From the NCBI GenBank assembly GCA_944321865.1, contig CALUMZ010000006.1, positions 1 to 64,000 of the forward strand: a DNA stretch of 64,000 nucleotides, given 5' to 3'. Origin of the DNA: an uncultured Muribaculaceae bacterium. GTDB taxonomy: Bacteria > Bacteroidota > Bacteroidia > Bacteroidales > Muribaculaceae. Both the position numbers and the translations under genes were made by a program. This document shows positions 1-64,000 of the stretch, piece by piece; position 1 is the first letter of the stretch; the number at the start of each line of letters is the position of its first letter. Under the pieces are notes generated by a model. The model worked only from the letters and a program-made list of their open reading frames with translations, had not been told where the DNA came from and searched no databases.

Positions 1-56
1 CTACCTTGCTATGTGTGATTTACACTAAAATGTTAATGAATCTTTGGGACAGCAGT

Positions 57-76
57 GCGGCACGCCACGTCTCTAC
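57..76. repeat. Copy of a short dispersed GC-rich repeat
   Basis: The 20 bases GCGGCACGCCACGTCTCTAC recur exactly as the reverse complement at 48153-48172. The likeness continues loosely on one side into an A-rich stretch ending in ATCGCATTT. The copy near 48.15 kb forms an imperfect palindrome (GAGACG...CGTCTC) while this one has a decayed left half. Bases 1-116 hold no convincing gene. Confidence 0.55.
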
Positions 77-116
77 AAGCGACAAAATCGCATTTCGGTA
101 CACCATCTTATCAATT

Positions 117-157
117 AAAGAGAGGCCGCCGGGTTGACTTACCCGCGGCCTCTCTTT
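117..157 (-). terminator. Intrinsic terminator of the galactan PUL
   Basis: A strong stem pairs 117-134 with 141-157 (AAAGAGAGGCCG with CGGCCTCTCTTT, one bulged base, then CGGGT with ACCCG). It lies about 40 bp downstream of the GH53 stop codon. Read on the minus strand it ends in CTCTCTTTAATTG, a weak U-rich tail. Confidence 0.75.
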
Positions 158-195
158 CTTAACCTAAAAAACAAACTTTATACTCAAACAAACGC

Positions 196-1251
196 CTAAT
201 CCTTAAAAGCATCAAGTGCTGCGGTGGGTGCACCATCGGCAAATGCTCCAAGTTGATAGCCGTTATTGTAGCCTGCCGGAGCTTCCGGCTCCCAGTAGAA
301 TATACCTTTGCATTGCCCCGAGGTGGCATTTTCGCACTTGTCGCGCAGGTACGAAAGCATCGCTGCCGATGTCTCAACTTCGTCATATCGCATTCCCACC
401 TCACATATCATCACCGGCTTGCCGTATGTGGCAGCCACTGAATTGATATTGGCGATACAGTCATCGACCTGTTGCTGCCAAGTGTCAACGTCGGGATAGA
501 GCGACATGCCTATCATGTCATACTTGCCGCCATTGCTTGCCAGATATCCAAATATGCGTGTGTACAGCGAAATGTTATCACCGCCATCAAGGTGAATGAT
601 GACTTGCGACGACGGGAATATGGCTTTCACCGCATCATATCCGGCATTTACCAATAACGCATAATTGCTGCCGTTTTCATAGCTACCCAATGGATAGAGC
701 ATGCCACCGCGGGTCTCATTGCCTATCTGCACCCACTCGGGCTCTATGCCCAATGCCTGCAACTTCGACAACATGTCGGTAACGTGGCTTGCAACGGCAG
801 TCTGCAATTGGTCTATGTCATAACTTGCCCATGCGGCAGGAGTTATTTGATTGGCCGGGTCGGCCCACGTGTCGCTGAAGTGGAAGTCAATCATCAGCCG
901 CATACCCAACTCATGCGCACGACGAGCCTTAATTACGACATCATCTATATTGCACCATCCACTCGTCGGATTGACCCACACACGCAGGCGAATCGAGTTC
1001 ATGCCACAATAGTCGCGCAGCAGTTGCATGCATTCCATCTGTACACGCTCTTCGGGAGTATAAAACAACTCCCCTTCTTTCTCAAGTTGTGTCAACCAAC
1101 TCACGTCGGCACCCTTGGCAAAGGTTGTACGGTCTATTACAATTTCCTCCTTCACCACCGGAGGATTGGTGATGGGGCTGTCTTCGGTACAGGCAGCCGA
1201 GAAGCCTGTCGACGCAACGGCTGCCGCCATCAGTATTTTTGAAATCTTCAT
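196..1251 (-). CDS. GH53 arabinogalactan endo-beta-1,4-galactanase, lipoprotein
   Basis: Predicted to cleave internal beta-1,4-galactosyl bonds of galactan or type I arabinogalactan side chains of pectin. The 351-residue product has a lipoprotein signal peptide ending FSAAC, which suggests outer-membrane, probably surface, anchoring. GH53 signatures are clear: IRLRVWVNP, the MIDFHFSDTWADP block, QIGNE with the likely acid/base Glu179, and MICEVG with the likely nucleophile Glu284. Length matches a single catalytic domain with no extra carbohydrate-binding module. It is the last gene of the PUL, 33 bp after the SusE/F-like gene, and is followed by a terminator. In characterised Bacteroides galactan PULs a surface GH53 makes the oligosaccharides that SusC/D imports; the same role is inferred here. 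Confidence 0.93.
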   Translation of the reverse strand: MKISKILMAAAVASTGFSAACTEDSPITNPPVVKEEIVIDRTTFAKGADVSWLTQLEKEGELFYTPEERVQMECMQLLRDYCGMNSIRLRVWVNPTSGWCNIDDVVIKARRAHELGMRLMIDFHFSDTWADPANQITPAAWASYDIDQLQTAVASHVTDMLSKLQALGIEPEWVQIGNETRGGMLYPLGSYENGSNYALLVNAGYDAVKAIFPSSQVIIHLDGGDNISLYTRIFGYLASNGGKYDMIGMSLYPDVDTWQQQVDDCIANINSVAATYGKPVMICEVGMRYDEVETSAAMLSYLRDKCENATSGQCKGIFYWEPEAPAGYNNGYQLGAFADGAPTAALDAFKD

Positions 1252-1284
1252 GATTTTATATTCTTTGTATGTTTTGATAATTGA

Positions 1285-3018
1285 TTATTCCAATGTGTAA
1301 GTTCCTGCACACAGGTCGACTGTGAGCGTGTAGCTGCCCGGGGCAAGCGACTGGTCGTCGGTGATGTTGCTGCCATAAAGGTAAAGCATCCCGTCGCTGC
1401 CGCCAAAGTTGAGATCCCAGTTTTCGTTGACATAAATCTTGAAGCCCCATGCCGACGCTTGCGTTATTTCGACCTCGGCAGTATACACCCCTGCATCGGC
1501 AGTGGCTGTCATTGCTGTGAGCGTCCAACTGTCGTCGGCACCGGCATTGATTCCTGCATATTGCACCGAGGTGATTGCCGTGGTCGAATAAGTCATGGCC
1601 GACATCGACACATCAAAGAGGTACAGCCCCTCGGCAGGAGCCGGAATGTTGCCGGTGTGCACGTCATCCATGAGTACGAGCGAGCCACCCTCGGCAGTTC
1701 CGCCATCGGTTGTATATGCCGGCGACCATTGGTTCTCCGCAAGGCAAATCTGGTATCCCCATGCCGAATTTACGTAACAAGCCCCACCATAGAGATTGCT
1801 GTCGGTATCATACCGGCGCAGGTAATTATTGAAATTCCAACCGGCATCGGGGTTAGGCCCGTCATCAATACCCACAAGGTAAATATAGTCGCCAAACTCG
1901 TCACCCGGTCCCGGTTCTACCGAGCCTCCGGCCTCAACAGTACATGTATAATGGCTCGGGTCGCTAAGGTTGAGCGTGATAGTCACGTCTCCCGCCACAG
2001 GCACTTCCACCGATATGTCACCGGCAGCATCGCCAAATTCCACAGCATCGCCATTCTGCGTGAATCCGAATGTCGTCGGGGTAGATGCACTGTCGCCGGT
2101 GTTGATGTCATACAATTCTCCATTGCCCGAGAGTTGTATATTAATGGTACCGGCAGCAGCGGCAGTGTAACTATACGTCCAGCAATTGGCATCGCGGTTA
2201 TAGCTCATGGCACCTGTCACGTCGCCACCAACGTTTACTTCCGACAACAACAATGCCGACCACTCAAATCCCGGAGTATTAACTGTGGTATAATAACACC
2301 CCGACTGACCCGGATACCACATGTTCCACGACCCCGGAGTAGTGTTCACGCTTATGCGGAATACCGTGCCGCTTTCATCGTTGCCCCATAATGTTCCGTC
2401 GCCTTCTCGCATGTACCATTTGAACCAACTTGCACAACCCACGAAACCCGTATACACGCCATCATCGTTAACCGAGTAAAGCGTTGCACCTGTTTCAGTC
2501 ATTGTACCCTTGTCAATGACGTATGCCACAGTCATGTCGATTACATACGGGGTGACGTTCACCGACATGGTGTTACTGTAAGTAGGGGCGACATTCTCGC
2601 CGAGCGACGATTCCACACGTATGTACAACGGAGCTTTTACACCCGGCTCGAAATCCAACCAGTTAAGGATGGAGTTAAGCTCGAAGTGGGTAAATTGCAT
2701 CGAGAATTCACCGGCATCGGCCTCTTGTTCCGACACGGTTGCAAAATCTTCGGTAGCCGAAAATTGCACCGTGTTGACCGATGCATTCTCGGGAGCGGCC
2801 ACCAACGGGTTGCTTAGCGATATTTCACCATTATCGCTCCAGTATACCGTCAAAGCCAAGTCATCCACTTGATTGTAATTGAGTACTATGTCGCCGCCAT
2901 TTCCCGACAGTGCCACATTGCCGGCACCTGTCACCGTCAAGAAGTCACCATCCTTGTCGCACGATGCGGCAATCAAGGCAACCGTGGCAATCAAAAATAT
3001 ATTTCTTAATGTTTTCAT
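1285..3018 (-). CDS. SusE/SusF-like surface glycan-binding lipoprotein
   Basis: Probable surface glycan-binding protein of the galactan PUL. From ATG 3018 it has 577 residues; an upstream in-frame TTG gives three more but is less likely. The N-terminus is a lipoprotein signal ending IAASC. The first about 110 residues resemble the SusE N-terminal Ig-like domain (GNGGDIVLNYNQ, then a VNTVQFSAT strand). The rest looks like a string of beta-sandwich modules rich in aromatic residues, with two similar C-terminal modules (about 390-490 and 490-577), each with a Trp-Gly core as in WGYQICLAE and WGFKIYVNE. Its place straight after susD is the classic position for such proteins. No catalytic motif is seen. 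Galactan as ligand is inferred from the adjoining GH53. Confidence 0.82.
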   Translation of the reverse strand: MKTLRNIFLIATVALIAASCDKDGDFLTVTGAGNVALSGNGGDIVLNYNQVDDLALTVYWSDNGEISLSNPLVAAPENASVNTVQFSATEDFATVSEQEADAGEFSMQFTHFELNSILNWLDFEPGVKAPLYIRVESSLGENVAPTYSNTMSVNVTPYVIDMTVAYVIDKGTMTETGATLYSVNDDGVYTGFVGCASWFKWYMREGDGTLWGNDESGTVFRISVNTTPGSWNMWYPGQSGCYYTTVNTPGFEWSALLLSEVNVGGDVTGAMSYNRDANCWTYSYTAAAAGTINIQLSGNGELYDINTGDSASTPTTFGFTQNGDAVEFGDAAGDISVEVPVAGDVTITLNLSDPSHYTCTVEAGGSVEPGPGDEFGDYIYLVGIDDGPNPDAGWNFNNYLRRYDTDSNLYGGACYVNSAWGYQICLAENQWSPAYTTDGGTAEGGSLVLMDDVHTGNIPAPAEGLYLFDVSMSAMTYSTTAITSVQYAGINAGADDSWTLTAMTATADAGVYTAEVEITQASAWGFKIYVNENWDLNFGGSDGMLYLYGSNITDDQSLAPGSYTLTVDLCAGTYTLE

Positions 3019-3039
3019 TATATACAATTTTTCAAGCTA

Positions 3040-4662
3040 TTAATAATTAGGGTTGCTAAGGTTGGTATTGACTGCTATTTCGTTGGCAGGTATGGGATAC
3101 ACATTATATCGGCTGTCGACACCGCGCCCGTTGAGCACGCCGCCTTTCCACTGCCACAGATATTGGTCGCTCGTGAAGCGTCCGAAGCGTATCAAGTCGG
3201 TGCGGCGCACGCATTCAAGGTACAACTCGCGCCCGCGTTCGTCGATGATGTAGTCGAGGTTCATTTGTGAATCGGTTATTTGTCCTTCAGTGTCAGTCGG
3301 ATCGTCCGGGTCGTTGTTGTAGGCACGGTTACGCAATTGGTTGAGGAATCCAAGCGCATCGGCGCGTGTATAACCGGTACCGCCACGCAACACCGACTCG
3401 GCAATCATCAAGTACACATCGGCAAGGCGGAACACCGGGAAATCGGTGCTTACGCCGTTGGATTGCGTGCTCGATGCTGCTTCACCGGCATCAGTCAGAT
3501 TAGTCCATTTTTCACTAAGGTAACCTGTGGTGGCATCTTCCACACCATTGTTGAGCCATGGATCGATAGTTCCGGAATTGGTAAATAACATGCAACGGCT
3601 GTCGGTCGAAGTATCTACATCGCCCCACAATTCAGAAAATTCACCTCTCACGCGGTAGGAACCCCAACCCGAAGTCAACCCGTATGCAGCAGGGTCTTGA
3701 ACCGAATTGTCGTTGCTTACCGCACCGGCGCACAAGTAAGTGGTTGCTCCCCACGATACAGTGGTAGTGGCATCGACCACAAACGGGAATATTATTTCAT
3801 TGGTACGCAAGTGGTTGTCGGCATTGAACAGGCTTGCATAGTTGGGTTCAAGGCTGTATATGTTGCAATCGATGATTTTCTTGCAATACGTCAGGCAATC
3901 GGTATATCGTCCGGTACCGGTATAAACCTCGGCATTGAGGTACAGGCGGGCAAGCAGTGCCCATGCAGCGGCACGGTCGGCACGGCCATACTCGTTGGTT
4001 CCGGGTTCAAGCATGGTGCCTTCGATTGCAGTCAACTCATTTTCGATGTAGTTAAAAATTTGCGTTGAGTTATATGCTTCGGGAAGGAAATCCACATTAG
4101 GTGTGTTTTCATCGACAAACGGGCCTTGTCCAAACAAGTCGAGCGCATAATAATATGCAAGAGCCCTCAAGAAACGAGCCTCGGCACGGTAAGCACGCAC
4201 ATCATCTTGTTCCGTTGCCGTAAAACCGGCAATCACATCTTCAGTGGTATGCTTCAAAAAGTCGTTGCACAAGGCTATGGTATAATAAATGCGATAGTAG
4301 CAATCGGTAACCCACGGGTCGCTTGCGTCCCACGACAAGTAAGTCACGTCAAGCAGGTTGTCGCCGCTTGCCCATGTATAAACCATTTCATCGGTGCCTG
4401 CCTCTTGCAAGTTGATGTAGCAACGCATCAGGTCGAAGCTCTCGCTGCCGCTCGTGCTGAGGTCGGCATCGCCACCACCAAATTCCTGTCCGGCAATCAC
4501 AAACGACACATACAATTTGCCCAAAGCGGCTTTGCAACCGGCGGCGCTGTTGTAAACGCCATCGGCACCGGTTTCAACAATCGGGTCTTGGTTAAGGTCG
4601 TCAAGGCACGACGAAAGTCCCATTGCCAAAACCGCCATTACGGTATATAATAATTTTTTCAT
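3040..4662 (-). CDS. SusD/RagB family nutrient-binding outer-membrane lipoprotein
   Basis: Lipoprotein partner of the SusC channel that captures oligosaccharide at the cell surface and acts as a lid on the transporter. The 540-residue product starts with a lipoprotein signal ending GLSSC followed by LDDLNQDP, typical of SusD proteins. The N-terminal half is rich in helical TPR-like sequence (AEARFLRALAYYYALDLFGQ, AAWALLARLYLNAEVY), and the C-terminus has the family-typical LDYIIDERGRELYLE and RRTDLIRFGRF segments. Length is normal for the family. It lies 22 bp downstream of susC on the minus strand and 21 bp before the SusE/F-like gene, so the set is almost certainly co-transcribed. Confidence 0.96.
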   Translation of the reverse strand: MKKLLYTVMAVLAMGLSSCLDDLNQDPIVETGADGVYNSAAGCKAALGKLYVSFVIAGQEFGGGDADLSTSGSESFDLMRCYINLQEAGTDEMVYTWASGDNLLDVTYLSWDASDPWVTDCYYRIYYTIALCNDFLKHTTEDVIAGFTATEQDDVRAYRAEARFLRALAYYYALDLFGQGPFVDENTPNVDFLPEAYNSTQIFNYIENELTAIEGTMLEPGTNEYGRADRAAAWALLARLYLNAEVYTGTGRYTDCLTYCKKIIDCNIYSLEPNYASLFNADNHLRTNEIIFPFVVDATTTVSWGATTYLCAGAVSNDNSVQDPAAYGLTSGWGSYRVRGEFSELWGDVDTSTDSRCMLFTNSGTIDPWLNNGVEDATTGYLSEKWTNLTDAGEAASSTQSNGVSTDFPVFRLADVYLMIAESVLRGGTGYTRADALGFLNQLRNRAYNNDPDDPTDTEGQITDSQMNLDYIIDERGRELYLECVRRTDLIRFGRFTSDQYLWQWKGGVLNGRGVDSRYNVYPIPANEIAVNTNLSNPNY

Positions 4663-4684
4663 TGCTCTTTGTTGTTTTTAATGG

Positions 4685-7660
4685 TTAAAAGTCAATTCCG
4701 ACAGTCAGCGAATATATGCGCGGACGCGGATAAACCGAGTTGTCTATACCCGATTGAACCTCGGGATCTACTCCCGAATACTTAGTGACAGTAAATACAT
4801 TCTGCACCATTGCCGATACGTTCAGGCTGAACCATTTGCACACTTGTCCGAAATTGTAACCAAGTTGAATGTTGTCCATCTTCAAGAACGAAGCATTCTC
4901 GACATAATAGTCAGATTGATACTGGCGCGTGGTGAAACGCGTATCAAGGAAACTGCTGCTGAGGTTATTGAGTTGGTATGAATTATACGACATCGTGTTC
5001 AATGCACCCGTACTCATGGCATTGCCGTTGTATACATAGTTGCCTATGCTGGCACGGAGGCTGGTGCTGAGCGTCCACTTTTTCCATCGCAGGCTGGTGC
5101 TCAAGCCGAGCATCCAGTCGGGAGCCGGAGAGTGGTACAGGTAGCGGTCATCGGCATTGACTACTCCGTCGCCGTTAAGGTCGGCATAAAGCCCCTCGAT
5201 GGGTCGGCCGGTCTCCTCGTCGTAAATTTGCTTGTATACATAGAATGCATACGGTGCCGCGCCCTCGGTAAGTGTCTGCACATAATAGCTGTCAAATGCC
5301 GTTCCGGCGTTGGTATAAGTCTTGTCCGACGAACCGGCGTTGGTGCTCAGGTTAGTAATTTCATTGGTGAGCCAAGTGGCATTGGCGCTGATGCTCCAAG
5401 TCCAGTCCTTGGTTTCTATGGGAGTTGCGTTAACAGCGATTTCCACACCGCTGCTCTTTACATTGCCCACATTCGAGAGCATCTCGCGGGCGAAGTTGAT
5501 ACCGGCCGGTATCGAAACTGTTGCAAGCAAGTCGCTCGTCTTGCGGTTATAATAGTCCACCGAACCGGTGATGCGGTTGTTCAAGAATCCAAAGTCGACA
5601 CCCACGTTGAAAGCCTTTGTGGTTTCCCATTTGAGATTGGGATTATAGGCCTCGGGACGATAGGTATACAACGGCACGCCGCCAAAGTTGGCTTGAGCTC
5701 CATTCTGGCTTATGGTATATACAGGCATGTAGCTGTAATTGGCAATACCGTCTTGCTGCCCCGTGATACCATAGCTGAACCGCAACTTCAAGTCGTTCAT
5801 CACATGATTGATGGGCTTGAAGAATTCTTCGTTTGATATTCTCCAAGCAAGAGCCACCGACGGGAATGCACCCCAACGGTTGTCCTCGGAGAAGCGCGAC
5901 GAGCCGTCGTAACGCATGGTTGCGGTGAGCAAGTAGCGTGAAGCGTAAGAATAATTAACGCGTCCGTAGAACGAAATCAACCCGTGCTTCTCATCGGTTG
6001 CGGCACTGGTGTTCACCACCTCGCCGGCCACATTGGTTTCCTCCATCAAGGCATTCTTCGATTCCCATTGCTGGTAGTCGTAACCGGCGGTGACATCAAG
6101 CGTGCTGTTGATGGCGTCAAACTCCTTGTTATAATTCAAGTAGGCTGTCAACAGTTTGTTGAAGTTCTCCTGTGGCCCGTAATGGTAATCACGTCCGCCC
6201 GAAGTAAAATAGCTGTAAGCATTGGCAGGTACATACACATCACCTTCGCCATGTGAATAATCGTAACCGAGCGACACATGCGCACGCAATTCGGGAAGGA
6301 AGTGCATCTTGTAATCTATGTCGAGATTGCCGATAAAGCGATAAACCTTGCTTTTGTCGTCACGTTGGTTTATTTCTCCGACAGGGTTTGCCATGGCACC
6401 GGTAACCACCGACTCGGTTCCGGCAGGGTGCGCTTCGTTATATCCGCCAAACATGCCATCGGTCGAATATACCGGAATGGTGGGATTCATTGCCGATGCA
6501 TTCCAGATGGTTCCGGTAGGTGCGAAACGGTTGTTGTTCCACGTACCCTTAACGCTCAAGTTAAACTTCAGGTAATCGTCGAAGAACGACGGCGACAGGT
6601 TGATATTTCCCGTATAACGAGTGGAATTGTCGGTACGAAGCACGCCATCTTGGTTGGTGTAGCCAAACGACACACGGAACGGGAAATTACGGGCCAAGCG
6701 TCCCGACACGCTCAGATTGTTGTCGGTGCCGTAGGCAGTCTTGAATATCTCGTCGTTCCAGTCGGTATTGGCAGTTCCAAGCAGCGACTTCTGCGCAGCT
6801 GTTCCGTATGTGTTCACCACGTCGACAAACTCGTCGCGGGTGAGCATGTCGGCAGTCTTGGTCTTCGTCTGGAACGAGTGCGTCGTCTGCAAGCTCACTT
6901 TTATCTTGTCGCCGCCACCTTTCTTGGTGGTGATAATGATTACACCATTCGATGCACGGCTACCATAGATGGCCGTTGAAGAAGCATCTTTCAAGATGGT
7001 CATGCTCTCTATGTCGTTAGGGTTGATGAGGCTGAGGAAGTTACCACTGCCGCTTACCGACCCGCCTATTTCCATAGGCACGCCATCGAGCACGATAAGA
7101 GGATCATTGCTGGCATTGAGCGATGCACCGCCACGAATGCGGATTGTGCTGCCCGCCGTTGGCGAACCGCCGGCACTCACGATTTGCACACCGGCCACCT
7201 TGCCGTTTATCAACTGTTCGGGCGATGAAATCAAGCCCTCGTTAAAGTCCTTTTCACCGACGGCAGTAATCGACCCGGTAAGGTCATCTTTCTTCTGCGT
7301 ACCGTAGCCTATCACCACTACCTCGTCCATGACTTGCGTGTCGGGAGTCATTTGCACATTCATCGTGTTGCCGGTAACAGCCAACGACTGCTTGCGATAA
7401 CCGATATAAGAAAATTCAAGTGTAGCAGCTCCGGCAGGCAACTTAATCGAAAAGTTTCCATCAATGTCGGTACTCGTACCCGTATTCGTGCCGGGCACAA
7501 GCACTGTGACACCAAACAGGGGCTGCCGGGCCTCGTCAATCACAGTACCCGTGACTATGCGCGCGTCCTGTGCCATAGCCGTCAGTGGCAGCAACGTTGT
7601 CATCAACAACGCCAACATTGCCAACGTGCGGCCGAGAAATGTCAATTTAATCTTTCTCAT
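4685..7660 (-). CDS. SusC/RagA family TonB-dependent outer-membrane transporter
   Basis: TonB-linked outer-membrane barrel that imports oligosaccharides with its SusD partner. The 991-residue product has a signal peptide (cleavage near LTAMAQ), a carboxypeptidase-regulatory-like domain at about 35-110 (VTGTVIDEARQPLFGVTVLV), a TonB-box-like stretch DEVVVIGYG, and a plug domain with IRIRGGASLNASNDPLIVLD and TAIYGSRASNGVIIITTKKG. The remainder is a beta-barrel ending in an aromatic-rich strand with terminal Phe (YSLTVGIDF). It begins 51 bp downstream of the GH147-like gene with no terminator between them. The galactan substrate is inferred from the adjacent hydrolases. Confidence 0.96.
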   Translation of the reverse strand: MRKIKLTFLGRTLAMLALLMTTLLPLTAMAQDARIVTGTVIDEARQPLFGVTVLVPGTNTGTSTDIDGNFSIKLPAGAATLEFSYIGYRKQSLAVTGNTMNVQMTPDTQVMDEVVVIGYGTQKKDDLTGSITAVGEKDFNEGLISSPEQLINGKVAGVQIVSAGGSPTAGSTIRIRGGASLNASNDPLIVLDGVPMEIGGSVSGSGNFLSLINPNDIESMTILKDASSTAIYGSRASNGVIIITTKKGGGDKIKVSLQTTHSFQTKTKTADMLTRDEFVDVVNTYGTAAQKSLLGTANTDWNDEIFKTAYGTDNNLSVSGRLARNFPFRVSFGYTNQDGVLRTDNSTRYTGNINLSPSFFDDYLKFNLSVKGTWNNNRFAPTGTIWNASAMNPTIPVYSTDGMFGGYNEAHPAGTESVVTGAMANPVGEINQRDDKSKVYRFIGNLDIDYKMHFLPELRAHVSLGYDYSHGEGDVYVPANAYSYFTSGGRDYHYGPQENFNKLLTAYLNYNKEFDAINSTLDVTAGYDYQQWESKNALMEETNVAGEVVNTSAATDEKHGLISFYGRVNYSYASRYLLTATMRYDGSSRFSEDNRWGAFPSVALAWRISNEEFFKPINHVMNDLKLRFSYGITGQQDGIANYSYMPVYTISQNGAQANFGGVPLYTYRPEAYNPNLKWETTKAFNVGVDFGFLNNRITGSVDYYNRKTSDLLATVSIPAGINFAREMLSNVGNVKSSGVEIAVNATPIETKDWTWSISANATWLTNEITNLSTNAGSSDKTYTNAGTAFDSYYVQTLTEGAAPYAFYVYKQIYDEETGRPIEGLYADLNGDGVVNADDRYLYHSPAPDWMLGLSTSLRWKKWTLSTSLRASIGNYVYNGNAMSTGALNTMSYNSYQLNNLSSSFLDTRFTTRQYQSDYYVENASFLKMDNIQLGYNFGQVCKWFSLNVSAMVQNVFTVTKYSGVDPEVQSGIDNSVYPRPRIYSLTVGIDF

Positions 7661-7711
7661 GTGTTTGTGGTTTTAATTTTATTGGTTTATGTGGTTTTAT
7701 TATAATTCTCT

Positions 7712-10249
7712 TTATTCGAGCCATATTCCCGAAAGCGATACACGGCAATCAGTCCCGGGCTTCATGCCGCCCAATATCACCTCTACCCTTTCAACATCCT
7801 TCAGTTCGAGTGCCGGTGCGCCCTGCACGGCGACTTTTCTCGACAGGAACATGGGGAATGGTTGCGGACTGATGCGTGTGACATCGGGGCGGAAATCGCT
7901 TATGTCGGCCACAGCCATGCCGTTGGCCAATTCGGCACGGCACGAATATGTCGCCCCGAGTTTTGTAACCAAGGCCAATTTTACACTGCATGGTCCATCA
8001 CCGACCGTCATAGCCATATACAATTTCCTTCCTTTTAGCAAATCGGATATTGGCGCGATTATGTCGCCTACATATTTTGAAACGACCACCTCGGCAGTGT
8101 CGGTCGAGGCCGATACCCGGATATCATACGAGTCGGCGGCCATGGGTTCGTTGCACGAATAGCTGCAACTGTATCGTTGCCCGTCGGGGATCGACGATAT
8201 TCCCATACCGTTCCAATCCTCATTGGCGGCAAGCAGCACTATCGGCGAACCGGCATTACATACCTTCACCGAATAACTCCCTGCACCAAGGAAATCCCAG
8301 TCGAGCGGCGTGCCTTCGATATTGCCGGGGTAAGTCACAGCCTCTCCCCCGGCGAAGGCTACTACATTATACCTAAAATCTTTTTTACCTTTATCTATCT
8401 TTACATTTGCTTGATATTCATGGCTGCCGCAACGCTTCATCTTGTAAAGGAGGTTGGTCTCGTTCCAGAACGAAACGTCCGACGGGTAAACCACCACCGA
8501 GTCGACATTGCCCGTCACCGTGGCGCGTATGCACAGTTCGCTGTCACCGGCCACATACCGCAGCGGCGTGTGCACCACCTTGACCGGCACGGGGCGTTGT
8601 GCCGGAGCGACAAATTCGCCCACCCGTATCGACCCGTATTGCGAGTCGGCCGTCCATGAAGTCGTTGTACCGGCCGCAGTGAGCAGGTATACACCGGGAT
8701 AAACGTTGAAACAGCCGTCGGTTGCCCGTCCTTTGCGGTTGTTCCCCTCGTTGACCGCTTCATAACCGAAGTCAGTGCCCAACGACGGCAAATTTATCTC
8801 AATATGTTCCTCGCAATACATTATTTCTCCCACGCGGCGTTTTAGCGATGGCTTTTCAAACGGGTCGCAAGTGAGCACAACGTCGGGCATCACTTCGAGC
8901 CGCCATGTATTGTCGTCGAGACGGTCGAGGAAATATGCCCCCGAACCGGCATACTTCACCACCGGCGAGTTGCCCACGCCTGCCACTTGTGTCAATGCTT
9001 GCAGGTTGCGCGGAGCGGTTGCGGTATTGTTGGTATAGAAAAATTTATCGTCCGAGTTATATTCACTGAGGTTTTGCGCATAGCTCACGCGGAAATTGCC
9101 AAAAACCGTGTCGGCGGGATAAGCCCCGTAATCGGCTCCGCGTTCTATCTCATGGGCGGCCATCGAAGCAATCTTCATGCCTATGGCCTTGCCGGGTGTG
9201 TAAGCGAGATTGAGGAAGTGGGTCTGATACTCAGTGTTCGACCACGCCATGTCGGTGGGGTCGTAGGCAAACTGGGTTATCCATTGAAAACCGGCCTTGC
9301 GGAAAGTGCGCACGGCAGCCGGGTACAAGAATGTGTACAAGTTATCGGCCGGGTCAAACTCATAAATCATCCGGGCCCGTTTGTCGAAGTTTTTCACGTC
9401 GGCAAAGGGTATGTTGTATGTCTCCACATACGGCAGGTAGTTGCCCTTGCGCTCATGTCCGGCCACAAGCCCCATGGGATACCATTGGTAGGTAGTGCCC
9501 TGTATGTCGGCCTCAAACAGGCCTTCGGTGCAGTGCATGTTGTGGCTCACGTTATAAAATATGGGCTTTTTGAAACCTCCGCTGCGCAAAGCCTTCACCA
9601 TGCGGTTCACATAATCCTTTGCCGCACGGGCATCGCCATTGTGGCAAGGCTCGTTGTTTATCTCTATGGCAAGTATGCGGTCGTCGCCGGCATACGTTTT
9701 GCCTGTGTAGCGGTTCTTGTGCCCGGCAAACGCCTTCAAGTAGTGTTCCTGAATGGCAATGGCACGGGGATCGTCGTGAATGCCGCACTTGGGGAAGACA
9801 TACGTGAAAGCCCCCGTGTCGATATTCTTCTCGGGGTAACCGTTGCCAAAGTTGGTCTGTGCCGTGAGCACAACGCTTATACCCCGCTCTTCCATTTTAT
9901 AAATGAGGTAATCGAGCAGGTCGAGATGTTCGTTTTCAATGATATTTCCCTGCGCATCGGCTATTTCCACATCCCACACGTGAATGCGGAATGCGTCAAG
10001 CCCCAACCGCGAGAAGTGGTACACGTCACGGTCGATTGCCCGCTTGTGGTCGATACCAAGGCTCTCGAGTGCCCTGTAGGCATGGGCAAACGGAACTGTA
10101 TAATTTGCGCCATAAAACGACACTTCGGCACCGTTGTCACTGCGGCGCATAACTCCGTTTTTATCCACTGTAATGTTGTAACCCCACACAGGTGACACAC
10201 ACAATACAGTCAAGATGGTCAAAAGTAATTTCTGTAATTTGTTATACAC
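7712..10249 (-). CDS. Clan GH-A glycoside hydrolase, GH147-like (putative beta-galactosidase)
   Basis: Exported enzyme of 845 residues with a signal peptide ending near SPVWG. Residues about 25-400 look like a clan GH-A (beta/alpha)8 barrel: FRIHVWDVE, then EINNEPC with likely acid/base Glu200, and MIYEFDPAD with likely nucleophile Glu297. The C-terminal 400 residues look like beta-sandwich accessory domains. Overall size, the first-gene-after-regulator position and the GH53 partner recall GH147, whose founding member is a beta-galactosidase of Bacteroides pectic-galactan loci; a distant GH5 or GH2-like assignment is the alternative. In the pathway it would trim galacto-oligosaccharides from their ends. 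No lipobox is visible, so it is probably periplasmic. Family assignment is from memory of family features and needs an HMM search. Confidence 0.6.
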   Translation of the reverse strand: MYNKLQKLLLTILTVLCVSPVWGYNITVDKNGVMRRSDNGAEVSFYGANYTVPFAHAYRALESLGIDHKRAIDRDVYHFSRLGLDAFRIHVWDVEIADAQGNIIENEHLDLLDYLIYKMEERGISVVLTAQTNFGNGYPEKNIDTGAFTYVFPKCGIHDDPRAIAIQEHYLKAFAGHKNRYTGKTYAGDDRILAIEINNEPCHNGDARAAKDYVNRMVKALRSGGFKKPIFYNVSHNMHCTEGLFEADIQGTTYQWYPMGLVAGHERKGNYLPYVETYNIPFADVKNFDKRARMIYEFDPADNLYTFLYPAAVRTFRKAGFQWITQFAYDPTDMAWSNTEYQTHFLNLAYTPGKAIGMKIASMAAHEIERGADYGAYPADTVFGNFRVSYAQNLSEYNSDDKFFYTNNTATAPRNLQALTQVAGVGNSPVVKYAGSGAYFLDRLDDNTWRLEVMPDVVLTCDPFEKPSLKRRVGEIMYCEEHIEINLPSLGTDFGYEAVNEGNNRKGRATDGCFNVYPGVYLLTAAGTTTSWTADSQYGSIRVGEFVAPAQRPVPVKVVHTPLRYVAGDSELCIRATVTGNVDSVVVYPSDVSFWNETNLLYKMKRCGSHEYQANVKIDKGKKDFRYNVVAFAGGEAVTYPGNIEGTPLDWDFLGAGSYSVKVCNAGSPIVLLAANEDWNGMGISSIPDGQRYSCSYSCNEPMAADSYDIRVSASTDTAEVVVSKYVGDIIAPISDLLKGRKLYMAMTVGDGPCSVKLALVTKLGATYSCRAELANGMAVADISDFRPDVTRISPQPFPMFLSRKVAVQGAPALELKDVERVEVILGGMKPGTDCRVSLSGIWLE

Positions 10250-10274
10250 GGCTGTACTTGTTTTTAGGTTTAGG

Positions 10275-10282
10275 CAAAACTA
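10275..10282 (-). promoter_or_regulatory. Possible -7 element for the PUL structural genes
   Basis: The minus-strand sequence TAGTTTTG fits the Bacteroidetes -7 box TAnnTTTG and lies about 25 bp upstream of the GH147-like start codon. The nearest upstream TTTG (10309-10312) is 26 bp away, longer than the usual 19-21 bp. That fits a promoter that needs the HTCS activator, but the call is weak. The rest of the gap 10250-10505 shows no gene and no clear hairpin. Confidence 0.3.
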
Positions 10283-10505
10283 CCCAACCCACATTTTTCA
10301 GCCTTGTACAAATCGGACAGATTAGGAAAATTTCAGGACATGGGGCGCAAAATTACCTTTTTTGTCTTGATCGTTATGCTACACAGCATTCAATCGGTTG
10401 CAGAACAATGTTTTTCAACATAAATCAAACATTAGCGAGCCGCCAAGCAAACGTGACCTACCGGCTGCGGAGCAGTTAAGCCGAGTATTGTCCGAGGCAA
10501 CAGAA

Positions 10506-13500
10506 CTACTGCGGTCCGATGTCTGATTTGTGTTCCACATATTCCCGCGGGGTGCAACCAAACTGTGCCGCGAAGCACTTCGAGAAATAGGACGAGGAAC
10601 TGAAGCCCACCATGTACATCACTTCCGAGACGTTGAACTTGTTTCTGGCAAGCAACATTGCCGCTTTCTTCATGCGTATCTGGCGGATGTAGTCGCTTGG
10701 CGACACCCCGACGTAGCTCTTCAGCAACCTGTAAAGCTGCTTTGACGACAACCCCGACTTTTCACACACGTAACCGACGTTCATGTCCGGGTCGGATATG
10801 TTGTCTTCAATCACCTTTGCCACTGATGCGAGCATCTTTTCATCGGCCGACTCGGCAGCTTGCGGCTGCCTGACGGTGGTAATTTCCTCTACCCTCAGAT
10901 TGCGGCGCATTATTTCCCTTGCACCCAACAATTGTTTTACCCGGTCAAGCAACATGCCGGCCTCAAATGGCTTTGACATGAAAGCGTCAACCCCGGCGCG
11001 TATGCTCTCACCCTCGGTCAGGCGGTCGTCCTTTGCCGTGAGCAATATGATGGGGACGGCAGCAAGGCGGCCGTTATGCTTTATGCGACGGCACATTTCG
11101 AGACCGTCCATCACGGGCATCATCATGTCGGCGATAATCAAGTCGGGACACACCGAATTGCACACGGTCAGCCCCGCACGTCCGTTATCGGCAGTGATGC
11201 AAGTGTAGTCGTCCTTCAATATCTCGCAGATGAATGCTGCTATCGATGCGTTATCTTCCACCACAAGCACCTTGGGCTTGCCCGAGGCATCATCTGCCGA
11301 CCGGTCTTTCCCCGGTTCGGCAACTTCGCTTACAGGTTCGGCGACCTCGCCTGCCGGAATCGTTATCGTGAACACCGACCCCTCGCCTTGCACCGACTCG
11401 GCACGTATGCTTCCGTGGTGCATTTCCACGTAAGTCTTGGCAAGGTATAGCCCTATGCCGGTGCCCTCCTTATGCCCCACGGTGGCCGACGACTGGTAAA
11501 GGCGTTGGAAAATGAACGGCAGCTCGTCGGCGGGGATTCCCACACCATCGTCCGATACCGTAATCACCACATCGCTGCCACTGAGGGAAAGCGACATTGC
11601 TATGGTGGCATTGTCGCCCGTGTACTTGCACGCATTCGACAACACATTGTTTATCACCGACTCCATCTTCACGGCATCGGCATTGACAAGCAACCGTTTT
11701 TCATCGCAACTGAATACAAATTGCTTCGTCGGGAATCCTTCACGATATGTCTCGAAGATGCTGCGGCAAAACGAAACCATCTCAATCTGCGAATAAATGA
11801 GCAGATTATCGGGGTTATCGTCCATGCGGTTTACTTCGAGTGCACGGTGAATTAGAGTATTGAGCTTCAACGCATTCTGCTGTATGGCATCGAGGTGCCG
11901 GCGCGTCTCGGGATTCTTCTCGTCGTTGAGCATCTTGCTCAGCGGGCCTATTATCATCGACAACGGCGTCTTCAGTTCATGCGATATGTTGGTGAGAAAT
12001 TCCATGCGGCTGTTTACCATCTCAAGGGTCTTTTCGCTGCGCACACGTTCCAACCGCAAGCGTATCTTCAACCGCAAGAAGTTAAATATCCACAACAAGA
12101 ACAGCACTCCGAGCAATACATATATCGTTATGGCCCACCACGATGCATACCATGCCGGACGTATATTTATTGCCAAGCGGCATACTACATCTTCAAGACC
12201 TTCAACCGGACGAATTTCGAGCGTATAATTGCCCGGAGACATGCCGGCAATCAATATGCTGTTGTCTCCCGGCGGCAACGAAACCCATTCATCGGATATG
12301 CCTGTCACCCGGTACTCGAAATCCTTACGATTGTCGAGTTGGTAGTCAAAGTCGGAAAATTCCACTTCAACCCTGTTTTGCCCATGCGACAGTTGCAACT
12401 TGTCTATTTCTCCCACGTTGGCCGGAACTTCGGGTTCGTATGACTCGTCATTTATGCGCAAAGCGGTTATTTTTATGTCACGCTTCTTCCCTTTACTCGA
12501 CAGTATCGACGGATCTACCACCAACAGCTCTTCATCGCCGCCAAGCAACATCTTGCGGAAAGCACGGTCATAATAAATGCTTGTGTATAACTTGTCGGGC
12601 AGTCGCAAGTGCTGCATTTTCCCCGATTTGAAATTCAACACCCACACACCGCCCGATGTGGAAATCCACAAGTTATTTTTCGTTACTTCCATGGCATATA
12701 CGTCAAGCCCCGATGATGACGGGAACGAGTGACGTTCGGCCACGGTATCACCATCCGACACAAGTGCAAAACCATTGTGGTAACCACACCACACACCATT
12801 GCTGCGCCTGTCGGCGGCTATGTATTGTATGTATCCGTTGCTTACGTCAATCACCTTGACTCCGCCGCCCTCTTCCACCACTTTCACAATTTTTCCCGAC
12901 TTGTAAAGAGAAGCCCAAATGCTACCGTTCTCCGATTTAACCAATTGGGTTATCATATTATTGGGCAAGCCGTTGGTGCTGTTGTAACCAATGTCGGCCA
13001 CACACTTTCCTCCACCGGTCCCCACTAATTTATCACAGTCCACGGCAAGCAAACCGCCAAGGTAAGACCCTATCCACAGCCGTCCCTGCTTGTCCTCGAC
13101 GATACCATAAGCCCAGTTGGCATTATAAGCAAGTGTGCTGTCGGTTACCAAGTAGTTCACAAATTGCTCCTTCACATAATCAAACCTGTTTATGCCGCCA
13201 TCGGTGGCAACCCACAGTTCATACTTGCCATCTTCGCTGATACTGCGCACACGGTTGTGCCTGAGTGGGTATCGGTCGTTTTCCATTTTGTACCAATTGA
13301 CTTTTCCCCGGGGGGAACGACGTATCAACCCGTTCGTACCGCCAAGCCACAAGTATCCGCGCGAATCACGGAATATGGAATAAAAACGTCCGCCGTCGCT
13401 GCTGCCCGTGAGCCGGTAAAGGGGGAACGCCGAAAAACTGCCTCCGTTGACCCACACCGATAATCCCGATTCGGTTCCTGCCCACAGGTTGCCGTCACGG

Positions 13501-14399
13501 TCGGCCATGACACTCCACACCACATTGTTCGACAACGACGTGGAAATGCGCGAATCATGGCGGTAACTCTCCATGCGATGTTCGGAATACACAAAAAGTC
13601 CATTGTCGGTCCCTACAACCAAATCGCCATTGGCCGCTATTGCCAATGACTTTATATATTGCCCGTTGAATTGCCCGACGGCCTGCGACACTCCGTCGTC
13701 ATAGCTATATTTATATAAGGCGCCTTCCGTACCTACCCACAAGCAGCCCCTGCCGGGGTCGTCGGCAAGAGAATTGACAAAAAGGTTCCCACCCTGACGC
13801 GGCTCGGAAATATGAATGACGGAAAACCGTCCCGTTTCACTGTCGAACCGGCACAGCCCATTGTATGTACCCACGTAAATATCCCCACTGCTTGTGCTCC
13901 TGACTGCATAAACGGCATTATGAGGCAGTCCGTCAGACATATTTTGCAGGCTACCGCCCGAAATGTCATATTTATACAATCCCTTAAGCGAGCCGACCCA
14001 TAGCAACGAATCTTCGTCGAGGGCAAACGAGCGCACATCAGTAGGGAAAGCAATCTCATGAGTGATATGCTCATCGGCCGATATGTCAAAAAACAGCACT
14101 CCGGCATCGGCCCCGGCATAAAGCACGTCGTCGACCACCATCAGGCAATTTATGTTGGTGTTGCAGCCCGGTACATCTGCAAAACGCCGATGCATGCTAT
14201 ATCCGTCATAATCATACAGTCCCATGTTGGTGCCAAGCCATATCATACCGGTACTGTCTTGGCATAACGAATAATACACCATGCCGGCATCGGCATGCGC
14301 ATCAATGTTTACAAATGTTTTGGCACCGCCCATGCGCTGCGCCATGGCGAAAAACGGCAACAAGAATAACAATAATATTATTTGCGGCAATCTTGGCAT
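10506..14399 (-). CDS. Hybrid two-component system regulator (HTCS) of the PUL
   Basis: Single-polypeptide sensor and transcription factor of 1297 residues. Order: signal peptide (cut near FAMAQ); a periplasmic two-component-regulator beta-propeller with repeated motifs such as GMIWLGTNMGLYDYD and GNLWAGTESGLSVW (about 30-660); a Y_Y_Y domain (about 690-750); a membrane segment WAITIYVLLGVLFLLWIF; a HisKA domain with phosphoacceptor His807 in NISHELKTPL; a HATPase domain (DDGVGIP, GTGIGLYLAK); a receiver domain with phosphoacceptor Asp1091 in LIIADMMMP; and a C-terminal AraC-type HTH with VMYMVGFSSSSYFSKCF. HTCS proteins bind oligosaccharides in the periplasm and switch on the linked PUL. It is the first gene of the PUL and is transcribed towards the genes it probably controls. 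Ligand inferred: beta-1,4-galacto-oligosaccharide. Confidence 0.95.
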   Translation of the reverse strand: MPRLPQIILLLFLLPFFAMAQRMGGAKTFVNIDAHADAGMVYYSLCQDSTGMIWLGTNMGLYDYDGYSMHRRFADVPGCNTNINCLMVVDDVLYAGADAGVLFFDISADEHITHEIAFPTDVRSFALDEDSLLWVGSLKGLYKYDISGGSLQNMSDGLPHNAVYAVRSTSSGDIYVGTYNGLCRFDSETGRFSVIHISEPRQGGNLFVNSLADDPGRGCLWVGTEGALYKYSYDDGVSQAVGQFNGQYIKSLAIAANGDLVVGTDNGLFVYSEHRMESYRHDSRISTSLSNNVVWSVMADRDGNLWAGTESGLSVWVNGGSFSAFPLYRLTGSSDGGRFYSIFRDSRGYLWLGGTNGLIRRSPRGKVNWYKMENDRYPLRHNRVRSISEDGKYELWVATDGGINRFDYVKEQFVNYLVTDSTLAYNANWAYGIVEDKQGRLWIGSYLGGLLAVDCDKLVGTGGGKCVADIGYNSTNGLPNNMITQLVKSENGSIWASLYKSGKIVKVVEEGGGVKVIDVSNGYIQYIAADRRSNGVWCGYHNGFALVSDGDTVAERHSFPSSSGLDVYAMEVTKNNLWISTSGGVWVLNFKSGKMQHLRLPDKLYTSIYYDRAFRKMLLGGDEELLVVDPSILSSKGKKRDIKITALRINDESYEPEVPANVGEIDKLQLSHGQNRVEVEFSDFDYQLDNRKDFEYRVTGISDEWVSLPPGDNSILIAGMSPGNYTLEIRPVEGLEDVVCRLAINIRPAWYASWWAITIYVLLGVLFLLWIFNFLRLKIRLRLERVRSEKTLEMVNSRMEFLTNISHELKTPLSMIIGPLSKMLNDEKNPETRRHLDAIQQNALKLNTLIHRALEVNRMDDNPDNLLIYSQIEMVSFCRSIFETYREGFPTKQFVFSCDEKRLLVNADAVKMESVINNVLSNACKYTGDNATIAMSLSLSGSDVVITVSDDGVGIPADELPFIFQRLYQSSATVGHKEGTGIGLYLAKTYVEMHHGSIRAESVQGEGSVFTITIPAGEVAEPVSEVAEPGKDRSADDASGKPKVLVVEDNASIAAFICEILKDDYTCITADNGRAGLTVCNSVCPDLIIADMMMPVMDGLEMCRRIKHNGRLAAVPIILLTAKDDRLTEGESIRAGVDAFMSKPFEAGMLLDRVKQLLGAREIMRRNLRVEEITTVRQPQAAESADEKMLASVAKVIEDNISDPDMNVGYVCEKSGLSSKQLYRLLKSYVGVSPSDYIRQIRMKKAAMLLARNKFNVSEVMYMVGFSSSSYFSKCFAAQFGCTPREYVEHKSDIGPQ

Positions 14400-14431
14400 T
14401 ATTCAGTATAAGGTACAGGTTTATGTATTCA

Positions 14432-14463
14432 CAAATGTACAACATATCCCCGAAAAAAGCAAC
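14432..14463 (-). promoter_or_regulatory. Bacteroidetes-type promoter of the HTCS gene
   Basis: On the minus strand, GTTG at 14463-14460 is followed after 20 bp by TACATTTG at 14439-14432, matching the -33/-7 pattern TTG...TAnnTTTG. The start codon of the regulator lies 32 bp downstream of the -7 box. Confidence 0.55.
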
Positions 14464-14489
14464 CCCGTCCCGGCCGCATAGCCACAATG

Positions 14490-14530
14490 TGACGGGCTTG
14501 CCGCCTGTAAAACAGTGGGCAAGCCCGTCA
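14490..14530 (-). terminator. Hairpin downstream of enolase
   Basis: A 13-bp perfect stem pairs TGACGGGCTTGCC (14490-14502) with GGCAAGCCCGTCA (14518-14530), with CTGT/ACAG continuing inside the loop. It lies 27 bp after the eno stop codon and before the HTCS promoter. There is no good U-tract on either strand, so efficiency as an intrinsic terminator is uncertain. Confidence 0.5.
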
Positions 14531-14557
14531 TTAACAATTATCGCCGGCACTTTTGTA

Positions 14558-15859
<1,302 letters not shown>

Positions 15860-15867
15860 TCAAAAGA

Positions 15868-15899
15868 CAAAGATACACCGTCCGAGCCACTTAATCAAT
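15868..15899 (-). promoter_or_regulatory. Bacteroidetes-type promoter of eno
   Basis: Minus-strand ATTG (15899-15896), a 20-bp spacer and TATCTTTG (15875-15868) fit the -33/-7 consensus. The start codon is 29 bp downstream of the -7 box. Confidence 0.6.
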
Positions 15900-16012
15900 C
15901 CCCATTAATGGCGGTATTTCATGATTTGCAAAAGAAAAAAGAGAGTGCTTCAAGTTTTTTTTTTAATTTTGTGCCACTGAAAAGAAAGAAACAATATATA
16001 CACACACAGAAA

Positions 16013-17212
16013 ATGCCTGAGATTTCTCTACGCGGCGCAATAATGCCCGCTTCTCCCATACGCAAACTCGTGCCGCTCGCCAACGCTGCAAAAGCTCGCG
16101 GAGTAAAGGTTTACCACCTCAACATCGGCCAGCCCGACCTGCCGACACCGCCAAACGCACTCGAGGCACTGCGCCACATCGACCGCAAGGTGCTTGAATA
16201 CAGTCCTTCGGAAGGCCTGCTCTCCTTGCGGGAAAAATTAGTGACTTATTACCGGCGTTTCAACATTAATGTCGACGTGAACGACATTATAATAACATCG
16301 GGCGGATCGGAAGCCGTGCTGTTTGCATTCATGGCGTGCTTGGATCCGGGCGACGAAATAATAGTTCCCGAGCCGGCATACGCCAACTACATGGCTTTTG
16401 CCATATCGGCCGGGGCAACCATCAAGACCATACCCTCGTCGATAGAAACGGGATTCTCTCTGCCGCCGATAAGCGAATTTGAAAAACTTATCACCGACCG
16501 CACCAAGGGCATACTCATCTGCAACCCCAACAACCCCACCGGGTACTTGTACACGCAAAAAGAGATGGAACAGTTGCGCGACATCGTGAAAAAGCACAAC
16601 CTGTTCCTTTTCTCCGACGAGGTATACCGCGAATTCTGCTATACGGGCGCGCCCTACATATCGGCGTTCCACCTCTCGGGTATAGAAAACCAAGTGGTAC
16701 TCGTCGACTCCTTCTCCAAGCGTTACAGCGAATGCGGCATACGCGTGGGCGCACTCGTCACCAAACACGAACAACTGAAGAAGAACGTCATCAAGTTCTG
16801 CCAAGCGCGTTTGAGCCCGCCACTGCTGGGACAAATAGTTGCCGAAGCCTCCATCTCCACACCGCCCGAATACATGCTCGACATATACAACGAATATGTG
16901 GAGCGGCGCAAATTCCTCGTCGACAGCATCAACAAGATTCCCGGATGCTACACGCCGATACCGATGGGTGCATTCTACACTGTGGCAAAATTGCCGGTCG
17001 ACGATGCCGACCTGTTCTGCCAATGGTGCCTTAGCGAATTTGAATATGAAGGGCAAACGGTGTTCATGGCCCCGGCATCGGGCTTCTATACCACACCGGG
17101 ACTGGGACGCAACGAGGTGCGACTGGCATACGTGCTGAAGAAGGACGACCTTGCCGCGGCAATGAAAATACTTGAAAAGGCTCTTGAGGCATATCCCGGA
17201 AGGACACTATGA
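16013..17212 (+). CDS. PLP-dependent class I/II aminotransferase
   Basis: Cytoplasmic fold-type I aminotransferase of 399 residues, related to aspartate/aromatic aminotransferases. Visible motifs are the N-terminal HLNIGQPDLPTP, ICNPNNPTG, FSDEVYREF, and SFSKRYSECGIRVGAL with the PLP-binding Lys236. The substrate cannot be told from sequence. The reading frame is open far upstream into the antisense of eno, but real coding starts at ATG 16013 (MPEISLRGAIMP), where the class I pattern begins; the stretch before it has no protein-like features. A TAATTTTG -7-like box lies at 15964-15971. The stop codon overlaps the next start (ATGA at 17209-17212), so it is co-transcribed with the LolC/E-type permease. 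Confidence 0.9.
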   Translation: MPEISLRGAIMPASPIRKLVPLANAAKARGVKVYHLNIGQPDLPTPPNALEALRHIDRKVLEYSPSEGLLSLREKLVTYYRRFNINVDVNDIIITSGGSEAVLFAFMACLDPGDEIIVPEPAYANYMAFAISAGATIKTIPSSIETGFSLPPISEFEKLITDRTKGILICNPNNPTGYLYTQKEMEQLRDIVKKHNLFLFSDEVYREFCYTGAPYISAFHLSGIENQVVLVDSFSKRYSECGIRVGALVTKHEQLKKNVIKFCQARLSPPLLGQIVAEASISTPPEYMLDIYNEYVERRKFLVDSINKIPGCYTPIPMGAFYTVAKLPVDDADLFCQWCLSEFEYEGQTVFMAPASGFYTTPGLGRNEVRLAYVLKKDDLAAAMKILEKALEAYPGRTL

Positions 17213-18459
17213 GATATGAGCTGATAATAGCACGGCGGCTTAAGCTCAGCGGAGGACAGGAACGCTCTTCATCGCCAAGCCTCACCGTTGCCGTTATCGG
17301 CATGGTGCTTGCCATAGTAGTGATGATATTGGCAATCACCATAGTCACCGGGTTCAAGCAGGAAATCTCCAACAAGATATACAAAATCGACTCACACATC
17401 AAAATAGGCAGTTCGGGCTATTCGCTCGCTGCCGAATACAACTGTGTGGACGAACGCGACATAATACCACTGTTGGAACAGTTGCCCGTGGCCGATTCCC
17501 TGTCGGGCATAAGCCTCATAGCCGAAAAACCGGCGATATTCAAGACGGCAAACGACTTTAAAGGCATCATTTACAAAGGGTGCTCACCCGGATACGACTG
17601 GGGCTACCTGAACGAATGCCTTGTTGCCGGACGCCTGCCATCGATGTCCGACACAGCCAATGTTTCGGAAATAATAATCTCGAAATCGACTGCATCGCAA
17701 TTGCAAATCGACGTCGGAGACCGCATCTACACCTATTTCATAGATGAAAAAATCAAGGTCAGACGTTCAACTATAGTTGGAATATTCTCTACCGACTTTG
17801 AAGAATACGACCAAGCATTTGCCATAGGCAACCTGCGGGCCTTGCAAAACGTGAATGGCTGGAACGAACACACCGGCACATACGTTGGAGTAAATTCAAA
17901 GCATACCGATTGCATAGAACAAGAAGCCTACTCGATATTGTCTGCACTCTACGGCATCACCGACAGCTACGGCAGGCCGTTGTATAATGTATCGGAAACC
18001 CACGCCAATAACGTGGCCTACTTCTCATGGCTTGGATTGCTCGACATGAACGTAATCATAATCATACTGCTGATGACTGTTGTTTCGGCATTTACACTGA
18101 TTTCAGCCCTGCTGATGATTGTTCTCGAACGCATCAACATGATAGGCATCTTGAAGACTCTTGGCGCCTGCAACAGCTCGATTCGACGCATATTCATTTA
18201 CCTCACCCAGAAACTTATCCTAAAAGCCTTGGTAATAGGCAACATTGCCGGCATAGGCATGGCGTTGCTACAACAACACTTCCACATAATAAAGCTCGAT
18301 GCGGCATCATACTACATGCCCTACGTGCCGATAGCAATAAACTGGTGGTGGATATTGCTGCTCAATGTGGGAATTATTGCAGTATCATACCTCACGCTCA
18401 TGATACCATCGATGATAATATCATCGATAAAACCATCAAAGACCGTCAATTTTGAATAA
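17209..18459 (+). CDS. FtsX-like ABC transporter permease, LolC/LolE type
   Basis: Inner-membrane permease subunit of 416 residues, probably part of a MacB/Lol-type ABC system that releases lipoproteins from the inner membrane. It has the expected layout: an N-terminal membrane segment (VAVIGMVLAIVVMILAITIV), a periplasmic domain of about 220 residues, then three C-terminal membrane segments (MNVIIIILLMTVVSAFTL, LVIGNIAGIGMALL and WWWILLLNVGIIAVSYL). The motif INMIGILKTLGA between the second and third segments is typical of FtsX/LolE coupling helices. The ATPase partner is not nearby. The start overlaps the stop of the aminotransferase by 4 bp, indicating translational coupling. Confidence 0.85.
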   Translation: MRYELIIARRLKLSGGQERSSSPSLTVAVIGMVLAIVVMILAITIVTGFKQEISNKIYKIDSHIKIGSSGYSLAAEYNCVDERDIIPLLEQLPVADSLSGISLIAEKPAIFKTANDFKGIIYKGCSPGYDWGYLNECLVAGRLPSMSDTANVSEIIISKSTASQLQIDVGDRIYTYFIDEKIKVRRSTIVGIFSTDFEEYDQAFAIGNLRALQNVNGWNEHTGTYVGVNSKHTDCIEQEAYSILSALYGITDSYGRPLYNVSETHANNVAYFSWLGLLDMNVIIIILLMTVVSAFTLISALLMIVLERINMIGILKTLGACNSSIRRIFIYLTQKLILKALVIGNIAGIGMALLQQHFHIIKLDAASYYMPYVPIAINWWWILLLNVGIIAVSYLTLMIPSMIISSIKPSKTVNFE

Positions 18460-18485
18460 CTATAAAAATAAAACATGAAGAAGCT

Positions 18486-19466
18486 ATGACAACCGCCATT
18501 CTACTATTAACTGCAGGCCTTGCCCTGTTGCTTGCCGGAGCCAATTTCCTTGTCGACTCCGCCATCGCCATCGCCCGGCGTGCCAAAATATCTGATTTTG
18601 CCATCGGCATCGCAGTGGTGGGCATAGGCACTTCCCTGCCCGAACTGTTCGTGTCGGTGTCGTCAGCCATACAAGGCATGGGCGACATGGCCGTGGGCAA
18701 CGTCGTGGGGTCCAACATCTGCAACATATTCCTCATACTGGGCATTACAGCCATCATATCACCTTTTGCCGTCACCCGCCAAAACATGGCACGCGACATT
18801 CCTTTCGGCATACTGGTGTCGGTGCTGCTGTTGTTGCTATGTTCCGACACGCTTTTCCCCCGCATCATTCGTGACGAAGTGGGACGGTTAGACGGCTTAG
18901 TGTTCTTGCTGATATTCGCCGGCTACATGGCCATTGCCATCATGCACTCGAAGAAAGAAGAAAAATCAAGACACGAAAACGAGGAAAACGCCACTTCGCG
19001 CCTCAGCGGCAAACCGGCAATATTGCTATGGGCTGTGGCGGCAGTGTCGCTGGCAGCTTTGCTGTATGGTGGCAACATGTTCCTTGACAACACTGTAACA
19101 CTTGCCCGGCAATGTGGCATAAGCGACAAAGTGGTCTCATTGACAATTGTCGCCGTAGGCACTTCGCTGCCCGAACTCGTCACCTGCATAGTTGCGGCAA
19201 TCAAGAAGTCGCCGCAACTCGCAATGGGCAACGTGCTTGGCTCCAACATATTCAACATTCTGGGCATATTGGGCATTTCATCGCTCATCAACCCATTGGT
19301 GCTAACCGATGTCAACATCATCGACTTTTGCGTGATGATACTCGCCGCCGTGCTCACCTTCGTGTGTGCATTCACTTTCAAAAGGCACACCATCGACCGT
19401 CACGAAGGCATAATATTTGTAGCATTGTATATTGCCTACATTGCTTGCACCGTTATATTCCAATAA
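18486..19466 (+). CDS. CaCA-family sodium/calcium exchanger
   Basis: Inner-membrane cation exchanger of 326 residues, similar to YrbG and K+-dependent Na+/Ca2+ antiporters. It is built from two homologous halves with inverted topology, each carrying an alpha repeat: GIGTSLPELFVSVSSA followed by GNVVGSNICNIFLILG in the first half, and AVGTSLPELVTCIVAA followed by GNVLGSNIFNILGILG in the second. The acidic Glu in each TSLPEL is the expected ion ligand. A charged cytoplasmic linker (KKEEKSRHENEEN) joins the halves. It starts 26 bp after the permease and is probably in the same operon. Confidence 0.92.
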   Translation: MTTAILLLTAGLALLLAGANFLVDSAIAIARRAKISDFAIGIAVVGIGTSLPELFVSVSSAIQGMGDMAVGNVVGSNICNIFLILGITAIISPFAVTRQNMARDIPFGILVSVLLLLLCSDTLFPRIIRDEVGRLDGLVFLLIFAGYMAIAIMHSKKEEKSRHENEENATSRLSGKPAILLWAVAAVSLAALLYGGNMFLDNTVTLARQCGISDKVVSLTIVAVGTSLPELVTCIVAAIKKSPQLAMGNVLGSNIFNILGILGISSLINPLVLTDVNIIDFCVMILAAVLTFVCAFTFKRHTIDRHEGIIFVALYIAYIACTVIFQ

Positions 19467-19553
19467 AGCCGCAAGGCTCTATGAAAGCGCCGGCGGGCAA
19501 CCGGTATTTTTTGAAAAATAATCTCGTAAATTCATAATTATCCTAATATTGTT

Positions 19554-20117
19554 ATGAGCGACACTAAGGCACAATTTGAACACGTCATAGGAATTTGCAG
19601 GAACTTGTTCGTCAAGAAATTGCACGACTATGGTGCGTCATGGCGAATCATGCGCCCCGAATCGATTACCGACCAGATATTTATCAAAGCCAAGCGCATA
19701 CGCAATCTCGAAATCAAAAAAGTGTCGCAAGTGGGCGAAGGCATATATCCCGAATTCGTAGGCATTGTAAATTACGGCATCATCGGGCTCATACAACTCG
19801 ACTTGGGATTTGCAAGCAGCGTCGACATAAGCAATGAAAAGGCACAAGAGCTGTATGACAAGTTCATGACGCGCACCAAGGAATTAATGTATGCCAAGAA
19901 TGCCGACTACGACGAGGCGTGGCGCGACATGCGCATAAACTCCTACACCGACCTGATTCTAACCAAGATACAGCGCACAAAACAAATCGAAGACAACCAC
20001 GGCGAAACCATCGTTTCGGAAGGCGTGGATGCCAACTACATGGACATGGTAAACTATTCGCTTTTCGCGTTGATAAAACTTGAATATGAAGAAGGCGAAG
20101 GACAAGAAAGAAAATAA
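19554..20117 (+). CDS. DUF1599 domain protein
   Basis: Cytoplasmic protein of 187 residues made of two related halves, each with a K-x-x-DY-x-x-x-W-R-x-MR motif: KLHDYGASWRIMRPES near residue 25 and KNADYDEAWRDMRINSYTD near residue 115. This duplicated pattern is characteristic of DUF1599, a small family common in Bacteroidetes; I recall a proposed link to nucleotide modification, which I cannot verify here. Its molecular role is unknown. It overlaps the next gene by 32 bp, as expected for a tight operon with the DoxX-like protein and tpiA. Confidence 0.85.
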   Translation: MSDTKAQFEHVIGICRNLFVKKLHDYGASWRIMRPESITDQIFIKAKRIRNLEIKKVSQVGEGIYPEFVGIVNYGIIGLIQLDLGFASSVDISNEKAQELYDKFMTRTKELMYAKNADYDEAWRDMRINSYTDLILTKIQRTKQIEDNHGETIVSEGVDANYMDMVNYSLFALIKLEYEEGEGQERK

Positions 20118-21432
20118 ATACGGCAAGTACTTCGGGCGCAAATGGGGGCCTGCCATAATAGCCGTCCTGCGCTTGATAGTGGGCGCGGTTTTCTTATTTT
20201 CGGGATTTACAAAGGGGATAGACCCGTGGGGTAGCGTATACAAATTCGACGAGTACCTGAATTCTTTCGGATTTTACGACTACGACGGGTTGCTCCTGTT
20301 CATGGCCTTCTCGGTGTCGGCTGTGGAATTTGTGCTGGGCATGTTCATGTTGCTGGGCATATACAGGCGGTTCACACCGGTGGCGATGCTTTTGATGATG
20401 GCCGTAATGCTGCCTCTGACGCTCTACATAGCCATTACAAACGATGTGGCCGACTGCGGCTGCTTCGGCGATGCCGTGACGATAAGCAACTGGGGGACAT
20501 TCTGGAAAAACGTGGCACTGACACTCGCGCTCACCTACCTGCTGCTCTTCAACAAGCACGTAAAGAACATCTACGGATTTGCAGTGCAATGGATTGTTGC
20601 ATTCATTTCGTTTGCCTACATCCTGTCGGTAGCATGGATCGGATACTCCTACCAGCCGCTCTTGGATTTCCGCCCGTTCCCGGTGGGAACCGTCATATCG
20701 CCCGATGCCGCATACCACGAGGGGAACAGCGAAAACTTCATGTTCGTATATGAGAAAAACGGCATCAGCCAAGAGTTCACAATCGACAGCCTGCCCGACG
20801 AGACATGGACATTCGTCGACCGCATACCCATTCCACAAGTCTCCAAGGCCGCAACCGACCCGGCGATATACCGCCCGATAACGGTAATGGACATTGACCA
20901 TGAAATTGCCGACGGCGCAATAATCGACGACGGCGAGCAATTGTTGCTCTTGTTCCCGTCGCTGAGCGATGTGGTGATACCGTTCACCTACTTGATTAAT
21001 GAGACATGCGACTTCTGCCATAGCCACGGCATCGACGTTGTGGGACTGACCTCCAACGGCAAAGCCGAAATCGACGAATGGAACGACTTGTCGATGGCCG
21101 ACTACCCGATGTATGTGATGGACGACAGCGAACTCAAGATGCTCGCCCGTGGCAACCCGGCCGCAGTGTTCCTGCGCAATGGTAAGATCGAGTGGAAACG
21201 CACCATGCAGTCAATTCCCGTCGACAACATCGACAACGTCGATTCACTCGACCAATTGGTGGGCGACACCACCCCGCGGCACGTTTTATACACCATGACT
21301 GCCATCTACTTGGCAGCGATGCTGCTTGTGCTGATAATCAACCGCACTCACATAGTTGTGAAATTTAGCTTGCGCCGAGTAAGGAAAAATCGGAAAAAAC
21401 AAGTAAATTTGCAGCAAGAAAGTGAAGAGTGA
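20086..21432 (+). CDS. DoxX-like membrane protein with periplasmic domain
   Basis: Inner-membrane protein of 448 residues from ATG 20086 (a TTG two codons upstream is also in frame). The N-terminal about 180 residues form a four-helix DoxX/MauE-like module: LRLIVGAVFLFSGFTKGIDP, a second helix with VEFVLGMFMLLG, MLLMMAVMLPLTLYIAI, then the motif DCGCFGDA and another helix. DCGCFG is typical of DoxX-like proteins thought to work with thiol redox chemistry. A soluble region follows, with a CDFC pair in NETCDFCHSHGIDVVGLT that looks like a thioredoxin-like active site, then a final membrane helix near 410 and a basic tail. A periplasmic disulfide-related role is inferred; the substrate is unknown. 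It overlaps the DUF1599 gene. Confidence 0.8.
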   Translation: MKKAKDKKENKYGKYFGRKWGPAIIAVLRLIVGAVFLFSGFTKGIDPWGSVYKFDEYLNSFGFYDYDGLLLFMAFSVSAVEFVLGMFMLLGIYRRFTPVAMLLMMAVMLPLTLYIAITNDVADCGCFGDAVTISNWGTFWKNVALTLALTYLLLFNKHVKNIYGFAVQWIVAFISFAYILSVAWIGYSYQPLLDFRPFPVGTVISPDAAYHEGNSENFMFVYEKNGISQEFTIDSLPDETWTFVDRIPIPQVSKAATDPAIYRPITVMDIDHEIADGAIIDDGEQLLLLFPSLSDVVIPFTYLINETCDFCHSHGIDVVGLTSNGKAEIDEWNDLSMADYPMYVMDDSELKMLARGNPAAVFLRNGKIEWKRTMQSIPVDNIDNVDSLDQLVGDTTPRHVLYTMTAIYLAAMLLVLIINRTHIVVKFSLRRVRKNRKKQVNLQQESEE

Positions 21433-21478
21433 CCGAAAATAATCAATTGATATTATACAATCTCTAAATTAAGCGATT

Positions 21479-22231
21479 ATGAGAAAAAACATTGTAGCCG
21501 GAAACTGGAAAATGAACACCACTGTTCCGGAAGGCGTAAAACTCGCCACCGAAGTTAACGAAGCATTAAAAGGTTTCACACCCAATTGTGACGTAATCAT
21601 TGGCGTACCTTTCACCCACCTTACTGCCGTTGCAGCCGTAATCGATAGCAACAAGCTCGGCTTGAGCGCCGAAAACTGCGCCGACAAAGTTAAAGGCGCC
21701 TACACCGGCGAAGTTTCGGCAGCCATGGTTGCCTCTACCGGAGCTAAATATGTTATCCTTGGCCACTCAGAACGCCGCGCCTACTATCACGAAACCGTTG
21801 AAATACTTGCCGAAAAAGTAAAATTGGCTCTTGAAAACGGTTTGAAAGTAATATTCTGCATCGGCGAAGTTCTTGAAGAACGCGAAGCAGGCAAGCAAAA
21901 CGAAGTTGTTGAAGCTCAATTGGCATCGGTATTCGGACTTTCTGCCGAAGACTTTGGCAAGATTATCCTTGCATACGAACCCGTTTGGGCCATCGGCACA
22001 GGCAAGACTGCAACAGCCGACCAAGCCGAAGAGATACACGCATTCATCCGCGGCCTCATCGAAAACAAGTATGGCAAACAAGTTGCCGAAGACACAACCA
22101 TCCTTTATGGCGGAAGCTGCAAACCGAGCAATGCCAAAGAATTGTTTGCAAAGCCCGATGTTGACGGCGGACTCATCGGCGGTGCCGCACTCGAGGCCGA
22201 ATCGTTCATGGGTATCGTAAAAGCATTCTGA
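21479..22231 (+). CDS. tpiA: Triosephosphate isomerase
   Basis: Glycolytic enzyme interconverting dihydroxyacetone phosphate and glyceraldehyde 3-phosphate. The 250-residue product is complete: N-terminal VAGNWKMN with the catalytic lysine, ILGHSERR with the catalytic His, [16 protein letters not shown] with the catalytic Glu and mobile loop, and the phosphate-binding ILYGGS and GGLIGGAAL segments. It starts 46 bp after the DoxX-like gene. A TAAATTTG -7-like sequence at 21404-21411, inside the end of that gene, might give it extra transcription. Confidence 0.98.
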
Positions 22232-22325
22232 TTGCTTTAAACCCAAAGCGACATAAAGAGCTCATATTTTCTAAACAAATATTTGCTGTCGGATGACCGT
22301 TTTTGGGTTAAACAATACTCCCATA

Positions 22326-22370
22326 AGGAAGTGCCGCAAGGCTTTAAACCCTTGACGGCACCTCCTCGTT
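22326..22370 (+). terminator. Intrinsic terminator after tpiA
   Basis: GTGCCG (22331-22336) pairs with CGGCAC (22356-22361), with CAAGG/CCTTG continuing inside and AGG/CCT flanking outside. It is followed by CGTTTTTA. Just upstream, TTTAAACCCAAA (22237-22248) and TTTGGGTTAAA (22303-22313) form a second, wider inverted repeat that resembles hairpins at 48.05 and 61.55 kb. Confidence 0.65.
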
Positions 22371-22433
22371 TTTACAACACTTCCACACTTCTCTCTTACA
22401 AAACCACACACTTTTTTTTACACACACGAAGAG

Positions 22434-22910
22434 ATGTCACGACGTTTTTTCCTTGCACTGACTGTCATTGCCGCCATTGCCACGATGACGGCGGCACAAA
22501 AGACTATTGCCGACCACCTGCAACAATCGACGGGCGGGCGAGTGACAATACACCAACCGGCCATGCTTAACATGCGCCTGAGTCCCGAAAACGGAGACAC
22601 CACAAACTTGGCGACACACGAGCTGATGCGCAATGAAAAGAACACGGTGGGCTACCGCATACAAGTATTTTCCGACCGCAACCAGCGCACTGCCAAGGGC
22701 GAAGCATTGTCGAAAGAACGCAACATAAAGGCATCATTCCCCGACATGGGCACATACATCAGCTACGATGCCCCATCGTGGAGACTGCGTGTGGGTGATT
22801 TCCGCACACGCGAAGAAGCCAAAGTGCAGCTCGACGAGTTGCGGGAATTATTTCCCGGCTATGCCAATGAGATGATCATAGTCGTTGACGTAATTAACAC
22901 AGCGCAATGA
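22434..22910 (+). CDS. Exported SPOR domain protein
   Basis: Exported protein of 158 residues with a signal peptide (LALTVIAAIATMTAAQ). Residues about 72-150 match the SPOR fold: GYRIQVFSDRNQRTAKGEA, a middle strand with TYISYDAPSWRLRVGDF, and TREEAKVQLDELRELFPGY. SPOR domains bind peptidoglycan glycan strands stripped of stem peptides, so a periplasmic cell-wall location is likely. There is no transmembrane anchor beyond the signal peptide. The stop overlaps the folE start by 4 bp (ATGA), suggesting coupled translation despite no functional link. Confidence 0.85.
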   Translation: MSRRFFLALTVIAAIATMTAAQKTIADHLQQSTGGRVTIHQPAMLNMRLSPENGDTTNLATHELMRNEKNTVGYRIQVFSDRNQRTAKGEALSKERNIKASFPDMGTYISYDAPSWRLRVGDFRTREEAKVQLDELRELFPGYANEMIIVVDVINTAQ

Positions 22911-23482
22911 TATTAAACAAATATGACGAAAAGGCTGTCGAAGAGATAGCCGCATGCTACCGACGCATACTTGAATTAGTGGGCGAAAATCCCGACCGCG
23001 AAGGATTGGTTAAGACTCCCATGAGAGCGGCAAAAGCCATAATGGACATTACACGCGGTTACAACGAAGACCCCGAACGCATTATCCGCTCGGCCATATT
23101 CGAGCACTCGGGTTCACAAGTGGTGACAGTAAAAAACATTGAATTTTACTCGGTATGCGAACACCACATACTGCCTTTCTTCGGACAGGTATCCATAGGG
23201 TACATCCCCGACGGGCACATAGTGGGACTGAGCAAACTCGCACGCGTAGTCGACGTGTATGCGCACCGCCTGCAAGTGCAGGAACGCCTCACCGGAGAAA
23301 TATGCTCGCTGCTCACCCGCACATTGTCGAGCAAAGGGGTGATAGTGCTATGCGAAGCAGGACACTTGTGCATGAAAATGCGCGGAGTGGAGAAACAAGA
23401 CAGCACAACCGTAACAATGGACTATAGCGGTGCCTTCAGCGATGCCGCACTGCGACGCGAATTCATCGACTCGCTGAAGTAG
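22907..23482 (+). CDS. folE: GTP cyclohydrolase I
   Basis: Cytoplasmic homodecamer-forming enzyme making 7,8-dihydroneopterin triphosphate from GTP, the first step of folate synthesis. The 191-residue product contains the zinc site in SVCEHHILPFFG and CEAGHLCMKMRG, the substrate block VGLSKLARVVDVYAHRLQVQERLT, and the C-terminal TMDYSGAF. Length is typical of the type IA enzyme. It is the last gene of the run from the aminotransferase, and is followed by a gene-free stretch carrying the ilv leader. Confidence 0.97.
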   Translation: MILNKYDEKAVEEIAACYRRILELVGENPDREGLVKTPMRAAKAIMDITRGYNEDPERIIRSAIFEHSGSQVVTVKNIEFYSVCEHHILPFFGQVSIGYIPDGHIVGLSKLARVVDVYAHRLQVQERLTGEICSLLTRTLSSKGVIVLCEAGHLCMKMRGVEKQDSTTVTMDYSGAFSDAALRREFIDSLK

Positions 23483-23640
23483 CCGGCACAACCTGCCGTG
23501 CCACGCAAAACTACGACGGCCTTGCACACCATCTGTGTGGCATAATGCACGCAATAGCCGCAAATGCATGGCATTTTTTCGCTTCGACAGGCATTTGAAT
23601 TTTAGATTGTAGCCTATATGGGCATTTTTCACACAAAAGA

Positions 23641-23672
23641 TTTGCATCATTGAATATTCTTGCATAACTTTG
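23641..23672 (+). promoter_or_regulatory. Promoter of the ilv operon
   Basis: TTTG (23641-23644), a 20-bp spacer and TAACTTTG (23665-23672) give a perfect Bacteroidetes -33/-7 promoter. Transcription would start near 23679, about 30 bp before the leader peptide start codon. Confidence 0.75.
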
Positions 23673-23707
23673 CCACAACATATATTATAAAGCAATTGAA
23701 TAGTAAT

Positions 23708-23800
23708 ATGAATGCAAACACTTCCATTAAGGGCATGCTATCGGCCAGCTTTCACGTCGTCATTTCGATTAGCGTCGTGGTGGCAATAACCATTGCATGA
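23708..23800 (+). CDS. ilv operon leader peptide (attenuator)
   Basis: A 30-codon open reading frame starting ATG AAT GCA and ending TGA. Its second half reads VVISISVVVAITIA; 9 of residues 17-29 are Val or Ile. This is the hallmark of a leader peptide whose translation senses charged tRNA for branched-chain amino acids. It sits between a strong promoter and an intrinsic terminator placed just before ilvD. No protein role is expected beyond ribosome stalling. Expression is inferred from architecture only. Confidence 0.82.
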   Translation: MNANTSIKGMLSASFHVVISISVVVAITIA

Positions 23801-23803
23801 TAA

Positions 23804-23888
23804 TGGAGGATAGCAAACATAACCCTACAAGAAAAATAAAGCGCATTTTGAATGACGCTTGCATGATAAAAAATAAACCTTTCCTCCA
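23804..23888 (+). promoter_or_regulatory. Candidate antiterminator pairing in the ilv leader
   Basis: TGGAGGA (23804-23810) is exactly complementary to TCCTCCA (23882-23888), which includes the inner end of the left terminator arm. The first element starts 4 bases after the leader stop codon, so a ribosome finishing the leader would cover it, while a ribosome stalled earlier at Val/Ile codons would leave it free to disrupt the terminator. A second competing pair is AGCGTC (23771-23776) with GACGCT (23854-23859), versus a local AAGCG/CGCTT hairpin (23839-23860). Confidence 0.5.
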
Positions 23889-23930
23889 CGCGCAGGCAAA
23901 AGACGGCGGAAAGGTTTATTTTTATTTAAA
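23869..23930 (+). terminator. ilv attenuator terminator
   Basis: A 16-bp uninterrupted stem pairs 23869-23884 with 23908-23923 (core AAATAAACCTTTCC with GGAAAGGTTTATTT), with a 23-base loop and a T-rich tail. It lies about 50 bp before the ilvD start codon and after the leader peptide, as expected for transcription attenuation. Confidence 0.8.
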
Positions 23931-23979
23931 CCCCGAACCCAACCGACAAACCTAACAAAAAAGAGATAAAAAACGAATC

Positions 23980-25803
23980 ATGAGTATCCCATTAAAAAGT
24001 GCCATATCGACACAAGGACGCAGAATGGCCGGAGCCAGAGCATTGTGGCGCGCCAACGGCATGAAACCCGAACAAATGGGCAAACCGATAATCGCCATTG
24101 TCAACTCGTTCACGCAATTCGTGCCGGGGCACACACACCTGCACGAAATAGGGCAAATAGTGAAACGGGAGATTGAACAATTGGGCTGTTTCGCCGCAGA
24201 ATTCAACACCATAGCCATAGACGACGGCATAGCAATGGGACACCAAGGTATGCTATACTCGTTGCCATCGCGCGACTTGATTGCCGACAGCGTGGAATAC
24301 ATGGTCAACGCACACTGTGCCGATGCAATGGTGTGCATCAGCAATTGCGACAAGATTACCCCCGGAATGCTGATGGCCGCAATGAGATTGAACATTCCCG
24401 CCATTTTCGTATCGGGAGGCCCGATGGAAGCCGGACATGCCGGCAACCGCGCACTCGACCTCATCGACGTCATGGTCGATGCCGCCGACGACAACATCGA
24501 CGATGAAGCCGTTGCCGAAGTCGAAAACCACGCTTGCCCCACTTGCGGCTCCTGCTCGGGAATGTTCACGGCCAATTCCATGAATTGCCTTACCGAGGCC
24601 TTGGGGCTCGCATTACCGGGAAACGGTACAATAGTAGCAACCCACGCCAACCGCATCAAGCTGTTCAAGCGCGCGGCGAAACTCATTGTCGACAACTGCA
24701 AAAAATATTATGATGAAGGCGACACAAGCGTGCTGCCACGCAACATAGCCGGCCGGCAAGCAATGCTTAACGCCATGACACTCGACATTGCAATGGGGGG
24801 CAGCACCAACACCGTGTTGCACCTGCTGGCCGTGGCCAACGAAGCCGAAACCCGTTTCACAATGGACGACATCGATGCATTGTCACGAAAAACTCCGGTA
24901 CTATGCAAGGTCGCTCCAAATTCAAGATACCACATCGAAGATGTCAACCGTGCCGGAGGCATAATGTCGATTATGAGCATTCTCGCACAAGCGGGTCTCG
25001 TCGACACCACCGTGCCCCGAGTGGACGGAATGACATTGGGAGAGGCCATAGACAACTATGCGACCGACGGCAACAAGTTCGACGTGGCCACGGCATGGCT
25101 GTGGAAAAGCGCCCCGGCGGGGATCAGGTCGATTACCCTCGGCGGGCAAGAAAATTACTATAAAGAACTCGACACCGATCGTGCTACAGGCTGCATACGC
25201 GACATCAAACATGCTTATGTGAAAGATGGCGGGCTGGCCGTGCTGCGCGGCAACATTGCCATGCACGGGTGCGTGGTGAAGACGGCAGGTGTCGACGAAA
25301 GCATTTTCCACTTCCGCGGCACTGCCAAGGTGTTCCTGTCACAGGAAGACGCAGTCGAGGGGATTCTCGGCGGCAAGGTTGTTGCAGGCGATGTCGTCGT
25401 TATCATATACGAGGGGCCAAAAGGCGGGCCGGGAATGCAAGAAATGCTATACCCCACCTCCTACATCAAGTCGCGCCACCTTGGCAAGCAATGCGCACTC
25501 ATCACCGACGGCCGTTTCTCGGGAGGGACTTCGGGGTTGTCGATAGGGCACATTTCACCCGAAGCGGCACGGGGCGGCAATGTAGGGCTGCTGCGCGATG
25601 GCGACATAATTGAAATAGACATTCCCCGACGCAGCATAAACGTGTTGCTTAGCGACGAGGAACTTGCGGCACGCCGCGCAGCCGAAGAAGCCAAAGGGAA
25701 AGATGCCTTTAAACCTGCGGGCCGCAACCGGACGGTATCAAAAGCACTGCAGGCATACGCCTCGATGGTGACATCGGCCGACCGCGGCGGTGTGCGGGAA
25801 TAA
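23980..25803 (+). CDS. ilvD: Dihydroxy-acid dehydratase
   Basis: Iron-sulfur enzyme converting 2,3-dihydroxy-isovalerate and its methylvalerate homologue to the 2-keto acids, the third step of valine/isoleucine synthesis. The 607-residue product has the cluster-binding cysteines in [10 protein letters not shown] and [17 protein letters not shown], and the C-terminal [23 protein letters not shown] block, which carries conserved active-site residues. Length matches the long IlvD form. It is the first structural gene after the attenuator. Confidence 0.98.
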
Positions 25804-25866
25804 ACCCCGGCTGCCACAGAAATTATTGCTATATAAAACAATTTTTACACATACACACACTTAGAC

Positions 25867-27579
25867 ATGAGTGAAATTATTACAGGTGCCGAAGCGTTGA
25901 TACGTTCCCTCATTGCCGAGGGGGTTGATACCATATTCGGCTATCCGGGAGGAGCCATAATACCGGTTTTCGACCGCTTATACGACTATCGGCAGCAATT
26001 AAGGCACATACTCGTGCGCCATGAACAAGGCGCCACACATGCCGCACAAGGTTATGCCCGGGTGTCGGGACGCACCGGCGTGGTAATTGTCACATCGGGG
26101 CCGGCTGCCACAAACGTCATCACCGGCCTGAGCGATGCCATGATGGACAGCACGCCGCTTGTGGTCATAACAGGACAGGTGGGCAGCGAATTACTTGGCT
26201 CCGACGCATTCCAAGAAACCGATGTGATAGGCATTACGCAACCGGTCACCAAATGGAGTTACCAAATTCGCAATGTGGAAGACCTGCGCTGGGCCGTAGC
26301 CCGTGCTTTTTATATCGCTTCGACAGGAAGGCCGGGACCTGTAGTACTCGACTTTGCCAAAAACGCACAAGTCGCCACCATGGAGTGGAAAGGCTATAAG
26401 AAGTGCCACTTCGTGCGAACCTACGAGCCCAATCCCGACATAAACATTGCCGACGTAGAGACCGTTGCCCAAATGATCAACCAAGCCGAACGCCCGCTCA
26501 TAATATCGGGACACGGCGTGGAAATATCGGGAGGTGAAAAAGAATTGCTTAACCTTGCCGAGAAAGCACAAATCCCCGTAGTGACCACATTGCTGGGAAT
26601 GTCAACCATCGACTCGGGGGCGAAATTGTTCAAGGGGCTGGTGGGTATGCACGGCAATGTGGCCGCCAACGTGGCTATTTGTCGTTGCGACCTGCTCATT
26701 GCCATCGGCATGCGGTTTGACGACCGCGTAACCGGCGACCCCGGGCATTTTGCAAATCAGGCAAAAATAGTACATATCGACATCGATTCGTCGGAGTTTG
26801 GCAAAATAATAAAGCCCGATGCCACCATTCATGGCGATGCCCGCAAGGTGCTTGCATTGCTGGCCGGCTGTGTCGCTCCTGCACAACATGACGAATGGCT
26901 CGCCGACTTTGACCGGGCTTGGCAGGTGGAAAATGAGAAAGTCATAGCTCCCGAGCTGAACAGCACCCGGCGCATAACAATGGGTATTGTGGCCCGCCAT
27001 GTGGCCGAAGCCGCCGGGAAAGGTGCCGTATTAGTGACCGATGTGGGGCAAAACCAAATGATGTCGGCCCGCTACTTCAAATACACGGCACCGCGCAGCA
27101 TCATCACATCGGGGGGGCTGGGCACCATGGGATTCGGCTTGCCTGCCGCCATCGGTGCAAAAATAGGTGCTCCCGAACGCACAGTGTGCTTCTTCACCGG
27201 TGACGGTGGCTTGCAAATGACTGTCGAGGAATTGGGCGTGATATTGCAATATGGCATCGACGTGAAAATCATATTGCTCAACAACAACTTCCTTGGCATG
27301 GTGCGCCAGTGGCAAGACTTGTTCTACGACCGGCGGTTCTCCGAGACACAACTCGTCAACCCTAATTTTGTGATGCTCGCCAACTCCTACGGAATCGCAG
27401 CCGAAGATGTGGAGACACTCGACAAGCTCGATGCCGCCATCGACCGCATGCTCGCCCATAAAGGCGCATACTTGCTCAACGTCAACATCGACCCCGAAGA
27501 ACTTGTATATCCCATGATTCCTGCCGGGGCTCCCATAAGCACCATATTGCTGAACAAGGATGAAAAGTATGAAAATTAA
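25867..27579 (+). CDS. ilvB: Acetolactate synthase, large catalytic subunit
   Basis: Thiamine-diphosphate enzyme condensing two pyruvates, or pyruvate with 2-ketobutyrate. The 570-residue product shows the N-terminal GYPGGAIIPVFDRL, the catalytic Glu in RHEQGATHAAQGYAR, the quinone/FAD-binding middle domain (GMHGNVAANVAI), and the C-terminal ThDP motif GDGGLQMTVEELG ending in NNNFLGM. It lies 63 bp after ilvD. Its 3' end overlaps possible starts of the regulatory subunit gene. Confidence 0.97.
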   Translation: MSEIITGAEALIRSLIAEGVDTIFGYPGGAIIPVFDRLYDYRQQLRHILVRHEQGATHAAQGYARVSGRTGVVIVTSGPAATNVITGLSDAMMDSTPLVVITGQVGSELLGSDAFQETDVIGITQPVTKWSYQIRNVEDLRWAVARAFYIASTGRPGPVVLDFAKNAQVATMEWKGYKKCHFVRTYEPNPDINIADVETVAQMINQAERPLIISGHGVEISGGEKELLNLAEKAQIPVVTTLLGMSTIDSGAKLFKGLVGMHGNVAANVAICRCDLLIAIGMRFDDRVTGDPGHFANQAKIVHIDIDSSEFGKIIKPDATIHGDARKVLALLAGCVAPAQHDEWLADFDRAWQVENEKVIAPELNSTRRITMGIVARHVAEAAGKGAVLVTDVGQNQMMSARYFKYTAPRSIITSGGLGTMGFGLPAAIGAKIGAPERTVCFFTGDGGLQMTVEELGVILQYGIDVKIILLNNNFLGMVRQWQDLFYDRRFSETQLVNPNFVMLANSYGIAAEDVETLDKLDAAIDRMLAHKGAYLLNVNIDPEELVYPMIPAGAPISTILLNKDEKYEN

Positions 27580-28162
27580 CGCAATCATGGAAGAAAACAA
27601 CAATAAAGAGCTATTTACCGTAACTGTGTTCTCCGAGAACCGCGTGGGATTGCTCAACCAGATATCTATCATATTCACCCGTCGCAAGCTCAACATCGAG
27701 TCGCTGTCGGTATCCCCTTCTTCAATAAAGGGGGTGCACAAATTCACCATCACGGCATACGCCGACGAAACCACCATAGCAAAACTGGTGCAACAGGTGG
27801 AAAAACGCATCGATGTGCTCAAGTCGTTCTATTACCGCGACGATGAGATTGTTTATCAAGAGGTGGCATTGTATAAAGTGCCAACGGCCGAATTGCTCAA
27901 TGAAAAGAATCTTGAAGCAATAATCCGCCACCACAATGCACGCATCCTCGAAATAACCAACGAATACACCGTAATAGAAAAAACGGGACACGACGACGAG
28001 ACGACAGCACTGTTTGAAGAACTCAAGCGGTTCGACATACGCCAATTCGTGCGCAGCGGCCGCGTTGCCGTCACCAAGTCGCCCGAAGAATATGTGACAA
28101 TGTACATCGAAGAACGCGCCCGCCGCAAAGAGGAGGTAGAACGATGCTTGAACGCAGAATAA
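27560..28162 (+). CDS. ilvN: Acetolactate synthase, small regulatory subunit
   Basis: Regulatory partner of IlvB with an N-terminal ACT domain (LFTVTVFSENRVGLLNQISIIFTRRKLNIESLSV written here only in part: ENRVGLLNQIS and RRKLNIESLSV) that binds valine for feedback inhibition, followed by a C-terminal IlvH-like domain. The longest form is 200 residues. Three starts are possible: ATG 27560 and 27569, both inside ilvB, and ATG 27587 (MEENNNKELF), 7 bp after the ilvB stop. The last starts closest to the ACT domain and is equally plausible. The end overlaps the thioesterase start by 19 bp. Confidence 0.93.
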   Translation: MKSMKINAIMEENNNKELFTVTVFSENRVGLLNQISIIFTRRKLNIESLSVSPSSIKGVHKFTITAYADETTIAKLVQQVEKRIDVLKSFYYRDDEIVYQEVALYKVPTAELLNEKNLEAIIRHHNARILEITNEYTVIEKTGHDDETTALFEELKRFDIRQFVRSGRVAVTKSPEEYVTMYIEERARRKEEVERCLNAE

Positions 28163-28920
28163 CCGAAGAAAACGGTGTCTACACCCACGAATTTTTCCTC
28201 GCGGCCGGCGAATGCAACGCCGAGAGCCAAATGCCGCTGCCGATGCTTGTGGGGCGGCTCATACGTGTAGCCACCGAACATGCCAACGCCACTAACCTCG
28301 GCTACGAGCGTTTTGCCCCCGAGGGACGCGGTTGGGTGCTCACCAAGCTCGCCTTGGAGATGAAACAATTTCCCCAAGTCAACGACCGGTACACCATACT
28401 CACATGGATAGATGCCACCGGAAAGTTGCTGACGTTCCGCAACTTTTCAATCCTGCGCAACGATGAAGTCGTGGGGTATGTGCGTTCGGAGTGGGCAATG
28501 ATCGACATGCACAGCCGCCGCCTGAGCGACATATCGATGGTAAAGGAACTTGCAGCATCGGCCCGTCCCGACGTGCCGTGCCCCATTCAACCACCCTCGA
28601 GGCTCACGGCTTTGAAACAATACCGCAGCGGAAGCCGCACCTTCGGCTACTGCGACGTCGACTTCAACCGCCACGTCAACACGGTGAGATATGTGGAATG
28701 CCTGATGGACCAGTGGGACATGGAACACTACGACCGCTACACGATTTCTCGATTCGAGGTGACATTTGCCAAGGAATGCTACTATGGATCGACCGTCGAA
28801 GTAAGAATCGACGATGCCAATCCTGCCGACTGCCGCGCCGAGATAGTCAATGCCGGCACGGTGCATTGCCGGGCACGGTTCATGTTCACCGAACGCGACA
28901 GACAACAATTACAACAATAA
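28144..28920 (+). CDS. Acyl-ACP thioesterase (FatA/FatB-like)
   Basis: Hydrolyses acyl-acyl-carrier-protein to release free fatty acid. The 258-residue product has the two hotdog halves of the acyl-ACP thioesterase family: LVGRLIRVATEHANATNLGYERF followed by WVLTKLALEMKQFPQ in the first, and CDVDFNRHVNTVRYVE in the second, matching the family's Asp-x-N-x-H-V-N catalytic motif (Asn/His near residues 176-178). It is embedded between ilvN and ilvC, overlapping ilvN by 19 bp. Why a thioesterase should sit in a branched-chain amino acid operon is not evident from its own sequence; chain specificity cannot be read off. (The first motif is quoted over 20 residues only as adjoining pieces LVGRLIRVATEH and ANATNLGYERF.). 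Confidence 0.88.
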   Translation: MLERRITEENGVYTHEFFLAAGECNAESQMPLPMLVGRLIRVATEHANATNLGYERFAPEGRGWVLTKLALEMKQFPQVNDRYTILTWIDATGKLLTFRNFSILRNDEVVGYVRSEWAMIDMHSRRLSDISMVKELAASARPDVPCPIQPPSRLTALKQYRSGSRTFGYCDVDFNRHVNTVRYVECLMDQWDMEHYDRYTISRFEVTFAKECYYGSTVEVRIDDANPADCRAEIVNAGTVHCRARFMFTERDRQQLQQ

Positions 28921-28952
28921 AATCATAATTCACTCAACACAAAAACAAGATT

Positions 28953-29999
28953 ATGGCAATTCTGAATTTTGGCGGAGTTGACGAGAAAGTAGTCACCCGC
29001 GACGAATTTACGCTTGAAAAAGCCCGGGAAGTATTGAAAAACGAGACTATCGCAGTCATCGGCTACGGCGTGCAAGGTCCCGGCCAAGCCCTCAATTTGC
29101 GTGACAACGGATTCAAGGTAATCGTAGGGCAACGCAAAGAAAGCAAAACATGGGACAAGGCCGTTGCCGACGGTTGGGTACCGGGCGAAACATTGTTTGA
29201 AATCGAAGAGGCAGCCAGCCGTGGCACCATCATCGAATACCTGCTTAGCGATGCCGCACAGATAGCCCTGTGGCCTACCGTCAAGAAGCACCTCACCGCA
29301 GGCAAGGCCCTCTACTTCTCACACGGGTTCGGCATCACATACAGCGAGCGCACCGGCATCATTCCGCCAAAGGATGTTGACGTGATAATGGTGGCTCCGA
29401 AAGGCTCGGGCACATCGTTGCGCACCATGTTCCTGCAAGGGCGCGGCATCAATTCGAGCTATGCTGTCTATCAAGATGCCACCGGCCACGCCCTCGACCG
29501 CTGCATAGCCCTCGGCATAGGCGTTGGCTCGGGCTACCTGTTCGAGACAACTTTCAAGCGCGAAGTTTACAGCGACCTCACCGGCGAACGCGGTTCACTG
29601 ATGGGTGCAATACAAGGATTGCTGCTCGCCCAGTATGAAGTATTGCGCGAAAACGGCCACACACCGTCGGAAGCATTCAACGAGACCGTCGAGGAACTCA
29701 CGCAGTCGCTCATGCCGCTGTTTGCCGCCAAAGGTATGGACTGGATGTATGCCAACTGCTCTACCACGGCACAACGCGGAGCTCTCGACTGGATGGGACC
29801 GTTCCACGATGCCATCAAGCCGGTAATGGAAAAGCTCTATGAAAGCGTAAAGACCGGCAACGAAGCTCAAATTTCAATCGACACCAACAGCCAACCCGAC
29901 TATCGTGAAAAATTAAATGCCGAACTGAAGGCATTGCACGACAGCGAAATGTGGCGAACGGGTGAAACCGTGCGCAAGTTGCGTCCCGAAAACAACTAA
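28953..29999 (+). CDS. ilvC: Ketol-acid reductoisomerase
   Basis: NAD(P)H-dependent, magnesium-dependent enzyme converting acetolactate to dihydroxy-isovalerate. The 348-residue product has an N-terminal Rossmann fold with GYGVQGPGQALNLRDNG, a cofactor loop GQRKESKTWDKA, VDVIMVAPKGSG, and the C-terminal knotted domain with the metal ligands in the SDLTGERGSLMGAIQG region and ETVEELTQSLMP. Its size is that of the short class I enzyme. Last gene of the operon, 32 bp after the thioesterase; a hairpin element starts immediately after its stop codon. Confidence 0.97.
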   Translation: MAILNFGGVDEKVVTRDEFTLEKAREVLKNETIAVIGYGVQGPGQALNLRDNGFKVIVGQRKESKTWDKAVADGWVPGETLFEIEEAASRGTIIEYLLSDAAQIALWPTVKKHLTAGKALYFSHGFGITYSERTGIIPPKDVDVIMVAPKGSGTSLRTMFLQGRGINSSYAVYQDATGHALDRCIALGIGVGSGYLFETTFKREVYSDLTGERGSLMGAIQGLLLAQYEVLRENGHTPSEAFNETVEELTQSLMPLFAAKGMDWMYANCSTTAQRGALDWMGPFHDAIKPVMEKLYESVKTGNEAQISIDTNSQPDYREKLNAELKALHDSEMWRTGETVRKLRPENN

Positions 30000-30000
30000 A

Positions 30001-30129
30001 CAATTGACAATTGACAACTGTCAATTATTTATTATTGAGCGCACGCACCGGCTGACCAAAATCGGCAACCCGGTGTGTGCGCTCAAGCTATTTTATCTCC
30101 CCAATTCGTCAATTATCAATTGTCAATTG
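30001..30129. repeat. Inverted-repeat-bounded element containing a terminator hairpin
   Basis: The bases 30001-30014 (CAATTGACAATTGA) reappear inverted at 30116-30129 (TCAATTGTCAATTG, allowing the run CAATTGTCAATTG exactly). The element fills almost exactly the gap between the ilvC stop (29999) and the end of the convergent DJ-1 gene (30130). Inside is the strong hairpin described next. It resembles a small non-coding mobile or REP-like element rather than a gene. Confidence 0.5.
30037..30084. terminator. Bidirectional terminator hairpin between ilvC and DJ-1 gene
   Basis: A 15-bp stem pairs GAGCGCACGCACCGG (30037-30051) with CCGGTGTGTGCGCTC (30070-30084), with one G-T pair. It is followed on the plus strand by AAGCTATTTTATC and on the minus strand by AATAATAAATAATTG. 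It serves convergent genes. Confidence 0.7.
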
Positions 30130-30711
30130 CTAAAAGTAATAGTTCTGGCACTTGCGGTTATAGAGCAGCATGCCCTCGGCAACTTCGCGCGAAGCCTCTT
30201 CACCTTTCGTCTTTGCCACTATTGAAAGAGCAAACGGTACGGCTGCGGCAGGCCCGTTACCGGTAATCACATTGCCATCGGCAACCACCGGTATAAATCC
30301 TTTTTTGGCATTCGGCATTGAGTTTTCAAAACCCGGATAACATACGGCCTCACGCCCATCGAGTATTCCGAGCGGGCCAAGCACCACTGCCGGCGAGGCA
30401 CAGATGGCAGCAATATTTCCTCCGCCACTATTGTGCTTCACAAGCAAGTCGGTAAGGGGCTTGAATTCTGCAAGGTTGGTTGCTCCCGGCAGTCCTCCCG
30501 GCAATATCAACCATTCAGCATTGGAAAAATCGATTTCGGCAAACGTTGCATCGGCCGTCACCGTCACCCCATGCGCACTTTTCACTTCCCGTGTATCATC
30601 ATAAATCGAAACAGTCACCACGTTGATTCCGGCCCGACGCAATATGTCGACTGTGGTAATGGCTTCCATGTCTTCAAAGCCTGTTGCTAAAAATAAGTAA
30701 GATGTGTTCAT
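30130..30711 (-). CDS. DJ-1/PfpI family protein
   Basis: Cytoplasmic protein of 193 residues in the DJ-1/ThiJ branch of the class I glutamine amidotransferase-like superfamily. The nucleophile-elbow cysteine is Cys104 in AAICASPAVV, with the conserved Glu in ATGFEDMEAIT and the glycine motif WLILPGGLPGA before it. Family members act as deglycases, chaperones or stress proteins; which of these applies is unknown. It is monocistronic, with its own promoter upstream and a terminator shared with ilvC downstream. Confidence 0.93.
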   Translation of the reverse strand: MNTSYLFLATGFEDMEAITTVDILRRAGINVVTVSIYDDTREVKSAHGVTVTADATFAEIDFSNAEWLILPGGLPGATNLAEFKPLTDLLVKHNSGGGNIAAICASPAVVLGPLGILDGREAVCYPGFENSMPNAKKGFIPVVADGNVITGNGPAAAVPFALSIVAKTKGEEASREVAEGMLLYNRKCQNYYF

Positions 30712-30750
30712 AATGGTGAAGGATTTTTGTTAATAAACTATCTGTTGAGA

Positions 30751-30781
30751 CAAATATATTCATTTATCCGAGACTATCAAA
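30751..30781 (-). promoter_or_regulatory. Promoter of the DJ-1/PfpI gene
   Basis: Minus-strand TTTG (30781-30778), 19-bp spacer and TATATTTG (30758-30751) form a perfect Bacteroidetes promoter, 39 bp before the start codon. The remaining gap up to 31036 shows no further gene. Confidence 0.7.
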
Positions 30782-31036
30782 ACAAATTGCGCATAAATGT
30801 GTGCAAACGTAGCATATTTGTGTATATTTTACATCTTTTGGGGGCATTTTGAACAATTTCGGGACAAAAACAAGCAATATTGTTACAACTTCGTAACATC
30901 GCCTCAGAACCGGCACATCAGTATGGCAGGCCGGCGTGAACCAACTTAAACCAAACCCCACACCGTGAAAACGAACAAAATTCGTTACTCTCGCCCCACT
31001 TGAAATTATTAAAACAATACAAAAAAACAATGCGCT

Positions 31037-31189
31037 ATGAATACCCGATTATTTTTGATTTGTTGCACAGTAGCAGCAATGTCGCTGTACTCCTGCAACA
31101 ATGCAGGCAACGGAAAAGGGTTGAAAAAGGGGGTGGAGACCAAGAGCAGCTCGCCGGCCAACCCGGCATCACGGCTGAAGAAATTGTAA
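31037..31189 (+). CDS. Small lipoprotein, unknown function
   Basis: A 50-residue open reading frame with a near-ideal lipoprotein signal: MNTRLFLICCTVAAMSLYSC, the last Cys being the lipidation site, followed by a short Asn/Gly/Lys-rich tail (NNAGNGKGLKKGVE and so on to RLKKL). The mature part is only about 31 residues, basic and without predicted fold. A terminator follows 30 bp later, giving the unit a complete look. No known family is recognised. A chance ORF with so good a lipobox is possible but unlikely. Confidence 0.55.
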   Translation: MNTRLFLICCTVAAMSLYSCNNAGNGKGLKKGVETKSSSPANPASRLKKL

Positions 31190-31218
31190 AAATTGGAATC
31201 ATTTTTCTAACTTAGGCA

Positions 31219-31262
31219 AGCAAGGAGCGAAACTATGACAGTCCCACTCCTTGCTATTTCTT
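31219..31262 (+). terminator. Intrinsic terminator after the small lipoprotein
   Basis: AGCAAGGAG (31219-31227) pairs perfectly with CTCCTTGCT (31247-31255) and is followed by ATTTCTTATTT. Two smaller hairpins follow: GATCTGC/GCAGATC at 31269-31288 and GCGGT/ACCGC at 31300-31315. The rest up to porU at 31433 holds no gene and no clear -7 box. Confidence 0.65.
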
Positions 31263-31432
31263 ATTTATGATCTGCCGTTCAGCAGATCCCCCCAAAAAAG
31301 CGGTCTTTAAACCGCAAATAATTTTGTTTTGAGTAACCGACCGACGCTGCCCATTTTTTGCGGATTGCCTTGTGGCAGCAAAATATTTTCCGCCATGTGC
31401 CGTTATTATATTGATATATGTGCTAAAAGCGT

Positions 31433-34400
31433 ATGGACATACTTTTACGATACTTCTTTATTTCAATCATACTATGCTGTGGCGCATTAAAGGTTTCGGC
31501 CCTCGATGCGTCACACTATGCAACCAACAGCGTGCTGTCGGCCGGTAGATGGGTCAAAGTCTCTGTCTACGAGACCGGCATTCATGCCATTTCCAATGCC
31601 ACACTTGCCGAATGGGGGTTCCCCGACCCGGCGGCGGTAAAGATTTTCGGATATGGCGGCGCCCCTGTTTCCACATTGCTCGACGAAAAGCAAATCGACG
31701 ACTTGCCGCAAATACCGGTATTGCGCACTTCAGCGGGATTAATTTTTTATGCACAAGGCCCGGTCACATGGAAAGAGAAGAACAGTAATGGCGTGTTCTA
31801 CAAGCAGTATCAACACCCCTACTCTACCGCCGGATACTATTTTATCACCGACCGCAGCGACATAGAGACGGCCGCACTGCCATCAGAGCACATTCCGCAA
31901 GGAAGCGGCGAAACTGTCACGACTTTTACCGACAGGCTTTTCCATGAAACAGAACTTTTCTCGCCCGGAGAGACCGGCAACTATTTGCTGGGAGAGGACT
32001 TCAGATATAATACAACCCAGACGTTCGACTTCAACCTATCGGGATGGGTAAAAGGTTCAAGCATAACTGTCATGACTGGCTTTGGCGCCATGGCTCCGGG
32101 CGGAAGTTGCCGATTGACTTTCAGGCAAAACGGGAACTCGATCGAAAGCAGCTCATCCGACAACATATCATCACAATATGCCGAGTATGCCCATGTAAAC
32201 ACCGTTGAAACCACAAAAAAATTTGTACCGGGGAGCGAAAAATTAAGTTATTCGGTAACTTTCAATTATACCGGCGTGGCTTCAATTGCCCGGTTAGACT
32301 ATATTACAGTCAACTATTCACGCCATCTCGACATGGGGGGCGTGTCGCAATTGCAATTCAGGACTCCGGCCGACGGCTCGGCCGAATCGGTATATAACAT
32401 ATCGGGCTACTCACAAGGCATGCATGTGTGGGATGTCACCACATCGCATGCACCGGTGGAAGTTGCATATGCAACATCGGGCACGAATGCGTCTTTCACC
32501 CCGTCGTCGAGCGGGGCACGCGAATATGTGGCTTTCAACGAAGGCGGAGGCTTCCCTTCCCCGTCGTTGGTGGGCAGCGTTGCCAACCAGAACCTGCATG
32601 CCGAGCCTATTCCCGACATGATTATAATCACCCCGGGAGAATTTATCGATGAGGCCCGACGGGTGGCGTCGCTACACGAGCAAGTCGACACGATGCGCGT
32701 TCTTGTGCTTGACCATTCGCTCATTTTCAATGAATTTTCATCGGGAGCGCCCGATGCGATGGCATACCGCAAGATAGCCAAGATGTTTTTTGACCGTGGA
32801 ACCGACAACGAGGGGCATCGGTTGGGCTACATGCTGCTTTTCGGACGCGCGCTCTACGACAACCGCAATATAACATCGGTAGCACAATCGCTTAAATATC
32901 CAAGGTTGCTGATGTGGCAGTCGGACGATGGCTACAACGATGAACGCTCGTTTTGCAGCGATGACATATTGGCCTGCCTGTCCGACGGTTCAAGCACCTC
33001 CAATGTACATAGCCGCGGCATGGACATTGCATTGGGCCGAATGCCCGTAAAAAATGTGTCCGAAGCCGAAGTCGCCGTCGACAAACTTGTGAAATATGTT
33101 ACACGCCCCGACTTCGGGTCGTGGAAAAACAATGTAATAGTCCTTGCCGATGATGGTGACGATGCCGTACACATGGAACAGTCGGATACGGCAATCGTTA
33201 GAATGATGGCCAATGGCGGAGAGAATTACGTGTATAACCGCATATATATCGATGCCTATAAAATCAATTCGGACGGTAGCGGCAACAAGTATCCCGACGC
33301 ACGCCGACAGATGTTCAAGCTATTGAACGACGGAGCGTTGGTGTTCAATTACGTCGGGCACGGAAACCCTGTGAGCTGGACCCATGACGGAATATTGACA
33401 TGGACCGACATCAACAACAGCATGGACTACAACCACATACCATTCTTGTTCACGGCAACATGCGAATTTTCTCGCATCGATGCCTCATCGGTATCAGGCG
33501 GGGAAATCATGTTCCTGAATGAGCGCGGAGGCGCCATAGCATTGTATACAACCACGCGCCCGGCCTATATATCCCAAAACGGCACACTCACCGACAGATA
33601 TGGCAGGCAATTGTTCTCACGCGACGATAACGGGCAATACCGGCGCATAGGCGACATCTACAGGCTGTCGAAAAATTCAATCAACGATACCAACAAATTG
33701 CGATATGTGCTGCTCGGCGACCCGGCAATGCGGCTGGCATATCCCACCTACCATGCCGTGATAGAATCTATCAACGGCATAGAACCTACCGAAGAAAACA
33801 TGCCTGAATTCAAAGCCCGCCAGTTGATTACGGTAAAAGGGTCGATCTATGACGACAACGGGAAGAAAGCAACCACGTTCAACGGCACGGTTTTCCCCAC
33901 TCTGTATGATGCCGAACGGTCGGTAGAAACCAACGGGAACCAAGACGGGACAAAATATGTGTATGATGAGCGCAGCAACAAGCTCGCCATGACAAAAGAT
34001 TCAGTAACAAACGGGGAATTCAACTTCAGCATAAACATCCCTTCCGAAATATCGGCCGACAATTACCGGCCGGCCCAGCTCAGCCTGTATGCTTATAGCG
34101 AAGATGGCAAGGAAGCCAACGGGTCGAACAGTAACTTCTACATCTACGGGTATGACGACTCGGTGACGGGTGATACAATCGGTCCCGATATCAGGGTGAT
34201 GTATCTCAACAATGAAGATTTCACCGAAGGCAGCGATGTCAACGAGTCTCCGATGCTTATTGCCGAGGTGTATGACCGTTCGGGGCTTAACTTCTCGTCG
34301 GCCGGTGTGGGACACCAGATGACGCTGTTGCTCGACGACGTGACCACGCTGTCCGACGTGTCCTCGTATTTTACGCCCGAGATGGCTCCCGACGGCGAAG

Positions 34401-34846
34401 GGTCGGGCGGCTATATACACTATCCGCTCGAAGATATTGCCAACGGAATGCATTCTTTGCGGCTGAAGGTGTGGGACACTTTTGCCAACTCAAGCGAACG
34501 CACAATAACGTTCAACGTAATCAATGGGCTTGCACCAAAGTTATATGCAGTGTATGCTTATCCCAATCCGGCACGCAGCGAAGCCAATTTCTATTTAAGG
34601 CACAATCGCCCCGACGCATACATCACTGTCACCATCTATGTGTATAACCTGATGGGGCAATTGGTGTGGAGTACTACCGAATCGGGACGCAGCGACATGT
34701 TTAACTCGTTCCCGATAACGTGGGACCTGACCGACTTGTCGGGACGCCGCCTGCAACGCGGAATATATCTATACCGCGCAGGTATCTCCACCGATGGCGT
34801 ACAAGAGACCACCGAATCACACAAGATTGCAATTACTGCCGAGTAG
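31433..34846 (+). CDS. porU: PorU-like type IX secretion C25 peptidase (sortase)
   Basis: Likely surface protease that removes C-terminal sorting domains from type IX secretion cargo and attaches the cargo to the cell surface. The 1137-residue product has a signal peptide (IILCCGALKVSALD), an N-terminal beta-rich region, and a gingipain-type C25 caspase-like domain at about 400-770 with likely catalytic His643 in NYVGHGNPVSW and Cys677 in TATCEFSR. The C-terminus resembles a type A sorting domain: YAYPNPARSEANFYL, then VYNLMGQLVW and LQRGIYLYRAG. Length is close to the known PorU (about 1150). PorV, often next to it, is not adjacent. A plain gingipain is less likely given this domain layout. 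Confidence 0.88.
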   Translation: MDILLRYFFISIILCCGALKVSALDASHYATNSVLSAGRWVKVSVYETGIHAISNATLAEWGFPDPAAVKIFGYGGAPVSTLLDEKQIDDLPQIPVLRTSAGLIFYAQGPVTWKEKNSNGVFYKQYQHPYSTAGYYFITDRSDIETAALPSEHIPQGSGETVTTFTDRLFHETELFSPGETGNYLLGEDFRYNTTQTFDFNLSGWVKGSSITVMTGFGAMAPGGSCRLTFRQNGNSIESSSSDNISSQYAEYAHVNTVETTKKFVPGSEKLSYSVTFNYTGVASIARLDYITVNYSRHLDMGGVSQLQFRTPADGSAESVYNISGYSQGMHVWDVTTSHAPVEVAYATSGTNASFTPSSSGAREYVAFNEGGGFPSPSLVGSVANQNLHAEPIPDMIIITPGEFIDEARRVASLHEQVDTMRVLVLDHSLIFNEFSSGAPDAMAYRKIAKMFFDRGTDNEGHRLGYMLLFGRALYDNRNITSVAQSLKYPRLLMWQSDDGYNDERSFCSDDILACLSDGSSTSNVHSRGMDIALGRMPVKNVSEAEVAVDKLVKYVTRPDFGSWKNNVIVLADDGDDAVHMEQSDTAIVRMMANGGENYVYNRIYIDAYKINSDGSGNKYPDARRQMFKLLNDGALVFNYVGHGNPVSWTHDGILTWTDINNSMDYNHIPFLFTATCEFSRIDASSVSGGEIMFLNERGGAIALYTTTRPAYISQNGTLTDRYGRQLFSRDDNGQYRRIGDIYRLSKNSINDTNKLRYVLLGDPAMRLAYPTYHAVIESINGIEPTEENMPEFKARQLITVKGSIYDDNGKKATTFNGTVFPTLYDAERSVETNGNQDGTKYVYDERSNKLAMTKDSVTNGEFNFSINIPSEISADNYRPAQLSLYAYSEDGKEANGSNSNFYIYGYDDSVTGDTIGPDIRVMYLNNEDFTEGSDVNESPMLIAEVYDRSGLNFSSAGVGHQMTLLLDDVTTLSDVSSYFTPEMAPDGEGSGGYIHYPLEDIANGMHSLRLKVWDTFANSSERTITFNVINGLAPKLYAVYAYPNPARSEANFYLRHNRPDAYITVTIYVYNLMGQLVWSTTESGRSDMFNSFPITWDLTDLSGRRLQRGIYLYRAGISTDGVQETTESHKIAITAE

Positions 34847-34881
34847 TAGTAATACTGCACACACGCATCTTCACGCGCAGG

Positions 34882-35469
34882 CTATCGCCCGGGACGCGAA
34901 ATTGTTATGTCATAACCCATTAACCGGGCCGACACTTTGAAGGGGGTTGCACTCTTGCGAGGCTTGCCGCTTAGGTAATAATAAAATATTCGCTGGCGGT
35001 CAAACGAGTTTATCGACACTTGGCGCGACTTGCCGGGCTGCAATTCGCAAGGCACGTGAAGGGTGCGTTCATGCAGCAGCGCACCGTCCATGTCGGTATA
35101 GCGCAATGTAACGGTTATCCCGGCGATGCCAAATTGCAAATTGTTCCTGACAAAGAATGTTTCGTAATTGTCGGTTGCCCGCTTGTTGAAACCGCGCAAA
35201 GTAACGGCATTTTCATCAAATTCCGGCAGCCGTGTCACCGTGCCGGCAGTGCAAACAGTATCGCTCACCGACAAAGTGTCGCAACCTGTCTCAAGGAATT
35301 CCACATTGCGAGTGTGCGGAACAAGTGTGCGACGGGCATGTGATTGGCTTGTACATGCCGCAACCATTGAAATTATCGCAATCGATGCTGCTACCCCCAA
35401 TCGGCCATTAGACCGCAAAAGGGGTACACCCGCACCGGGGTGAAACCATTTAGACAGATTTGTTTTCAT
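34882..35469 (-). CDS. Lipoprotein of unknown function
   Basis: A 195-residue product not assigned to a family. After a 22-residue basic lead comes a hydrophobic run ending VAAC, a plausible lipoprotein cleavage site (Cys near residue 39). The mature part appears to be one beta-sandwich: strands such as ENAVTLRGFNKRATDNYETF, FGIAGITVTLRYTDMDG and ERTLHVPCELQPGKSRQVS recall FxLYD-type domains that sit in bacterial envelope proteins. It overlaps the preceding gene by 4 bp (ATGA), so it belongs to the DUF3078-led operon. It converges on porU, leaving 35 bp between them. Confidence 0.75.
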   Translation of the reverse strand: MKTNLSKWFHPGAGVPLLRSNGRLGVAASIAIISMVAACTSQSHARRTLVPHTRNVEFLETGCDTLSVSDTVCTAGTVTRLPEFDENAVTLRGFNKRATDNYETFFVRNNLQFGIAGITVTLRYTDMDGALLHERTLHVPCELQPGKSRQVSINSFDRQRIFYYYLSGKPRKSATPFKVSARLMGYDITISRPGR

Positions 35470-36101
35470 AAGTACCTTATTTCATGGTGAATGCTCCCGT
35501 TGTCATCGTAGGCCGGATATATTTTATTGAACCCCACAGGCAGCTCCTCTTTCTTGACCGACGGATATATGGAAATAAAACGGAACAACTTGGGCAGGAA
35601 TCGTGAAAGGTTGAAGCGCAACCTCACCTTAAGACTGTTTTTCTTGAAGATGAGCGACGTATTGTTGTCGGTCAACGTGGCGACGCACTTGCCCGGGCCG
35701 AACAGCCGCATACCGTCATGTTCACTGTAGAGCCAAAGTTCAAACTTGTGATTATCGGCACTTTCGGCGATATAACCGATTACGGTACCCGGTAGCAGCG
35801 ACATGTCCTCACTGTCTATAAGCACAATGCGGTATTTTATTTTCCGGGAAAACCGAGGCGATTCAAAGTGTTCTATGAGCACGGTTATCATCTCGTCGGG
35901 GTATTCCCATATGCCTTCGATGGGTTGCAATGGAGACGCGTCAAGAAGCTCCCTTGCCGACTCGGGAGTATAACCGGGCAACACACATGACTGCGATGGT
36001 GGATTATCGCCATAATATTCACCGGCATCGGCAGCAATAGCAACCGAAGCCACCATTAACATGGCCGTAATGAACACTATGCGCAATTCAGCCATCACCA
36101 T
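35466..36101 (-). CDS. Exported protein of unknown function
   Basis: A 211-residue product with a signal peptide (IVFITAMLMVASVAIAADA). The mature protein begins with LLDASPLQPIEGIWEYPDE, in which P-I-E-G-I-W looks like the start of a lipocalin-like or other small beta-barrel protein that measures deviation from a baseline, but that likeness is weak. The C-terminal half is strand-rich and basic. No catalytic motif and no known family are recognised. It begins 6 bp after the DUF3078 gene and overlaps the next lipoprotein gene by 4 bp. Confidence 0.75.
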   Translation of the reverse strand: MVMAELRIVFITAMLMVASVAIAADAGEYYGDNPPSQSCVLPGYTPESARELLDASPLQPIEGIWEYPDEMITVLIEHFESPRFSRKIKYRIVLIDSEDMSLLPGTVIGYIAESADNHKFELWLYSEHDGMRLFGPGKCVATLTDNNTSLIFKKNSLKVRLRFNLSRFLPKLFRFISIYPSVKKEELPVGFNKIYPAYDDNGSIHHEIRYL

Positions 36102-36107
36102 GCAGGA

Positions 36108-37637
36108 TTAGTTCATCGCAAACCGATATTTCAGTCCGAAACTAAGTATTTCTTTCATCTGCCAGTCGCCCCACTTCGATGTTGTCTCGGTTGAGTCGTC
36201 ATATCGCAGGTGCAAGTATAATTGTGTCGAAAGATACTTGTTGATTGAAAAGTTGAAAGTGTTTTCCCAATCTCCTTGTACGTAATCATAGTCGGTAAAC
36301 GCATATATTCGCGACGACCAACTGATTGTGGGAGTTATTGCCCACGTCAGTTTTGCCTCGATATTGGAACCCGGTGCACCCTTTACGTGCTTTCCGGCAT
36401 CGACACCCATCGATGTGGGGTCTACGCGGTCGTTTTCACGGCATATTTTCAAGTTGTAGGAAAGCGGCGCAATCGACAGGTCGAATGTGGCATACCCGTT
36501 TTTGCTCTTTGTCCCGTATGTCATACCGAGACCGAGGTTCAATTCACCGGGAGTAAGGAATGATGCGTTAAGCGTGTTGCTGTTGGCAGCATAGTTGTTG
36601 AGCAGCTGCGTCTTGAATTGCATCGTCAACGAGTAGTACCAATTGCGAATTGCCTTATAACCGAATTTTGTATTCACTTGTAACAAGTCTTCGCTGATGC
36701 TGTAATTGCGCAGAGAATCTTGCGGGGCCGAGCTCAAGCCTATCTTGTATTGTACCGTGTTATCAAACAGCAGGTTGGGGTGTGTGTTCTGGTTGAGTGC
36801 GACATTCCAAGTGAAATTTCCCAATATGTTCAGGTTGTTGTCGCCGCCTTGGTACCAGTTCTCCGAAATATAGGCTTGTGAGAATTGCAATGAACCATCG
36901 ATGGTGTGAATCCAGTTGCGCATCTTTATCACAGGCACATCGAGTTCCTTCACAATCTCGGCGGCCAGAGGGTCGGTATTGGTTTCCTCCAATTTGAGAG
37001 TGCGTTTCGACGGGTCGGCATATATTTCATACTGCTTCGGCGGTTCGGGAAGGTCGTCGAGGTTATAATACACCATCTCGGGGTGGTTCAGCATCATGCG
37101 GTAACGTGAACGACGCTCGTCAAACGTTTTTCTGCTCAAACTGTCGAGTAGATGTGTGTCGTAATCAAACCCCATCTTGTCGATACCGATGCTGTCGGCA
37201 TAGTACGAAATGTTGCCGTCAAACGATTCTTGACGTTCAAATATCAGCGGCATGAACAGCAAGCTCGGCTCAAGCTTTATGGAATCGAAATTGATGGTTG
37301 AACTGTCGCCCAGCGTGACTGTGATGATTTTAATTTCAGGCTTGCGCTTTTTGCGCATCACGGTTCTGATGCTGTCGACGCGCCTGATGCTATCGCGGCG
37401 CACAATACTGTCGCGTTGCAGGCTGTCAACGCGCAACAAGCTGTCCATGACCTGCTTGTAAGAACGGTCTATGGCTTCACTTTCCACAACGCCGCCAATG
37501 CTGTCGTTGTACATTTCGGCATCGGCAACTTGGAAGATGTCACCATCGCCGGTATCGTTAGGGGTCGATTGTGCAAATGAAAGCAGCGCATAGCACATTA
37601 TAATTGCGAATATGGGTAATAAACGTATTTTCCTCAT
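36108..37637 (-). CDS. DUF3078-like outer-membrane protein
   Basis: Probable outer-membrane beta-barrel of 509 residues. ATG 37637 gives a good signal peptide (IFAIIMCYALLSFAQS); the frame stays open 100 codons upstream without protein-like sequence, so the longer start is rejected. Residues about 60-130 hold a low-complexity Arg/Asp/Ser stretch (RVDSLQRDSIVRRDSIRRVD) that looks like a coiled linker. The C-terminal about 270 residues match DUF3078 as I recall it: SQAYISENWYQGGDNNLNI, followed by alternating strands ending LKYRFAMN. Function of the family is unknown. It leads an operon of two further envelope proteins. A TAATTTTG -7-like box lies at 37719-37712 on the minus strand. Confidence 0.82.
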   Translation of the reverse strand: MRKIRLLPIFAIIMCYALLSFAQSTPNDTGDGDIFQVADAEMYNDSIGGVVESEAIDRSYKQVMDSLLRVDSLQRDSIVRRDSIRRVDSIRTVMRKKRKPEIKIITVTLGDSSTINFDSIKLEPSLLFMPLIFERQESFDGNISYYADSIGIDKMGFDYDTHLLDSLSRKTFDERRSRYRMMLNHPEMVYYNLDDLPEPPKQYEIYADPSKRTLKLEETNTDPLAAEIVKELDVPVIKMRNWIHTIDGSLQFSQAYISENWYQGGDNNLNILGNFTWNVALNQNTHPNLLFDNTVQYKIGLSSAPQDSLRNYSISEDLLQVNTKFGYKAIRNWYYSLTMQFKTQLLNNYAANSNTLNASFLTPGELNLGLGMTYGTKSKNGYATFDLSIAPLSYNLKICRENDRVDPTSMGVDAGKHVKGAPGSNIEAKLTWAITPTISWSSRIYAFTDYDYVQGDWENTFNFSINKYLSTQLYLHLRYDDSTETTSKWGDWQMKEILSFGLKYRFAMN

Positions 37638-37815
37638 AATTTTAGATGTGTGTCTCTTTGTTATTGTGCGTGCATGAATTTCGTAATTATATCCGCGCGT
37701 AGGCGCGATATGCAAAATTACGTATATTCCGTGATATAACCTTGAAAAAACCTGTATTTGCGTGAATATAATATAATTTACGGACCGACGTGGGAAATTA
37801 GATGCTCCACCTCCC

Positions 37816-38637
37816 CTACCGTTTCCTGAGCCATGCCTCCCATTGCAGGCTGTCGCCGTCGAATACGTTGAGGTCGACATCGCCCTGCACTCCGTCGACG
37901 TTGCCCCAATGGCTGTACTGGAGTATGGTCCAGTCATATTCTTTCACTTCGCGCGGGTGCCTGAATGTGCACAGCCACAGGTCGAGATGAGAGAAATCTT
38001 CGTCGATGTAGCTGTGGTAGCCGTCTTTGTTGGTGTAGATGATTACCTTGCAGCCGCGTTGCTGCAGAACCGATACCATTTCTTCGAGATTATTCCGGAC
38101 CACAGCCTCACTCTCGGCATCTTCGTTGCCCCAGTCCTCGACATCGATGGCAAGTGGCAAATCGAGCATCTTCCCGGCCACGGCATCAAGGAAATTACGG
38201 GCTTGCGCTGTGCCGTTGCCATTTTTGCGGAAGAAGTGGTATGCTCCCACTTTCAGACCTGCCGAACCGGCACTGTCACAATTGGCGCTAAAACATCGGT
38301 CACGGAAATCGGCACCTTCCGATGCCTTGATGTATACAAACGTAACACTGTCGGCAACCACACGGTCAAAGTCGATAATGCCGTTGTGACTTGAAATGTC
38401 AATGCCGCAAATGGGATACTCCTTTTTCAAAATCGTGATTACCGGCCTGTGCAACCTTCGAGTCACATATACCAGTCCGGCAGCAAGCAACAGCAAGCAA
38501 GCCACGGCACAAGAGGCCATTATCACCGTCCGCCGCTTATACCACGGCTTGCTTGGGCGGCGTCCGGACCTTTTGCCACGCCGCGATGATGCTTTTGTGC
38601 CGGCCGGCTTGGTTTCATTAGGGCTTGCTTCTTTCAT
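37816..38637 (-). CDS. GH25 lysozyme-like muramidase, membrane anchored
   Basis: Putative N-acetylmuramidase of 273 residues. A basic, Ser/Lys-rich cytoplasmic N-terminus (KASSRRGKRSGRRPSK) is followed by one membrane helix (VIMASCAVACLLLLAAGLVY), placing the enzyme in the periplasm. The GH25 barrel covers about 80-270: YPICGIDISSHNGIIDFDRV with the first catalytic-region Asp, FVYIKASEG, VGAYHFFRKN, LPLAIDVEDWG with the family's Asp/Glu pair, and KVIIYTNKDGY. The last part, QYSHWGNVDGVQGDVDLNVF, matches the usual GH25 C-terminal end. Cell-wall remodelling is the likely role. It lies 46 bp after the antiporter gene. Confidence 0.92.
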   Translation of the reverse strand: MKEASPNETKPAGTKASSRRGKRSGRRPSKPWYKRRTVIMASCAVACLLLLAAGLVYVTRRLHRPVITILKKEYPICGIDISSHNGIIDFDRVVADSVTFVYIKASEGADFRDRCFSANCDSAGSAGLKVGAYHFFRKNGNGTAQARNFLDAVAGKMLDLPLAIDVEDWGNEDAESEAVVRNNLEEMVSVLQQRGCKVIIYTNKDGYHSYIDEDFSHLDLWLCTFRHPREVKEYDWTILQYSHWGNVDGVQGDVDLNVFDGDSLQWEAWLRKR

Positions 38638-38683
38638 TTTACAAGGCTGTAAGAGATTTTTTGGTGGGGATGTTACGCTTTTG

Positions 38684-41026
38684 TCACTTCAATTGTTCGA
38701 GCCTGCGGGCATCACCCACAATCCACAACACATCGTGGGCGCAGAATGGGACTGCACCATCGGGCTTTATATAATCGTTGCCGCGCTGTATGGCTACCAA
38801 CAGGGCAGAGTAATCGTCGCGCAACCGTGCAGTAGCCGTGGTTTTCCCTATCAGCGGAGAATTGTCGCTTATTTCAAAGTGTACAAGGTCGATTTTGCTA
38901 TCACTGTCCGACGGATATTCCAATCCTTTTTTCTCAATGATGGGCAACAATGATTGAATCTGGCTGTCGGTTCCCACAATTCCGAGAATATCTCCCGGGA
39001 ATATGCGCATGTCGCCGGTAGGGATATGTATATTGTGTTCTCCGCGCTGTATCCCCACAACGTTCACTCCGTAGCGGCGGCGTATGTCGGCATCGCGCAG
39101 CTTCTCTCCCACGAACGGGCAGCCGTAGCCCACTGTCACACGCGCCACGTGCAAGTCCGACACAAGCACGGCATCACGCCCGCTGCGCCTGAGCTCGCGC
39201 TCGTTGAGATTCTTCATGAATTGCATTTCGATGTCGTGCATGCTGCGCTTGACTTTGTTGGAGAAAAACAGCACCGTCACCACAAACACTATCAAGCCTA
39301 TGACTATGGCCACGCCGGTGGAATATATGTGGCCGAGGTATCCTATCAACAATGTCGATGCAACTACGAGCCTGATGACTATTATTAGCACTAAGGGCAA
39401 TCGCGTCTTGTTGCCTTGGGTCCTTAATTTTTCCCTTTCTGAGCGTTTTACGCCTGTGACGGCGAGCGCAAGCAGGAACGGCGACATTACCACTATGGTG
39501 GAAACCACGGCTACCAATTGCCCCCACCGGTTGCCGATAATTTCCTCCATCAACGGCATGAAATACAATTCCGACACAAGGATTATGGCTATCACGATTA
39601 CCGTGTATAGCAAAATTCTCCACAAGCTGCGCCTGACGATGCTGCGCCACAACGATTGCTCTTCGCTAAGTTGCGTTTCGGTGTTGCTGTACCGCTCTAT
39701 CAAGAACTGCAAGCGCTGCGGCAGGTGGCGAGACACGAAACCATAGGCAGGTTCGGCCATTTTTATAAAGTAAGGAGTACCGAATGTGGTCAACACCGAT
39801 ACTGCCACCACTATGGGGTATATATAGGAATTGAGTACCCCGAGCGACATTCCCAACGATGCAATAATAAATGCAAATTCTCCTATCTGCGTGAGGCTGA
39901 AGCCCGTTTCCATCGAAGTCTTCAAATCTTGCCCGGCGACAAGCGAGCCGATGGTGCCGAACAGTGTCATGCCCACTATTACCACCACCGACAGCAGCAA
40001 TATTATTCCTGCATACTCGGAGATTATACCCGGGTCGACCATCATTCCCACCGATATGAAAAACACTGCACCAAACAGGTCTTTAACAGGAGTAACCACC
40101 TTTTCTATATGTTCGGCCTCGCATGTCCCGGCCAGTATGGCACCCATGAGGAAAGCACCGAGTGCGAGCGAGAAGCCCGAGAACACCGAAAAAACAGAGG
40201 CCAGCATGCACAGCCCCATTGCGGTGACAAGCAGCAACTCCTCGTTGATAAATTTGCGGAAGTAATTAAAAAACGTGGGTATGACAAACACCCCCACGGT
40301 GAATGTGATGACAAGGAAAAAGACGAGTTTGAGTATGCTCATGAGCATCTCCTCGCCTGCCACGCTGTTGTTGATGGCAATTGACGACAGTATCACCATC
40401 ATCACCACGGCAAAGAGGTCTTCGCACACGAGCACGGCAAAAACGTGTGCCGTAAACTTGCGTTGCCGCATGTTCAGGTCGGTGAATGCCTTGATGATAA
40501 TTGTTGTCGAAGACATAGAAAGCATTGCGCCGAGGAACAACGCATCGATAAACGAGAAATCAAGCAGATGCCCTACCACCAGACCGATTCCCATCATGCA
40601 CGCCACAATGATTAGTGCCGTTACCACTGCCGACCCGCCCACGTTGAGCAACTTCTTGAAGCTGAACTCAAGCCCAAGCGAGAAGAGCAGCACCACAATA
40701 CCTATTTGAGCCCAAAAGTCGATGTTGGCCTCGTTGGCTATTGTGGGGAACAAACTGAAGTGCGGTCCCACAAGGAACCCGGCTACAATGTAGCCCAACA
40801 CCACAGGTTGCTTCAGCTTCTTGAAGATGATTGCAGCCACGGCACCCACTATCAGCAGCAGGGCGAGGTCGGAAATCAGGCTGTTGGTCTGCAATGTTTC
40901 GGTATCGGCGGTCTCGATGCCGGGTGCGGCGGTCTCGGTGTGCAATTCGTCCGATTGCCCCTCTGCCATCTCTATCATGCCCGGGCAGTGGGCAAATGCG
41001 TTGTCGTAGGTGAATATATTTGTCAT
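38684..41026 (-). CDS. CPA2-family cation/proton antiporter with TrkA-C domains
   Basis: Inner-membrane monovalent cation:proton antiporter of the KefB/KefC type, 780 residues. An unusual acidic N-terminal extension of about 45 residues precedes the first helix (LISDLALLLIVGAVAAIIF). Family motifs: QPVVLGYIVAGFLVGPH, VLLFSLGLEFSFKKL, GAMLSMSSTTIIIKAF, FSLTQIGEFAFIIASLG. The C-terminal cytoplasmic part has no full RCK nucleotide-binding fold but two TrkA-C-like modules: ARVTVGYGCPFVGEKLRDAD and SDNSPLIGKTTATARLRDDY. These probably sense a ligand and gate transport. A CAAAATTA sequence at 41142-41149 is a perfect minus-strand -7 box without a clear -33. Confidence 0.92.
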   Translation of the reverse strand: MTNIFTYDNAFAHCPGMIEMAEGQSDELHTETAAPGIETADTETLQTNSLISDLALLLIVGAVAAIIFKKLKQPVVLGYIVAGFLVGPHFSLFPTIANEANIDFWAQIGIVVLLFSLGLEFSFKKLLNVGGSAVVTALIIVACMMGIGLVVGHLLDFSFIDALFLGAMLSMSSTTIIIKAFTDLNMRQRKFTAHVFAVLVCEDLFAVVMMVILSSIAINNSVAGEEMLMSILKLVFFLVITFTVGVFVIPTFFNYFRKFINEELLLVTAMGLCMLASVFSVFSGFSLALGAFLMGAILAGTCEAEHIEKVVTPVKDLFGAVFFISVGMMVDPGIISEYAGIILLLSVVVIVGMTLFGTIGSLVAGQDLKTSMETGFSLTQIGEFAFIIASLGMSLGVLNSYIYPIVVAVSVLTTFGTPYFIKMAEPAYGFVSRHLPQRLQFLIERYSNTETQLSEEQSLWRSIVRRSLWRILLYTVIVIAIILVSELYFMPLMEEIIGNRWGQLVAVVSTIVVMSPFLLALAVTGVKRSEREKLRTQGNKTRLPLVLIIVIRLVVASTLLIGYLGHIYSTGVAIVIGLIVFVVTVLFFSNKVKRSMHDIEMQFMKNLNERELRRSGRDAVLVSDLHVARVTVGYGCPFVGEKLRDADIRRRYGVNVVGIQRGEHNIHIPTGDMRIFPGDILGIVGTDSQIQSLLPIIEKKGLEYPSDSDSKIDLVHFEISDNSPLIGKTTATARLRDDYSALLVAIQRGNDYIKPDGAVPFCAHDVLWIVGDARRLEQLK

Positions 41027-41178
41027 TTTGTCATATCGTCATTTCCCGGTGGGCAGGCTGCCACGGCATTCTACTGTCACGAAGTCGGGTCGTTGCCTGT
41101 GTACCGGTTTCCGTGTTATTGCTTTCCCGTTTTGTGGAATGCAAAATTACGAAATATTTTGTTTCGAGTGTTGTGCGC

Positions 41179-41904
41179 TTATATGTTTATGTCGTTTGAC
41201 AATGTTATGGTATGTACCGGCATGACGCGGCTTATTTCGTTGAACACCGGTGCATAATCCATTTTTCCTTTCGTAAAAACCATTAAGTCCACACATGAAA
41301 CCTGTTGCTTGAAATCATACTTTATGAATCGGTCTTGGATTTTTACCCCATGGCTATCCAGTATGCCATCGATAGAATGGAACGATTGTACTATGCCTTC
41401 TATCTCAATGTTGATTACACGTGTTTGCCCGCCTGCCCCCACACGCTTCCGGTCATATTGTTCGAGCGATACGAGGATGAAAAGCACCAATGCGGTGGCT
41501 ATAAGCGAAACGATATACATTCCTGCCCCGACGGCAAGCCCTATCGCTGCCACCATCCAGATGCCGGCGGCGGTGGTGAGGCCGCGCACCGACCCTTTCA
41601 TCTGTATTATCGCCCCGGCTCCGAGAAAACCTATGCCGGTGAGCACCTGAGCTGCAATACGTCCCGGGTCGCCGTTTTTCAACCCGAGGTATTCCTGTGG
41701 TATGTATATGCTCAGCAACATGGCCAGCGTGGCTCCCATTGCAATCAGGGCAAACGTGCGGTCGCCGGCTATCTGTCCCTTGCTTTTGCGTTCCAAACCC
41801 ACTATCGACCCAAGAAACAGGCTCAATATCAACTTGAATACCGAACCGACGACGGTGACATCGTTGGTCGTTATGTCATGCCATATATCACTCCAGATAT
41901 TCAT
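41179..41904 (-). CDS. MgtC/SapB family membrane protein
   Basis: Inner-membrane protein of 241 residues. Four or five membrane helices occupy the first 150 residues, with the MgtC motifs LILSLFLGSIVGLERKSKGQ, RTFALIAMGATLAML, and ILTGIGFLGAGAIIQMKGSVRGLTTAAGIW (quoted in pieces: TGIGFLGAGAIIQ, GSVRGLTTAAGIW). The C-terminal 90 residues are soluble and likely ACT-like, as in full-length MgtC. MgtC proteins are linked to magnesium limitation and membrane-potential control. A minus-strand TAAGTTTG -7 box (41941-41934) lies 30 bp upstream. Confidence 0.92.
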   Translation of the reverse strand: MNIWSDIWHDITTNDVTVVGSVFKLILSLFLGSIVGLERKSKGQIAGDRTFALIAMGATLAMLLSIYIPQEYLGLKNGDPGRIAAQVLTGIGFLGAGAIIQMKGSVRGLTTAAGIWMVAAIGLAVGAGMYIVSLIATALVLFILVSLEQYDRKRVGAGGQTRVINIEIEGIVQSFHSIDGILDSHGVKIQDRFIKYDFKQQVSCVDLMVFTKGKMDYAPVFNEISRVMPVHTITLSNDINI

Positions 41905-42185
41905 TTCCTTACCTCTACTTTCCTTTTATTTTGCAAACTTACTAATAAAATCGTATGCGTGTGCGTGTTTTGCCGTCGGCACGACTGTTTTTTTCGGACT
42001 TTGCTTGCATGTGTCGGCAAAATTTGCGAATACTACACACTATTCTTTACGCCAAGTAGTCGGTGATATTTCCTCAAACTGTAAATAAAGTTTAATTTCA
42101 ATTCGCATACACGAATCTTATGTTAAATAATACTATGTAATAGAATTTTCTTGCTCTTAGATTATGTTATAAAACATAAAGTGTT

Positions 42186-42193
42186 TACCTTTG
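42186..42193 (+). promoter_or_regulatory. Promoter -7 element of a candidate small RNA
   Basis: TACCTTTG fits TAnnTTTG exactly. TATG at 42163-42166, 19 bp upstream, is a one-mismatch -33 element. Transcription would start near 42200. The upstream stretch 41942-42160 is A/T-rich and holds no gene. Confidence 0.55.
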
Positions 42194-42199
42194 CATCAG

Positions 42200-42337
42200 T
42201 TATTCATGGTATTAGTTTTAAGGCAAACTAAGATGAGTGTCGTGAGACAATCACTTCTGTTTTTAGGTTTATGTTAATGGTATTAGAAGGTTATTTAAAG
42301 CGATCCTGGGCAGTGATGCCGAGGATTTATTTTTTTT
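42200..42337 (+). ncRNA. Candidate independently transcribed small RNA
   Basis: About 138 bases bounded by a promoter and an intrinsic terminator, with no open reading frame of note. The sequence ATGGTATTAG occurs twice (near 42208 and 42277), the two copies flanking a central stem with a GTC-GTGA-GAC hairpin. The order repeat, hairpin, repeat, terminator suggests a structured RNA. The pattern resembles non-coding leaders I associate with Bacteroidales genomes, but I cannot name the family. The next plus-strand gene, valS, is 700 bp away and has its own promoter, so a cis leader role is unlikely. Confidence 0.5.
42303..42337 (+). terminator. Intrinsic terminator of the candidate small RNA
   Basis: ATCCTGGGC (42303-42311) pairs with GCCGAGGAT (42318-42326), one mismatch, followed by TTATTTTTTTT. 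A further small inverted repeat, TTTGCC...GGCAAA, follows at about 42335-42361. Confidence 0.65.
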
Positions 42338-42390
42338 GCCCGGAGATATATCCGGCAAATATATGAGCCACAGAATCCCACAGTACACAC

Positions 42391-42440
42391 ACAAAAAGAT
42401 TCCCGCGCCACATTATATCGGGGCACGGGAATCTTTTTGT
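42391..42440 (-). terminator. Intrinsic terminator of rpmE2
   Basis: A perfect 15-bp inverted repeat, ACAAAAAGATTCCCG (42391-42405) with CGGGAATCTTTTTGT (42426-42440). On the minus strand it ends in TCTTTTTGT, 41 bp after the L31 stop codon. It also works in the plus direction. Confidence 0.8.
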
Positions 42441-42481
42441 ACGTTATTCTTTAAAGCTGCTTATCTCTGATGCGCAACCTC

Positions 42482-42733
42482 TTACTTCTTGCGGTTGCCA
42501 TAACGTTGCATAAACTTGTCTACACGACCTGCAGTGTCGACCAACTTTTGCTTGCCGGTGAAATACGGGTGAGAAGAGCTGGTGATTTCAAGTTTTACCA
42601 ACGGATAAGTAACGCCATCGATTTCAATGGTTTCCCTTGATGCCACAGTCGAACGTGTGATGAAAGTTTCGCCATTCGACATGTCTTTGAAAACTACTTC
42701 GCGGTAGTTACTCGGATGAATACCTTCTTTCAT
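42482..42733 (-). CDS. rpmE2: 50S ribosomal protein L31 type B
   Basis: Ribosomal protein of 83 residues, complete from [17 protein letters not shown] to the basic C-terminus. It has the type B pattern ([22 protein letters not shown] split across the fold) and lacks the CxxC zinc site of type A, so it is the zinc-independent form. It is monocistronic, with a strong promoter, a 5' leader of about 70 bases and its own terminator. The leader holds a small hairpin, CCACG/CGTGG, near 42779-42795. Confidence 0.96.
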
Positions 42734-42810
42734 TGTCTTGTATCCTATTTATAAGTTATTTAATCTATTTTTGCTCTCCACGTTGGTGGCGTGGATTTCG
42801 TAATGGCTTG

Positions 42811-42841
42811 CAAATGTACGCATATTTTTCTGAATTACAAA
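42811..42841 (-). promoter_or_regulatory. Promoter of rpmE2
   Basis: Minus-strand TTTG (42841-42838), 19-bp spacer, TACATTTG (42818-42811): perfect -33/-7 consensus. A separate 8-bp hairpin (ACGGCAAT/ATTGCCGT, 42853-42874) lies just upstream, of unknown role. On the plus strand TAATTTTG at 43002-43009 is a -7 box for valS. Confidence 0.72.
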
Positions 42842-43042
42842 AAAATTCTGTCACGGCAATACGAAAATTGCCGTTCTGAATGCCTTGTGACACACTGCAA
42901 TACCGGCAACAGACATATCCGGCACCAACGACACACTTCTTTTTTACAAGGTTGAATCGAAACGCACGTGCAACTTCGGCACATTTGTCGGAATTAATTA
43001 GTAATTTTGCATCTTGAAATTTGAAAACGACATTATATACTT

Positions 43043-45685
43043 ATGAAAGAATTAGCCACAAAATACGACCCATCGGAGGTCGAAGGCAAATGGTACAAAT
43101 ATTGGATGGAACACAACCTGTTCCACTCCGAACCAGACGACCGCGAACCCTATACTATAGTAATACCGCCGCCAAATGTAACGGGAATCCTGCACATGGG
43201 CCACATGCTCAACAATACCATACAGGACATTCTCGTGCGCCGCGCCCGCATGGAAGGCAAGAATGCATTATGGGTGCCCGGAACCGACCACGCATCTATT
43301 GCTACCGAAGCCAAAGTGGTTAACAAACTTGCACAAGAGGGGATAAAGAAAACCGACCTCACTCGCGACGAATTTCTCAAACACGCTTGGGAATGGACCC
43401 ACAAGCACGGGGGCATAATCCTCGAACAGCTTAAGCGACTGGGGGCATCGTGCGACTGGAGCCGCACAGCCTTCACCATGGACGAAAGACGCAGCCGCTC
43501 GGTGATACGCGTGTTTGTCGACCTATACAACAAGGGACTTATATATCGCGGTGTGAGAATGGTGAACTGGGACCCCAAAGCCCTCACTGCACTATCCGAC
43601 GAAGAAGTCATATACAAGGAAGAACATGGCAAACTTTACTACCTGCGTTACCGCGTGGCAGGCGAACCCGATAAATACGCCGTGGTTGCCACCACCCGCC
43701 CCGAAACAATCATGGGCGACACGGCCATGTGCATCAATCCCAACGACCCGAAGAACCAGTGGCTTCGCGGCAAGCGCGTGATAGTTCCGCTTGTGGGACG
43801 TGAAATTCCTGTCATTGAAGACGACTACGTCGACATAGAATTTGGTACCGGCTGCTTGAAAGTGACTCCCGCCCACGACGTGAACGACTACATGCTTGGC
43901 GAGAAGCACAACTTGCCAAGCATCGACATATTCAACGATGACGGCACACTGAGCGAAGCTGCCGGGTTGTATGTGGGCATGGACCGCTTCGACGTGCGCG
44001 AGCAAATCGAGAAAGACCTTGCGTCGGCCGGACTGCTCGAAAAAGTCGAGGCATACACCAACAAAGTGGGACACAGCGAGCGCACCAACGCCGTTATAGA
44101 GCCAAAGTTGTCGATGCAATGGTTCTTGAAGATGGAACACCTTGCCAAACCGGCTCTTGAAGCTGTGGAAACAGACGATGTGAAATTCTATCCGGCCAAG
44201 TTCAAAAACACCTACCGGTACTGGATGACAAATATAAAGGACTGGTGCATATCACGCCAATTGTGGTGGGGACACCGCATACCGGCCTATTACCTGCAAG
44301 TACCCGGCGCAGGACGCGAATGCATCGTTGCCGAAAACGAGGAAGATGCACGCTGCATGGCAGTTGAGAAATTCCCGTCGCTCGCCGGCACCGATTTTAC
44401 CCTGCAACAAGATGAAGATTGCTTGGACACATGGTTCTCGTCGTGGCTGTGGCCGATTTCGCTATTTGACGGCATTCTCGACCCGGGCAACAAGGAAATC
44501 AGTTACTATTATCCCACCACCGACCTCGTAACGGGCCCCGACATAATTTTCTTCTGGGTCGCTCGCATGATTATGGCCGGATATGAATATTGCAAAGACC
44601 GTCCTTTCAAGAATGTATATTTCACCGGCATCGTGCGCGACAAGCTTGGACGCAAAATGTCGAAGCAATTGGGCAACTCCCCCGACCCCATCGGCCTTAT
44701 CGAAAAATATGGTGCCGACGGTGTGCGCATGGGACTCATGCTTGCCGCTCCGGCTGGGAACGACATACTGTATGACGATGCACTGTGCGAGCAAGGACGC
44801 AATTTCAACAACAAGATATGGAACGCATTCCGCCTTGTAAAAGGTTGGCAGGTGGCCGATGATGCCGAACAACCGGCAGCAGCAAAGACAGCCGTAAAAT
44901 GGTTTGGAAACGTCTTGAACAGCACCGTTGCCGAACTTGAAGACTTGTTTGGGAAATTCCGCTTGTCCGAAGCTTTGATGGCCGTATACAAACTGTTCTG
45001 GGACGAATTCTCGTCGTGGTACCTCGAAATGATAAAGCCTGCATACGGGCAACCCATCGACCGCACAACCTACGAAGCCACCCTCGGCTACTTCGACATG
45101 CTGCTGCGGCTGTTGCACCCTTTCATGCCATTTATCACCGAAGAGCTGTGGCAGCACCTTGCAGCAAGAGAAGAGGGCGAAAGCATTATGCACGCATTGC
45201 TGCCTAAAGCTGCAGAAGTTGATGCCGACTGCATAAAGGCAATGGACGAGGCCAAGGAAATAATTGCCGGCGTGCGCACCATACGCCTGCAACGCAACAT
45301 TCCCAACAAAAACGCACTCGACCTGTGCGTGCAAGGCCGTTTCACCAACCCCATGAGCGACGTGATATGCAAGCTCGCAAATGTTGCCTCGATTAACGAA
45401 ATCAGCTCAAAGGACGCTACAGCCGCAACATTCCTCGTCGGTACCACCGAATACTCGGTGCCTCTCGGCAACAGCATCAATGTGGAAGAGGAACTCAAGA
45501 AACTCGAAGCCGACTTGAAGTACATGCAAGGATTCAAGATGTCGATTGAGAAGAAACTCGGCAACGAGAAGTTTGTCAACAATGCTCCCGAGACTGTGGT
45601 TGCCGGTGAGCGCAAGAAGCTCGCAGACGCCACCACAAAGATCAAGGCACTTGAAGACAGCATCGCCGCCCTCAGCAAGCAGTAA
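43043..45685 (+). CDS. valS: Valyl-tRNA synthetase
   Basis: Cytoplasmic class I aminoacyl-tRNA synthetase of 880 residues that charges tRNA-Val. The ATP-binding HIGH-type motif is [14 protein letters not shown] near residue 50 and the KMSKS-type motif is [14 protein letters not shown] near 540. The editing domain lies between them ([14 protein letters not shown], then [10 protein letters not shown]), followed by the anticodon-binding helices and a C-terminal coiled coil ([20 protein letters not shown]) typical of ValRS. A TTTG lies only 14 bp from the TAATTTTG -7 box, so the -33 is not convincing. A strong terminator follows. No T-box leader is seen. Confidence 0.98.
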
Positions 45686-45710
45686 TAAGGCACCACGTTA
45701 TAACATAAAT

Positions 45711-45780
45711 CAGGCTCACGGATACAGTGGAAAGCGCCACCAAGATGGCAGGCACCCCGTATCCGTGAGCCTGTTTTTTT
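45711..45780 (+). terminator. Intrinsic terminator of valS
   Basis: CAGGCTCACGGATAC (45711-45725) pairs perfectly over 15 bp with GTATCCGTGAGCCTG (45759-45773), followed by TTTTTTT. The loop of 33 bases is long. Confidence 0.8.
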
Positions 45781-45851
45781 CATTTTGCGATTCCCCCGGG
45801 GATTGCGGATGCGTCTCGGCAAAACGAGAAAAAAATGAACGAGTCCATTTT

Positions 45852-45882
45852 TTTGTATTGCGCTCGACTTTCACTATATTTG
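45852..45882 (+). promoter_or_regulatory. Promoter of the GDE-type glucosidase gene
   Basis: TTTG (45852-45855), 19-bp spacer, TATATTTG (45875-45882): perfect consensus, 19 bp before the start codon, so the 5' leader would be very short. Confidence 0.72.
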
Positions 45883-45901
45883 GGAAAAATATAACAGACC
45901 T

Positions 45902-48049
45902 ATGAAACGCCTTACATTACTTATGCTACCATTGATGATGACATGTTGCACATCAAATCGGGGCGCCGATATACGCGCCCTCACAGTTGACGACATTGCG
46001 GTGACGGTGACACCGCAGGAGAACCGTGAATATTCCTATACCGACAAGAAATCGGGGTATTGGTACGGTCGTACCCACCAAGACCATTTCGACGATTGGT
46101 TTGCCGGGTGGAACATTGCCACGCGCCGCATATTTTCGGATTACACCCTTGCCGTTGACGGCACACCGCTTTCACGAAAAGATGCCCGTAAAACAACCGT
46201 GTCGCCCGACTGCCTGACGCGTCGTTGGGACAACGCCCGGGAACGGCTGCAAATGGTTGACAACAAAGAAATTCTAAGCATCGCCATCGACAGTGTTGCA
46301 GGCGACAGCATTGCAATCGCATTGGATGAAACATTACTGAAAAATCCGGTGTTACAAGCCGGTGCACTATGTTTCACACCTGTCGAAGTCGATAGCAATA
46401 TCATAAAAGTAGCACCTGCGACACCCCAACCGGTAACGTTTGACGGCCGTTGGCTCAAGACTCCGGCAGCTGCCTGCGGCTTCTTGATTGCCTACGGCAG
46501 CGAGGCACGTTGCGACTCGTTGATAGCAGAGTTCAGGCAAGATGGCAAGCAATTGTTGGAGGCTCGCAAAGAACGAATGAACTCGTTGCTTGCACACAAC
46601 ACCCCGCTGCACAGCAACCTGCCCGAGGTTGACCAATCATTGGCATGGATTACGCTAACTATGGATCAACTAATCACACGCCAACAGGGACGCGGCATAT
46701 ATGCCGGGCTGCCGTGGTTCAACACCTACTGGGGGCGCGACATGTTCATTGCCTTGCCGGGGGCGGCTCTCGTCACGGGGCAGTTTGATTGCGCCGAAGA
46801 GATTCTAAAAGACTTTGCGCGGCTGCAAGACTGTGACACGGCATCGGCGACCTACGGCCGCATTCCCAACCTTGCAACCCCCGACAGCATAATCTACAAT
46901 ACTGCCGACGGCACCCCGCGCTACGCCATCGAAGCATGGGAATTAATGCAATACACCGGCGACAGGCAATTCCTTGCCGAGGTCTACCCGGCAATTGTCC
47001 GTAGCATCGACCAGTGTATTGCCACGCAAATCGACGACAAAGGCTACTTGATGCATGCCGATGCCGACACTTGGATGGACGTAAAACGCAATGGTGTTCC
47101 CGGCTCGCCGCGCGGCAACCGTGCCAACGACATACAATACTTGTGGTACTGCCAATTGAATGCAGGGATAGAAATGGCCCGATTGATGAACGACCCGGCC
47201 CACGCCAATCAATGGCAAGCCGTGGCCGAATCGCTTAAGACCAACTTCGAGCGCGACTATTGCGACAAAGAGAACATTCTCATATACGACCACCTGAATG
47301 CCGACGGCACAGCCGACTTGCAGTACCGTCCGAACCAACTCTTTTGCTTCGACCTGATAAACGATGACAACTTCAAGCAACGAGTGACACGACGCGTTTG
47401 GGAAAATCTTGTATACCCTTGGGGCGTGGCATCGCTCGAACAACACGACCCTCAGTTTCACCCGCAACATGAAAACTGGGACAAATACCATAAAGATGAT
47501 GCTTATCACAACGGAACCGTGTGGCTGTGGAACAATGGCATTGCCATGCAGCGCATGATAGAATACGGACAAGTGGAAACTGCATGGAAACTGTTTTGCA
47601 ACATGAACCGGCAAGCCCTGCGCGAAGGGGCTGTGGGCAGCCTGAGCGAGAATGCCGATGCACACCCGCGCCCGGGCAAGACGTGGGCGGGACGTTCAGG
47701 CACATTCTTGCAGGCATGGAGCAACTCGGAGCAGTTGCGTGTGTGGTATCAGTGCTTCCTTGGCATTCGTCCCGACTTGATGAACGGCATTGTCGTTGTC
47801 GAGCCGCACCTGCCGGCAGCAATCACTTCACTTGAGACTGCCGTGAAAATCGGCAACGGCCGCTTGACTTATATATTCAAGGATGGAAAATTCGACATAC
47901 GGCTGGAAAATGTCGATGCCAAGCTCGTAATCAAGGAACCCGAAACGCCGCAACCTGCCGGCAATGCCATATTCGACGGTGTAGACTTCTGCCGCCCCGA
48001 CACAACCATCGATTTTCCATGTATGAAACAGAGGTATAATAAAAATTAA
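45902..48049 (+). CDS. Amylo-alpha-1,6-glucosidase-like (GDE family) lipoprotein
   Basis: Putative glycoside hydrolase of 715 residues with the (alpha/alpha)6 glycogen-debranching-enzyme C-terminal fold, as in GH133. Residues 1-17 are a lipoprotein signal (LLMLPLMMTCC), so the enzyme is exported. Residues about 20-250 form an N-terminal beta domain. The catalytic part includes GLPWFNTYWGRDMFIALPG, close to the W-GRD motif of debranching enzymes, YAIEAWELMQYTGD, DADTWMDVKRNGVPGSPRGN, YRPNQLFCFDLI and YHNGTVWLWNNG. The family acts on alpha-1,6 branches of glycogen or starch, but exported relatives can act on other alpha-glucans, so substrate is uncertain. It is monocistronic, with its own promoter and terminator, outside any SusC/D cluster. 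Confidence 0.82.
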   Translation: MKRLTLLMLPLMMTCCTSNRGADIRALTVDDIAVTVTPQENREYSYTDKKSGYWYGRTHQDHFDDWFAGWNIATRRIFSDYTLAVDGTPLSRKDARKTTVSPDCLTRRWDNARERLQMVDNKEILSIAIDSVAGDSIAIALDETLLKNPVLQAGALCFTPVEVDSNIIKVAPATPQPVTFDGRWLKTPAAACGFLIAYGSEARCDSLIAEFRQDGKQLLEARKERMNSLLAHNTPLHSNLPEVDQSLAWITLTMDQLITRQQGRGIYAGLPWFNTYWGRDMFIALPGAALVTGQFDCAEEILKDFARLQDCDTASATYGRIPNLATPDSIIYNTADGTPRYAIEAWELMQYTGDRQFLAEVYPAIVRSIDQCIATQIDDKGYLMHADADTWMDVKRNGVPGSPRGNRANDIQYLWYCQLNAGIEMARLMNDPAHANQWQAVAESLKTNFERDYCDKENILIYDHLNADGTADLQYRPNQLFCFDLINDDNFKQRVTRRVWENLVYPWGVASLEQHDPQFHPQHENWDKYHKDDAYHNGTVWLWNNGIAMQRMIEYGQVETAWKLFCNMNRQALREGAVGSLSENADAHPRPGKTWAGRSGTFLQAWSNSEQLRVWYQCFLGIRPDLMNGIVVVEPHLPAAITSLETAVKIGNGRLTYIFKDGKFDIRLENVDAKLVIKEPETPQPAGNAIFDGVDFCRPDTTIDFPCMKQRYNKN

Positions 48050-48079
48050 ACTCAAATCTAATGACCGATTTGGGTTTAA
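48046..48079 (+). terminator. Stem-loop overlapping the glucosidase stop codon
   Basis: TTAAACTCAAAT (48046-48057) pairs with ATTTGGGTTTAA (48068-48079), one T-G pair. The stop codon TAA (48047-48049) lies in the left arm. The sequence CAAATCTAAT...TTTGGGTTTAA recurs at 61542-61567, also next to a stop codon. Confidence 0.45.
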
Positions 48080-48121
48080 TATGCAAACGATAGGGGCAAT
48101 AGCAGCAAATTAGTGGACATT

Positions 48122-48346
48122 GAGGGTGTATCAAAATGCGATTTTTTTAGGTGTAGAGACGTGGCGTGCCGCGTCTCGATAACATTAATGATATAAGATG
48201 CTTAATATCAAATAGTTTGTCAACCCGGTTGTAGAGGGTGTATCAAAATAGAAAGAAGGGCTGCGAAGCTGCCCTTTTTAGCATCTTTCATAATTTTGAT
48301 ACACCCTCTACTGCCACATTGGAATGATAATTTTGATACACCCTCT
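48122..48346. mobile_element. Nested short terminal-inverted-repeat element (MITE or IS remnant), outer
   Basis: GAGGGTGTATCAAAAT at 48122-48137 faces ATTTTGATACACCCTC at 48330-48345. The pair encloses the perfect inner element below, suggesting an element inserted into another. A related, one-mismatch right end, ATTTTGATACACACTC, lies at 48620-48635. No transposase remains. A copy of the dispersed palindrome from 57-76 lies inside at 48153-48172. Confidence 0.6.
48231..48311. mobile_element. 81-bp element with perfect 19-bp terminal inverted repeats
   Basis: GTAGAGGGTGTATCAAAAT (48231-48249) and ATTTTGATACACCCTCTAC (48293-48311) are exact inverted copies. The 43-base core holds AGGGC...GCCCT followed by TTTTTA, a terminator-like hairpin. 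Size and structure fit a non-autonomous miniature element. I cannot assign the parent IS family. Confidence 0.68.
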
Positions 48347-48406
48347 GAACAGCCTCTCCGAGTCTGCACTCGGCTTAACCTTCGGAAAGACAAGCACATA
48401 TACAAG

Positions 48407-48462
48407 CGGCTTCGGAGATGTCGAACTTAAACTGTTGCATTAGTTCGGCATCTCCGAAGCCG
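48407..48462. repeat. 21-bp long hairpin in the repeat patch
   Basis: 48407-48427 (starting CGGCTTCGGAGATG) pairs with 48442-48462 (ending CATCTCCGAAGCCG) over 21 positions with one G-T pair and a 14-base loop. Neighbouring CCGAG/CTCGG forms a smaller hairpin. Downstream, AAAGAGAGGCCG at 48470-48481 matches the start of the PUL terminator at 117-128. Nothing codes between 48463 and 48689. Confidence 0.6.
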
Positions 48463-48689
48463 TATTTCAAAGAGAGGCCGGGTACCGCGGGTTTCGTTCG
48501 CTAATCGCTCACTCCACGTGTGGTTAAGCATAGTATTTCCTCTCCGAGGCAACAAACCGACACAAACCTATCCCCTTCTTTGCAGTTATAAAACGTAAGC
48601 AAAGTTTGCCTTACTTGTTATTTTGATACACACTCTCAAGATTAAATTTATGTGACATAACAGCACAACACCAGCCGAATACACTTTCT

Positions 48690-49421
48690 TTATATCACAA
48701 ACGCGACCTCTTTGAAAGCATAACTCCCTGTCGAGCCGTCGGAATGCCTCAACACAAGCATACCCGTCGGAAGCACATCGGCAATGGCAGCGTCAACATA
48801 TTCCCCCGATGGCAACAAAAAGCGGTGCTCCAACCCATCATTACGATACAACGCCGACAAATACCTGTCGTGCAGGGCGGTATTTCCACTTGCCTCAAGC
48901 GATAGCACTGCCGCTTCTATACGACTGCACACATCGCGCAAAGCCTGCTCAAGCTCCACCTCTCTGCCTGTTATCTGTCTAAGCGACACGGGATTAGGTG
49001 CATCGCTACAAAATTCAATCTGGTTAATATTTATACCTGCTCCTATTATCGTATGGTTAATGCTGTTGCCGCATAACGAATGTTCTATGAGTATGCCGCA
49101 AATTTTTTTATCCGCATGATATATGTCATTTGGCCATTTGATAGAAAACCCATCGGCATACTGCGACAAAAAATCCACAATTGCAAGTGATGCAGCCTCA
49201 CTTATAAAAAACTGCCCGGCAGGAGCCACCGGAAGTTTTTTAATCAACAGCGAAAACGTAAGGTTTTTACCCGGCTCTGATTCCCATGAATTTCCGCGCT
49301 GCCCGCGGCCGGCCGATTGATTATGGGTATAAACTACCGTGCCCGATGGCAACATCGATGCCATACGGGCAAGGTAGGTATTTGTAGATGCAGTTTCGCG
49401 AATATTGATGTATCGTGCCAT
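48690..49421 (-). CDS. birA: Biotin--[acetyl-CoA-carboxylase] ligase
   Basis: Cytoplasmic enzyme that activates biotin as biotinyl-AMP and attaches it to biotin carrier protein. The 243-residue product has the lipoate/biotin ligase fold: ETASTNTYLARM at the N-terminus, the biotin/ATP loop QSAGRGQRGNSWESEPGKNL, the catalytic-region FSIKWPNDIYHADKKICGIL and GAGININ, and a small C-terminal SH3-like domain. It lacks the N-terminal DNA-binding HTH of Escherichia coli BirA, so it is a monofunctional (class I) ligase with no repressor role. Last gene of the pyrG operon; only 1 bp separates it from tsaE. Confidence 0.95.
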   Translation of the reverse strand: MARYINIRETASTNTYLARMASMLPSGTVVYTHNQSAGRGQRGNSWESEPGKNLTFSLLIKKLPVAPAGQFFISEAASLAIVDFLSQYADGFSIKWPNDIYHADKKICGILIEHSLCGNSINHTIIGAGININQIEFCSDAPNPVSLRQITGREVELEQALRDVCSRIEAAVLSLEASGNTALHDRYLSALYRNDGLEHRFLLPSGEYVDAAIADVLPTGMLVLRHSDGSTGSYAFKEVAFVI

Positions 49422-49422
49422 G

Positions 49423-49866
49423 TCAATCTTCGGGAAACTCCATAGTCAACGTTCGTGCATGGTCATCGGGCGACTCCGTTATTTTCACCATCACGGTGTC
49501 GTCGGGCAACAGGTTCTCTATGCGCTCGGGCCACTCTATAAGGCACACGGCACCGCTGTCGAAATAGTCCTCGGTGCCTATGTCCTCGGCCTCGCGTTCA
49601 TCTTCAAGGCGGTAACAGTCAAAGTGATAAATCAACTCGGCTGTTGTATCGCTGCGGTATTCATTTATTATCGAGAACGACGGAGAATTGGTTACATCAT
49701 CCTCCACACCAAGTTCACGGCACAGAGCACTGATAAAGGTGGTCTTGCCGGCACCCATCTCCCCATAAAATGCAAATACGGTATAATCGCCCATCTCAGC
49801 GGCAAATTCCCGTGCCGCATTCCCAAGTGCATCAAGAGTCGGGATTTCTATAACTTTGGTTTTCAT
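49423..49866 (-). CDS. tsaE: tRNA threonylcarbamoyladenosine synthesis protein TsaE
   Basis: Small P-loop ATPase of 147 residues that works with TsaB, TsaC/C2 and TsaD to make the t6A modification at position 37 of ANN-decoding tRNAs. It shows the Walker [20 protein letters not shown], followed by [22 protein letters not shown] and [15 protein letters not shown]. Length and motif spacing are normal. It lies 35 bp after dapL and 1 bp before birA. Confidence 0.95.
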
Positions 49867-49901
49867 AATGTTTCTCGTTTTTTACTCCGACGATATTTTT
49901 A

Positions 49902-51134
49902 TTATAATTGCCAGTTGCGAATGCGCTCCATTGCCTCGGCTGTATCTTCGTGGCGACCGAAAGCCGTCAGGCGGAAGTAGCCCTCGCCGCTCGGACCGAA
50001 TCCCACGCCCGGCGTACCGACAACATTGACTTCACCAAGCAAGCGGTCGAAAAATTCCCACGAACCTATGCCATCGGGAGTCTTCAACCAAATATACGGA
50101 GCATCCACGCCACCATAAACGGTGAAACCGGTAGCTTCAAGTCCGGCCTTCATCATGCGGGCATTTTCCTTGTAATAGTTGATAGTCTCAATCACCTGAC
50201 TGCGGCCCTCGGGGGTATATATTGCAGCCGCACCACGCTGGGTGATGTAGCTTGCCCCGTTGAACTTGGTGCACTGGCGGCGGTTCCACAGCCCGTTGAG
50301 CTGCACCTGCCGTCCGTCGGCAGTAGTCGCAGTCACTTCCATTGGCACCACGGTGTAACCGCAACGCACGCCGGTGAACCCGGCAGTCTTCGAGAAACTG
50401 CGAATCTCTATTGCAACTTTGCGGGCACCTTCAATTTCATATATAGAATGCGGCACCTCGTCGCGACTGATAAATGCTTCGTAGGCAGCATCAAAAATAA
50501 TCAACGAATTGTGTGCAAGCGCATAATCCACCCACTTTTTCAATTGCGCACGTGTCAATGTGGTGCCGGTGGGGTTATTCGGATAGCACAAGTAGATAAT
50601 GTCCACTTGTCCCTCGGGCAGCGCGGGGTCAAAATTATTCTCGGCCGTACATGGGAAATATGTAACATTGCTCCACTTGCCATCGGCCAGCATGTCGCCG
50701 GCGCGGCCGCACATCACGTTGCTGTCGATGTATACGGGATAAACAGGGTCGGTTACGCCCATGCTGTTGCCCCACTGCAATATTTCACCTATGTTGCCGG
50801 TGTCGCTTTTTGCACCGTCGCTCACAAACACCTCATTGACGCTCAACTTCACGCCGCGTGGCTCGAAGTCATGCTTGATTATCGCCTCACGCAAGAAGTC
50901 ATAGCCCTGTTCGGGGCCATAACCGTAGAATGTCTCCGACCGTGAAAGGTCATCGACGGCCCGGTGCATAGCCTCGATGCTTGCGGCAGGCAGCGGACGA
51001 GTGACGTCACCGATGCCGAGGCGTATTATTTTTTTGTCGGGATTCTCCGAGCGGTATTTTTCAATCCTCTTTGCTATGTCGGCAAAGAGGTAATTGCTTT
51101 TCAATTTCAGAAAATGTTCATTAACTAAAGCCAT
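49902..51134 (-). CDS. dapL: LL-diaminopimelate aminotransferase
   Basis: PLP enzyme converting tetrahydrodipicolinate directly to LL-diaminopimelate, the short route to lysine and peptidoglycan precursors. The 410-residue product begins with [20 protein letters not shown] and has [51 protein letters not shown] and the PLP-lysine block [20 protein letters not shown]. These distinguish DapL from ordinary aspartate aminotransferases. It lies 41 bp after yidC in the pyrG-yidC-dapL-tsaE-birA run. Confidence 0.95.
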
Positions 51135-51175
51135 CTTTCCAATATCGTTTTTTCTAATTCGATTATATGTAATTA

Positions 51176-53314
51176 TTAATGACGTCCCTTGCCGTTATTG
51201 TTCTTGCGGCGTTGCTGCTCGGCAAGCATGGCTTGCTGCTGGCGTTGTGCTTCCTCAAGCCGTGCCATGAAACCGCTCTTTTTCTTCGGCTTCTTGGCAT
51301 TCTCGGCCATCATGGCACGCATCTTCGATTCGCTCACGAAGTGGCGGTAGGCATACGTCTGCATGATAGTGATAAGCAACGAAACAAAGTAGTAGTAACT
51401 CAATCCGGCCGCATAATTATTAAAGAACACGAGGAACATGATGGGCATCAAGTAAGCCATCATCTTCATGCCCGGCATCGACTGCCCGCCGGCTTGGTTC
51501 TGCATGTTGATGCGCGTATATATCACATTGGTCACGGTCATCAGCAAGCAGAAAAGGCTGATGTGGTTACCGAAGTAATTGGTTATGAACGGTATCTGTG
51601 CGTCCCAACTCACAATGGCATCGGGAGCCGAGAGGTCCTTCACCCACAAGAACGATTGCCCGCGCAGCTCGATGCACGATGGGAAGAATGTGAACATCGC
51701 AATCAGTATGGGGAATTGTAACAACATCGGCAGGCAGCCGCCCATGGGGTTGGCCCCGGCTTGACGATACAATTCCATCATCTTTTGCTGCTTCTGCATG
51801 GCCTGCTCCTTGTCGGGATATTTCTCGTTGAGCTTTTTTATGTCGGGGGCAAGGAATCGCATCCGCGCTTGCGACTTGTAGCTCTTGTGAGCCAACGGCC
51901 ACAGAATCAACTTAATGAGAATAGTCATTATCAAGATAATGATACCATAACTCGGTATAAAGCTGCCAAGGAAGTTGAACACCGGAATGATGAAGCCCGT
52001 GTTAATCCACCTGAACAGCGGCCAGCCGAGCGGGATAACCTTGGTGAGGTGCAAATCCTCGTCGGGAGAAATCTTCTCGTCGTATGACGACAGCAGCGGA
52101 TAAAGGTTCGGGCCAAAGTAGAAGTTGAAACTTGCCGGCATGGGGTTTGCCGAATTGTAATCGAGCGAACTTTCCATGCTCATCGACTTGAGGAAATCAC
52201 GATTGTCGATATTCTCGGTAGGAATAACGCGACTTTCGAGCTTTCCGCCGTTGAAATAAGTCTTACATATCAATATGCTTGAAAAGAATTGGTTCTTGAA
52301 ACCCACCCATTTCAATTTGTCGGGCATCTGTTCGTCATCATCGCCTGTTTCGCTGAGGTAATCCACATCTCCACCGGCATATTTGTAATACAATGCGCTG
52401 TTGCGCTCCTCAAACATGCGTCCGGCCTCGTGGCGCGACATCTTCTGGCTCCACGCAAAATCAAGATTTGGAATATTGGCAGGAATCACCTTGTCCATCT
52501 GCTCCTGCAACACATCCATCTCCACGTCGTAGCGGCCAGCCGGCAACACATAGCGTATGCCAAACTTGCTGCCGCCTCCAAGGTCGAGCTGCATCACCAC
52601 CGTGCTGTCGTTCAATTGCATCGGCGTGAAGTAGAAGTCCTTGGTGTCGAAACGCTGCGAGTGTGTGTTGAGTATAAAGCTGTAACTGTTGGTCGAAGCG
52701 TCAAACAGCCGCACAGGATTCTTGCCATCTTCATTGAAGTTCTTGTGATCGGCATAATCCTTCAGCGTGACACCCGAAATTTGGCCGCCGCGTGACGATA
52801 GTTCCACGCGCAGCACCTCGTTTTCAAGCACAAGTGTGGAGTCTTTCCCGTTCAGGAAGTTGGCAAAAGTGCCGTTGCGAGTGTAATTGCGTATGGTCTC
52901 CCTCACCTTTGCCACAAGCCGGTTGTGGAATGCCACATTGGCCGTTTTGGGTGCAAGAGCCTCGGCGAGGCTTCCGGTCGACCCGCCGTCGAGCGTGATT
53001 TCGCCCGACAATTCGCCGCCGTCAAGCGTCACGGTAACGCCGCCGCTTGAAAGAGTGTAAACTGCCTCGTCGCCTTCGCCGACAGCCACTCCGAACTGTT
53101 GAACCGTGGTTTTCAATGTTGCAATCTCGGCCGCGGTCACCGTGTCGGTCACACCAAGGGCGGTATCGGCATCGCGCATCGCTGCATCTTCGGCGGCTTG
53201 CTCGATTGCGGCACGGCGTTGTGCAAGTTCGGCCTCCGACGGCTGGTTGAGCCACATGAAGCCGAATATCACCGCACCCATCAGCAACATTCCTATAATC
53301 GCGTTCTTGTCCAT
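51176..53314 (-). CDS. yidC: Membrane protein insertase YidC
   Basis: Inner-membrane insertase of 712 residues that integrates and folds membrane proteins with or without Sec. Layout: N-terminal membrane helix ([20 protein letters not shown]), a large periplasmic domain (about 60-400) with beta-supersandwich features, then the five-helix 60KD_IMP core with [19 protein letters not shown], the hydrophilic hairpin [20 protein letters not shown], the conserved [19 protein letters not shown], and QTYAYRHFV near the end. The C-terminus is basic and Gln-rich ([17 protein letters not shown]), as often in Bacteroidetes. It lies 34 bp downstream of pyrG. Confidence 0.96.
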
Positions 53315-53348
53315 TTATTCGCTGTTTTTTTGTAATTCTTCTTTGTTT

Positions 53349-55022
<1,674 letters not shown>

Positions 55023-55147
55023 TTACCCACCTATCAACTCGTAAAAATCAATAATGCCGTAATAATAACCCCGATTTCGCCATTTCAGACAAGCCGCCTC
55101 CACCCCCTGCACGGCAGCCACAAACGCCAGATGCTTAAAAAATTATA

Positions 55148-55179
55148 TTTGCTCAATATAATAAATATTCGTAACTTTG
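55148..55179 (+). promoter_or_regulatory. Promoter of the DEAD-box helicase gene
   Basis: TTTG (55148-55151), 20-bp spacer, TAACTTTG (55172-55179): perfect consensus. The 5' leader would be about 78 bases, unusually long for this window, with GC-rich segments that could fold; cold-shock-type control by its leader is a possibility. Confidence 0.75.
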
Positions 55180-55263
55180 CACCCCCGAAAGGCTCGGCTT
55201 GTGCGCACCGCAAGCACATTTCGACGAGACACACGGCTTGTTACACACGATTAAGATTACAAT

Positions 55264-57132
55264 ATGACATTTGAAGAATTAGGCGTCCGCGAGGATCTTT
55301 TGAAAGCCATAACGGAATTGGGATACGAAAACCCGATGCCCGTACAGGAAAAAGTTATTCCACATTTATTAAATGAAGACAACGACGTTGTAGCCCTTGC
55401 ACAAACAGGGACCGGCAAGACTGCTGCATTCGGCTTGCCCGTATTGCAACGCATCGATGTGAGCCGTAAAGTGCCGCAAGCATTGATAATATCCCCCACA
55501 CGAGAATTATGCCTGCAAATCGGCGGAGACCTTGCCGACTATTCCAAATATATCAACGGGCTGAAGGTGTTGCCGGTATACGGCGGTTCGAGCATCGAAA
55601 GCCAAATACGCTCGCTGCGCAACGGAGTGCAAATAATCGTTGCCACCCCCGGGCGGCTGCTCGACCTGATAAAGCGCGGCACAGTCGACCTGCAAAACGT
55701 GCACACGGTGATACTTGACGAAGCCGACGAGATGCTCAACATGGGCTTCGTCGACGACATCAACGACATCCTTACCCACGTGCCCGAGCAGCGCAAGATG
55801 CTTATGTTCTCGGCAACAATGCCGCCCGAGATAGCAAAAATAGCGGCACGCTTCATGCACAACCCCGAAGAATATGTGATAGGCACCCGTAACGAGGGAG
55901 CCGAAAACGTGCGACACATATATTATCTCGTACACGCACGCGACAAATATCTTGCATTGAAACGTATTGCCGACTACAATCCAAGCATATACGGAATAAT
56001 ATTCTGCCGCACACGCCGCGAGACTCAAGAAATTGCCGACAAGTTGATTGTCGACGGATATAATGCCGACTCGCTCCACGGCGACCTGTCGCAAGCCCAA
56101 CGTGATGCCGTAATGAAAAAATTCCGCGAACGCAACCTGCAACTGCTCGTTGCAACCGATGTGGCGGCACGCGGCCTCGACGTGAGCGACCTGACCCATG
56201 TCATCAATTACGGGCTGCCCGACGATGTTGCAACGTATACCCACCGAAGCGGGCGCACCGGACGCGCAGGCAAAACCGGCGTGTCGGTATCGATTGTACA
56301 CTCTCGCGAAAAAAGCAAGATTCGCAGCATTGAAAAACGCATTGGCAAGCAATTCGAGCTAAAAGAAGTTCCCACTCCCGAACGTATCATCGAACGTCAA
56401 CTATACAACCTTGCCGACCGGATTGAAAAAGTAAAAGTCGATGAAGACGTAATCTCGAAATACATTCCGGGCATACAGAAGAAACTCGAATGGCTCTCGG
56501 GCGAAGACCTGATAAAACGTGTTTTGTCGCTCGAATTCAACCGCCTGCTCGACTATTACAAAGACGCTCCGAAACTCGACATCGTCACCGAAAAGAAAAG
56601 CAAGGAGAAAGGCTCGAAGAAACGCTCGGGAAGCGGCGCGGAAATGTCGCAGGAAGAAAAAGACCGCAGAACGGGAGAGCCGGGATACGACCGCGTATAT
56701 ATCAATGTGGGCAAGGCCGACGGATTCTTTGCCTCCGACCTCATATGCCTAATCAACGAGAATGTACACGGGAACCGCGTCGACGTGGGGCGCATCGACC
56801 TGATGCCGGGATATTCGCTATTCGACGTGCGCAAGGGCGAAGGCCAGCGGGTTGCAAGCGCTTTGCGCAACTCCGACTTCTATGGCAAACGCCTTTATAG
56901 CGAAATTGCCGACATCAGCAAAGACTATGCTGCCGAAAACAGGTCCAAGACAGGCGGAAAGCACGCATCAAAGTTTGAAGACCGCAAACGCGACCGCCGC
57001 ACACGCCGCGACAAAGAACGCGGTTTCAAGACTCGCGAAGCCCGCAGCAACCGTGGGAAAAACGCCGAGACAACGGGGAAAAAGAAAGAAACCCACGGCA
57101 ATTATGATAAATTTATAAAGAAAAAGAGATAA
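55264..57132 (+). CDS. DEAD-box RNA helicase with DbpA-type RNA-binding domain
   Basis: ATP-dependent RNA helicase of 622 residues, CsdA/DeaD-like. Helicase motifs: Q motif MPVQEKVIPHLL, I AQTGTGKTAA, Ia PTRELCLQI, II LDEADEML, III SATMPPE, V VATDVAARGLDVSDLTHVI, VI HRSGRTGRAG. Residues about 480-555 (VYINVGKADGFFASDLICLI, then GRIDLMPGYSLFDV) form a DbpA-type RRM-like domain that usually binds rRNA. The last 65 residues are very basic and disordered (RKRDRRTRRDKERGFKTREA), probably nonspecific RNA contacts. A role in ribosome assembly or cold adaptation is inferred. Whether to call it deaD or cshA cannot be decided here. Confidence 0.93.
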   Translation: MTFEELGVREDLLKAITELGYENPMPVQEKVIPHLLNEDNDVVALAQTGTGKTAAFGLPVLQRIDVSRKVPQALIISPTRELCLQIGGDLADYSKYINGLKVLPVYGGSSIESQIRSLRNGVQIIVATPGRLLDLIKRGTVDLQNVHTVILDEADEMLNMGFVDDINDILTHVPEQRKMLMFSATMPPEIAKIAARFMHNPEEYVIGTRNEGAENVRHIYYLVHARDKYLALKRIADYNPSIYGIIFCRTRRETQEIADKLIVDGYNADSLHGDLSQAQRDAVMKKFRERNLQLLVATDVAARGLDVSDLTHVINYGLPDDVATYTHRSGRTGRAGKTGVSVSIVHSREKSKIRSIEKRIGKQFELKEVPTPERIIERQLYNLADRIEKVKVDEDVISKYIPGIQKKLEWLSGEDLIKRVLSLEFNRLLDYYKDAPKLDIVTEKKSKEKGSKKRSGSGAEMSQEEKDRRTGEPGYDRVYINVGKADGFFASDLICLINENVHGNRVDVGRIDLMPGYSLFDVRKGEGQRVASALRNSDFYGKRLYSEIADISKDYAAENRSKTGGKHASKFEDRKRDRRTRRDKERGFKTREARSNRGKNAETTGKKKETHGNYDKFIKKKR

Positions 57133-57172
57133 ACCTCATGTTTATTTCTTAACTTCACGGCTGCAAGAAAAA

Positions 57173-57826
57173 ATGCCCCGCCACATGAAGAAGAATATAA
57201 AATACGCAATAGCCTTGTTGCTTGCCGCTACATCGGCCTTGACGGTAGCGGCACGCGACGTGCGCAGCCTGTTTGCATCCGAAGATAAAGGAGTATTCAT
57301 GTCGCTGCCACAAGACACAAGGCTCGACATGCTCGATTACTATGCAGCAGGGCAGAAGATGAAAATGCAAAACAACTTTGGCGGGCAGGCCGGAATCGAC
57401 ACATTGGCTCACGATTACATGAAGATTAGCACATCGGCAAGCTCAAATGTGGAATTACTGATGGCATCGGCAAAGCGCGACACAGTGATATATGTCATCA
57501 CAACATACCTTTTGCCGACCGCCGACTGCCACATTGCCGTATATGACAAGGAATGGAACGAACTCAAAACCGGGAAATACATAAAACTCCCCGAGATGCA
57601 AGACTTCATACGCATTCCCAAAGGCGACAAGACGAAACGCGACGACGTAGCAAACGAAATCCCATTCCCGACAATGCGCTGCCATTTAGACCCGGCAACA
57701 AAGTCAATAACCATCTCCCCCACCATCGAGGGATACATGACAACCGAAACTCACGATGCCATAAAGGGATATGTCGCAAACAGCATTGCCTACTCCCTGA
57801 AAGGGACAAAATTCAAGAAACAATAG
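57173..57826 (+). CDS. Exported DUF3256-like protein
   Basis: Exported protein of 217 residues (213 from the second ATG, 57185, which gives the tidier signal peptide KNIKYAIALLLAATSALTVAA). The mature part is short strands and helices with VFMSLPQDTRLDMLDYYAAG, then SNVELLMASAKRDTVIYVIT and CHLDPATKSITISPTIEGY. I recall this as the DUF3256 family, widespread in Bacteroidales and of unknown role; the name is from memory. It lies 40 bp after the helicase and converges on the AraC gene. Confidence 0.75.
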   Translation: MPRHMKKNIKYAIALLLAATSALTVAARDVRSLFASEDKGVFMSLPQDTRLDMLDYYAAGQKMKMQNNFGGQAGIDTLAHDYMKISTSASSNVELLMASAKRDTVIYVITTYLLPTADCHIAVYDKEWNELKTGKYIKLPEMQDFIRIPKGDKTKRDDVANEIPFPTMRCHLDPATKSITISPTIEGYMTTETHDAIKGYVANSIAYSLKGTKFKKQ

Positions 57827-57865
57827 CGCACACGAAGCATGCACACGGGCCGTCGCCCCCCTTGC

Positions 57866-58750
57866 TCACCTGCCGTTGCGAAACTCGCTGGGTGTGACAC
57901 CAACACGCTGCTTAAAATACTTCCCGAAAAACGACTGGTTGGCAAAGTTCAAGTCACTGCTTATTTCCTGAACGGTGCGTGATGATGAACGCAACATCAC
58001 CTTTGCCGCCAATATCACAAAATTATCAATCCAGTCACGCGCAGTGCGTCCGCTCACCTGCTTCACTACCGTTGTCAGATGCTTGGGAGTGATAAACATG
58101 CGGTCGGCATAATATTTAACCATCCGGTCACGGCGGAAGTCACGCTCCACAAGTGTGACGAAATTATAAAATATATCCTCGTTGTGCGACCGGCGTGTGA
58201 CGGCATATTGATAATGCTCCTTATAAATCGACAATATTTCATACAGCACCGACTGCAACAACCCCTGTATAACTTTTCGCCTGTATACCCCACCGGTGGT
58301 CTTTATACGCCTCCACAAAAAAGCGTGAAACTCTTTCAGCGTCTCGGTCTCGGCATCACTGAGCCTTATGACGGGAACCGACTTGAAACTCATTATCAAC
58401 GGCAACATTGAATGCAAGTCGGGCAACATTTCTTCGGCAAACTGCTTGCGTATGGCAACAAAAATCCCCTTGAAATCGGGCGAAGATGTGTAGCCGTGCA
58501 AAATATGGTCGGGCATGAACGTAACAAGGCTGTTGGCCGGGACATGGTATTCTTTCAGATTCAACTGCACGGTAGCTTCACCACGCAGGCACACGGCAAA
58601 AACCGGCATTTCGAGCATGACGGGATTCTCCGACAACTTGATTCCGTTAATATCATCAAAGATATATACCTCATCGTCGAGATTGTCCTTGTTAATCACA
58701 GCATCTATATTGCCGTAACGTATTATACTGTCTTTTAATTCTTTGTCCAT
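57866..58750 (-). CDS. AraC-family transcriptional regulator
   Basis: DNA-binding regulator of 294 residues from ATG 58750 (MDKELKDSIIRYGN); the frame is open 25 codons further upstream but the strong promoter lies at 58811-58842, past that extension too, so the shorter start rests on protein similarity only. Residues about 20-150 form a cupin-like sensor domain (EIPVMLEMPVFAVCLRGEAT in part, VTFMPDHILHGYTSS). The C-terminal AraC HTH covers about 190-294, with MFITPKHLTTVVKQVSGRTA, RDWIDNFVILAAK and LNFANQSFFGKYFKQRVGVTPSEFR (split: ANQSFFGKYFKQ). Effector unknown; many Bacteroidales relatives of this type respond to small envelope or metabolite signals. Confidence 0.9.
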   Translation of the reverse strand: MDKELKDSIIRYGNIDAVINKDNLDDEVYIFDDINGIKLSENPVMLEMPVFAVCLRGEATVQLNLKEYHVPANSLVTFMPDHILHGYTSSPDFKGIFVAIRKQFAEEMLPDLHSMLPLIMSFKSVPVIRLSDAETETLKEFHAFLWRRIKTTGGVYRRKVIQGLLQSVLYEILSIYKEHYQYAVTRRSHNEDIFYNFVTLVERDFRRDRMVKYYADRMFITPKHLTTVVKQVSGRTARDWIDNFVILAAKVMLRSSSRTVQEISSDLNFANQSFFGKYFKQRVGVTPSEFRNGR

Positions 58751-58810
58751 ACCGTCAGCCCTCCGTGGCCGATTTTGGCAAAAATCGCGCCGGCCACTTC
58801 CGCAATATGG

Positions 58811-58842
58811 CAAAAGTAACAACAAAAAACATCATATCCAAA
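58811..58842 (-). promoter_or_regulatory. Promoter of the AraC regulator
   Basis: Minus-strand TTTG (58842-58839), 20-bp spacer, TACTTTTG (58818-58811): perfect consensus, giving a leader of about 54 bases before ATG 58750. Confidence 0.7.
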
Positions 58843-59015
58843 TTTGCATCACCCCCCCGCAAAGTTTAACAGGAGAATACACATTCCCGCCTTTTAGGAC
58901 AAATTTAGTAACATATAACCCTTTCACAGACATGTTTAAATTACGATATTTGCATCGACAATAATAGCAATAACGCATTTGGTTGATAATACTTTTCTAT
59001 ACAGATTCTATTACA

Positions 59016-59050
59016 AAAAAGTCCCATTCGTGAGAACGGGGCTTTTTATT
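59016..59050 (+). terminator. Free-standing intrinsic terminator before pnp
   Basis: AAAAAGTCCC (59016-59025) pairs with GGGGCTTTTT (59038-59047), one G-T pair, followed by ATTTAT. It lies between the AraC promoter and pnp with no recognised gene running into it from the plus side. A short upstream transcript is possible. pnp's own -7 box, TATCTTTG, is at 59141-59148. Confidence 0.6.
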
Positions 59051-59177
59051 TATGGTTACCCGATAAAATAACGCTGCAACACTGCTCACAAAAAAGCTAA
59101 ATAAACATTTAACAACAGACAAATTGTCAGAAAGTTTGCTTATCTTTGCAGGAATTTTTACATGTAGAATAATATTT

Positions 59178-61439
59178 ATGGTAACACCTACTAAGAAAAC
59201 CATCGACCTTGGTGACGGACGAGTGATCACCATCGAAACAGGCAAACTTGCCAAGCAGGCCGATGGAGCGGTTGAACTGCGCATGAACAATACTATGCTT
59301 CTTGCGACAGTTGTGTCGGCGAAGGAAGCCGGCGAAGGAGTTGACTTCATGCCACTCCAAGTTGAATATAAAGAGAAATTCTCGGCTTTCGGGCGATTCC
59401 CCGGAGGATTCCAAAAACGTGAAGGACGTGCATCTGATTACGAAATTCTCACCGCACGCCTTGTCGACCGCGTTTTGCGTCCCCTGTTCCCCGACAACTA
59501 CCATGCCGACACATTCGTGAACATCATCTTGTTCTCGTCGGACGGTGTCGATATGCCCGATGCTCTTGCAGGACTTGCCGCCTCGGCAGCCATAGCCGTT
59601 TCCGACGTTCCGTTCAACGGACCCATTTCCGAAGTTCGCGTGGCCCGTATAGATGGAAAATTCGTCATCAACCCTACTTTCGACCAACTGAAGACAGCTG
59701 ACATGGATCTTATGGTGGGTGCTACTTACGACAATATTATGATGGTCGAAGGCGAGATGGACGAAGTGAGCGAAACCGACCTGCTCGAGGCCTTGAAAGC
59801 CGCTCATGAAGCCATAAAGGTGCAATGCGTCGCACAAATGGAACTGGCCAAAGAACTCGGCGTGACAAAACGCGAATATTGCCACGAAATCAACGACGAG
59901 GAACTGAGAGCCAAGGTGAAAGAAGTTTGCTACGACAAGGCATACGCCATCGCCAAGGCAGGTTGTGCCGACAAGCATTGGCGTGCCGACAGCTTCGAGG
60001 CCATCTGCAACGATTTCATAGAATCGCTGCCCGAAGAAGAGCGTGAAGAAAAGACCCCTCTTGTACAACGCTACTATCATGACGTGGAAAAAGAGGCGAT
60101 GCGCCGCTGCGTGCTCGATGAGGGCATACGCCTTGACGGGCGCAAGACCACCGACATTCGCCCCATCTGGTGCGAAGTGGACTATCTGCCGGGGCCTCAC
60201 GGTTCGGCAGTGTTCACCCGTGGCGAAACTCAAGCATTGGCAACCGTGACTCTCGGAACCAAACTCGATGAAAAAATCGTCGATGACGTCCTCAACCACG
60301 GCACCGAACGCTTCTTGCTCCACTACAACTTCCCACCCTTCTCTACCGGTGAAGCCAAGGCTCAACGCGGTGTAGGCCGCCGCGAAATCGGGCACGGAAA
60401 CCTCGCACACCGTGCGCTCAAACGCATGTTCCCCGAGGAATTCCCCTACACGGTGCGCATCGTATCAGACATTCTTGAATCAAACGGTTCTTCTTCAATG
60501 GCTACCGTGTGCGCCGGAACTTTGGCTCTGCTCGATGCCGGCGTGAAAATGAAGAAACCGGTGGCAGGTATCGCAATGGGGCTCATTTCCGACACGGGCA
60601 ACGTTAAGCACGCCGTGCTTTCCGATATTCTCGGCGATGAAGACCACCTCGGCGACATGGACTTCAAGGTGACCGGAACAAAAGACGGTATCACCGCCAC
60701 CCAAATGGACATAAAGTGCGACGGCCTGTCGTATGAAATACTCGAGCAAGCTCTCAACCAAGCTCGCGAAGGACGCTTGCACATATTGAACATCATAAAC
60801 GAGACTATTCCTGCTCCTCGCGAAGATTACAAGCCTCATGTGCCTCGCATCGTGAAGATGACTGTCGACAAGGACTTCATCGGCGCAATCATTGGCAAGG
60901 GCGGCGAAACGATACAAGGTATACAGGAAGAAACCGGCGCAATCATCACTATCGATGAAATCGACGGCAAGGGAGAAATAGAAATCGCAGCAGCCAACAA
61001 AGACAGCATCGAGGCTGCCGTTGCCCGAATCAAGGAAATAACTGCCGTACCCGAAGAAGGCCAAGTATATACAGGCACAGTTCGCAGCATTCTCGAATTC
61101 GGCGCATTCGTCGAGTTCATGCCCGGCAGGGACGGGTTGCTCCACATTTCCGAAATCGGCTGGAACCGTTACAACGACATGGAAGAAACCGGCTTAAAAG
61201 AGGGCGACCAAGTAACAGTCAAGTTGATTGAAATCGACAAAAAGACCGGCAAGTTCCGCCTGTCGATGAAAGCATTGCAAGAGAAGCCCGAGGGCTATGA
61301 AGAACCGCGCCGTGGCGGAAACGGCGGCGGAAACAACCACCGCGGCAATGGCGGAGGCCCACGTCGCAACAATGGCGGCAACGGAGCTCCTCGTGGCCCG
61401 CGCAATGGCGGTGGCAACCGCGGTCCGCGACGCGACTAA
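59178..61439 (+). CDS. pnp: Polyribonucleotide nucleotidyltransferase (PNPase)
   Basis: Phosphorolytic 3'-5' exoribonuclease of the RNA degradation machinery, acting as a trimer. From ATG 59178 ([14 protein letters not shown]) it has 753 residues; an in-frame start 54 bp upstream lies before the -7 promoter box and is rejected. Two RNase PH domains ([23 protein letters not shown]-like and [13 protein letters not shown] blocks) flank an alpha-helical domain, followed by KH ([19 protein letters not shown]) and S1 ([20 protein letters not shown]) RNA-binding domains. The last about 50 residues are a Gly/Asn/Arg-rich tail with repeated RGG/NGG steps. The usual rpsO neighbour is missing. A terminator follows. 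Confidence 0.97.
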
Positions 61440-61482
61440 TCGCACTACCCGGCACACACATTTTTCAATTGCCAAATAACCA

Positions 61483-61525
61483 TTCAGGGCAACCCCGCAA
61501 AGGGTCGCCCTGAATTATTTTATAC
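61483..61525 (+). terminator. Intrinsic terminator of pnp
   Basis: TTCAGGGC (61483-61490) pairs with GCCCTGAA (61507-61514), with ACCC/GGGT continuing inside, followed by TTATTTTATA. Confidence 0.75.
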
Positions 61526-61540
61526 ACTTATATACTTTGC

Positions 61541-61567
61541 CCCAAATCTAATCGTGTTTTGGGTTTA
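61541..61567 (-). terminator. Stem-loop overlapping the metallophosphoesterase stop codon
   Basis: CCCAAA (61541-61546) pairs with TTTGGG (61558-61563). The stop codon of the minus-strand gene lies at 61565-61567. The run CAAATCTAAT...TTTGGGTTTAA is nearly the same as at 48053-48079, so this is a repeated gene-end hairpin. Confidence 0.4.
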
Positions 61568-62053
61568 ACCCAACTCTACCACTTCACAATTGGCAAAAGT
61601 GCCGTTGTCGATAGTGAGCAAGACAAGTGTGCGCACCGTCTGCCACCCTTGGCGGCCGGCTGCCCCGGGATTAATATACAACAGTCCGAGCCACTTGTCA
61701 TTATATATTTTCAATATATGCGAATGCCCGGCGACAAACAATTGCGGCTTCTCGGCGAGCAACACCGATTTTATTCCGGGGGCATATCTACCCGGATAGC
61801 CACCGATATGCGTCATTAACACCTTCACGCCCTCGATGGTGAAAACCTCTTGCTCTCTAAATCGGCGGCGCAACATTCCTCCATCGATATTGCCGCATAC
61901 CGCCCTCACCGGTGCTATTGCCGACAAGCTTTCTACCAGTTCAATGCTTCCTATGTCGCCGGCATGCCATATTTCGTCGCAATCCTTGAAATATTGCACA
62001 TAACGGTCGTCCCAACAGCCGTGCGTGTCCGATAATATCCCTATTCGCTTCAC
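61565..62053 (-). CDS. YfcE-like metallophosphoesterase
   Basis: Small metal-dependent phosphodiesterase of 162 residues. The calcineurin-like motifs are all present: GILSDTHGCWDD (D-x-H), WHAGDIGS (GD), AVCGNIDGG (GN-x-D variant), LMTHIGGYPGRY and VAGHSHILKIY (GHSH). This is the compact YfcE/MJ0936 type, which in characterised members hydrolyses artificial phosphodiesters; the natural substrate is unknown. It lies 6 bp downstream of the riboflavin synthase gene and is co-transcribed with it. Confidence 0.93.
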   Translation of the reverse strand: MKRIGILSDTHGCWDDRYVQYFKDCDEIWHAGDIGSIELVESLSAIAPVRAVCGNIDGGMLRRRFREQEVFTIEGVKVLMTHIGGYPGRYAPGIKSVLLAEKPQLFVAGHSHILKIYNDKWLGLLYINPGAAGRQGWQTVRTLVLLTIDNGTFANCEVVELG

Positions 62054-62059
62054 ACCACC

Positions 62060-62674
62060 CTATTGAGGCTTGACAAATTCCATCATGCGGCTAAGATACT
62101 TGCCTATGATGTCAAACTCGATATTTACCACAGTTCCGCTGTGGATGTTATGGAAATTGGTATGCTCATAAGTATATGGTATAATAGCCACCTCAAATGA
62201 ATCACGCTGTGAGTTGCACACGGTAAGGCTCACACCGTTGACTGTAACGCTACCTTTCTCAACCGTTACATAACCCTTTGCTGCCATCTTCGGGTCTACT
62301 GTGTAACGGAACGTATAATATCGTGAACCATCGACCTCTTTCACATCGGCACAAGTGGCCGTCTGGTCGACATGTCCTTGCACGATATGCCCGTCAAGTC
62401 GGCCATCGACTTTCATGCTGCGCTCAACGTTTACCTCGTCACCCGGTTTCAACAAGCCAAGGTTGCTACGGTCGAGAGTCTCTTGTATGGCTGTGACGGT
62501 GTAACAGCCCGGTTCGGGAAATGACACCACCGTCAGGCATACACCGTTATGCGACACGCTTTGGTCTATTTTTAATTCATTTGCAAAACTGCACTTTAAT
62601 GTTATATTCATGTTCCCGCCAATGCGCTCCACTTTAACGACCTTGGCAGCTTCTTCCACTATTCCTGAAAACAT
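62060..62674 (-). CDS. ribE: Riboflavin synthase, alpha subunit
   Basis: Makes riboflavin by dismutation of two 6,7-dimethyl-8-ribityllumazine molecules, as a homotrimer. The 204-residue product consists of two tandem lumazine-binding repeats: MFSGIVEEAAKVVKVER with SVSHNGVCLTVV in the first, and DGHIVQGHVDQTATC with GSVTVNGVSLTVC in the second. The N-terminal MFSGI is diagnostic. No FMN riboswitch is seen in the 100 bp upstream. It is followed closely by the metallophosphoesterase. Confidence 0.97.
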   Translation of the reverse strand: MFSGIVEEAAKVVKVERIGGNMNITLKCSFANELKIDQSVSHNGVCLTVVSFPEPGCYTVTAIQETLDRSNLGLLKPGDEVNVERSMKVDGRLDGHIVQGHVDQTATCADVKEVDGSRYYTFRYTVDPKMAAKGYVTVEKGSVTVNGVSLTVCNSQRDSFEVAIIPYTYEHTNFHNIHSGTVVNIEFDIIGKYLSRMMEFVKPQ

Positions 62675-62778
62675 ATTTTTTATTTTTAAGTCTGCTAATT
62701 ATATCAAATGTCACCACCGCCCTGAATGCAACACTGTATGCAATCGAGGCAATGCCACAAAGCAATCGTCAATCGGAG

Positions 62779-63870
62779 TTACTGCATTGTCACAGTTCCG
62801 ATTTCTTTTATACTGCCTGTTTCGGGATAAAACAGTAGATAGTTGGGAGATTTCTTGTTGGTGAACATCGATGGGTCCAGCCCGAAATTAATGCCAAATT
62901 GCGACACGTCCACTTCCTTGTCAAGCAAGTTCTTACCGTCATATCGCAATGTCACGCGCGCCTGCCCCGGAATATTATACATCACGGCATTCTTGGGCAA
63001 TTTCTTCGGCTCTCCTTTATCGTCCACCGGCATTTCTCCTTGTCGTGTTACTTCTACCGATATGTAAACCGGGTCTCCGCCAAGGTTGTCGCTTTTTACT
63101 ACGCCCTCAACATCCGAAATCCTGAACAACACATCTTTGTCGACATCGCCGGTCGGACAGTAATCAAACTCTCTTGTCACCGTCACCGTGCGTTCACGTC
63201 CGCAGAAAAGAGCCATCAATGCCCGTTCCTGCTCATCGAGCTGAGCCATTATCAGTTTAAGGGCTTCGCCATCCGGAATCTGATCGGCCTCTCCGGTTGC
63301 AAATGCCGTGCGGCTTTCCCTGATTTTGTATATCAACTGTGCCGCTATCTGGGCACGTTTGGCAGTAGACTCGCTCACAAGCAACTCGCCGGGCAAAGCC
63401 ATCACAAGATCTTCCGCCGTCAACGACGGTTCCTCCTTTTTCTTAGCCGGACGCTTGGGTATATTGTCTTCCACGGCCTCCTTGTTAATCGACAATGGCA
63501 AACCGTCATCGGTCATCATCAAGAATACGCCGTTTCCACCCTTGAATTGCATCAGGTATCGGTTATCTTCATCGGGCACCCCGTATGGTGTAACTTTTAC
63601 CGATTTCAATTTCCACGATTGCGAATCTTCCGTTATAGGCTTGCTTACGCTTAAATAACGTTGTGCATATTGGTAATAAGGCCCTGCCTTGCGAATGGTC
63701 TTTTCCATTTCCACCTCTATGCGGAAATGCGTCACCGGCAACGAATACACCAAGCCATATTCGTTATGCTTCGCTGCCGTGAATTTTTGCGTCTGTTGGG
63801 CATGGGAAACAGCATTGCAGCAAACCACCGATGCCACCACTGCAAGCCATATAAAACTATTATGCTTCAT
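62779..63870 (-). CDS. DUF4831-like exported protein
   Basis: Exported protein of 363 residues with a signal peptide ending AVSHAQQ. The mature protein starts EYGLVYSLPVTHFRIEVEMEK and alternates predicted strands; a charged linker (AKKKEEPSLTAEDL) joins two halves, and a helical stretch has AAQLIYKIRESRTAFATGEAD. I recognise the layout as the DUF4831 family of Bacteroidetes, whose role is unknown. No catalytic residues can be named. A TATATTTG -7 box lies at 63904-63897 on the minus strand, 27 bp upstream. Beyond it (63905-64000) no gene is visible. Confidence 0.8.
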   Translation of the reverse strand: MKHNSFIWLAVVASVVCCNAVSHAQQTQKFTAAKHNEYGLVYSLPVTHFRIEVEMEKTIRKAGPYYQYAQRYLSVSKPITEDSQSWKLKSVKVTPYGVPDEDNRYLMQFKGGNGVFLMMTDDGLPLSINKEAVEDNIPKRPAKKKEEPSLTAEDLVMALPGELLVSESTAKRAQIAAQLIYKIRESRTAFATGEADQIPDGEALKLIMAQLDEQERALMALFCGRERTVTVTREFDYCPTGDVDKDVLFRISDVEGVVKSDNLGGDPVYISVEVTRQGEMPVDDKGEPKKLPKNAVMYNIPGQARVTLRYDGKNLLDKEVDVSQFGINFGLDPSMFTNKKSPNYLLFYPETGSIKEIGTVTMQ

Positions 63871-64000
63871 TTCCTATTTTCTCTTATTGTATTATGCAAA
63901 TATACTACACTTTTTTTATAAACTATTTTTAAAACATCTATATTTTGGCTTTTTTAGAGCCTGTTTAAATTTTATACAATAAGAACCTTGCCGGTGCCTG

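Follow-up and report, generated by a model that had tools for sequence, protein, structure and literature searches.

A probable attenuator ahead of the ilv operon

The ilvD-ilvB-ilvN-orf-ilvC operon of an uncultured Muribaculaceae bacterium is very probably controlled by a ribosome-mediated transcription attenuator of the classical type, that of the trp, his and ilv operons. The element that we describe upstream of ilvD in the window (the whole stretch of 64,000 nucleotides analysed here) is real and conserved: it belongs to a known kind of attenuator that has scarcely been described in its phylum, and it represents a new and widespread family of ribosome-mediated transcription attenuation in Bacteroidota. 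Its anatomy, its conservation, the covariation of the 1:2 and 2:3 pairings, the footprint geometry and the codon bias are demonstrated below. The classical parts are all there: a leader ORF in which codons for the operon's own amino acids abound; an intrinsic terminator (3:4) before the first gene; an antiterminator (2:3), evidenced by covariation, that is mutually exclusive with this terminator; a protector hairpin (1:2), evidenced by covariation and by the MFE fold, that joins the leader ORF to region 2; and, in a geometric model, a region 2 that a ribosome on the leader stop codon covers and one stalled at the control codons leaves exposed. The features are the following, with their coordinates in the window.

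23641-23644 and 23665-23672, + strand: promoter, -33 TTTG and -7 TAACTTTG (sequence, Bacteroidota sigma type)
23708-23800, + strand: leader peptide ORF MNANTSIKGMLSASFHVVISISVVVAITIA, 30 codons, stop codon TGA at 23798-23800
23721-23729, + strand: region 1 (CTTCCATTA), within the leader ORF, partner of 23801-23809 (MFE fold)
23801-23810, + strand: region 2 (TAATGGAGGA), with region 1 or region 3 as alternative partners (covariation, stall model)
23869-23888, + strand: region 3, terminator left arm, TCCTCCA (23882-23888) innermost (sequence, fold)
23905-23927, + strand: region 4, terminator right arm and T-rich tail (fold)
23980-25803, + strand: ilvD, dihydroxy-acid dehydratase, first gene of the operon (TIGR00110 and NF009103 above cut-off)
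25867-27579, + strand: ilvB, acetolactate synthase large subunit (TIGR00118 above cut-off)
27560-28162, + strand: ilvN/ilvH, acetolactate synthase small subunit (TIGR00119 above cut-off)
28144-28920, + strand: ORF between ilvN and ilvC, overlapping the end of ilvN (ORF call)
28953-29999, + strand: ilvC, ketol-acid reductoisomerase (TIGR00465 above cut-off)

The genes follow one another in the order ilvD-ilvB-ilvN-orf-ilvC, with folE upstream, and the operon's enzymes make the very amino acids for which the leader codes. The ORF at 28144-28920 matched no NCBIfam family; we presume that it resembles an acyl-ACP thioesterase. As for IlvD itself, the protein of the window is 66-71% identical to enzymes of Desulfobulbaceae and other Proteobacteria, while IlvD-like proteins outside Bacteroidales, in a class-wide sample, are of a different type and just about 30-40% identical to it; an old horizontal transfer is possible, judging from these identities.

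The original prediction, made from the sequence alone, had proposed most of this layout, and most of it is borne out: the -33/-7 promoter, in which a 20-nt spacer separates TTTG from TAACTTTG, as in the Bacteroidota -33/-7 type; the Val/Ile-rich leader of 30 codons; and the 16-bp intrinsic terminator before ilvD, whose left arm carries TCCTCCA on its inner side. The second half of the leader reads VVISISVVVAITIA, and its control codons are, in order, GTC GTC ATT ... ATT ... GTC GTG GTG ... ATA ... ATT. The terminator stem has 16 contiguous pairs (23869-23884 with 23908-23923), then a mismatch and 2 further pairs; its hairpin has a computed energy of -21.2 kcal/mol, 56 nt separate its end from the ilvD ATG (23980), and the segment 23800-23930 folds with a z-score of -3.35 against shuffles. 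TGGAGGA does lie at 23804-23810, complementary to TCCTCCA at 23882-23888, but with 3 bases intervening after the leader stop codon rather than the 4 proposed. Region 1 had been missed, and it completes the classical set of 1:2, 2:3 and 3:4 pairings. A generic sigma-70 and terminator scan found neither this promoter nor this terminator, since Bacteroidota promoters and loops of more than 8 nt lie outside its range. We also observed an exact 11-nt direct repeat, TTGCATGATAA, which lies once at the leader stop codon (23793-23803) and again just 5' of the base of the terminator (23859-23869); the relatives aligned within the genus show no such second copy.

Distribution and conservation of the layout

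We searched for the same layout in the upstream regions of ilvD genes taken from named genome records and from members of the genus and family to which the window belongs, with a rule requiring an ORF of 15-60 codons, at least 8 Ile, Leu or Val among 14 residues, and an intrinsic terminator at most 110 nt downstream. This rule was satisfied upstream of 61 of the 143 ilvD genes from Bacteroidota, of none of the 22 from other phyla and in none of 286 dinucleotide shuffles; the layout is therefore beyond chance. Over 165 kb scanned on both strands (the window and the loci), it fires at the ilvD position and at a few other places, in calls that appear to be spurious. Bearers include Bacteroides, Phocaeicola, Tannerellaceae, Dysgonomonadaceae, Odoribacter, Alistipes, Saccharicrinis, Prolixibacteraceae, Labilibaculum and Heminiphilus; cultured relatives that carry it are Heminiphilus faecis (L001), Bacteroides graminisolvens (L012), Phocaeicola faecalis (L016) and Odoribacter laneus (L074). 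One has to keep in mind that the layout is not universal, even within Bacteroidales: 82 of the 143 Bacteroidota upstream regions fail the rule, among them those of most rumen Prevotella and of many other Muribaculaceae sampled. The later tests were run on 57 loci, after excluding three doubtful ones (L060, L076 and L140) and L117, a duplicate of L001. In Labilibaculum sp. K2S (L061, 2637-2950), two BCAA-rich leader ORFs stand in tandem 5' of ilvD, each with its own terminator, a sequence arrangement that suggests a double attenuator.

Conservation of the leader frame in relatives, on which the original prediction had staked itself, is clear within the genus, where the frame is kept in 9 of 9 genomes and all indels are multiples of three. 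The terminator arms CCTTTCCTCC...GG(C/T)GGAAAGG are likewise kept across these 9 genomes, the spacers and the terminator-to-ilvD gap vary among them, and the promoter is kept wherever the alignment extends that far. In all 9 a GGAGG or a near variant is found at the leader stop codon or directly after it. Further afield, terminator left arms of the CCTTTCTC type recur across Bacteroidales, and 53 of 55 loci have a -7 motif TANNTTTG no more than 110 nt 5' of where the leader starts.

Covariation of the alternative pairings

Because the loci had been chosen on the ORF and the terminator alone, with no part played by the 1:2 and 2:3 pairings, the selection did not favour the pairings under test. 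For each pairing, we compared the duplex energy of each locus's own segments with that of segments swapped between loci, over 5000 permutations. Across the 57 loci, regions 2 and 3 pair at -16.7 kcal/mol with their own partners against -13.1 when swapped (z -8.9, 0 of 5000 permutations), and regions 1 and 2 at -18.7 against -13.9 kcal/mol (z -11.0, again 0 of 5000). Collapsing similar loci to 46 leaves z at -8.8 for 2:3 and -8.5 for 1:2. In the control pairing of regions 1 and 3, own and swapped segments did not differ over the same 57 loci, and none of the other controls (UP:R2, GAP:R2, GAP:R3, R1:core and R2:core) was significant. The 1:2 pairing also covaries inside the genus (z -4.2, 0 of 4000); for 2:3 the genus gives z -0.4, as regions 2 and 3 are nearly invariant there, so that covariation is invisible at that level. 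The compensatory changes that had been anticipated between the TGGAGGA and TCCTCCA regions thus appear across Bacteroidales, where the 2:3 pairing covaries.

Covariation of this kind bears on whether the terminator itself is switched. A translated leader could act instead through, for instance, translational coupling, ribosome protection of the mRNA or Rho-dependent termination, and these routes too would need a conserved translated leader; we hold them to be highly improbable, given that a strong intrinsic terminator and a conserved competing pairing are present in all scored loci, and that the wide variation of the terminator-to-ilvD gap (10th to 90th percentile about 20-103 nt across loci) speaks against reinitiation or coupling.

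Codon bias of the leaders

Synonymous codon use in the leaders departs strongly from that of the ilvD genes of the same loci: GTC makes up 49% of Val codons in the leaders against 14% in ilvD, ATT 76% of Ile codons against 38%, and CTA 32% of Leu codons against 3% (P < 1e-27 for each). Ser, Thr, Ala and Arg codons show some skew in the leaders as well, so part of the bias may stem from RNA structure. CTA is the Leu codon singled out by theory and experiment for the attenuation of enteric Leu operons (PMC1183508). The draft genome gives 45 tRNA matches, with tRNA-Val(UAC) as the sole tRNA-Val; tRNA-Ile(GAU) is also missing from these matches, which marks the list as incomplete, and GTC may, to the extent of this list, lack a G34 tRNA in this genome. 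At the level of nucleotides, the string GTC GTG G (23774-23780 in the window) recurs in most of the 57 leaders.

The same skew weighs on another reading of the leader, namely that the hydrophobic 30-residue product is a functional small (membrane) protein whose ORF has a terminator of its own, the ilvD promoter lying further downstream. Membrane proteins this small are common, and the peptide is both hydrophobic and conserved in the genus; across Bacteroidales, however, the peptides share a composition (Val 21%, Ile 15%, Leu 13%) and little sequence, the leader nucleotides covary with untranslated RNA downstream, synonymous codons are far from evenly used and region 2 is located right at the stop codon, which together make this reading a shade less probable still than the ribosome-dependent routes above. 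Least probable of all is a metabolite- or tRNA-binding element (a T-box or another riboswitch) driving the terminator without leader translation, for although a terminator with an alternative pairing before a biosynthetic operon is typical of both, no Rfam family, the T-box and the catalogued leader and attenuator covariance models included, matched upstream of ilvD (gathering score, or E up to 1), and what is conserved is not an aptamer-like region but a frame rich in BCAA codons, precisely placed relative to region 2.

A model of the ribosome's position

Attenuation by a translating ribosome, the reading that we retain, would proceed as follows. Transcription would begin a few bases past 23672 and the leader peptide would then be translated; a ribosome arriving at the leader stop codon would cover region 2 and, upon its departure, region 1 would re-pair with region 2. 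With region 2 either covered or engaged in 1:2, region 3 would be free to form the 3:4 terminator, and transcription would stop 56 nt before ilvD. When charged Val-, Ile- or Leu-tRNA is scarce, the ribosome would stall at the control codons that separate region 1 from region 2, holding 1:2 apart and leaving region 2 exposed to pair with region 3 once the latter emerges; with 2:3 formed, there would be no terminator and the operon would be transcribed. If the leader were not translated, 1:2 would form and the terminator would follow (superattenuation). We infer translation of the leader, ribosome stalling within it, this direction of the response, and a coupling of transcription and translation as close as the mechanism demands.

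We modelled the ribosome as shielding RNA up to 13 nt past the first base of the A-site codon. In silico, the probability of 2:3 before region 4 is made is about 1 with the ribosome at codons 19-29, a range into which the codons of the conserved SISVV fall; with the ribosome at codons 30-31 it is 0, and stalls at codons 14-18 give just 0.45-0.6. Across loci, the median 2:3 core spans -1 to +9, counted from the first base of the stop codon, and in 67% of them it overlaps positions 0 to +13 of that codon. This footprint geometry fits the earlier proposal that a ribosome finishing the leader would mask TGGAGGA and that stalling would release it. Once region 4 is present, the terminator, as the more stable end state, always wins at equilibrium, so antitermination would have to be kinetic. 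In established attenuators, the antiterminator does act kinetically (PMC1183508).

leuA and other amino acid operons of the same genome

Upstream of leuA in the same genome (L172 / L220), we found the -7 TAACTTTG motif and a CTA-rich leader, MNNCLSIENISLSILLLNQHSR, at -173 to -104 relative to leuA. Its codons run ATG...TCA CTA TCT ATT CTA CTA CTA AAT...TAG, with CTA in 4 of 5 Leu codons. TGGAAGA stands immediately 3' of the leader stop codon, and a terminator, CCTTTCTTcc...AAGAAAGG, lies 19 nt 5' of leuA. The arm and loop of this terminator contain TCTTCCA, with which TGGAAGA could form a 7-bp pairing; neither the MFE fold nor one duplex run singled this pairing out. The arrangement is likely a second attenuator built on the ilvD plan, with a putative antiterminator read from the letters. 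Several other members of the family carry similar leucine/isoleucine leaders and terminators before leuA. In the same genome, neither a His leader nor a terminator was seen upstream of hisG; the trpE model gave only matches below the cut-off, all on one 350-aa ORF, which we take for a chorismate-binding relative.

We lean towards the view that Bacteroidales possess an uncatalogued set of ribosome-mediated attenuators of their own, covering at least the ilv and leu operons and sharing one plan: a region 2 that is rich in purines and placed at the leader stop codon, a terminator arm of the CCUUUC type, and control codons (GTC, CTA, ATT) chosen for their sensitivity to tRNA charging, as selective-charging theory expects, all this in a phylum not known to rely on Shine-Dalgarno initiation.

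Significance and comparison with known systems

That peptide attenuation is rarely documented in Bacteroidota, as the original prediction had remarked, agrees with the literature that we searched, in which few subscription journals were covered and no description of an ilv attenuator from this phylum was found. A comparative survey of attenuation in bacteria, reportedly published by Lopatovskaya et al. in 2010, could include Bacteroidetes cases. The authors of another survey of 2010 stated that they knew of leader-peptide systems from Proteobacteria and Actinobacteria only, and added Firmicutes (PMC2965389). Our comparative evidence points to ribosome-mediated attenuation of BCAA synthesis in a dominant group of gut bacteria, for which we found no published case. 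The leaders also offer, in a distant phylum, an independent test of the idea that control codons are chosen for tRNA-charging sensitivity. Lastly, as the mechanism needs a ribosome close behind RNA polymerase, the ilvD leaders are ready-made reporters of whether transcription and translation are coupled in Bacteroidota.

Within the phylum, the closest published observation comes from Bacteroides thetaiotaomicron, whose long 5' UTRs contain sORFs reminiscent of attenuation leader peptides (Ryan et al. 2020, PMC7366714); the example given there is BT_4401, a hypothetical protein, and the main text names neither ilvD nor a mechanism. The actinobacterial ilvBNC operon of Corynebacterium glutamicum (PMC11857589) resembles the window system, as far as its description goes, in that a leader peptide precedes its ilv genes together with hairpins for terminator and antiterminator, in another phylum and another operon; the likeness is one of description. 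With the leu attenuator of Salmonella and E. coli, for which CUA is the control codon expected by sensitivity theory (PMC1183508), the window's genome shares a CTA-rich leader and a terminator before leuA, and the ilvD leaders, too, show a tenfold enrichment of CTA; phylum and sequences differ.

The nearest counterpart is the ilvGMEDA operon of E. coli and Salmonella, where a Val/Ile/Leu leader (ilvL) precedes a BCAA operon and a terminator has competing pairings. The codon string of ilvL, ATTAGCGTGGTGGTG (sequence verified), resembles ATTAGCGTCGTGGTGG of the window, with ATT and GTG/GTC favoured in both, and over 16 nt (GATTAGCGTsGTGGTG, 23767-23782 in the window) the two are nearly identical. 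This likeness and the identity of IlvD to proteobacterial enzymes led us to consider common descent with the enteric ilvL attenuator; it is not supported here, since no leader was found 5' of the 22 non-Bacteroidota ilvD genes sampled and convergence is the simpler account, so that the 16-nt likeness probably reflects convergence under the same codon preferences. Unlike ilvGMEDA, the window system belongs to another phylum, has a Bacteroidota promoter and the gene order ilvD-B-N-orf-C, and uses a region 2 that is short, rich in purines and located at the leader stop codon or directly after it.
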